A stretch of DNA of 22,684 nt from a virus. The position numbers were made by a program, and so were the translations under genes. Under the pieces are notes generated by a model. It saw nothing but the letters and a program-made list of their open reading frames with translations. It was not told the DNA's origin and did no database searches. How positions within the stretch are numbered: the stretch's first letter is position 1; each line of letters starts with the position of its first letter. The DNA lies in IMG/VR virus record IMGVR_UViG_3300005836_000008, positions 1-22,684 of that record, one strand, 5' to 3'. Below are positions 1 through 22,684 of the stretch, piece by piece.

Positions 1-300
1 ATCGAGCACCACGCCGCCGCCGGTCAGCAGCCGCGCCTTGCCGCCGTTGATGACCAGCAGATAGCTGTCGGAGCCGGTGTAGCGGAACGGGATCGGCGCG
101 CTCGCCTCGTCCTCGTTGCGCAATTCTATGACAAAGCGTGTGCCGGGCCGCCGCGTCACGCCGCCCTCGTACAGCACGATCATGTTTTCGCAGATCTTGA
201 GTTGGGTCTGCGTCAGCGCCAGATCGCTGCGCGCCCGCAGCGGCGGCGAGCTTTCGCCGCCGGCATAGGTGGTGCGCTCGATGGTCTGCGCCTGCGTCAT
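1..300 (-). CDS. Tail nozzle / tail tubular protein B-like, N-terminal 100 aa (partial)
   Basis: The frame runs from an ATG at 300 leftwards off the window edge, giving the first 100 residues. The N-terminus has the pattern of podovirus nozzle/stabilisation proteins: an early 'GGESSPPLRARSDL' stretch, then 'CENMIVLYEGGVTRRPGTRF', the conserved 'gGv.RRPGT.fv' signature of the beta-propeller tail proteins that cap the tail tube. Its ATG shares four bases (ATGA) with the stop of the upstream adaptor gene, so the two are translationally coupled and made in similar amounts, as expected for T7 gp11/gp12-type partners. The rest of the gene lies outside the window. The family assignment is from motif memory, and most of the domain cannot be seen. 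Confidence 0.75.
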   Translation of the reverse strand, partial: MTQAQTIERTTYAGGESSPPLRARSDLALTQTQLKICENMIVLYEGGVTRRPGTRFVIELRNEDEASAPIPFRYTGSDSYLLVINGGKARLLTGGGVVLD

Positions 301-941
301 CCACGGCCCCGGATGCCGCCGATCTCGCGCGCGCGTGTCCACGACGTCGAGCGCGACACCTGGCCGCGCGAGCCTTCGCGGGCATCGGAAGTCGCGCCAG
401 CGTCGATTTTCCTGTCTGCGAGCGCCGCGGCGCGATCGGTCGTGGTCGAGGAACGGCCGAGCAAGGGCCCAAGATATTCGCCGAGTTGGCCGGCAAAGCC
501 GACCAGGAATTGAGGGTCCCACAGCGCCACATTGGTGACGCGCTTGGTGTAGCGCACCAGCGGGCTATTCAGATTTGTCACCAGCACCACTTGCTCGACA
601 TCGACGCCGGCAAGCTTGATGGTTTCGTTCTGGACCTTCCACTCGTCCTCGTCCGCTTCGTCGATTTCGCGGACCTTGAGGCAATCCGGCGGCATCGGGT
701 AGCGGTTTTTCAGCGGGCCGGCCGAGGCCGTGGTGTCCATCGCCGGCTGTACCCACGCGCTGGCGAAATTCCAGTCCTCGCGGCGCAGCACTTCGTCCCG
801 CGCCACGCCAAACCAGTTCCGGCACGCCTCGGCGACAGGCTGATCGAGCTCGGCCATATCGCCGATCGGCGGCTCTTTGATGAGCCCCAAGGCGAGATTG
901 GCCGCGGCCGTCTCGGTGGTCGCGCGAGGCGTGTCGGGCAT
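297..941 (-). CDS. Tail tubular protein A-like head-tail adaptor
   Basis: This 214-aa protein is the likely adaptor between portal and tail nozzle (T7 gp11 role). The N-terminal two thirds is typical: an N-terminal helical block, 'CRNWFGVARDEVLRREDWNFA' around residues 40-60 (small phage adaptors often carry a 'aR..vLr..pWnFA' helix), then a beta-rich part with 'YPMPPDCLKVREI' near residues 81-93. Length fits the family. The last 45 residues are Arg/Ser/Thr-rich and look disordered. The start has an AAGGA about 12 bases upstream. Position between the capsid and nozzle genes, and the ATGA overlap with the nozzle gene, support the call. Confidence 0.8.
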   Translation of the reverse strand: MPDTPRATTETAAANLALGLIKEPPIGDMAELDQPVAEACRNWFGVARDEVLRREDWNFASAWVQPAMDTTASAGPLKNRYPMPPDCLKVREIDEADEDEWKVQNETIKLAGVDVEQVVLVTNLNSPLVRYTKRVTNVALWDPQFLVGFAGQLGEYLGPLLGRSSTTTDRAAALADRKIDAGATSDAREGSRGQVSRSTSWTRAREIGGIRGRG

Positions 942-969
942 GGCTTAACGCGATCCTTTCAAAGAGCGG

Positions 970-1017
970 GAGCGCGGCCTTACGCAAAACCGCTACACAC
1001 TTTTGCTGGCCGCGCTC
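970..1017 (-). other. Long-stem hairpin between virion genes
   Basis: A perfect 10-bp inverted repeat (GAGCGCGGCC at 970-979 and its complement at 1008-1017) encloses 28 bases in the short gap between the 210-aa virion gene and the tail adaptor gene. No T-run follows on the minus strand, so a simple intrinsic terminator is unlikely. It may be an attenuator, an mRNA-stabilising element or a processing site that sets relative expression. Confidence 0.5.
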
Positions 1018-1024
1018 TGAGCTA

Positions 1025-1657
1025 TCAGGCGCCCTTGAAGTAGTTCAGGAACAGATTGGCGACGACGGTTGCGGTCGAGGCCGCATTGGCGGTGCCATAG
1101 ACTTCAAGGTTGCCGCCAGGATCGGACGCCAGACCGGCGAGTTGCCACGCGCGTTTCATCTGGTTGGCCGCCGTGGCGATGCCGGAGCCGGTCGCCGCCG
1201 CCAGCGTGCTCGATCCAGCGAGGTGGATATCCTGGCCGTTGACGATGCAATCGGCCACCAGCGCGGCGCCGCCGTTCGGATAGCGCAGGCCGATGTCGAA
1301 ATCGGTCACGCCGGTTGCCGCGGCAAACGTGAAAACCGACGTCGGATCGAGAATGCAGTTCGACGGGATTTCGCCGAAGCGATAGATCGACGCGATGCTG
1401 TCGCCGTTGGTAATGGCGATTGACGACACCATGGTGCGATTTTCCGCCGCCGCGAAAATACCGTCGATGGCCTTGAGCGATGCCGGATCGCGTGAGCCGG
1501 TGCCATAAACGGCGACGACACCCATGGCAACGTAGGCGTCGCCGGCAAGCGCCCAATTTGTGGCCGCTTGGTGGACATGCAAGGCATCGCCCATGAAGGC
1601 GATGGCGAGCCCGGCCGCGAAGCAGAGGCCGAGAGCGCGGGCGAGTGACGATTTCAT
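1025..1657 (-). CDS. Putative virion protein next to the capsid gene (210 aa), with a signal-like N-terminus
   Basis: The 210-aa product follows the major capsid gene directly and precedes the tail adaptor, the slot used for head decoration or accessory head proteins. It is rich in Ala, Gly, Thr and Ser with short beta-type stretches ('TMVSSIAITNGDSIASIYRFGEI', residues about 75-97), which fits a small beta-sandwich, and ends in an aromatic tail (NYFKGA). Residues 1-22 (MKSSLARALGLCFAAGLAIAF) look like a Sec signal peptide or membrane anchor, which is odd for a cytoplasmically assembled head protein. The start at 1657 is backed by GGAG seven bases upstream. An internal Met at residue 22 has no visible ribosome site. 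I do not recognise the family, so function rests on position. Confidence 0.6.
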   Translation of the reverse strand: MKSSLARALGLCFAAGLAIAFMGDALHVHQAATNWALAGDAYVAMGVVAVYGTGSRDPASLKAIDGIFAAAENRTMVSSIAITNGDSIASIYRFGEIPSNCILDPTSVFTFAAATGVTDFDIGLRYPNGGAALVADCIVNGQDIHLAGSSTLAAATGSGIATAANQMKRAWQLAGLASDPGGNLEVYGTANAASTATVVANLFLNYFKGA

Positions 1658-1714
1658 GACAGATCTCCGTGATTGTGTTTCGACTTGATTTGAACGCGGA
1701 CGCGGGGCACGGGT

Positions 1715-1739
1715 GGCCCGGCGGGATTGCCGCCGGGCC
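1715..1739 (-). other. Strong GC hairpin after the major capsid gene
   Basis: GGCCCGGCGG (1715-1724) and its exact complement (1730-1739) form a 10-bp stem with a 5-base loop, six bases beyond the capsid stop codon. On the minus strand no U-tract follows. It could be a transcript-stabilising or partially terminating hairpin that allows more capsid mRNA than downstream mRNA. Confidence 0.55.
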
Positions 1740-1745
1740 GCGCGT

Positions 1746-2642
1746 TTATTTCTTGTTGAGGATCTTCACCACCTTATAATCTTCGGTGCGGGTGGCGCCG
1801 AGCCATTGCTCGGCCTGCGGATGCGGGCGGTTCATCTTGTCGGGCCGCAGCGGAATGTCCGAGCGGAACGGCGAGAATTCACCCCACATCAAGCCGGACT
1901 GGCACCACAGCGCGCTGGTGAAGGTCGAGCCATCGTAGTCGGCTTCAGCGGCGTCGCCATCGGCGACGATGATCTCGATATCCAAGATGCTGCGCACTTG
2001 CTTGCCTTCGAGCACAGCCTTGTCGCGATAGTCCTTGTTGACGTAAACCAGGTCGCGATAGAGTTCTTCCATGCCCTGCGCGTTGGTTTTGGCAAACAAC
2101 TTCTCGGTATCGATATCGACCTGACGCGCCTGCATCAGCCGTACGCCGCGGATCAGCTTGCGCACGTTCATGCCGATGGCCGTGGTGTCGTCGGTATTGC
2201 CGATGCCGACCGTCACGGTGTCGCCGGCCCAGGCGGAGGTGGTGCCGCCGTCCTGGCCGATCTTGCGCGCGCCGAAGGTGGCGCCGGCAAGGATGCTGTC
2301 TTTCTTGCGCACCATGCCGGCGGCGCCGGCCTGGATGAACAGAGATTGCGGGTCCATCACGTTCTTGATGGCGTCCTCGATCTCCATCAGTTTGCCCCAG
2401 GCGATTTGCCGCGGCTGCACCCACACCGGCTCGACCTGGCTGTCGATATCCGGCGTGTCGGCTTTGCGGCCGAGATCGACGACGGCCGCGCTGGCGCCGT
2501 AGAGTTCGACCATCTGCATCAGCCGGCCGCTAAGGCCGGTTTTGTAGGTAAATGCGCCTTCGAGCTTGCTGCGCTTCTGTTGCAGCGCGAGCTCCATGTT
2601 TTTCTGAAAGGTGAGTTTTTGTGCGTCGCTAATGGGTCCCAT
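1746..2642 (-). CDS. Major capsid protein
   Basis: The 298-aa product is the probable shell protein. It resembles the capsid family of podoviruses of the BPP-1/phiKMV type: an N-terminal helix-rich segment ('ISDAQKLTFQKNMELALQQ'), a 'LGRKADTPDIDSQVEPVWVQ' segment typical of the family at about residues 58-77, an 'AWGKLMEIEDAIKNVMDPQS' helix pair, and a conserved Ala/Gly-rich 'AGAAGMVRKKD' region. The frame is open further upstream, but the ATG at 2642 is preceded by a perfect GGAGG six bases away (complement of 2649-2653), so I use it. Genes for scaffold and portal lie upstream, as in T7-like head modules. The gene is set off by strong hairpins on both sides. Confidence 0.85.
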   Translation of the reverse strand: MGPISDAQKLTFQKNMELALQQKRSKLEGAFTYKTGLSGRLMQMVELYGASAAVVDLGRKADTPDIDSQVEPVWVQPRQIAWGKLMEIEDAIKNVMDPQSLFIQAGAAGMVRKKDSILAGATFGARKIGQDGGTTSAWAGDTVTVGIGNTDDTTAIGMNVRKLIRGVRLMQARQVDIDTEKLFAKTNAQGMEELYRDLVYVNKDYRDKAVLEGKQVRSILDIEIIVADGDAAEADYDGSTFTSALWCQSGLMWGEFSPFRSDIPLRPDKMNRPHPQAEQWLGATRTEDYKVVKILNKK

Positions 2643-2776
2643 GATGGGCCTCCGATCGAAACGATGAAATTTTCGGGTTCGTTTCGGTCGGGTTACGGGT
2701 GCGCTCGCGCGCACCGGCCCCGCCTATCGTTTAACGCCTGCAATCGGCGGCGCGGCTTTCGCGCGGGTCAGCCGGC

Positions 2777-2847
2777 CCCGCCGGGAGAGCGGCGGGTTAC
2801 GGGCGGATGCCGGGCCGCGCCACGCTTTCGCGTCATTGGCGCGGCCC
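2777..2847 (-). other. Two strong hairpins in the 249-bp gap upstream of the capsid gene
   Basis: The gap 2643-2891 holds no convincing gene. It contains CCCGCCG (2777-2783) paired with 2790-2796 across six bases, and a perfect 11-bp stem GGGCCGCGCCA (2812-2822) with 2837-2847, whose loop can itself pair (CGC/GCG around TTTC). Neither is followed by a U-tract on the minus strand. The position in the leader of the most highly needed virion protein suggests mRNA processing or protection, or a promoter-proximal leader. I saw no clear sigma70 promoter. Confidence 0.5.
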
Positions 2848-2891
2848 TCTCCTGGAAATTACGCCGACAGGCTAACGCGCTCCGGCGCGCG

Positions 2892-3218
2892 TCAACCGCC
2901 GACCTTGACGACATCGGCGCCCCCGAAATCCGGCGGCGCTGCGCGGGCTGCGGAGACGAAGCGCTGGACCTCGATTTTCAGCAGCCATTCCGAGCCGGTG
3001 ACGCGATACACGGCATCGGGCACGCAATAAGGCTTGTCGAAAAAACGGTCGCCTTCGGTCACTTCGTAATGACCGGCGCGAGCCGCCTCCGGCACCGAGC
3101 CGCAGAAATCGGCGTTGAGCGCCCGCATGATGGCTTCGAGCGAGCCGGGCACCGGAGCCGGCAGAACGCTTTTCGGCGGCTCGGCGGGTTTGGCAGGCTT
3201 GGCAGGGAATTTCGCCAT
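2892..3218 (-). CDS. Hypothetical protein in the head module (108 aa)
   Basis: The product starts with a Lys/Pro/Ala linker (MAKFPAKPAKPAEPPKSV) and then has a compact domain of about 80 residues with 'GSLEAIMRALNADFCGSVPEAARAGHYEVTEG'. The ATG at 3218 has AGGAG about seven bases upstream. It lies between scaffold and capsid in a minus-strand run of head genes, so it is probably expressed with them. It could be a minor head protein or assembly cofactor. I do not recognise a family. Confidence 0.6.
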   Translation of the reverse strand: MAKFPAKPAKPAEPPKSVLPAPVPGSLEAIMRALNADFCGSVPEAARAGHYEVTEGDRFFDKPYCVPDAVYRVTGSEWLLKIEVQRFVSAARAAPPDFGGADVVKVGG

Positions 3219-3256
3219 GATCTTGCTCCTGTGCTGTCCTGTTGCGGTTGCAATCG

Positions 3257-4228
3257 TCAGCGCGCGCGCGCTTGCGCGGCCGACAGGCGGTTGATGAGGT
3301 TCTGGCGTTGCGCGATCAGATCATCACGCTGCGCATGACGCGGATCGGCCATCGCATCCTTGAATGCCTGGCTGGCCTCCAGCTTCTTGAGTTCGGCATC
3401 GAGCGTCGCGGCGCTTTCTCCGACCCCGCCGCCGCCGGTATTGGCGACAAGGTTTTCCTCGCCAACCATTTCGCCGACCTTGTTGAAGTGCTCCAGCAAC
3501 CAAGGACCGCCCATGACCTTTTCGAGCGCGGCACGCTGATCAGCGCCGATGCCGAAAAACGTCACGGCGCGGTTGGCAATTTCGGTCTTGCGCGTCTTGT
3601 CGGCGCCCCACTTGGTATCGAGCGCGGTTTGCAGTTCGGCTTGCGACTTCGCGCCCTTGACGGCGGTTTGGTCGATCAGATCCACGAAATACTTGAAACC
3701 GTCCTCGTAAATACCCTGAGCCTGCGCCAGCGGCACCTTGCGCGCGTGTGCGCTCTTGGCGATAGCCTGCTGAAACCCCTTGTCGATGATGATGCCTTCC
3801 TTGACGTCTTTCGGATCGGCGATCACATATTTTTTTTCATCCGCGACCCAGCCCAGCTTTTCCCAGCCATTCCAATCATTCAGTTTTGCCGGGTCCGGTA
3901 TTTCGAGCACGTTGCGTGCGCTCGCCATCTTGTCGGAATTCACCGCCGATTTCACCAGCGTGTTGAAATCGGGGAAATTGCGATCGGTGAGAAACTTGGC
4001 CGCGTCGGCATCGGGTTTGAGCGCAGCAAACCACGGCTCGCCGCCGCCCTGCTGGCCGCCGCCCTGCTGGCCGCCACCTTGCTGGCCGCCACCTTGCTGG
4101 CCGCCACCTTGCTGGCCGCCGCCTTGCTGGCCGCCACCTTGCTGGCCGCCACCTTGCTGGCCGCCGCCACTTTCGTTGGCCGCCTCGAACGCTGCGCCCG
4201 ATAACAGATATTTTCTCAGCATGTCCAT
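3257..4228 (-). CDS. Capsid assembly scaffolding protein with a GGGQQ repeat
   Basis: The 323-aa product sits between portal and capsid genes, the standard position of the podovirus scaffold. It has a short N-terminal helix (MDMLRKYLLSGAAFEAANES), eight exact GGGQQ pentapeptides ending in GGGEP, then a charged, mostly helical body ('DADAAKFLTDRNFPDFNTLV', 'KGFQQAIAKSAHARKVPLAQ') and a C-terminal coiled-coil-like Lys/Gln/Arg-rich helix ending in ARAR, as scaffolds use a basic C-terminal helix to touch the coat protein. AGGAG precedes the ATG by about eight bases. The repeat is a glycine-glutamine flexible linker. The function call is from position and composition. Confidence 0.72.
   Translation of the reverse strand: MDMLRKYLLSGAAFEAANESGGGQQGGGQQGGGQQGGGQQGGGQQGGGQQGGGQQGGGQQGGGEPWFAALKPDADAAKFLTDRNFPDFNTLVKSAVNSDKMASARNVLEIPDPAKLNDWNGWEKLGWVADEKKYVIADPKDVKEGIIIDKGFQQAIAKSAHARKVPLAQAQGIYEDGFKYFVDLIDQTAVKGAKSQAELQTALDTKWGADKTRKTEIANRAVTFFGIGADQRAALEKVMGGPWLLEHFNKVGEMVGEENLVANTGGGGVGESAATLDAELKKLEASQAFKDAMADPRHAQRDDLIAQRQNLINRLSAAQARAR
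4041..4169. repeat. Tandem 15-bp repeat, 8 copies, coding GGGQQ
   Basis: A 15-bp unit (plus strand of the form GCTGGCCGCCACCTT or GCTGGCCGCCGCCCT) repeats at exact 15-base spacing, with the CTGCTGG/TTGCTGG step at about 4050, 4065, 4080, 4095, 4110, 4125, 4140 and 4155. Units differ only at a third-codon position (GGC or GGT) and at one further wobble base (CAG or CAA). The unit length keeps the reading frame, so copy number can change without breaking the scaffold gene. Confidence 0.9.
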
Positions 4229-4230
4229 GG

Positions 4231-4524
4231 TTACTGCTCCTGCTTGGGTTTACTTTCGATCAAACTATGCAGCGTGTCGTGATCGGCACCCGCCAATTCC
4301 ACGATTTCCAGCGCCAGCAAGCGCCGGCCTTCGTTCACGCCGTCGCGAAATACATCGCCGGCCATACGGCGCGGCGCCGAGTACAGATTGCCGCGCAGCG
4401 CAATGTCGGCCAGCGTGTATTTGTGGATGCCGCGATAGCCGTTGAGTACCGTGTGGCGCTTGGTAACGCTGAGCCACGTCTCACGAAACCAGATCACCGG
4501 CTGAATTTTCAGGTCCCCGATCAT
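4231..4524 (-). CDS. Hypothetical protein between portal and scaffold (97 aa)
   Basis: Start ATG at 4524 shares ATGA with the portal stop codon, so it is translationally coupled to portal. It ends two bases before the scaffold start. The product has an aromatic/basic N-terminal half (VIWFRETWLSVTKRHTVLNG) and an acidic, leucine-rich C-terminal half (GRRLLALEIVELAGADHDTL). No family recognised. A small assembly protein of the head module is a reasonable guess from location only. Confidence 0.65.
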   Translation of the reverse strand: MIGDLKIQPVIWFRETWLSVTKRHTVLNGYRGIHKYTLADIALRGNLYSAPRRMAGDVFRDGVNEGRRLLALEIVELAGADHDTLHSLIESKPKQEQ

Positions 4525-6146
4525 CGGCGCGCGCCACGGTTATCGGCCAGCGTCTTGGCCTGCTGCGCGTGGCTCATGGTGGCGATGACGTCGGCCATCT
4601 GCCCGGCCTGCTCGACCTTCGCTTGCTGCTGTTGCTGCGCGGCGCGGCCCTGGCGGATCTGCGCCACTACGCGCGGGTCGCGCGCCACGGACGGTACTTC
4701 GGTCATGGCGTCGGCGGTGACCGACGCGATCACATCGACGTCCACGTTGTCGAGAATGTCCGGCTGCTGGTATTCGCTCGCCAGTCGGCCCATTTCATTG
4801 GCCCAGCCGAGCACGCCCTGCGCCTTGGCCTGTTTCTGCACCTTGGCGAGTGGCGAGACGTATTCGATATCGAGGCGGCCTTGCAATTCCGGCGGTGGCG
4901 GGCCGACAAAGGCATCGAGTTGGCCGCTACGCTGGAGAATGCGGAAACGCCGCGCCATGAACGGCGACAGGCCGTTGTGCTGGATGCGGACAAGATTGGG
5001 CGCCATCAGCTTGAGCATTTCCGACTGGAAGCCGGTAAATTCCGTCGCGGTCATCTGCGGCCGCTGCACCAACTGCATCAGCGTGTAGTAGAACGCCGCG
5101 CGCATGGCGTTGCGCTTCTGCTCGGACTTGCCCTCGACGCCGCGCAAATCCTGCTGGCGTTCGAGAATTTTAACCAGCGCGTCGCCCTTCTCGCTCACCG
5201 AGCCATCGAGCACGGCGTTCGGCACGATGTCGGCGGCGGTCAGCGCGGTTTCGCTGCGCACCAGGATCGGCGGCTCGGCGGCGAATTGATGCGCCACCAG
5301 GCTCGATCGCTCCATTTCGTTGAGCGTGGCGGCATCGGGCCGCGCATTGTGGCCGGGCCCGGTGTCGTAATCGCGGCCGTCGCGCGTGTTCCAGCCGATG
5401 GCATTGTACGGCATTTCCCAATAGCCGCGCGGCCGCCACAGCGATTTGAGATCTTCCGACCAATAGTACGACAGATACGGCAGATTTTGCGCGCTGATGC
5501 GGCCTTGTTTGTAATCGCGGTTGCGGCAGACCGTGTGAACTACGGTGTAGCTGCCGTCCTCGCGCAATTGCGCCGGATCATAGTCGCCGCGCTCGAAAAA
5601 TCCTGCGAGTTGCTTGCCGGTGCGCTTGTAGCGCAGGTCGAAATCCGAGACGCGGCCCACGGCATCGCGCTCGACGTAGCATTGGCCGACAGCATGAGCG
5701 CGGTCGCTGATCGACTGCTCGCCTATCATTTCGATCTGGCTGAAATAGCCGTTGCCGAACACGCCGAGATTGGCGAACCACGCCGGCACTTGCGTGTAGA
5801 AACTGGACACGCCGGGCGACAGCGACGAATACAGCAGATTGGTGGCGCGGTAGAGCCAGTCCTTGACCGGCCGGTAGCGCGCGCGCTCCTCGTCCTGCAA
5901 GGTGAGCTCGAACCAGCGGTTGGCCGGGTTGGTCAACTGGCCGAAAATACCGCCCTGGAAGGTATCGACCGCATAGAGCCCGGTGCTGTCGAACAGTTCG
6001 GCGTCGTCGCGGTTGCGATCGGTCAACTCGAAATCGGCATCATCGGGCCGGAACAGTTCGGCGAGTTGCCGCCATGTCGGCTCCTCGCGGCGGCGGATGG
6101 TGCGCCGGCGCTCGTGATCCTTGGCGAGATCGTCGCGGCTGTACAT
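4521..6146 (-). CDS. Portal (head-to-tail connector) protein
   Basis: The 541-aa product matches the podovirus connector family (T7 gp8-like, about 540 aa). Visible family features are 'ELFDSTGLYAVDTFQGGIFG' about 50 residues in, an aromatic run around 'LYSSLSPGVSSFYTQVPAWF' and 'GVFGNGYFSQIEM' that lie in the clip/wing core, and the conserved 'VGPPPPELQGRLDIEYVSPL' near the C-terminal crown. The frame stays open upstream to 6410, but that extension is an Arg-rich shadow of the preceding small gene. The ATG at 6146 overlaps that gene's stop in a TGATG junction and gives the usual connector length. The C-terminal 60 residues are Gln/Ala-rich helix. Confidence 0.88.
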   Translation of the reverse strand: MYSRDDLAKDHERRRTIRRREEPTWRQLAELFRPDDADFELTDRNRDDAELFDSTGLYAVDTFQGGIFGQLTNPANRWFELTLQDEERARYRPVKDWLYRATNLLYSSLSPGVSSFYTQVPAWFANLGVFGNGYFSQIEMIGEQSISDRAHAVGQCYVERDAVGRVSDFDLRYKRTGKQLAGFFERGDYDPAQLREDGSYTVVHTVCRNRDYKQGRISAQNLPYLSYYWSEDLKSLWRPRGYWEMPYNAIGWNTRDGRDYDTGPGHNARPDAATLNEMERSSLVAHQFAAEPPILVRSETALTAADIVPNAVLDGSVSEKGDALVKILERQQDLRGVEGKSEQKRNAMRAAFYYTLMQLVQRPQMTATEFTGFQSEMLKLMAPNLVRIQHNGLSPFMARRFRILQRSGQLDAFVGPPPPELQGRLDIEYVSPLAKVQKQAKAQGVLGWANEMGRLASEYQQPDILDNVDVDVIASVTADAMTEVPSVARDPRVVAQIRQGRAAQQQQQAKVEQAGQMADVIATMSHAQQAKTLADNRGARR

Positions 6147-6412
6147 CAGGACCCGTAGGCTTGGCGGTAACCGACAGTCGGCGTGCTTTGGGTGAATTGC
6201 GCGAAGCCGCCGGACGAAAGCTGTTCGCGCAGTTTCTTTTCGGCGGCGCGGCGGGCCGCCTCGCTGTCGCCGGCGGTGGCGGCGGCGGCATCGGCGGCGG
6301 CCTGTTTCTTGCTGGCAAGAGCGTCGGCGGCGGCCTGCTCGACCGCGGCCTCGGCGCCGCCGGTGCCCGGCGGGGTGAATATACGGCGAATGGCTCCGCC
6401 AAAATCGCACAT
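6146..6412 (-). CDS. Small Ala-rich coiled-coil protein upstream of portal (88 aa)
   Basis: The product is dominated by Ala, Lys, Glu and Gln between residues 18 and 66, a likely single long helix or coiled coil, followed by a polar tail ending in 'TPTVGYRQAYGS'. It joins the portal gene by a TGATG overlap. Small helical proteins in this place occur in rhizobial podovirus genomes, but I do not know a function. The base composition and codon use match its neighbours and the opposite-strand frame is not convincing, so I take this as a real gene. Confidence 0.6.
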   Translation of the reverse strand: MCDFGGAIRRIFTPPGTGGAEAAVEQAAADALASKKQAAADAAAATAGDSEAARRAAEKKLREQLSSGGFAQFTQSTPTVGYRQAYGS

Positions 6413-6445
6413 GGTCCGGCTGCCCCTGATCGAGTGCTGGAGGGC

Positions 6446-6955
6446 TTAACCTACCCTTGCCGGCGCGGCGTCAATCGCCGGGCGCCAGACCGCGTTGACC
6501 CAGCCCCAATAACCAAAATCCTCGCCATTGTTGCCGTAGGCGCGCGCGAGGCCTTCGCAGGCAAAGCCGAGGCCGTGCAGCCAGCGCGCGGACGCCGCAT
6601 CTGCCGCGCCGGTGAATTCGACGCGGCGGAATTTTGTCATCACGTCCGGCACGAAAACGCGATGCCACCAGCGATGCGCCGGCAAGGCGATGGCCGGGAA
6701 ACCATCATTGGCGATGAAAATCATGCTGCCGCGGCCGGGCGCCGCCGGCAGCACGCCGACCAGTAGCGCGGCGGCGGCATCGTCGCCGGCCAAAACATGC
6801 AAACCGGCGATTTGCGGCGCGGCCGCGATCAGCATGTCGGCCAGCGCCGCGCGGTCGGGCACGAAGCAGTTGCCGAAGATTTCGAGCGCACTCGCCGCCC
6901 GCATGGTCAAAACGACATGGCGGATGAGGTCGGGGCTGGCGGCGGGCAGTTTCAT
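6446..6955 (-). CDS. GNAT-like acetyltransferase-fold protein (169 aa)
   Basis: The C-terminal half has the look of a GNAT fold: 'RVEFTGAADAASARWLHGLGF' at about 111-131 followed by 'CEGLARAYGNNGEDFGYWGW' (133-152), matching the usual 'vea.n..a.rwle.lGF..Eg..r.yg..G.df..y' pattern. The N-terminal half (LTMRAASALEIFGNCFVPDR) is less clear. The ATG at 6955 overlaps the terminase stop by ATGA; an upstream open stretch in the same frame is only a shadow of terminase. Podoviruses often carry a small GNAT-type protein in the head module, some of them packaged in the virion. Acetyl-CoA use and target are unknown. Confidence 0.65.
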   Translation of the reverse strand: MKLPAASPDLIRHVVLTMRAASALEIFGNCFVPDRAALADMLIAAAPQIAGLHVLAGDDAAAALLVGVLPAAPGRGSMIFIANDGFPAIALPAHRWWHRVFVPDVMTKFRRVEFTGAADAASARWLHGLGFACEGLARAYGNNGEDFGYWGWVNAVWRPAIDAAPARVG

Positions 6956-8625
6956 CGCGCCGCCGCCCGGCGATGCGGATTGTAGCGGCCCGTGGCGCGC
7001 GCTTTCTGGCGGGCTTCCATGAGCTCCTGCTGGCGATCGGTCTTGCGCTTGCGCGTCACCGCGCTGCCGCACTCCAGCGCCGCCGCCATCAAGGCGTCCA
7101 TGATGTGCGTGCTAAAATCCTTGGCGATCGAACCGCGATCGGTGGCGCCCTGATTTTTGATCTGGTGGTAGCGATACGAGCCGTTGAAGCCGCGGCGCAG
7201 CACCACGCATGACGGGTCCAGCAGGATCATCGGCTTGCCGGCCTTAATCACCATCTTGTCTTTGATGGCCTGATGCCGGCTGTCGAGATTATTGGTGCGC
7301 GCGAGATTAACCTCGCGGCCGAGATATTTCGACAGCTTTTTGCGGTCGGAACCATCGGCCGTGTCCTCGCCTGACTTCATCGACGGGTCGCAATAATCGT
7401 CGAACTCGCAATCCTTGAAGCGCTGCGCTTCCAGCGTCGCCATGCGCTCGGAAAGCTCTTTCATGCCGCCACGCTCCAGTGGCACTTCGGCGTAGATCCT
7501 CACCTGGCCGTCCGGCATTTCCTGCATGTAGCAGGCCGCCGGCGTCAGGCCGCCGTCCTCGCCGATCAGCACCGGCAAATTTGGGTCCGGCACCAGCGTT
7601 TCGGTCGCCAGCATGGCGCGATCGTCCCACAGCGGGCCGTCCTCATTGGCGAACGGACTGTCGGTATCCATGCGAAAACCGGGCCGGTTGTGGACGTTGA
7701 TGTTGACCCACCATTTTGGATAGAGCTTCATCAGGTTGTGGTAGTAGCCGCGCCCGACGACATGGATATTTTCGGCGTCCGGGTCGAGGCCGCCAGGCTG
7801 ATTAAACAGCACATAGCCCGGCTTGGTTTTTTCGTAGAAATCGCGGTACAGCCACGACAGCGGCGACGGCGCGTTCATGTCGCCATAGATCTTGCCGTAG
7901 ACAAAATCGGCCGGCATTTCCGGGTAGAGCAATTCGCGCGGCGGGTCGCGGCCCACCACGGCGCCGAGCCACATAAATAATTTTTCCGGCAAAGTATCGA
8001 TCTGGTTGAGAAGCACATCGGTGCTTTCATTGCCGAGCGTGTCGTCGCTGTTGGCCTGATCGCCGAATGCGCGGAAGCGCACGATAATCTCGATCGGGCC
8101 GAACTCATCATTAAAACACAACACATGCGTGGCCGGGTGCGGCTTCGAGCCGTTCCACTTCGAGCCAGGCAGATCGGCCGGAAAAAGTTTCCACCACGAC
8201 GATATTGCGGCGTCCCAAATGTTGGTGTACTTTTCGCGCCAGACGCTCACTGCATAGCGCCGCACCCCGTCTGCACCGGGACGAATGCCTTGGCCTTCAT
8301 AAACAACTTTTTTGAACGTCACCGTCGTTTTGGCCGAGCCGCGCGGCCCGACAATCACGCCGACCGGCACGCTCGACAGCAGATAACGATCCGCAATCGG
8401 GCCGGGAGAGCGCGTGAAATCGACGCGAGAGCCGGGCGTGTAGGATTTTCCGAGCGCTTGTGCTTCGCGCCGCTCGCCTTCGATAAACGCTTCGCGCATT
8501 TCCGGCCGCGCCGAGACGTCGCCGCCGCCGGCCACCACGTCGATCGAGCGCAGCACGTTGCCGTGCGGATCGGCGCCGCGCAGATGCTCCCGCAGAGATC
8601 CGAACGGTTGAGGGCCGCCCGTCAT
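6952..8625 (-). CDS. terL: Terminase large subunit
   Basis: The 557-aa product is the DNA-packaging motor. The ATPase half has a Walker A, GPRGSAKT, at residues 93-100 and a 'TDVLLNQIDTLPE' segment at 202-214 in the place of Walker B/'LNEA'; the usual Glu is Gln (208). The nuclease half shows the RNase H-like acidic triad: D357 in 'IGEDGGLTPAA', D413 in 'YCDPS' and D510 in 'HIMDALMAA'. Length is normal for podoviruses. The start ATG overlaps the stop of the frame upstream by ATGA, and the stop overlaps the GNAT-like gene the same way. The N-terminal 70 residues are Gly/Arg-rich and may contact the small subunit. Confidence 0.9.
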   Translation of the reverse strand: MTGGPQPFGSLREHLRGADPHGNVLRSIDVVAGGGDVSARPEMREAFIEGERREAQALGKSYTPGSRVDFTRSPGPIADRYLLSSVPVGVIVGPRGSAKTTVTFKKVVYEGQGIRPGADGVRRYAVSVWREKYTNIWDAAISSWWKLFPADLPGSKWNGSKPHPATHVLCFNDEFGPIEIIVRFRAFGDQANSDDTLGNESTDVLLNQIDTLPEKLFMWLGAVVGRDPPRELLYPEMPADFVYGKIYGDMNAPSPLSWLYRDFYEKTKPGYVLFNQPGGLDPDAENIHVVGRGYYHNLMKLYPKWWVNINVHNRPGFRMDTDSPFANEDGPLWDDRAMLATETLVPDPNLPVLIGEDGGLTPAACYMQEMPDGQVRIYAEVPLERGGMKELSERMATLEAQRFKDCEFDDYCDPSMKSGEDTADGSDRKKLSKYLGREVNLARTNNLDSRHQAIKDKMVIKAGKPMILLDPSCVVLRRGFNGSYRYHQIKNQGATDRGSIAKDFSTHIMDALMAAALECGSAVTRKRKTDRQQELMEARQKARATGRYNPHRRAAAR

Positions 8626-9008
8626 GACGCGGCCCTCACCGTTTTTGCGCGCGCGTAATTTTTGGCGACGGTCCTCTCCCCGCGCCCCTGTTGAGGCCAG
8701 AAAATTTTTCCGCGACCTCGACCCCGATCAGCACCTCGTACACGCTGACATGGGACACACCGGCGAAGTCTCAGCCGAGCACCGGCCGGAGGCCGCGCGC
8801 GCGATTTCCGGTGGTACGGGTGGCGCGCGAGTGGGGGGGGTGGTCGCCGCGCGAAGGCGTCGCCAGGTCGCGCCGGCCGGGCAAGCAGGAGCTCCACCCG
8901 GCCGGCGCGCCGACCACCTGCCGCTGCACGGCGAGGCGCGTTGCGCACCCGCCCGGCCGGTGATTTCGGATCAGCGGCCCAAGCCGCCGAATGTCTTTTT
9001 GTTTCCAT
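8622..9008 (-). CDS. Doubtful 128-aa Arg-rich frame between the terminase genes
   Basis: An ATG at 9008 overlaps the small-terminase stop (TGATG) and the frame ends exactly at the large-terminase start (ATGA), which is what a coupled gene would show. The product, however, is Arg/Ala/Pro-rich ('RRPPPPLARHPYHRKSRARP') and looks like out-of-frame GC-rich sequence. A run of eight G on the plus strand (8833-8840) sits in the middle, so a frameshift error or slippage is possible. Neither shifted frame gave me a recognisable domain. If it is not a gene, 8626-9005 is a spacer of unknown use. Confidence 0.3.
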   Translation of the reverse strand: METKRHSAAWAADPKSPAGRVRNAPRRAAAGGRRAGRVELLLARPARPGDAFARRPPPPLARHPYHRKSRARPPAGARLRLRRCVPCQRVRGADRGRGRGKIFWPQQGRGERTVAKNYARAKTVRAAS

Positions 9009-9613
9009 CACTTAGCACTCCCGTGAGACTGGTCATCATGAGACTGCGGCGGAGCCAATGCCGAAAGCCCTTGATTTTGCTGCATTTCTCGCGCGATGCG
9101 CTCGCGCGCGTCCCAGGGCGTTTCTCCGCTGTTAACCGTGATCGCCTGGCCAGCGACGACGAATTGCATGAACGGCACCGCCTGGCCCTGGTCATCGACG
9201 AATGCCAATTTAGCGTGCAAATACGGGGCTAATTCAGATTGCAGGATCCGCCACTCGCGGAACGCCTCGATCTTGGTGCAGCCGAGCTCGGCGGCCAGCA
9301 TGTCGGGCGGCACGATCGCGTAGCGCATCAGGCTCGCCAGCGGCGAAATCCCCTTACCTAACAACCAGTTGCGGAACTCGCGCGTGGTCAAGTTCTGCGC
9401 GCCAGGCGGCCGGCCCGGCCCTTGCCGGCGCTCGATCTCGCGCTGCATCGCCGCAGCCTTCTCGGCGCCGCCGCGCGAGCGCAGCGGCACCGAAAACATC
9501 GCCAGTTGTGCGCCTTTCGCGGCCGCGGCCTGCGCTTCAAATTCGGCGCTCGCCTCGCTCACGAGCTCCCGCACAATCGCGCCTTTCGCGGTGTCGCTCA
9601 CGTCCAACCCCAT
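9008..9613 (-). CDS. Probable terminase small subunit (201 aa)
   Basis: This first gene of the late operon lies upstream of terL. The core has 'GPGRPPGAQNLTTREFRNWL' near residues 70-90, then 'DMLAAELGCTKIEAFREWRI' (a helix-turn-helix-like step) and 'SELAPYLHAKLAFVDDQGQA', the sequence style of small-terminase/DNA-binding proteins in rhizobial phages ('GRP.G..N..t..f...l', '..l.pY.H.KlP'). Its job would be recognition of the packaging site. There is no strong ribosome site before the ATG at 9613. The last 30 residues are Gln/Ser/His-rich and their DNA holds two TGAGACTG repeats, described separately. The family call is by pattern, not by a full profile. Confidence 0.65.
   Translation of the reverse strand: MGLDVSDTAKGAIVRELVSEASAEFEAQAAAAKGAQLAMFSVPLRSRGGAEKAAAMQREIERRQGPGRPPGAQNLTTREFRNWLLGKGISPLASLMRYAIVPPDMLAAELGCTKIEAFREWRILQSELAPYLHAKLAFVDDQGQAVPFMQFVVAGQAITVNSGETPWDARERIAREMQQNQGLSALAPPQSHDDQSHGSAK
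9024..9047. repeat. Pair of TGAGACTG repeats like the attP arm sites
   Basis: TGAGACTGG at 9024-9032 and TGAGACTGC at 9039-9047 are 15 bases apart. They are the reverse complement of the CCAGTCTCA repeats beside attP (21913 and 21928, also 15 bases apart), and the bases between them are similar too. They lie in the 3' end of the small-terminase gene. Confidence 0.6.
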
Positions 9614-9679
9614 GAATAAACGGGATTATTTAATCGGTCGCGCGCGCCAGCGCGCCAACAGCAGCAAGGTGGCTGCACC

Positions 9680-9896
9680 GTGTCTGCCTTAGTGTCTATA
9701 GATAACATATTGAATATATTCATCTTTTATCATTTCTAGACACCTAGACACCAAGGCACCCGCTGCGCTCCCGCGCGCACGCGCGCGCACGCGAGAGCCT
9801 GCTTAATGGTGTCTAGGTGTCTGCTCCTGCTTTCCAGCTGCTCGATCAGGCACCTAGGCCAGACACCCGGTGTCTTGGCGGTGTCTTAGGTGTCTA
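9680..9896. repeat. Array of GGTGTCTA octamers (iteron-like) next to an AT-rich island
   Basis: Copies of GGTGTCT (either strand) start at 9738 and 9746 (as TAGACACC twice in tandem), 9808 and 9816 (GGTGTCTA twice in tandem), 9861 (reverse), 9869, 9880 and 9889. Looser copies are at 9680 (CGTGTCT) and 9692 (AGTGTCT), with GGCACC half-units at 9755 and 9849. Tandem pairs are exactly 8 bases apart. An AT-rich island with the palindrome GAATATATTC lies at about 9697-9737. The array is between the late operon and the end of the early operon. An iteron replication origin, an operator array for a late regulator, or a packaging site would all fit. Confidence 0.75.
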
Positions 9897-10230
9897 GCCC
9901 CCGCGCCCGACAGGGCAGCACAGCAAACCTGGCACGGTTTTACCCTCGTCAATCCTGTTCGCATGTGTGGTGACAAGTGCGCGGCTCGCATGAAGCACGA
10001 GCGCGATAGCGCGAGTGGCGAGGGTCGCGCGCCGAATATCTTTTCTACCCAAATGGGCGAGGGGAAATAGAAATAGATTGCGATAAGATCGAGCGAGGGA
10101 TTGAGAGCATCGCGCCTGGCGCGCGCCGCCGATGTTGCTCACGTCATCCACAACACGGCTTGACCACGCCGCGCCGATTGTCGGCGCGGCCCCAGCCACG
10201 GACAGCAAAAATGAGCGAGCGCGCTGATAT
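9897..10230. other. Non-coding stretch with a 10-bp perfect hairpin
   Basis: I see no gene in this stretch; the frames present have poor starts (TTG) and no recognisable domain. It holds GCCGCGCCGA (10168-10177) and its complement (10181-10190) around a 3-base loop, a very stable hairpin with no T-run on either side, so probably not a terminator. It could be a protein-binding or origin element belonging to the octamer array. Confidence 0.5.
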
Positions 10231-10258
10231 AAAAAAAAGCCGCGCTTGACGACGCGGC
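10231..10258 (-). terminator. Rho-independent terminator of the early operon
   Basis: Reading the minus strand, a GCCGCG/CGCGGC stem (10253-10258 with 10239-10244, 8-base loop) is followed by eight T (10238-10231). It lies about 60 bases past the methyltransferase stop and would end the early/replication transcript before the octamer control region and late operon. Confidence 0.85.
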
Positions 10259-10320
10259 CCTTGGATGGAGCGATTACAATTGACGGTGAGATCTACTGGC
10301 GGATTTTATTTGCGACGAAG

Positions 10321-12171
10321 CTACTCCGCCGCCTCTCTCCTGAATTCGTCCGCTCCTCGAGGCGCGACATCGCGCGGCGCAAAATTCGCCGTCACCAAAG
10401 CCTCGGCCATGACCGGCGACACCGAGTTGCCAACCATGCGGCCCTGCTGGTCGCCGGTGATCCGCTTCATGTTGGTTTTTCCGGTGCGCTTCTCCACACG
10501 CGGCACGTCCAGCTCGATGATGTAGCCAGGCGGGAAGCCTTGCGCGTTGAAGCGCTCGCGCGCGGTCAGCATTCGCATGCCAATATCGACGATCTGATAC
10601 TCGATGCCCTGCACCGTAACGATGCCGATGCGGTCGGTTGTATCGATCGTCGGCAGCGGCGCCGCCGGCGTTGCGAGCTGGCCTCCGTCGCGATGGTATT
10701 TTATCAGGAACGCCCGCACCTCGGCAATGTGCTTGCCCTGTGCCGTGATTGTCGGCACCGGAGCCTCGATCGCCGAGGCGCGGCGATCGCTGCCCTTAAG
10801 TGTCATCAAGCCGGCTGACACCACGGCGTTGTGATCCTGCGCCGTAATCGTCGAGACAGGTTCGGGCATAGGCGAGCCCGGCCGCTGGCCGGCATCGCCG
10901 TAGTGCTTCGCCAGGAACGCGGCGCAAAGGCTAATGCGATTGCCTTGCGTCGTTATCGTGCGGGCCGGCTCATCGGCTCCGGCGGCCGGCTTCTCGCCGT
11001 GATTGTTCTGCACCAGCACGGGCGCAATCAGCGACGCTTCATTGCCGGCCGGCACCACCACCGGCATCGGTTCCTCGATCGAGCGTGTGCGCGGCTCTTG
11101 GCCTGCCCGCTCGCCGTAGCGCGGCACCATGAACGGCGTCACCAGGCCGAGCGGCGAAGCGCCGCCAGGATGATCGTCGGAATGCGCCGAGGTGATGGTG
11201 TGCAAAGGCTCGCGCGCGTCGTGGCCGGTCGATTTACCGTTGAACTTGGTCACAAATGGCGTCACCAGCGCGTGCTCGCCGCGGTGCGCCGTTGTTTGTG
11301 TGCGCAGCGGCTCCTTTATTCCGTTCACCCGATCATCGCGCGCGTGCGTAATCGGCACGATGAAAGGCTCGGCCGCGTTGATGACGTAGCGATCTATGCC
11401 CTTGGCAATGCGCGCCATCGTGTTCGGTTTGAGCGGCCGGATGACGCGGATACGGTGATCCTGCCAGAGTTGTGCGACTTCGGCCGGCGTCAGGAAGATC
11501 GACGGGCAAGGCAGTGACCAGTCGATGATCTCTGCCGCGGCGCGCCAAGGCAGCAATCGCCCCGACTTGACCGCCTCGGATTTCGGATCGCCATGCGTCG
11601 GCGCCGGCCAAACGATCGGCAGGCCGTCGCGCCTGGCGATCAGGAATAGCCGTTTGCGGATGGTCGGCGCGCCATAGTCGCACGCGCGCAGCTCGCGATG
11701 CTCGACCTGGTAGCCGAGCGACTTGAGCTTTCCGACCCAACGTCGGAACGTGAAGCCTTTGCGATCGGGGCAAGGCCGGCCGTTCGCGCCGAGCGGTCCC
11801 CAGGTCGCAAATTCCTCGACGTTTTCCAGCATGATGACGCGCGGCTGCACCAGCCTTGCCCAACGCACCACCACCCAGGCCAGATCGCGGATTTTCTTTT
11901 CGACCGTCTTGCCGCCTTTGGCTTTGGAAAAATGCTTGCAATCCGGCGAGGCCCACAGCAGCCCGACCGGGCGGCCGGCGCAAGCCTCACGCGGATCAAC
12001 CTTCCAGATGTCATTGGAAAGGTGCCGCGTTGTTGGATGGTTTGCCAGATGCATCGCCAGCGCGATCGCATCGTGATTGATCGCAATGTCGGGCGCGCGA
12101 CCAACAGCCAATTCGATACCGGCAGATGCTCCGCCGCCGCCGGCAAAACTATCGACGATGATTTCGTGCAT
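10321..12171 (-). CDS. C5 cytosine DNA methyltransferase with a repeat-built recognition region (616 aa)
   Basis: The product transfers a methyl group from S-adenosylmethionine to cytosine C5 in DNA. Motif I is 'SFAGGGGASAGIE' (8-20), motif IV 'SPDCKHFS' (75-82) with catalytic Cys78, motif VI 'ENVEE' (116-120), motif VIII 'IRKRLFLIAR' (171-180), and motifs IX/X 'MLTARERFNAQGFP' (534-547) and 'GNSVSP' (581-586). Between VIII and IX the protein carries about seven degenerate repeats of the form 'EP..TITA...H..lv..fl.ky.g' (residues 286-515). The gene is last in the early operon, seven bases after the helicase stop, with a GGAGAGGTAAGG leader. It could protect phage DNA from host restriction. 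No partner nuclease is visible, so it is an orphan methylase. Confidence 0.92.
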   Translation of the reverse strand: MHEIIVDSFAGGGGASAGIELAVGRAPDIAINHDAIALAMHLANHPTTRHLSNDIWKVDPREACAGRPVGLLWASPDCKHFSKAKGGKTVEKKIRDLAWVVVRWARLVQPRVIMLENVEEFATWGPLGANGRPCPDRKGFTFRRWVGKLKSLGYQVEHRELRACDYGAPTIRKRLFLIARRDGLPIVWPAPTHGDPKSEAVKSGRLLPWRAAAEIIDWSLPCPSIFLTPAEVAQLWQDHRIRVIRPLKPNTMARIAKGIDRYVINAAEPFIVPITHARDDRVNGIKEPLRTQTTAHRGEHALVTPFVTKFNGKSTGHDAREPLHTITSAHSDDHPGGASPLGLVTPFMVPRYGERAGQEPRTRSIEEPMPVVVPAGNEASLIAPVLVQNNHGEKPAAGADEPARTITTQGNRISLCAAFLAKHYGDAGQRPGSPMPEPVSTITAQDHNAVVSAGLMTLKGSDRRASAIEAPVPTITAQGKHIAEVRAFLIKYHRDGGQLATPAAPLPTIDTTDRIGIVTVQGIEYQIVDIGMRMLTARERFNAQGFPPGYIIELDVPRVEKRTGKTNMKRITGDQQGRMVGNSVSPVMAEALVTANFAPRDVAPRGADEFRREAAE

Positions 12172-12178
12172 GCCACCC

Positions 12179-14140
12179 TTACCTCTCCGGCGCTTCTCTA
12201 TATTTCCGCATCACGATCAGCGTGCAGCGCTCTTGCTCGCCGCCGACCAGAACGCGGTTGACGTGCTTGTCGGTAATCATGATGCCGGGCAGCGGGCATT
12301 GCCGCAGCGCGTCGCGCCAGCCGCCGCCCGCCCAATCCGTCTCGCTTAGCAGCCGCTTGAGTTTTGCGTGCGCGTTCGGCACCGCCAGCAGCCAGCCGTC
12401 GTCTTTCATGAGGCCGAGCTTTTGCCCGGCGGCGTCCGGTGAAATATCGAGCGCCGCCGCCAGTTTGGAAATCACCACTTCGGCGTGGACGATGCCGAGC
12501 CCGCCGGCGGCGAGATCGCGCATTGCTTCGGCGCGGCCGTATTTCTTGTCCTCCGCCACGCCGACGCGCTCGCCCTCCTCCAGATCGGCAATGCACTGGC
12601 CGACGCTGGCGTGGCGGCCGCCGCGCCAGGCGTCCGGCTGGCCCTGCAACAGCGCCTTAACCATCTTGCGCCAGTTCGCCATGGCGTCCTCGATCTCAGG
12701 CAACAGATCGGCCGACAAGTGCTCGGTCCACCAGCCGAGATCCTCGGTCAGCCGCACGTCGAGCTTTTCTGCGGCATCGGCGCCGAGCAGCAAATCGGCG
12801 CACGCCACCAGCGTGCCGTAGGTCTTTTGGCCGCGCGCATCGTGGCCGCCGGCGGCCAGCGCGCGCATGTATTCGGCGCGCGTCTCGTGAAAGCGCGGCC
12901 ACTCGCGCATCAAATGCGCCAGCACCATGCGGCCGCAGGCATCGGCGTCGATCGAGGGCGCTTGCGTCTGGCCCTCTTTCAGCGGCCACAGCCGCAGCGC
13001 CGCCACGCGGCTTAAGTCCTGCGCCTGGTGCAGCGGATTGTTGATGGCGGAAAACAAAAACGCCGAGCGCATCTGGAATTGGCTCGCCATGCCGTCCGAG
13101 CCGCCGCGCCGGCCGATCGCGCCGCTCGACGCATCGCGCATCAGTTGCACCACGTTCTGCACCTTGCGCATATCGGTGCCCGGCTCCAGTTCGTCGAGCG
13201 CTACCGGCCGGGTGTCCTGTTTCATCGCCTGATAGATGCCGGCGGCGCTGGTGTCGGCGGAATGAAACAGCGCCTCGCCGAATAGATCGCGCAGGCCCTC
13301 TTGCAGCGAGCTCTTGCCGGTGCCCTTGTCGCCGAGCAGGATCACGGCCGAGCGCCAGTCGAGCGCGCCGCCGAGATAAGCAACGCCGATCCAGCCGAGC
13401 ATCAGCAGCGGGTCGATCAGCGGCCGCGCCCACGGCCACAGCCGCAGCGTTTCCAACAGGCTCACCGCCGGATTGTCGGCCGGCTTGATTTTCTCGGTCC
13501 AGGGCGAGGGCAGCGCGGTGAAGCGCGGATAGAAAAAACCCTCGTGCAGTCCGGTTTCCATGACCACCGGGCGGCCCTTGCCTTGGTCGAAGGTCCACAG
13601 TTCCTCGCCGGCGTGATAGATCAGCCCGCCGCCTTTGGTGAGCCACATGCCGCGGCCGCGCAGCTTGTCGGACGGCGAGAACAGGCCGCGCCGCGAGCAC
13701 GCCAGCATCAACGCCGAGCGCGCCTTGTCGTCGTCGAAACTCTTGATCGGCGGCGGCGCCGGCTTTTCGCCTTCCTTCGGCGCCGCGGCGCGGCCATAGC
13801 GCGGCCATGCCCACTGCGGCCAGTTCGGTGTCAGCGCAAACAGCCCTTGCATGCCGGCATGCGACAGATCGCCGGCGATCATCGAGCGGAATTGCCCGGC
13901 GCTGTCGATCAGGTGATAGAACTCGCCCTCGATGCCGAGCGGCACCACCGGGCACGGGTCCTCGCGCGGCAGGCCGAGATTGTCCGGCGTCCACTTACCT
14001 GGCGGCGTGCCGTCGCGCGCCTCGCGCGGCGGCGGATCGTCGCGCCGGCGTTTCTGCCGGGCGAGATCGCGCGCGGCGTCCGCCATCGACACCACATTAG
14101 CGTCGGCGCCGCCAGCCAGCTTGGTGGGCTTGTCCGTCAC
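12179..14140 (-). CDS. Replicative helicase-like ATPase (SF3/D5-type, 653 aa)
   Basis: The centre is a P-loop ATPase: Walker A GDKGTGKS at 270-277, Walker B 'PVALDELEP' at 312-320, and an SF3-like motif C/arginine finger region 'FSAINNPLHQAQDLSRVAAL' (363-382). An N-terminal region of about 230 residues precedes it, and a C-terminal winged-helix-like stretch ('ISPDAAGQKLGLMKDDGWLL') follows. The GTG at 14140 overlaps the primase stop as GTGA and gives a natural N-terminus; upstream codons in frame are primase shadow. Together with the primase it forms a two-gene replication initiation/unwinding module. The domain order, with no primase domain of its own, fits a helicase loaded at a phage origin. 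Confidence 0.82.
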   Translation of the reverse strand: MTDKPTKLAGGADANVVSMADAARDLARQKRRRDDPPPREARDGTPPGKWTPDNLGLPREDPCPVVPLGIEGEFYHLIDSAGQFRSMIAGDLSHAGMQGLFALTPNWPQWAWPRYGRAAAPKEGEKPAPPPIKSFDDDKARSALMLACSRRGLFSPSDKLRGRGMWLTKGGGLIYHAGEELWTFDQGKGRPVVMETGLHEGFFYPRFTALPSPWTEKIKPADNPAVSLLETLRLWPWARPLIDPLLMLGWIGVAYLGGALDWRSAVILLGDKGTGKSSLQEGLRDLFGEALFHSADTSAAGIYQAMKQDTRPVALDELEPGTDMRKVQNVVQLMRDASSGAIGRRGGSDGMASQFQMRSAFLFSAINNPLHQAQDLSRVAALRLWPLKEGQTQAPSIDADACGRMVLAHLMREWPRFHETRAEYMRALAAGGHDARGQKTYGTLVACADLLLGADAAEKLDVRLTEDLGWWTEHLSADLLPEIEDAMANWRKMVKALLQGQPDAWRGGRHASVGQCIADLEEGERVGVAEDKKYGRAEAMRDLAAGGLGIVHAEVVISKLAAALDISPDAAGQKLGLMKDDGWLLAVPNAHAKLKRLLSETDWAGGGWRDALRQCPLPGIMITDKHVNRVLVGGEQERCTLIVMRKYREAPER

Positions 14141-15288
14141 GCGGCCCCGCGCAGTGTGTCGTTGAGATCCTTGCCGTGCATGGCCGCGACTTCCGCCACC
14201 GGCCGGCCGGTCGCTTCCAGCGCCGCCTTGGCGCGCTCGAATTGCTCGACCGCCTGCGGTTTGAGCCAGTCGTTTTGCCGATGCACGATGATGCTGTCGC
14301 AACATTCCGGCAGCACGTCCGCCAGCGCCGCCAGATTGGACAGCGAGATCGCCGCCCAATAACGATGCTGCGGCGCCGCCAGTACGCCGGAATAGCCGTC
14401 CTCCCAGCCTTCGGTGAACACGAAGGTTTCGCGCAAGCCGGCGGCGTTAGCCTCCGCGATCGACAGATTGCTCTCGCCGCGCCACAGCGGGATGACGAGC
14501 CCGGCCGTCGCTGGCCAGCACTTGCGCGGCGGCTGCACGGGCGCCTTGTCGAAGCCGTCCTGCGCCAGCCAGACGCGATGAATGGCCTTGATAACGCCCT
14601 TACCATCCTCGGCGGAAAAATCGACGCACGGCGCCACAATGCACGGCCAGAAACTCTCCTGTCCGTTGTGCTTGTCTTGTCTGTCGCGGCTTTGCCAGAT
14701 GTGCTTTTCGTGCTGCAGGAAATGCAGAATATCCGGTTGCCGCCGCCCGCCGCGCGGGCCCTTCGGCAACAGATCAAAATTGAGCCCGCGCGCCTCGATC
14801 ACGTAGCGCAACGGAATGGCGTGGCTGTAGATCTCCGGCGCTTCGATCCAGATCTGGCGGGCGCGACCTTGGTCGCGCGCGTCCTTCTCGGCTGCCTCTT
14901 TGTTAATGACCGCCTGACGCTGGCGCGAGGCCGCGTCGTCGCGCGCCCGCTGCGCCGGATCGATGCGCGCCAGCCCGGTAAACTCCAGCAGAAAGCGGCG
15001 CGCTTCCTTGCGGCCCTGCCCCGGCAGGCTCGACCAGCATTTCAGATGCGCAACAATATCGATGACGTCGCCCTTCTCGCCGGTGCCGTAGTCTTTCCAC
15101 GCGATCTGCCCGCGATGCGTCCAGATGGCGAACGACGGATTGTTGTCCTTGCGTACCGGCGACGACATCAGGATCAGACCCTTGCCGTTCGGCCGCTCCT
15201 TGATGCCGAGCGCCAGCAGCAATTCAGCGCCGCGCGCATTGGCCGCGGTCTTGATCTGATCGATGGTCGGGCCGGTGTATTGCGTCAT
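14137..15288 (-). CDS. Toprim-domain DNA primase (383 aa)
   Basis: The N-terminal 80 residues resemble the zinc-binding domain of phage primases ('SSPVRKDNNPSFAIW' at 43-57, then 'GDVIDIVA' at 73-80) but the metal-binding Cys/His are missing. The C-terminal part holds a Toprim segment: 'FVFTEGWEDGYS' (289-300) with Glu293 as the catalytic acid, then 'CDSIIVHRQND' (330-340) where the usual DxD motif is reduced to a single Asp. Length is typical for rhizobial phage Toprim primases. The ATG at 15288 overlaps the stop of the 53-aa gene by ATGA. It makes primers for phage replication with the adjoining helicase. The reduced motifs may mean weakened or altered activity. Confidence 0.78.
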   Translation of the reverse strand: MTQYTGPTIDQIKTAANARGAELLLALGIKERPNGKGLILMSSPVRKDNNPSFAIWTHRGQIAWKDYGTGEKGDVIDIVAHLKCWSSLPGQGRKEARRFLLEFTGLARIDPAQRARDDAASRQRQAVINKEAAEKDARDQGRARQIWIEAPEIYSHAIPLRYVIEARGLNFDLLPKGPRGGRRQPDILHFLQHEKHIWQSRDRQDKHNGQESFWPCIVAPCVDFSAEDGKGVIKAIHRVWLAQDGFDKAPVQPPRKCWPATAGLVIPLWRGESNLSIAEANAAGLRETFVFTEGWEDGYSGVLAAPQHRYWAAISLSNLAALADVLPECCDSIIVHRQNDWLKPQAVEQFERAKAALEATGRPVAEVAAMHGKDLNDTLRGAA

Positions 15289-15446
15289 GATCTTATTTTT
15301 GGGCGAGGACAAAAGCAGTGCGCAAAAACGAGCGCGGCGACGCTTAGGACAATCCACACAACGTAGAAGATGGTCGCCCCATCGCGGATATAGTTTGCCG
15401 CCGCCAAAATCGTCGCATTTATGCTCAGTACGAAAAACAAATTCAT
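15285..15446 (-). CDS. 53-aa two-helix membrane protein
   Basis: A short gene starts at ATG 15446 and stops at TGA 15287-15285. Its start overlaps the upstream gene's stop (ATGA) and its stop overlaps the primase start (ATGA), so it is locked in the operon. The product has two hydrophobic segments (FFVLSINATILAAANYI and FYVVWIVLSVAALVFAHCF) and a short basic tail (PRPKIRS). It could be a holin-like, superinfection-exclusion or membrane-anchor protein. No family recognised. Its place before the primase, away from late genes, argues against a classical holin. Confidence 0.65.
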   Translation of the reverse strand: MNLFFVLSINATILAAANYIRDGATIFYVVWIVLSVAALVFAHCFCPRPKIRS

Positions 15447-15751
15447 TTTCTCGGCAACCTTTCCCGCTCGGCCAATTGCTGCGCGCGCGCAATCGCCAGC
15501 GTCAGTTGATGCGCGGCTTCTTTCAGATGCTTGGCGGCCTTGGCGTGCTCGCCGAGCGCGGCGTGCATGCCGCCGAGGATGATCTGGTAGAAAATCTCCT
15601 TGAGCATCGGCGCAATTTGCGCCGGCGGCGCTTGCGTTCCCTCGACGTTGGCGAGCTCAGCGCATTCCCGCAGCGCCGCCTGGCCGCGCGCGCGCGTCGG
15701 TTCGATGCCCTGCCCGAAGCCCGGCCCGCGATCGGTTATGTTAAGCGCCAT
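15443..15751 (-). CDS. Hypothetical helical protein (102 aa)
   Basis: The product is mostly helix: 'IAPMLKEIFYQIILGGMHAA', 'GEHAKAAKHLKEAAHQLTLA' and 'IARAQQLAERERLPRK', resembling a helical-hairpin or tetratricopeptide-like repeat. It begins inside the upstream two-HTH gene (11-base overlap) and ends in an ATGA overlap with the 53-aa gene. A role in early phage replication or regulation is suggested only by the operon. Confidence 0.65.
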   Translation of the reverse strand: MALNITDRGPGFGQGIEPTRARGQAALRECAELANVEGTQAPPAQIAPMLKEIFYQIILGGMHAALGEHAKAAKHLKEAAHQLTLAIARAQQLAERERLPRK

Positions 15752-16343
15752 TGCAGCCTCCCCTCATGTCCGCCGCGAAGCGGTCGAGAAATTCATCGGC
15801 GGCCGCTGCCTCGCGCAGGCCCTCGATGCGCGCCCGCGTCTGGTTGACGTTCTGCCGTGTGCAGCCGACCGCGCGCGCCAGTTCCGCGTTGTTGATTTCG
15901 ATCTCGACCGCCAGCACATAGAGCGCGATGGCGCGCAGCCGGCCGGCGTTCACATGAGGCCGCTGGCCGTGGCTCGACTGGCTGCCGAGCGCCGCCAGCA
16001 CCGCCACATCCGCATTGATGCGCTCCGCCAGCACGATCTCGACCACGCGCACGAAGGCGCGCAACGCTGCGGGCTGCATCGGCACATGCCAGTTCCAGGC
16101 CGGATCGAGCGTGGCGGCCAGCCGCTGCAACGTGATCTGCCGTCTCGGATGATCGGCCGCCTGCCCGCTTCTGATCGCGGCCCACGTCGAGCGCGCCACG
16201 CCGGCGCGGCCGAGCATAGTCATGACGCTGACGCCGGCCGCCTTGCGCTGCCGCTCGATCGCCGCGAAGCTCAACAGCGCGCGCGCCGAGGCCGATCGCT
16301 TGGGCAACTCCGCGCCGATGTCGGCCGTGGCTGGCGCCAGCAT
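15741..16343 (-). CDS. Two-HTH DNA-binding protein (200 aa)
   Basis: Two helix-turn-helix segments can be seen: 'SVMTMLGRAGVARSTWAAIR' (39-58), of lambda-repressor/XRE style, and 'INNAELARAVGCTRQNVNQT' (150-169), resembling the C-terminal DnaA-like HTH of alphaproteobacterial regulators. The middle (90-125) is helical and leucine-rich, likely for dimerisation. The ATG at 16343 has AGGTGAG at good spacing, and the frame open upstream is a shadow. It lies first in the replication half of the early operon, so it may be an initiator recognising an origin or a regulator of early or late promoters. It is the best candidate to bind the GGTGTCTA array, as a guess from position. Confidence 0.7.
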   Translation of the reverse strand: MLAPATADIGAELPKRSASARALLSFAAIERQRKAAGVSVMTMLGRAGVARSTWAAIRSGQAADHPRRQITLQRLAATLDPAWNWHVPMQPAALRAFVRVVEIVLAERINADVAVLAALGSQSSHGQRPHVNAGRLRAIALYVLAVEIEINNAELARAVGCTRQNVNQTRARIEGLREAAAADEFLDRFAADMRGGCNGA

Positions 16344-16347
16344 AAGC

Positions 16348-16542
16348 TCACCTGTTGAAGGCGCGGCGGAGCGCGTCGCCGTCGCTGCGGGAATTATCGA
16401 CCACCAGCAGCGGCTTGGTGCGCGGCGGCTGGCAGAAGCGGGCATGATGGAAGCCGCTGATTTCGCGGTCGGCCTGCTCGGCGGCGTCGAGCGTGAAGCG
16501 CTCGATGCGGATCACCGGCAGATAGATGACCTCGGCGCTCAT
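16348..16542 (-). CDS. Hypothetical protein (64 aa)
   Basis: Start ATG at 16542 overlaps the stop of the gene upstream (ATGA) and the stop is five bases before the two-HTH gene. The product begins 'MSAEVIYLPVIRIERFTLDA' and ends 'SDGDALRRAFNR'. It is a compact, mixed-charge protein with no recognised domain. The longer open frame upstream is a shadow. Confidence 0.6.
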   Translation of the reverse strand: MSAEVIYLPVIRIERFTLDAAEQADREISGFHHARFCQPPRTKPLLVVDNSRSDGDALRRAFNR

Positions 16543-16904
16543 CGGCCGTCCCGTGTTTGTTCGGTGGTCGAAACGCGCGCGTCGCGTTCGGCGCACATGA
16601 CGCGAAACATATCCTCGCGCACCACCGGCAACAGCACGCCGGCAACCTGGCAAAACAGCGGCGCGCGGCTGCTGTCCATCGCGCGCGCGTTAATAATTTT
16701 TATGAGCACGTCGGCCAGCAGGATTTCGTGGCTGCCGACGATACGCTCTCCCTCGCTTGGCCGCGCAATCCGCTCGCTGACTTCCTCGTGCAGCAAAACA
16801 AGGTCTTGCGAATCGGCGGTCGCCGTCAGCGCGTTGCGATTGATCGCGCGCTCGGCGGCGTCGATCAGACGGACGAGCACATTGGAAAGCGTTGCTGTTG
16901 CCAT
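16539..16904 (-). CDS. Hypothetical helical protein (121 aa)
   Basis: The product opens with 'MATATLSNVLVRLIDAAERAI' and continues in amphipathic helices ('EEVSERIARPSEGERIVGSH'), ending with a charged tail (TTEQTRDGR). The start follows the previous stop by three bases. It belongs to the early operon of small genes after the Cro-like regulator. I do not recognise a family. Confidence 0.65.
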   Translation of the reverse strand: MATATLSNVLVRLIDAAERAINRNALTATADSQDLVLLHEEVSERIARPSEGERIVGSHEILLADVLIKIINARAMDSSRAPLFCQVAGVLLPVVREDMFRVMCAERDARVSTTEQTRDGR

Positions 16905-16907
16905 CGT

Positions 16908-17210
16908 CTAGCCCTTGGCATGGTGGTGAATAATCATCACGCACGCACGCTCCTGTACCGCGCAGGTTTGCGCGCGCAGTACCCGTGTCGGATTACGCTC
17001 CATCCATTGCGCAATCAGACTAGCAATGTCGTTCTGCAATTTCGGCGGCCACGTCTCGAAGCGCAGGCCGGCGCGCTCATGCTCATAGAGCCCCGCCACG
17101 ATTTCCAGGCGGTCGCAGCCGGCAAGATCGAGCGCGGAAGCGGCGATTAGTTCCGGCTCGGCGCCGGCGAGATCGCCCGCGGTCATCGACCGTATGGTGC
17201 AATCGGCCAT
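16908..17210 (-). CDS. Hypothetical protein (100 aa)
   Basis: The ATG at 17210 overlaps the upstream stop in a TGATG junction. The sequence 'MADCTIRSMTAGDLAGAEPE' leads into 'YEHERAGLRFETWPPKLQND' and 'LIAQWMERNPTRVLRAQTCA'. It is a cysteine-bearing, soluble-looking protein. The frame open beyond the start is not supported. No family recognised. Confidence 0.6.
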   Translation of the reverse strand: MADCTIRSMTAGDLAGAEPELIAASALDLAGCDRLEIVAGLYEHERAGLRFETWPPKLQNDIASLIAQWMERNPTRVLRAQTCAVQERACVMIIHHHAKG

Positions 17211-17389
17211 CAGCGCCGCGTCCGCATGTGCTGGCTGCGCGGGCCCTGGCCTGGGCCGCCGTACCACCAGTCGGAAATCGACTGCAAAATGTTGCGCGGC
17301 GCCGGCGCGTTCACCGTGACAGTCACCGGCACCGCGTCGGCGCGCCGCGATCGGCGCTTGCGCGCGCGCTTGGCTTTAGGTTTTTGCAT
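17210..17389 (-). CDS. Small basic protein (59 aa)
   Basis: I chose ATG 17389 because GGAGG lies five bases upstream. The product begins 'MQKPKAKRARKRRSRRADAV', a strongly basic segment that could bind nucleic acid, and ends with 'SISDWWYGGPGQGPRSQHMR'. It is overlapped by 67 bases by the end of the membrane-protein gene upstream. Function unknown; a DNA- or RNA-binding accessory is possible. Confidence 0.55.
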   Translation of the reverse strand: MQKPKAKRARKRRSRRADAVPVTVTVNAPAPRNILQSISDWWYGGPGQGPRSQHMRTRR

Positions 17390-17628
17390 CGTAGCCTCCA
17401 TGCCGGGTTGCCGTTCGGGTCGAGGGGCGCGCCGGCCGTGGCTAATCGGACATGCGCGCCCCTCTCCGTTCGCGCCCCTGCGACGGAGGGCGAACTGGAA
17501 TTTTTAAGATCGGCGCCGCGCGCGGCGTTGACCGCCGCCGGGCCGAGGATCAGCCAGCACGCCAGCAGGGCAAACGTCAGACTGGCGACGATCCAGCGGT
17601 AGGTCTGGCGCATGTCCGGCTCGATCAT
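17323..17628 (-). CDS. Membrane-anchored or secreted small protein (101 aa)
   Basis: The ATG at 17628 overlaps the Cro-like gene's stop (ATGA). After 'MIEPDMRQTYRWIV' comes a hydrophobic helix 'ASLTFALLACWLILGPAAVN', probably a signal anchor, followed by a Ser/Arg/Ala-rich tail lacking order. Its 3' part lies over the start of the 59-aa gene in another frame, an unusually long overlap, so its true end or the neighbour's start may differ. A membrane-acting early protein (for example superinfection exclusion) is conceivable but not shown. Confidence 0.5.
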   Translation of the reverse strand: MIEPDMRQTYRWIVASLTFALLACWLILGPAAVNAARGADLKNSSSPSVAGARTERGAHVRLATAGAPLDPNGNPAWRLRCKNLKPSARASADRGAPTRCR

Positions 17629-17912
17629 GCCGCGCTCCGCTGCTGGAGCCGGTCGGGGCACATGGCGACGGTCGCCGCCTCCAACGCCGCTTGCGGATGC
17701 AGCCCGGCCAGCCGGCGCGCCTGTTGCTCCTCGGCCTTGAGCAAGGCGGCCTGCAACTTTTCAAGGGTGGAGTGGCGCGGATCGGAGCTGTCGCTCAGCA
17801 CCAGCCGCACGGTATTGACGTTAACGCTGGCTAATCTGGCGAATTCGCCCCGTTTGAGGCCCAATTTGGCGGCCCGTTCCGCGATCTGCTGTGGACCCAT
17901 CGCCCAACCCAT
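17625..17912 (-). CDS. Cro-like early regulator (95 aa)
   Basis: The product has an XRE/Cro-type HTH: 'LKRGEFARLASVNVNTVRLV' (19-38) followed by 'STLEKLQAALLKAEE'. It is first in the minus-strand early operon and divergent from the repressor, the usual place of Cro. A perfect 16-bp operator ends eight bases before its ATG (17920-17935), so binding there would directly block it. The start could also be the ATG at 17900 since neither has a clear ribosome site. The likely role is to turn down the repressor and set the lytic course. Confidence 0.75.
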   Translation of the reverse strand: MGWAMGPQQIAERAAKLGLKRGEFARLASVNVNTVRLVLSDSSDPRHSTLEKLQAALLKAEEQQARRLAGLHPQAALEAATVAMCPDRLQQRSAA

Positions 17913-17919
17913 GATTTAA

Positions 17920-17935
17920 TCTGCAAGTATGCAGA
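17920..17935. promoter_or_regulatory. Operator O1 (perfect 16-bp palindromic core) at the repressor/Cro divergent region
   Basis: TCTGCAAGTATGCAGA has perfect 6-bp arms around a 4-base centre, and its exact reverse complement recurs at 18760-18775. With the site in the gap between divergent Cro-like and CI-like genes, it is the expected operator for one or both proteins. Some flanking bases match too (AATCTGC next to the second site is ATTCTGC). Confidence 0.85.
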
Positions 17936-18041
17936 CGAAAATCTGATTTGCGGGCGTTGGTCAACAACAAAGTTTACGGTCATGTACAGCGTGAGCCTAC
18001 TGCATATTGCGCCTCCGGTGCTGATACCCGGAGAGCGCGCA

Positions 18042-18692
18042 GTGACAACGATTTCCCGATCGATTGCAAAGAAACAGCTTCAAGACCGGCAGCGCGCCTG
18101 GCTGCAACAGGTCATCGACGCCACCAAGATGAAGCCAGCACAGATTGCGCGCGAGGCCGGCGTTAGCGATACCACTTTGTCTCGACTTTTAAGCAACCCT
18201 GAGTATTCAGGCACCCTTTCAGAGGTTACCATTGAGCGCATAAAAACTGCGTATGGAATACCGGGGCCGGCGGAGGGGCAACAAAAGTTAGGGAACTCCT
18301 TGATCCTTGCGGAAGGTGAAAGACTTGATCCGGTTGCGCTTGACCAGAAAATTGCCAAGGCCATAGAAGCCCTCAGCAGCAACGATAAAACCATCGAAGT
18401 CTGGCGGCTGCGGTCGAGCGCGCTGGAAGGCGACGGCTATTTTCCCGGCGACTTGCTGCTGGTCGAGATCGGCGCGCTGCCGCGGCCGCATGACGTGATC
18501 TGCGCCATGGTGACGGAATGGGCGCGCGGCGGCGCCGAGACGATTTTCCGAAAATTCGACCCGCCGTTCTTAACCACGTCCGCCCCGCGTGGCGTCGGCG
18601 GCAAACCCATGCTGATCGACAACGACCGCGTAAAGCTGACCGGCGTGGTGGTGACCAGCATCCGCGACCATCGCCTCTCGGCGGCCTCCTGA
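18042..18692 (+). CDS. CI-like phage repressor (XRE HTH plus S24/LexA-like domain, 216 aa)
   Basis: The N-terminal HTH 'KPAQIAREAGVSDTTLSRLL' (31-50) is clear. The C-terminal domain resembles peptidase S24: 'LRSSALEGDGYFPGDLLLVE' (123-142) and a Lys (171) in 'IFRKFDPPF', the places where the Ser-Lys cleavage dyad would be, though the usual 'GxSM' is 'SSAL'. I start at GTG 18042, which has GGAGAG seven bases upstream; the frame is open to ATG 17982 with no ribosome site. It should hold the lysogenic state by binding the two operators on either side of its gene. Codon use and base composition in the first half look less GC-rich than the neighbours. Confidence 0.85.
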   Translation: MTTISRSIAKKQLQDRQRAWLQQVIDATKMKPAQIAREAGVSDTTLSRLLSNPEYSGTLSEVTIERIKTAYGIPGPAEGQQKLGNSLILAEGERLDPVALDQKIAKAIEALSSNDKTIEVWRLRSSALEGDGYFPGDLLLVEIGALPRPHDVICAMVTEWARGGAETIFRKFDPPFLTTSAPRGVGGKPMLIDNDRVKLTGVVVTSIRDHRLSAAS

Positions 18693-18730
18693 ACGCCGCC
18701 ACGGGCCTGCCCACATCGCCGCTAAGCCAT

Positions 18731-18746
18731 TGTTTCACGTGAAACA
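18731..18746. promoter_or_regulatory. parS: Perfect parS site (ParB-binding palindrome)
   Basis: TGTTTCACGTGAAACA is the full 16-bp bacterial parS consensus, bound by ParB in most phyla including alphaproteobacteria. Matches to the full 16 bases are very unlikely by chance in a window of this size. No parA or parB gene is visible here. The site is 13 bases from operator O2 and upstream of the integration operon. Confidence 0.92.
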
Positions 18747-18759
18747 AAACAGAAACATT

Positions 18760-18787
18760 TCTGCATACTTGCAGATTTAATTCTGCA
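18760..18787. promoter_or_regulatory. Operator O2 plus half-site upstream of the integration operon
   Basis: TCTGCATACTTGCAGA (18760-18775) is the exact reverse complement of O1. A further half-site TCTGCA lies at 18782-18787. O2 covers the -35 of the predicted promoter, so CI binding would repress the xis/int operon. Confidence 0.85.
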
Positions 18788-18796
18788 TAGTATGAT
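18769..18796 (+). promoter_or_regulatory. Predicted sigma70-type promoter of the integration operon
   Basis: TTGCAG (18769-18774), a 16-base spacer and TATGAT (18791-18796) fit a sigma70 promoter. The start would fall about 35 bases before the GTG of the first gene (18838). It overlaps operator O2 and the half-site. Confidence 0.6.
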
Positions 18797-18837
18797 CCGC
18801 GTGTCGGCATCAGCCGATACAACTGCGGAGGTCGATC

Positions 18838-19239
18838 GTGGGGCGGGCGTCGCCGAGGAAACCGAAACAGACGTCGGCGTCCGCCCTGATCGAGCGCCAA
18901 GCGCTGGCGCTGACGCCGCCCGATATCTACGCCCTGCAACACATCGTCGCCTGTTCGACGTTGTACCGCTTCGGCGCGATGTACCGGCTCGACCGGCCCG
19001 ATGGCAGTGGCGAGCTCCATCCCATATCCGCCGCTGCGGTCTGCCGTCTGGACGCCTTGCGGCTGGTGCGCGTTGTCTTTGGCGCCCGCGTGTTCGGCTC
19101 TCCCAGCTACGTGCATGAAACCGAAAAAGGCTTCGCCGTGGCGCGGCTGTTCGGCTGGCCTACGGTCTGGCGCGAGTGGAACGAAATGCCAGTCGCCGCG
19201 CTCGGCGAGCGCATGGCGAAGGTGGCCGCCCGTGGCTAG
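18838..19239 (+). CDS. Hypothetical protein, first gene of the integration operon (133 aa)
   Basis: Start GTG at 18838 is backed by GGAGG six bases upstream. The product has 'LTPPDIYALQHIVACSTLYR' near residue 25-44, then 'VCRLDALRLVRVVFGARVFG', ending in an Ala-rich helix. The mix of short helices and a beta pair is compatible with a winged-helix DNA-binding protein, but I do not see a clear HTH. The gene is under the promoter repressed by CI, and overlaps the next gene by eight bases. Confidence 0.6.
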   Translation: MGRASPRKPKQTSASALIERQALALTPPDIYALQHIVACSTLYRFGAMYRLDRPDGSGELHPISAAAVCRLDALRLVRVVFGARVFGSPSYVHETEKGFAVARLFGWPTVWREWNEMPVAALGERMAKVAARG

Positions 19240-19525
19240 CCGACCTTACTATGCCGCCAAACAGATCGCCGGTTTTCTCGGTGTCTCGATGGACAGTTTC
19301 TACAAGCGCCCCGTGCGCGAGCGCTATTACACCGATCCCGACATCGCGCTGCCGCGGCCCTATTGCGCCAAGCCGCTGCGCTTCGACCGCTCGGCCATCG
19401 ACGCCTGGCGCGGCCGCTTTCATCCAGCGCTGGCCGCCATGGCAGCGCCGGCCAACGACCGCGACGCCGCGCCGCCGGGCCGCGACGCGTTGGCCCGTCA
19501 CTACGCCGCCCGGCGCGGCGCCTAG
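19232..19525 (+). CDS. Excisionase-like HTH protein (97 aa)
   Basis: The start is GTG 19232, overlapping the previous stop by eight bases. The N-terminal half reads 'YYAAKQIAGFLGVSMDSFYK' then 'RPYCAKPLRFDRSAIDAWRG', the layout of AlpA/MerR-type winged helix proteins (helix-turn-helix, wing, then 'R.d..aid.W'), as in many phage excisionases. It lies just upstream of int. It probably bends attachment-site DNA and tips Int towards excision, or regulates the operon. Confidence 0.72.
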   Translation: MASRPYYAAKQIAGFLGVSMDSFYKRPVRERYYTDPDIALPRPYCAKPLRFDRSAIDAWRGRFHPALAAMAAPANDRDAAPPGRDALARHYAARRGA

Positions 19526-19576
19526 CCATGACGTCCGCCCTGATCTATTCTCCGCGCACACAAGGTCATCCTGCAC

Positions 19577-20902
19577 ATGGCCGATATCAATCTGCCGTAC
19601 ATCGATTGGCGTGAGGGGCGGCCGCGTTTTGTCGCCGGCCCCGGCGCGCGCAAGCTCGGCTTCAAGGGCGAGGACTTAAAGCACGCCGATGGCCGCTGGC
19701 TGTCGCTGGAGGAAACCGCGGCATGGGCGCAGACGCGCCAACAAGCGATCGGCGCGGCACGCGGCAGCGGCAAGAAGATCAAGCGCCCATCGCCGCCGCG
19801 CGGTCACAGCGTCGCCGATCTGCTGGAGGATTTTCTCGCCGCCTTGCAGCGCGGCGAGCCCGGCCCCAACGGCCAGCCGCTTTCGATCGACGGCATCCGC
19901 AGCTATCGCAAGGCCGCCAACGCCATCATTTATTTGCCGGAAAGCCGCGCCGACGCCAAGGCGCGCCGCGCCAAGGAGCGCGCCGCAAAATTGCTCGGCC
20001 TCGATCCGCAGGAGCGCGAGTGCGAGCCGTTCGGCCGCGCCGACATCGCCGCCATCGGCAAGGTCGAGCTCAACGAATTTTTTCTCACCGCCAAGCGCGA
20101 GCGCGGCCACCACATGGCCTTGAGCATGGTGTCGGTTTTTTCCGCCGCCTATACGTGGGGCGGCACCGCGCCGCATTGGCGGCTCGGCGCCAACCCGCGC
20201 AAGGAAATTAAATTCGCCCGGCCCGATGGCCGCATCGTCATCTACAGCGCCGAAGAATTCGCCGCCATGGTCGCGGCCGCCGATGCCTGCGGCCGTCACT
20301 CGATCGGCGACGGATTATTTCTCGGCATCGACACCGGCCAGCGCCAGAAGGACCGCTTGCGGCTCGCCGACGAAGGCATGATCGACGGCCGCCGCCGCTT
20401 CCGCCAGTCGAAAACCAAGATGGTGGTCGAGATCAAGGAGACGCGCCGGCTAGCGCAACGGCTGGCCGAGGCCAAGGCGCGCACCGCCGCGCTCAAACTT
20501 AAATTCGGCACGCGCGATATGGAAATCGTGCTCGATGAAACCACCGGCCGGCCTTACGACAGCACTACCTATCGCCACGTTTTTGCCGAGGTGCGGGCGC
20601 TGGCCTGCAAGGGCAACAATGAGCTCGGCAAGGAACCTAAATTGCCGCCGTGTCCGTCACTGCAATTCACCGATGAGCGCGACGGCAAGATCAAGTTCAA
20701 GACCGATCAGGACTTGCGCGATACCTGCGTCACAAGGCTGTACCGCGCCGGCAACGACATCATGGCGATTTGCGATATCACCGGCCACAGCTACAAGTCG
20801 GCGCAGACCATCATCGATCACTATCTGGCGCGCGACCGCGTGCGCGCCGACGTGGCGATCGATAAACTGGAGGCGTGGATGGCGAAGGAGCAGGCGGGAT
20901 GA
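19577..20902 (+). CDS. int: Tyrosine integrase (441 aa)
   Basis: The recombinase catalyses site-specific exchange between attP and attB. Catalytic residues are R256 in 'DTGQRQKDRL', K279 in 'QSKTK', R381 in 'DQDLRDTCV', H404 in 'ITGHS', and nucleophile Y416 in 'IIDHYLAR'. The first conserved His of box II is Gln (H-x-x-R reads QDLR), as in many rhizobial integrases. The N-terminal 58 residues form a small domain ('WREGRPRFVAG', 'GFKGEDLKHADGRW') that is shared with the downstream GIY-YIG-like protein. The core-binding part spans about 75-230. It reads towards the tRNA-Lys core at 21987-22032, about 1.1 kb downstream. Confidence 0.93.
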   Translation: MADINLPYIDWREGRPRFVAGPGARKLGFKGEDLKHADGRWLSLEETAAWAQTRQQAIGAARGSGKKIKRPSPPRGHSVADLLEDFLAALQRGEPGPNGQPLSIDGIRSYRKAANAIIYLPESRADAKARRAKERAAKLLGLDPQERECEPFGRADIAAIGKVELNEFFLTAKRERGHHMALSMVSVFSAAYTWGGTAPHWRLGANPRKEIKFARPDGRIVIYSAEEFAAMVAAADACGRHSIGDGLFLGIDTGQRQKDRLRLADEGMIDGRRRFRQSKTKMVVEIKETRRLAQRLAEAKARTAALKLKFGTRDMEIVLDETTGRPYDSTTYRHVFAEVRALACKGNNELGKEPKLPPCPSLQFTDERDGKIKFKTDQDLRDTCVTRLYRAGNDIMAICDITGHSYKSAQTIIDHYLARDRVRADVAIDKLEAWMAKEQAG

Positions 20903-20949
20903 TGGCCGCCTTGACAAATAACTCGGTTTAGATGCAGCCTGTGCCTCGG

Positions 20950-21090
20950 AGCATGATAACTCCTGTCACAGAGCGGTGCGCCGGCGGCCCGAAAGGTCGG
21001 CTTCCGCGACAAAGGTCCGGGGTCCCTGCGTGTATGTCCAGGGCGAAAGCCTAAAGGCGTAGGGCACTTCTCTGTGAGTGTTATCAGCCC
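20950..21090 (+). ncRNA. Probable structured RNA or leader upstream of the 72-aa gene
   Basis: In the 243-base gap after int, TGATAAC (20954-20960) pairs with 21080-21086 and TCACAGAG (20966-20973) with 21070-21077, closing a long multi-part stem. Inside are GGTGC/GCACT (20975/21064), CGCC/GGCG (20980/21056), a CCCTG/CAGGG hairpin (21024-21043), and GAAA or TAAA tetraloop-like turns (GGCGAAAGCC; GCCTAAAGGC). The last two overlap, suggesting switching. A further partial copy of the motifs (ATGATAAC, TCTCACAGAG) lies at 21103-21135. It could be a cis-regulatory element or a stand-alone small RNA. I cannot name a known family. Confidence 0.55.
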
Positions 21091-21145
21091 CGGAACCGCA
21101 CGCATGATAACCGCGCGGCTCCGCATTCTCACAGAGGAGCGGCCC

Positions 21146-21364
21146 ATGTCCGTCGTCCAATTTCCCCAACGTGAAAAGCAACTCATTGACCTCGATGTAG
21201 CGGTCATCAACATCACCGCGATCGTCGATGTTCTTAACATGGTCGATCAGGTCGAGCCCGAAAAACACCGCAAGCAATGGCGTAATGGCATCGTCTGGCT
21301 GCACGGCTGTCTTGCGGTGAGCGTGGAGCGCATAGCGCAGCTTGTCGAGAGCCTACCCCGGTGA
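21146..21364 (+). CDS. Small helical protein (72 aa)
   Basis: Start ATG 21146 has GAGGAG six bases upstream. The product is mostly helical: 'LDVAVINITAIVDVLNMVDQ' and 'WRNGIVWLHGCLAVSVERIA'. It ends in a GTGA overlap with the GIY-YIG-like gene, so the two are coupled and may act together. It follows the structured leader. No family recognised. Confidence 0.65.
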   Translation: MSVVQFPQREKQLIDLDVAVINITAIVDVLNMVDQVEPEKHRKQWRNGIVWLHGCLAVSVERIAQLVESLPR

Positions 21365-21909
21365 AGCATCCGGTGAAATACATCGTCTGGCGCGGGGGAC
21401 GGCCCAGGTTTGTGCCGGGGCTGCACCTGCGCCGGCGAGGGTTTCGCGGCGAGAATTTAATCCATCCAAACGGAGAGTGGTTCACCGCCGAGGAGGCCGA
21501 GCACTACTCGGCGCGGTTACAACAGGAAATTAGGCGCGGCCGCGGCAAGGCGCTTGCAGAAGTGCTCCGTCAAGAAAAACCGGATATCTCTTATCCGCCG
21601 CAGCCGCGGCAGCGCCGTTCACAGCGGTCATCATCAGGTCGAGTAGGCTATGTCTATTTTTTAAAATGCGGCACGGTGATGAAGATAGGCTTTTCATCCA
21701 ATCCGTTTCAGCGCCTCCGCGCCCTCAATACGGGACTGGCCAATGAGATAGATTTTTGCATAACCCGCATCGGCACCATGAAAGACGAGAAAAAATTGCA
21801 TGCGCGACTGCTCAAACACCGCTTCAAGGGAGAATGGTTTTTTTATAACAGCGAGGTCGAAGAGGTGATGATGGTCTATTTTTACGAGCTACTTTACCCG
21901 CAAAAATAG
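21361..21909 (+). CDS. GIY-YIG-like (T5orf172/MUG113 type) nuclease with an integrase N-terminal domain (182 aa)
   Basis: The C-terminal part has the GIY-YIG-superfamily layout: 'GYVYFLKCGTVMKIGFSSNP' (96-115), R118 in 'RLRALNTG', then 'EKKLHARLLKHRF' and 'GEWF' (157-160) with Glu158 in the catalytic-acid position. The N-terminal residues 7-57 align without gaps to residues 8-58 of the integrase with about half identical (shared W-R-x-G-R-P-R-F-V, G-F-x-G-E-x-L-x-H, G-x-W). The two domains are joined by a basic, Pro/Arg/Ser-rich linker (60-92). The gene starts at GTG 21361 in a GTGA overlap. It lies next to attP, so a role in attachment-site cleavage, exclusion or excision is possible. Activity is inferred. 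Confidence 0.78.
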   Translation: MKHPVKYIVWRGGRPRFVPGLHLRRRGFRGENLIHPNGEWFTAEEAEHYSARLQQEIRRGRGKALAEVLRQEKPDISYPPQPRQRRSQRSSSGRVGYVYFLKCGTVMKIGFSSNPFQRLRALNTGLANEIDFCITRIGTMKDEKKLHARLLKHRFKGEWFFYNSEVEEVMMVYFYELLYPQK

Positions 21910-21912
21910 TCG

Positions 21913-22123
21913 CCAGTCTCAAAATCACCAGTCTCATGACGTTTTTTTGTTCTCCTAAGAAGCCATTGTTATTGTGATGATTTTGCTGGTGGGCGCACCA
22001 GGGCTCGAACCTGGGACCCGCTGATTAAGAGTTAACGCGAGATCGGCCGCGCTCAAAGGCTTGCCAGTCTCATACCGCTGCTTTCCGCGGCTTTCCGCAG
22101 CGTCAGTCTCACAGCCAGTCTCA
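21913..22123. repeat. Five CAGTCTCA repeats flanking the attP core (arm-type sites)
   Basis: CCAGTCTCA occurs at 21913-21921, 21928-21936, 22064-22072 and 22115-22123, with TCAGTCTCA at 22103-22111. All are in the same direction, two on the integrase side and three on the far side of the tRNA-derived core. That layout is the one expected for integrase arm-binding sites. An integrase or the GIY-YIG-like protein could bind them. Confidence 0.75.
21987..22032 (-). other. attP core: 3' half of a tRNA-Lys(CTT) gene
   Basis: On the minus strand the sequence runs from the anticodon loop CTCTTAA through the anticodon 3' stem, variable loop, T-arm (GGTTCGAGCC) and acceptor to CCA. Left of it is integrase-side phage DNA; right of it, the D-arm and the 5' acceptor are absent and phage-like DNA continues. 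Phages often carry the tRNA 3' end so the gene is rebuilt on integration. With phage DNA on both sides it is attP rather than attL or attR. Confidence 0.85.
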
Positions 22124-22125
22124 CG

Positions 22126-22151
22126 AAAAAAGGGCGGCCTCGCGGCCGCCC
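22126..22151 (-). terminator. Rho-independent terminator of the late operon's last gene
   Basis: GGGCGGCC (22132-22139), a TCGC loop and GGCCGCCC (22144-22151) give an 8-bp GC stem followed, on the minus strand, by six T (22131-22126). It lies 24 bases past the stop codon at 22175 and would keep late transcription out of attP. Confidence 0.85.
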
Positions 22152-22174
22152 TCTGCACGTTGTCGAGCCTGACG

Positions 22175-22684
22175 TCAGACGAACGACGCCGCCGCGATCT
22201 CATCCCAATCGATGCCGCAGGCCCATGTCCAGGTGCCGGTCGCCGGCACCGTTGCCTGGATCACAAAACCTTCGCCGCCGCCGGCCAGCACCAGCGGCCA
22301 TTCGTCCGGCTGCTGGCGGAACACCTCGGTCTGTTCCGGCAGCATGGCGGCAAAGGCCGCGTTGGCGACCACGCCCGCCAGTGTGCGGAACGGATTGGCG
22401 TCGAGCGTGCGCGTGCCCGCCGTCAGCGTTGCCGTCGCCGATGCCTGGATCGCCGCCTGCGTCGTGCCAAACGAGGTTCGCCGCTTGGCGTTGTTGGTGG
22501 TCAGCGTCACCGCGCCGCCGCCGGTGTCCTGCACGGTGAAGGCGCGGGCAGCGAGGAAGTCGAACACGAAATTGCCGGCGGCAAAGCCGGTGCCGAGGTT
22601 CCATGCGCTGAACTTGATGCGCCGGATCAGCGCCAGCGCCGTTGCCGGCGTCGTCGGTTTCCACATGAACGCCAGGATCGGCGC
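22175..22684 (-). CDS. Probable virion/tail protein, C-terminal part (partial at right edge)
   Basis: The frame is open to the window edge; the residues before the first ATG (22666) read APILAF and fit the body of the protein, so I take it as 5'-truncated. About 169 residues are visible, rich in Ala, Thr and Gly with beta-type segments ('AFTVQDTGGGAVTLTTNNAK', 'QASATATLTAGTRTLDANPF') and a C-terminal 'GFVIQATVPATGTWTWACGI'. This resembles uncharacterised rhizobial phage structural proteins. It ends just before the terminator near attP. I expect it to be the last gene of the late operon. Confidence 0.65.
   Translation of the reverse strand, partial: APILAFMWKPTTPATALALIRRIKFSAWNLGTGFAAGNFVFDFLAARAFTVQDTGGGAVTLTTNNAKRRTSFGTTQAAIQASATATLTAGTRTLDANPFRTLAGVVANAAFAAMLPEQTEVFRQQPDEWPLVLAGGGEGFVIQATVPATGTWTWACGIDWDEIAAASFV

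Follow-up and report, generated by a model that had tools for sequence, protein, structure and literature searches.

What is the function of a dense cluster of short repeats in the main intergenic gap of a temperate phage? The question is raised by a 22.7-kb virus record (22,684 nt; the whole of this stretch is called the window here), which encodes TerL, a portal/head-tail adaptor and an integrase, and whose TerL is ~30% identical to that of BcepC6B. An initial annotation had placed an iteron-like array with an AT-rich stretch at 9680–9896, and had proposed that it might be a replication origin, a packaging start or a multi-site operator for the late promoter. The interval proved to be right, as did the gap boundaries, which are a terminator-like hairpin and a methyltransferase (MTase) gene on one side and TerS (small terminase) on the other. 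The name TerS was inferred from the position of the gene and the presence of TerL close downstream.

The repeats themselves were as described, tandem and in both orientations. GGTGTCT occurs nine times in the window (0.79 expected per window; a count of nine was reached by 0/100 dinucleotide shuffles), and eight of these copies lie within 158 bp (9738–9895). Two more GTGTCT hexamers, at 9680 and 9692, flank the AT island, and no other 50 bp of the window is as rich in AT as the stretch recorded beside the heptamers (9688–9737, 80% AT). A perfect 16-nt inverted repeat joins the 9808–9822 region with 9738–9753. When any clustered 7-mer was searched for blindly, the GGTGTCT array was recovered, and the sole denser cluster was a coding direct repeat at 3997–4177, where an ORF on the minus strand (3257–4228) contains GCGGCCA ten times as direct copies, all in the same orientation. 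When the 707-bp gap was shuffled by itself under a Markov model, the top non-CG 7-mer averaged 3.2 copies with a maximum of 8, so that the copy number of GGTGTCT inside the gap is less impressive than its ordered layout. An Rfam search of the gap and a nucleotide search of phages with it gave no match, and no DnaA-box enrichment was seen. GC skew, a check that had been suggested for this locus, does not point to the array and was uninformative on near-complete relatives.

Table 1 Features of the array and of the neighbouring genes in the window.
Feature	Position	Strand	Remark
TerS (small terminase) homologue, start of late genes	9008..9613	-	shared with TerL in relatives
Quasi-dyad box GATTAAATAATCCCGTTTATTC, immediately 5′ to TerS, outside origin as defined	9613..9635	-	tracks TerS, not array
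Site III, degenerate	9680..9697	+	GTGTCT at 9680 and 9692
AT-rich island	9698..9737		82.5% AT, between direct pair and site III
Direct pair (read towards TerS)	9738..9752	-	two GGTGTCT, 8-nt period
GC-rich core between pairs, ~55 nt	9753..9807		with alternating purine/pyrimidine run
Inverted pair (read towards TerS)	9808..9822	+	two GGTGTCT, 8-nt period
Site I	9861..9895		AGACACC at 9861; GGTGTCT at 9869, 9880, 9889
GGTGTCT	9808, 9816, 9869, 9880, 9889	+	
GGTGTCT	9738, 9746, 9861	-	
Terminator-like hairpin, end of replication operon	10235..10262	-	weak: 2 found, 1.2 expected
C5-cytosine methyltransferase (MTase), between helicase and array, outside origin	10321..12171	-	Pfam PF00145
P-loop replicative helicase homologue	12179..14083 (ORF to 14359)	-	PHROG primase/unknown matches; homologues in relatives
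Toprim primase, same replication module	14137..15492	-	Pfam DUF7146 and Toprim_3

Read on the minus strand towards TerS, the elements follow one another as site I, inverted pair, core, direct pair, AT gap, site III, 23-bp box and TerS (Table 1). The longest alternating purine/pyrimidine run of the window (22 nt, 9772–9793) lies inside the core, and the AT island at 9698–9737 is a candidate DNA-unwinding element. A cluster matching site I is present in relatives G002, G004, G006, G010, G018, G016 and G020, and site III has three full copies in several relatives.

A search for the tandem octamer, as proposed by the initial annotation, found the array in nine other viral contigs, a search for the two-pair pattern found four, one of them new, and more relatives were added by a TerL profile. 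Under the initial annotation, the proposal was to fall if relatives of like gene order lacked the array; such relatives do have it. G002, G004, G006 and G010 share both TerS (36–44%) and TerL (48–52%) with the window. Across relatives the geometry is the same but the units differ, being GGTGTCC in G018, GGTAACC in L039, GTTGCC in G015 and GTTGCA in G022, G023 and G025. The core gap measures 46–57 nt in GTGTCT/GTGTCC members and L039, and 65–83 nt in others. From the forward set to site III the distance is 37–39 nt in the window, G002, G004, G006, G016, G018, G020 and L039; it rises to 47 nt in G008 and to 48 nt in L015, a prophage remnant. No site III was detected in G010, and with other units the gaps differ but are similar. 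Most relatives carry an alternating run of 14–28 nt in the core, with phi1422 (9 nt) and MT835534 (13 nt) as exceptions, and the 40-nt stretch that follows the forward set is rich in AT in most members, although not in G020, G002 and G018 (38–45% AT). In G004 and G010 one contig end carries a tRNA-Lys gene and the other lies near a tRNA fragment, the pattern expected of prophages integrated at a tRNA.

A prospective scan, conducted with the helicase profile only, yielded 80 viral loci with a homologue of the window helicase, a few of which (e.g. G002, G006, G010, G018, G021) had already been used to form the hypothesis. A blind detector, specifying an inverted pair, 38–95 nt, a direct pair and at least six copies of any 6-mer (exact 6-mers only), identified the array geometry in 54/80 helicase loci versus 0/80 Markov controls, which are lenient in that they keep dinucleotide composition and not coding structure. 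Strict detection was negative in 26/80. As the control is lenient, the better argument is the bias in position: the array lies downstream of the helicase in 53 of the 54 positive loci. After dereplication, 47/65 clusters were positive, with a median helicase distance of 515 bp and 35 within 1.5 kb.

In Bdellovibrio phage phi1422, 10 bp separate the array from the end of the primase-helicase gene, and TerS/TerL are ~7 kb away; in the IMG/VR contig G008 the array begins ~20 bp after a helicase gene, with a candidate TerL ~3 kb away; the G008 helicase has no detectable homology to that of the window. The array abuts the helicase gene in MinM1, is just upstream of it in Acjo_20 and next to it in MT835534, and lies immediately 3′ of the proposed initiator gene in phi1422, G010 and G015. 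In MQ-4 and ZRG1 the arrays are weaker or one-sided and lie 1.7–4.6 kb from the helicase. Among TerS-bearing loci of known helicase status, a helicase was encoded in 39/39 with an array and in 10/14 without (Fisher p=0.003, a value that is approximate because these loci were not dereplicated). No array was detected in four TerS contigs of >20 kb that had no helicase, and BcepC6B, which has a related TerL and was not among the helicase-search matches, has no comparable array.

The helicase of the window has no Pfam match, including to D5_N/Pox_D5. A structure prediction from 7 sequences had a mean pLDDT of 55, a model too poor for a fold search to be meaningful; a PDB sequence search returned P-loop noise only, and hhalign of the protein against P4 alpha and the G008/G005 helicases aligned the Walker A region only.

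Known replicons offer precedents for such an arrangement. The crr of P4 resembles the window array in having 8-mer type I iterons (TGTTCACC) in both orientations near a primase-helicase gene, with adjacent tandem copies ~9–11 nt apart. It differs in iteron sequence from the GGTGTCT unit, and lies directly 3′ of the alpha (primase-helicase) gene, whereas one gene separates helicase and array in the window. P4 also splits ori and crr ~5 kb apart, a (CG)n core was not seen in it, and its alpha protein combines Zn-ribbon, Toprim, D5_N and Pox_D5, while in the window Toprim is on a separate protein. Plasmid iteron origins of the RepA/TrfA type likewise have repeats plus an AT-rich element, but they have longer direct repeats, unlike the 7–8-nt units in both orientations of the window array, which also shows no enrichment of DnaA boxes. 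In PICI origins two iteron sets flank an AT-rich region 3′ of rep (PMC6092414), much as the direct pair and degenerate site III flank the AT-rich 9698–9737. The Rep protein of SaPI reads iterons downstream of its own gene via its C-terminal domain (PMC7581432), and the C-terminal domain of SCCmec Cch2 also binds iterons. By contrast with PICI/SaPI, in which the origin is immediately 3′ of the initiator, 2.3 kb with the MTase gene and terminator-like hairpin intervene in the window; there are four clusters around a GC-rich alternating core; and the window is a full-size temperate phage with TerL and portal, not a satellite without most structural genes.

Taken together, the helicase association, the geometry and these analogies favour the origin among the three functions first proposed, and speak for neither the packaging start nor the late-promoter operator. 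We consider the array to be, most probably, the iteron-type replication origin of this temperate phage, on evidence that is all comparative and comes from relatives that are mostly metagenomic contigs. Such an origin would work like P4 crr or a PICI/SaPI ori, without being either by the features tested, and the likeliest reader of its units would be the phage helicase. The helicase, probably via its C-terminal domain as in SaPI Rep, would assemble as oligomers on the 7-nt units to either side of the core. The AT-rich gap would melt, the helicase would load there and the Toprim primase would prime. Because the two sets converge, there would be room for two helicase rings and hence for bidirectional replication.

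A variant of this reading, which does not exclude the rest of it, is that the origin is read by the two-HTH protein (15741–16445) or by the primase, which are encoded in the same early operon. The two-HTH family has Pfam HTH support in L039 and L031, and the unit follows similarity of the primase no less closely than that of the helicase. However, the two-HTH protein occurs in 49/80 loci, against 71 for the primase, and its covariation with the unit is weaker, while the helicase is the reader in the precedents from P4, SaPI and SCCmec. We regard this variant as rather unlikely.

The position of the array argues against the origin reading, since in the family of the window the array is physically tied more tightly to TerS than to the helicase: it lies 36–191 nt from the TerS ORF in 42/44 phages, while its distance from the helicase varies from 0.2 to 6 kb. 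For this adjacency, a packaging initiation site (pac or cosB-like), at which TerS would bind the repeats and TerL cut nearby, was the reading first favoured. In lambda-type cos/cosB or pac, too, repeats lie directly upstream of TerS; the G006 array, placed between TerS and TerL, is still in the terminase block, and a number of contigs have an end inside the array or close to it. The only such end examined closely, in G018, is probably an assembly break: this contig (L048/L061) is a circular map, with an overlap of ~125 bp between its ends, that is broken at the (CG)n run of the core, which suggests that the core disrupts assembly.

A comparison of G013 and G017 led to the packaging site being dropped. 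Their DNA is 87% identical from the box through TerS and TerL (TerS 86%, TerL 95% at the amino acid level), but upstream of the box there is no alignment, and the units are AGACAG and GCAACA at the same spacing. GRPPGA and the region following it in TerS are nearly identical despite the different units. (The G013 contig ends inside the array, and only site III is visible.) Conversely, L116 and L118 have the same unit with TerS proteins only 37% identical. Together with the helicase-less TerS contigs that have no array, and with phi1422 and G008, whose arrays are kilobases from the terminase genes, this makes a packaging site read by TerS improbable. Almost every TerS relative has a 23-bp quasi-dyad (GAATTAAA-N7-GTTTATTC) immediately 5′ to TerS (L040:105, L048:244, L051:305 and others; apparently inverted in L009). 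This separate box remains beside TerS where the array has been exchanged, and so could be a packaging or late-promoter element. As for the constant proximity of array and TerS, it is plausible that the origin ends the replication block and that genes insert between helicase and origin.

Two further comparisons do not discriminate. Co-occurrence alone cannot separate helicase from TerS, because 44/47 array-positive clusters also carry TerS. Covariation of the unit favoured the helicase in a set of n=10 with units assigned by eye (helicase given TerS, r=0.66, p=0.0015; TerS given helicase, r=-0.10) and at n=44 (helicase 0.31 versus TerS 0.07). These results were contradicted in a subset of n=29, in which the relation to TerS given the helicase C-terminus was positive and TerS or primase was favoured (helicase C-terminus 0.17 versus TerS 0.35), so that covariation cannot decide between the two proteins; the Mantel tests were mixed and were not used as decisive evidence.

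The reading of the array as a multi-site operator for the late (TerS) promoter or an early/late switch is very improbable, since its place at the early/late boundary, the HTH proteins of the early operon and the neighbouring gene of a late-activator family in MQ-4 or an antiterminator family in MinM1 are outweighed by a gap scan that found no sigma-70-like promoter, by the G006 array lying between TerS and TerL, by an array unlike an operator in its ~230-bp extent, near-fixed geometry and variable core, by unit similarity tracking the two-HTH protein least among the proteins tested (r=0.43 versus 0.60–0.66), and by the association of the array with the helicase across phages.

Returning to the origin reading, the chances seem about even that these arrays represent a widespread class of phage origin that is set by geometry and not by sequence. 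In such a class the iteron clusters would keep a near-fixed spacing about a core, usually a tract of alternating purines and pyrimidines, and the unit would drift quickly with its module and could be exchanged by recombination at a junction just upstream of TerS. In the open-access texts searched, the phage array was not found described, and a literature search for the octamer TAGACACC gave unrelated matches only. If the class is real, an origin plan that has been called unique to PICIs is shared by full-size phages from several host groups. A plan related to PICI origins is seen next to a helicase family without a name in dozens of phage contigs. It offers a simple computational handle for locating phage origins, a natural data set for iteron-initiator co-evolution and a direct test of shared ancestry of satellite and phage replicons.

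Other repeats were encountered during these searches. L031, from relative G010, has nineteen direct copies of ACGGCTA at 2346–2544. Inverted pairs of CCAAGACACCAAGACACC ... GGTGTCTTGGTGTCTTGG recur at several chromosomal places, mostly of one Acidobacteria MAG (L016–L022, L026), and occur in other bacteria (L023–L025); these bacterial genome matches (L016–L026) were set aside as probably a different chromosomal repeat. A second phage group (L006, L010, L012), apparently unrelated to that of the window, has GGTGTCTA arrays with inverted pairs, without a (CG)n core and near a RuvC-like gene. Finally, the chromosome of Pararhizobium sp. ih9 carries two prophages or remnants of the family with different units, L039 (GGTAACC) and L015 (GGTGTCTT), which are possibly compatible origins.

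Follow-up and report, generated by a model that had tools for sequence, protein, structure and literature searches.

An orphan host-type parS site before the integration operon of temperate phages, a candidate loading site for host ParB

The switch region and the integration module

The DNA analysed here (the window) is the whole of IMG/VR record IMGVR_UViG_3300005836_000008, 22,684 bases in length, and represents a temperate phage whose head-tail adaptor is of the podovirus type. Its switch region comprises a small, divergent cro-like HTH gene on the minus strand (17625-17912; a weak HTH_3 match, with homologues in L179, L269 and other related loci) and a plus-strand repressor gene (17982-18692, start codon uncertain) with a LacI-type HTH (PF00356, 1.7e-6) and homologues upstream of the integrase in relatives; used alone as a query, the repressor gave no relatives in IMG/VR. 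Between these two genes lies operator O1 (TCTGCAAGTATGCAGA, 17920-17935, no strand assigned), identified by sequence comparison. Behind the repressor gene follow operator O2 (TCTGCATACTTGCAGA, 18760-18775, likewise without strand), which recurs in the related locus L270 with the same core and the same spacing to the palindrome described below, and a partial operator-like repeat, O3 (CTGCATAGTATG, 18783-18794, plus strand), whose 8-nt spacing to O2 is also found in L270. A putative promoter of the integration (int) operon, TTGCAG-16-TATGAT (18769-18796, plus strand), was read by eye; its -35 element is weak and a consensus promoter scan of the window did not report it. The operon itself, all on the plus strand, consists of two genes of unassigned function, delineated by ORF and profile searches (18838-19239, 133 aa; 19236-19525, 96 aa), and a tyrosine integrase gene (19577-20902), assigned by profile search, through which the relatives were found. 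The predicted transcript of the gap at 18693-18838 folds unusually well (z -5.55), with a strong hairpin before the first operon gene.

Within this gap, 38 bp past the repressor stop codon (18692) and 13 bp from O2, lies a perfect 16-bp palindrome, TGTTTCACGTGAAACA (18731-18746, no strand), which is the exact consensus of chromosomal parS and the only match to it in the record, even when three mismatches are allowed. The assignment as parS rests on the exact match together with the conserved position in relatives. Thus, the two structural claims of the preliminary description, namely that a full-consensus, exactly palindromic parS is present and that it sits between the repressor gene and the integration operon 13 bp from O2, are confirmed by the coordinates. 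Its remark that no parAB genes are visible is borne out for ParB: no match to the ParB profile PF02195, and so no cognate ParB in cis of the kind that defines plasmid and phage ParABS systems, was found in the window (G000) or in any of five related phage records (G001-G004 and G007; 36.6-40.8 kb).

To the right of the integrase, the attP core coincides with the 3' end of a tRNA gene (21987-22032, no strand; Lys according to the anticodon-loop sequence) whose identity to Bradyrhizobium plasmid DNA reaches 97.8%, so that a Bradyrhizobium-like host is likely. A repeat search detected five plus-strand CAGTCTCA repeats around this core (21914-22123), which are probable Int arm-type sites. Because attP is intact and flanked on both sides by phage ORFs, the record shows the non-integrated form; at 22.7 kb, it is shorter than the related phage records, and therefore part of the genome may be missing. 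Searches of isolate phages with the DNA and the integrase of the window gave no match. A T5orf172/MUG113 gene lies beside attP (21361-21909) and a C5 cytosine methylase gene at 10321-12171; in L185, from the phage of L183, GTTTCACGTGGAAC (1202-1215) immediately adjoins the tRNA end of attP.

The site in related loci

Is the palindrome kept at the same place in related phages, as the preliminary description proposed to check? Integrase searches of IMG/VR and Hyphomicrobiales genomes yielded 60 loci, the window included, in which the 14-bp core GTTTCACGTGAAAC was sought within 3.4 kb upstream of each integrase, with at most one mismatch allowed for a parS call. Of the 60 loci, 12 have such a site in the gap that precedes the int operon. 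Dinucleotide shuffles (60 rounds) produced no parS upstream of the integrase, and among 60 permuted palindromes one matched in a single locus and the remainder in none; the placement of parS is therefore not a matter of chance. The core is perfect in the window and L161, takes the CACATG form in L160 and the CATGTG form in L254, L255, L256, L261 and L266, and reads GTTTCACGTGAAAT in L210 and L211 and GCTTCACGTGAAAC in L270 and L271. The site of L174, GTTTCATATGAAAC, has two mismatches and thus falls outside the 12; like all 12 called sites, it occupies the gap that leads up to the int operon.

The neighborhood of the site varies. It lies close behind the repressor gene in the window, L161, L210, L211, L254, L255, L256, L266 and L174; the interval is longer in L160, and other sequence intervenes in L261, L270 and L271. 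Relative to promoters read by eye, three arrangements can be distinguished: parS 22-24 nt upstream of the -35 element (the window, L255, L256, L261, L266, L270 and L271, with L174 at 19 nt), 40 nt upstream of it (L160 and L161), and directly 3' of the -10 element (L210, L211 and L254). In L270 and L271, the site is kept even though the compared upstream flank differs.

Another candidate, AGTCTCACGTGAGACT (L214, L220 and L261), was not accepted as parS: it can be read as two AGTCTCA units placed head to head, which resemble the CAGTCTCA repeats at the attP of the window, and in L214 and L220 it lies just past the integrase. Furthermore, the repressor-int gaps of L182 (3685-3800), L183 (after 3113) and L158 (after 4030) hold repeated palindromes of other sequence (AAACGTGATCACGTTT with a near copy, three copies of CTACCGGTAGC and four of the TGTCCGGACA type), which may be bound by other factors of host or phage.

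Gain, loss and independence from the repressor

Mapped on the integrase tree, the presence of parS requires 7 changes compared with 11.9 for shuffled labels, and so the expectation of a conserved place holds in part: the site recurs before the int operon and has been gained and lost along the tree. The sister group of L270 and L271 (support 99/97), L268 and L269, retains a repressor homologue, the cro-like gene, O1 and O2 and lacks parS; L122/L164 has an O2-like operator and no parS in its 40 kb. Given these operators without parS, we have to conclude that the switch does not need it. Conversely, the repressors of L210 and L211 show no similarity to that of the window, and in L210 and L254 the repressor is an HTH_3/S24 protein. 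Because parS persists beside unrelated repressors and is absent where the repressor and its operators remain (L268 and L269), the possibility that it is the repressor's operator was ruled out.

Orphan parS across viral sequences

In IMG/VR, the exact parS 16-mer was found in at least 120 stretches, against 33 in a full scan for the control palindrome TGTTTCAGCTGAAACA. When the 16-mer was extended by GS on one side, there were still at least 120 stretches, although GS is present in only 13 of the first 120 matches listed for the 16-mer; the total is therefore roughly 1,000 or more, an estimate that includes redundancy and possible host contamination. Of the 146 sites in viral contigs, 56 lie outside ORFs of 60 aa, compared with none of 33 for the control palindrome. 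It could be argued that the site in our phages is a functionless sequence that arose by chance or hitch-hiked with its neighbors, given its gains and losses on the integrase tree and its dispensability for the switch. We regard this as very improbable in view of its presence in 12 of 60 loci where none is expected and of its frequent location outside ORFs.

No ParB match was found in 47 of 50 parS-bearing records, including records of 201, 122 and 97 kb; these 50 were picked by hand with a preference for intergenic-looking sites, and many are fragments too short for an absence to mean much. The survey of flanking genes counted nine terminase large subunits among the flanking proteins and placed 11 of the 50 sites in convergent gaps. 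A perfect core also occurs in a named isolate, Pelagibacter phage HTVC027P, where it occupies a non-coding gap at 16413. As an aside, several IMG/VR phages (L027, L042, L101, L119 and others) carry a perfect parS directly beside the gene for the terminase large subunit, and in HTVC027P, which is related to this group, parS lies near terS. A short-motif BLAST of parS against the phage collection gave no match, the query probably being too short. Taken together, orphan parS looks widespread in phages. The literature searched, whose coverage leaves aside preprints and most subscription papers, yielded no description of a host-type orphan parS in phages.

Host ParB and the origin clusters

In nine lysogen genomes, perfect parS cores cluster within ~17 kb and adjoin a canonical ParB gene, located ~2-5 kb from the origin parS sites in each; in G243, this protein matches Caulobacter ParB (6t1f, E 6e-65). 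For the prophages related to the window, the site thus matches the parS of the host's own ParB. In seven of the nine lysogens, no perfect or one-mismatch core other than the prophage site lies outside the origin cluster, and in eight there is at most one other such copy: G574 has one further core, in a second phage-like region (L498), and the exception, G492, has several scattered one-mismatch sites. The additional core of G574 is perfect and lies between the primase and GpA terminase genes (L498:7196). Aureimonas ureilytica (G405) is unusual in that nine perfect cores are scattered across several of its contigs, as opposed to the clusters in the other genomes.

The CATGTG variant of several phages is also present among the clustered origin sites of G347 and G492, suggesting that this form is accepted by host ParB. 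The CATGTG core of several phage sites still counts against a reading in which host ParB binds them, as in P. aeruginosa an intact CACGTG core matters for affinity (PMC4368675). Could the palindrome then be the operator of another phage or host regulator, with the consensus GTTTCAYRTGAAAC and a coincidental likeness to parS? The use of GTTTCATGTGAAAC by relatives and of GTTTCATATGAAAC by L174 would fit, and so would the sites of L210, L211 and L254, which lie at the expected transcription start, a normal position for an operator. Nevertheless, such an operator appears unlikely to us: the core is exactly that of the host parS in the window and L161, the CATGTG form is itself found within origin clusters, the near-lack of other copies away from the origin cluster in eight of the nine lysogens is unlike the distribution of a regulator's targets, and the site is kept beside unrelated repressors and missing from sisters that have the repressor.

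The suggestion that the site may serve to place phage DNA near the host origin finds no support for the integrated form. In the three lysogens with the origin cluster and the prophage on one contig (G574, G651 and G595), the two are 2.0-2.25 Mb apart, and in two of them the prophage is near the terminus; the closeness to oriC that is usual for parS is thus not a property of the phage-borne site. An ori-distal parS can disturb segregation (PMC7083940). The cores are imperfect in all nine resident prophages and perfect in two of three phage-record sites, which hints that a strong ectopic parS is costly, the numbers being small and the pattern noticed post hoc.

A hypothesis on borrowed ParB

How does the phage site compare with known systems? 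It shares with the chromosomal ParABS systems the identical 16-bp consensus, the same core lying beside ParB in the hosts of related prophages, and differs in being a single copy, in a promoter region, with no ParB in cis and far from the origin when integrated. P1 and the mycobacterial extrachromosomal prophages (PMC7157519) likewise have a centromere site on a temperate phage, and they carry genes for partition proteins of their own along with the cognate sites. The phage of the window, by contrast, has a host-type site, an integrase and attP, and no ParB that we could find. The orphan ParB-CTPase proteins encoded on prophages (PMC12704722) are another case of phages exploiting the ParB system, and ours is the reverse, an orphan site without the protein.

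In our estimation, the phage parS is likely to be a functional loading site for host ParB, and the related phages, which keep it in place without encoding ParB, probably borrow the host's protein. Binding, loading and any effect on int transcription are inferred here from sequence comparison. The published behavior of ParB makes such effects plausible: it extends up to 16 kb to either side of one parS (PMC7083940), DNA-bound proteins are roadblocks to it (PMC8367383), and, in P. aeruginosa, spreading from parS silences promoters nearby on a test plasmid (PMC4368675), an artificial construct with excess ParB, whereas the phage parS is a natural, candidate ParB site. Under the proposed scenario, host ParB would load with CTP at the phage parS, and the clamps, unless blocked by repressor on O2, would slide into the adjacent int promoter and toward the repressor gene; ParB would thereby dampen or time transcription of the int operon, any gain from positioning of the genome by ParB and SMC accompanying this local effect. 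That the orphan site is kept at the int-operon promoter chiefly for such a local benefit is a proposal to which we give nearly even weight. It draws on the conserved place of parS at the int operon, and against it count the three arrangements of parS and promoter, which do not fit one classic operator mechanism, the weak promoter call in the window and the gains and losses of the site on the tree.

A different benefit is conceivable, although we lean against it as the main one: host ParB, ParA and SMC at parS would hold or segregate the non-integrated genome together with the host origin, and the place before the int operon would be an inherited non-coding niche. A single parS with parAB stabilized an unstable plasmid in P. 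aeruginosa (PMC4368675), the window, with its intact attP, is a non-integrated form, and the many unrelated phage contexts of orphan parS are better explained by a positional role than by control of a promoter. Yet, with an integrase and a tRNA attP, long-term episomal life is not expected, and the site stays at the int promoter and does not drift elsewhere. Between local control of the int operon and positioning or segregation of the incoming genome, the local reading is slightly favored for the phages studied here. In other phage contexts, the occurrence of orphan parS favors a general positional or segregational gain, and its location in convergent gaps and beside terminase genes means that promoter control cannot be the general use. 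Combining the two, we tentatively put forward, somewhat short of believing it, that many unrelated phages, temperate and probably lytic, may recruit host ParB and SMC through orphan parS sites and that, in the Hyphomicrobiales family, the site has been wired into the int-operon promoter, linking the integration decision to a segregation protein.

Nature provides test pairs for this hypothesis in lysogens with and without the site, L270 and L271 versus L268 and L269. Should phages indeed load host ParB onto their genomes, the machinery that segregates the bacterial chromosome would count among the host factors of viruses, and lysogeny could be coupled to the cell cycle. Integration would then also introduce an ectopic parS into the chromosome, and possibly SMC loading with it.

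What the first reader, a model, noticed from the sequence alone, without database searches (positions are those of the whole stretch)
21361..21909. GIY-YIG-like nuclease fused to the integrase's own N-terminal domain
Residues 7-57 of this protein align without gaps to integrase residues 8-58 with about half of positions identical. The rest is a T5orf172/MUG113-type GIY-YIG domain. The gene lies between int and attP. If the shared domain recognises arm-type repeats, the nuclease is aimed at attachment sites: to cut attP of incoming related phages, to compete with Int, or to help excision. I know of no described system of this form.
Basis: partly seen in the sequence, partly recalled or inferred. 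Interest (0 to 1): 0.82.

Follow-up and report, generated by a model that had tools for sequence, protein, structure and literature searches.

The report
Nuclease borrowing the phage integrase's DNA-reader
A temperate phage carries, between its integrase gene and its attachment site, a small nuclease whose DNA-reading half belongs to the same domain family as the integrase's own reading head; five very different phages share this design, so it probably cuts attachment sites, most likely those of competing phages.

Summary
Residues 7-62 of the 182-aa protein align without gaps to integrase residues 8-63 (48% identity), and residues 94-170 are a T5orf172/MUG113 GIY-YIG domain with its catalytic residues. 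I found four more such fusions in IMG/VR, with GIY domains only 32-40% identical. All five lie between int and a tRNA-type attP (one pair only if its linear contig is closed into a circle) and keep the GIY catalytic positions. The N-domain is a family trait of alphaproteobacterial phage integrases (113 distinct copies collected). Those integrases have clustered GTCKCAC-type repeats downstream, and two N-domain positions track the variable base of the repeat. Window Int and nuclease are thus probably both readers of the phage's five AGTCTCA arm repeats. The domain is not a recent copy of this phage's integrase: own Int ranks 40th of 113. The closest described system is Odn of phage ICP1, a T5orf172 nuclease with a borrowed RepA domain that cuts a satellite's origin; here the borrowed domain points at attP. 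Most likely it is an att-directed nuclease used against related phages, with homing the main rival. Cleavage was not testable. The operon has a conserved structured leader RNA, absent from Rfam.

The parts
19577..20902 (+). tyrosine integrase (441 aa); residues 1-65 (19577-19771) are the shared N-domain
   Evidence: Predicted fold best matches lambda Int (model 1-429 vs lambda 8-356, Z 19.6; Foldseek E 6.5e-11); invariant R256, K279, H404, Y416 in 58 relatives
20911..20916 (+). possible -35 box (TTGACA) for the small ORF-nuclease operon
   Evidence: TTGACAAAT directly after int also in L006 and upstream of the small ORF in L163; inference
20951..21145 (+). structured leader RNA: 5' copy GCATGATAAC..TCACAGAG (20951-20973), conserved core 21030-21059, middle strand 21070-21089, 3' copy 21102-21136 overlapping the ribosome site GAGGAG (21134-21139)
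   Evidence: Long conserved alignment with L006; folds (z -2.95 for the ribosome-site-hiding form); compensatory changes between window and L006; no Rfam match
21146..21364 (+). small protein (72 aa), stop codon overlaps the nuclease start (GTGA)
   Evidence: Homologue in the same place in L006 (39%), positional counterparts in L163 and L189 (16%); profile match to small ORFs behind GIY-less integrases, hhalign probability 85%
21361..21909 (+). chimeric nuclease: N-domain of integrase type + GIY-YIG (T5orf172/MUG113)
21361..21552 (+). integrase-type N-domain of the nuclease (residues 1-64), V9 and V18 at the two specificity columns
21640..21870 (+). GIY-YIG domain (residues 94-170): GYVYF 96-100, K108-I-G110, R118, E143, H147, GEWF 157-160
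21913..21936 (+). two arm-type repeats CCAGTCTCA left of the core (21913-21921, 21928-21936)
21987..22036 (-). attP core: 3' part of tRNA-Lys(CTT) plus GTTAAC
   Evidence: Sequence; same core in L006 and L223; no complete tRNA
22064..22124 (+). three arm-type repeats (22064-22072, 22104-22112, 22115-22124)
   Evidence: AGTCTCA 8 times in the window, 0.83 expected; five of the eight flank the core

Best explanation
The protein is an att-directed endonuclease. Its N-terminal integrase-type domain binds the arm-type repeats (AGTCTCA/GTCTCAC) that flank attP, and its GIY-YIG domain cuts DNA near them. The most likely use is against related phages that share the arm type and compete for the same tRNA-Lys site, as Odn of phage ICP1 cuts a satellite's origin. 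Its own attP carries the same repeats, so production is probably restrained (leader RNA, translational coupling to the small ORF) or the cut depends on sequence or state at the core. Shown by computation: domain homology, same predicted secondary structure, catalytic residues, linkage to int and attP in five phages (one by circular closure), repeat clusters, correlation of repeat base with domain residues. Inferred: binding by this protein, cleavage, the victim, protection of self.
For: Domain homology and same predicted secondary structure. Integrase N-terminus covered by the lambda Int structural alignment. C-terminus: Pfam T5orf172/MUG113 (4), BFVD best matches T5orf172 proteins, best PDB matches GIY-YIG nucleases HIGLE, Slx1, UvrC (93, Z 5.4-3.1). 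Five fusions, all between int and attP, GIY domains 32-40% identical with all catalytic positions kept. GTCKCAC clusters in 17 integrase loci, all downstream, none upstream. N-domain positions 9 and 18: both hydrophobic in 7 of 9 GTCTCAC loci and 0 of 10 GTCGCAC loci, Fisher p=7e-4 (first seen in 55). Window nuclease is V/V. L192 Int and nuclease share K/E. Nuclease N-domains resemble their own Int more than random Ints, p=0.0005, mainly from L192 and L189. Odn precedent (PMC8263062).
Against: No binding or cutting was tested. The phage's own attP keeps five repeats, unlike Odn, whose target belongs to the satellite. L006's nuclease has T9/N18 although its arms are GTCTCAC, so it may read another repeat. 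Window Int N-domain is not specially close to the nuclease's (rank 40 of 113). PADLOC has no match. The specificity columns came from scanning about 65 columns in about 20 related sequences, and the GTCKCAC pattern was chosen after looking; only two new GTCT/GTCG loci served as an independent check.
Confidence: 0.5

Rival explanations
1. It is a free-standing homing endonuclease of the T5orf172 type. It cuts the att region of relatives that lack the gene, and repair copies the gene, with the neighbouring int-att module, into them.
For: T5orf172 proteins are mostly regarded as homing endonucleases with swapped DNA-binding domains (PMC10448857). Sporadic distribution: 2 phages in a scan not aimed at nucleases that gave about 66 distinct integrases, none behind the integrases found in 397 Hyphomicrobiales genomes. 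Start codon overlaps or abuts the stop of the upstream gene in all five. Gene lies beside its presumed target.
Against: In a classical homing gene the insertion destroys the recognition site, but here all arm repeats stay intact in the carrier. The position is the same relative to int and attP in five lineages. No closely related pair with and without the gene was found to show a clean insertion.
Confidence: 0.25
2. It serves the phage's own integration cycle: it competes with or trims Int at the arms, destroys unintegrated attP, or blocks reintegration after induction.
For: Same region as int and attP, N-domain in some phages resembling own Int, structured leader that could give tight control.
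Against: Most integrases with this domain do without it. Cutting own attP would be costly. Nothing indicates a strand-transfer or nicking role.
Confidence: 0.14
3. It acts as a DNA-binding regulator or decoy at arm sites; nuclease activity is irrelevant.
For: A bound arm site alone could block Int; no cleavage has been shown.
Against: All catalytic positions are kept in five proteins whose GIY domains are otherwise 32-40% identical.
Confidence: 0.07

Closest known systems
Odn (origin-directed nuclease, gp88 of Vibrio phage ICP1; PMC8263062) and its E. coli phage counterparts (PMC10448857)
   Same: T5orf172 GIY-YIG nuclease fused at its N-terminus to a DNA-binding domain like that of a mobile element's own site-recognition protein (42% identical in Odn, 48% here); domain swaps among homologues
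   Different: Odn borrows RepA_N and cuts a satellite's replication origin, in a lytic phage; here the domain is the presumed arm-binding domain of a temperate phage's integrase, the gene sits between int and attP, and the target repeats are in the phage itself
T5orf172 homing endonucleases of phages (PMC10448857)
   Same: Same nuclease family, sporadic, adjacent to presumed target, shuffled DNA-binding domains
   Different: Those mostly use zinc-finger domains (CapR, DUF723, DUF4397) and often sit near essential genes such as terminase or nrd; none with an integrase domain was seen in the passages read
Arm-binding N-terminal domain of lambda-type tyrosine integrases
   Same: The Int N-domain lies in the lambda Int structural alignment; repeats near attP as in lambda arm sites
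   Different: No Pfam family matches this version; here it is also used outside an integrase

Membership tests
GIY-YIG nuclease, T5orf172/MUG113 type | Curated profile match above gathering score | tested here: met
   MUG113 35.7 bits (cut-off 22.3), T5orf172 27.9 (20)
GIY-YIG nuclease, T5orf172/MUG113 type | Catalytic Arg and Glu and the two motif halves present | tested here: met
   GYVYF, KIG, R118, E158 equivalents in all five members; His/Tyr of the first helix missing, as in Odn
GIY-YIG nuclease, T5orf172/MUG113 type | GIY-YIG fold | tested here: met
   BFVD T5orf172 proteins E 1e-5; PDB second look Z 5.4 At-HIGLE, 4.6 Slx1, 3.5 UvrC, only modest Z
Integrase arm-binding domain | Homology and same predicted secondary structure as the N-domain of an integrase | tested here: met
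Integrase arm-binding domain | Binds arm-type repeats | not testable with these tools
   Indirect support only: repeat clusters and residue-base correlation
Odn-type chimeric nuclease | T5orf172 nuclease plus a DNA-binding domain homologous to a mobile element's own site-binding protein | tested here: met
   paper
Odn-type chimeric nuclease | Borrowed domain is RepA_N and target is a replication origin | tested here: not met
   Domain is of integrase type
Odn-type chimeric nuclease | Target sequence absent from own genome | tested here: not met
   Five AGTCTCA repeats at own attP
Homing endonuclease | Sporadic presence among relatives | tested here: met
   L223, with Int 57% identical over full length and the same tRNA core, has no nuclease between int and core; rare among other integrases
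Homing endonuclease | Insertion destroys or separates the recognition site in the carrier | tested here: inconclusive
   All arm repeats intact, but the precise cleavage site is unknown
Homing endonuclease | Cuts the cognate allele and is copied in | not testable with these tools
   needs coinfection experiments

The most novel reading that the evidence does not exclude
A recurrent class of att-directed nucleases: T5orf172 nucleases that repeatedly take up the arm-reading domain of phage integrases to destroy or convert the attachment sites of rival temperate phages, readable through a two-residue specificity code and held in check by a new leader-RNA switch.
Probability: 0.35. Interest if true: 0.85.

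Novelty: new variant of a known kind. Interest (0 to 1): 0.7.

Why it matters
If true, temperate phages fight over, or drive themselves through, integration sites by turning an integrase's own address-reader into a weapon. It would extend the Odn principle (borrow the opponent's DNA-binding domain) from replication origins to attachment sites. It also offers a simple, testable arm-site code (N-domain positions 9 and 18 versus GTCTCAC/GTCGCAC).

Tried and rejected
Direct single-sequence scans of viral contigs and genome contigs with the whole protein found nothing; a domain alignment was needed. No PDB sequence relative, no NCBIfam or PADLOC match for the nuclease, no phage-record match to the integrase, and no phage or plasmid record matching the N-domain (GIY part only). 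Foldseek against PDB gave nothing for the whole two-domain nuclease model; the GIY part appears only in the second look. That second look lists no arm-binding domain for the nuclease's N-domain, which is inconclusive. A common origin of the nuclease N-domains apart from integrases is not seen, but the 60-residue tree (run with three of the five) is poorly resolved. The idea that the nuclease is a recent duplicate of this phage's own Int N-domain is rejected (rank 40 of 113). Unguided 7-mer clustering near integrases was swamped by GC-rich codon words, so the repeat claim rests, where GTCKCAC ranks 4th of 840 permuted patterns and is one-sided (downstream only). Papers: no report of an integrase-domain nuclease found; one known analogue found.

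Full report
Setting. The window is a 22,684-base linear IMG/VR virus record. It encodes head-tail connector, capsid, primase, C5 methylase, repressor-like and integrase genes. It ends, after int, in a tRNA-type attachment site followed by an opposite-strand gene. The 3' part of tRNA-Lys(CTT) is at 21987-22036, and no complete tRNA is present.

The observation. The 182-aa protein at 21361-21909 and the integrase share an N-domain: 27 of 56 residues identical without gaps, E=7e-15. The rest is a GIY-YIG domain of the T5orf172/MUG113 type. AlphaFold2 models have mean pLDDT 85 for the nuclease and 91 for Int, with N-domain blocks mostly near 90-98. They give the same order of strands and helices in both N-domains. 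The integrase model aligns over residues 1-429 with lambda Int 8-356 (Z 19.6). Its N-domain thus sits where lambda has its arm-binding domain, although the large rmsd shows that the domains are placed differently.

Relatives. Searches with the shared domain, rather than the whole protein, brought in many alphaproteobacterial phage and prophage integrases, 113 distinct N-domains in all. In 24 of 397 Hyphomicrobiales genomes the domain occurs, and every hit lies in an integrase-sized frame with no nuclease fused or behind it in the stretches fetched. In IMG/VR four further nucleases carry the domain: L006, L163, L189 and L192. Their GIY domains are 32-40% identical to each other. All keep the G-x-[VI]-Y-F and K-[IV]-G motifs, R118, E143, H147 and the GEWF glutamate. 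In all five the gene lies between int and a tRNA 3' end with flanking repeats (the repeats of L192 are the least clear). For L189, int and nuclease are at opposite ends of a linear contig and become neighbours only if it is closed into a circle. In four the start codon overlaps or abuts the stop of a small ORF; in L192 it overlaps the stop of int.

What the domain reads. Behind integrases with this domain, closely spaced copies of GTCTCAC or GTCGCAC, often as palindromes such as AGTCTCACGTGAGACTT, are found in 17 loci, always downstream and never upstream of int. Two N-domain positions, 9 and 18 in the nuclease's numbering, track the variable base. Both are hydrophobic in 7 of 9 GTCTCAC loci and in 0 of 10 GTCGCAC loci (Fisher p=7e-4; columns first picked out). 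They flank the W-R and G-R-P-R-F motifs, on or beside the two predicted strands, as expected of a sheet that enters the major groove (own knowledge of arm-binding domains). The pattern and the columns were found by looking, the sequences are related, and only two new GTCT/GTCG loci (L217, L200) were independent; both fit position 18. The window has AGTCTCA eight times against 0.83 expected; five copies flank the attP core. The window nuclease has V9/V18, the commonest GTCTCAC-type pair. L192 has K/E in both Int and nuclease. L006's nuclease (T/N) does not match its own arm class, so self-reading is not universal.

Origin. This is not a fresh copy of the resident integrase's domain. Own Int ranks 40, 18, 30, 7 and 1 of 113 for window, L006, L163, L189 and L192. 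Summed similarity to own Int still exceeds random Ints (p=0.0005), carried by L192 and L189. In the tree, L006's nuclease falls in a supported clade with integrases including its own, and L163's with other integrases. Repeated exchange between nucleases and integrases of the same or related phages is the simplest reading, but 65 columns cannot prove it.

The operon. Between int and the small ORF lies a leader of about 200 nt, conserved between window and L006. Its 5' half and a repeated 3' copy can each pair with the same middle strand, and the 3' pairing hides the ribosome site of the small ORF (z -2.95). The changes TGATAAC/GTTATCA in the window to TGACAAC/GTTGTCA in L006 occur in all three strands, as pairing requires. 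Rfam has no match at E 0.5. The core recurs in other contexts: L181, L182 and L268 carry it by exact pattern, MW202613 by 75% similarity over 97 bases. The small ORF resembles, at profile level (hhalign probability 85%), small ORFs behind integrases that have no nuclease.

Mechanism. Shown by computation: homology, predicted secondary structure, catalytic residues, linkage to attP, repeat clusters and residue-base correlation. Inferred: that this protein binds arm repeats, cuts near them, and does so in the DNA of competing phages. Window, L006 and L223 use the same tRNA-Lys(CTT) core, so competition for one site is plausible. Against a simple weapon stands the presence of the same repeats in the phage's own attP, so self-protection or timing is needed, and the leader RNA and coupled small ORF are candidates. 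Homing is the chief rival, because T5orf172 nucleases are mostly seen as homing endonucleases (PMC10448857).

Comparison with the known. The nearest described case is Odn of ICP1: a T5orf172 nuclease whose N-terminus is 42% identical to a satellite's RepA_N domain and which cuts that satellite's origin through its iterons (PMC8263062). The present proteins are built on the same design but fail two of Odn's defining features (RepA_N/origin; target absent from self), so I do not file them as Odn members. I found no report of an integrase-type domain on a nuclease; subscription papers are largely not in that library.

Verdict. Real, recurrent, and a new variant of a known kind. Core claim (arm-site-directed nuclease, whatever the use) about 0.75; use against related phages about 0.5.

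Noticed in passing
20951-21145: Candidate new structured leader RNA with three-strand alternative pairing over a ribosome site and a conserved core (GTGTATGTCCAGGGCGAAAGCCTAAAGGCG); no Rfam match; the core recurs in other phages (L006; L181 before a Bro-N-like gene; L182; MW202613; L268).
   Followed up: partly
21146-21364: Small ORF between int and nuclease; similar small ORFs follow several integrases of this family without any nuclease (L037, L039-L042), function unknown.
   Followed up: partly
9024-9045 (minus strand): A second pair of AGTCTCA repeats 15 bp apart, the same spacing as the left attP arm pair, at the end of the 9008-9613 ORF, next to the 6952-8625 ORF (probably packaging genes).
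   Followed up: no
L045, L056, L055, L059, L060, L101, L143, L173 downstream of int: Arm-like repeat variants (GTCGCAC; GTCACAC in L102, L118, L176) that track N-domain residues 9 and 18: a possible arm-site recognition code for a whole integrase family without a Pfam model for its N-domain.
   Followed up: partly
10321-12171 (minus strand): C5 cytosine DNA methylase encoded by the phage; could modify its own DNA, relevance to self-protection unknown.
   Followed up: no
3952-4190 (minus strand): GGGQQ tandem repeat near the N-terminus of the ORF at 3257-4228 (minus strand), between capsid-side genes, perhaps the scaffold gene.
   Followed up: no
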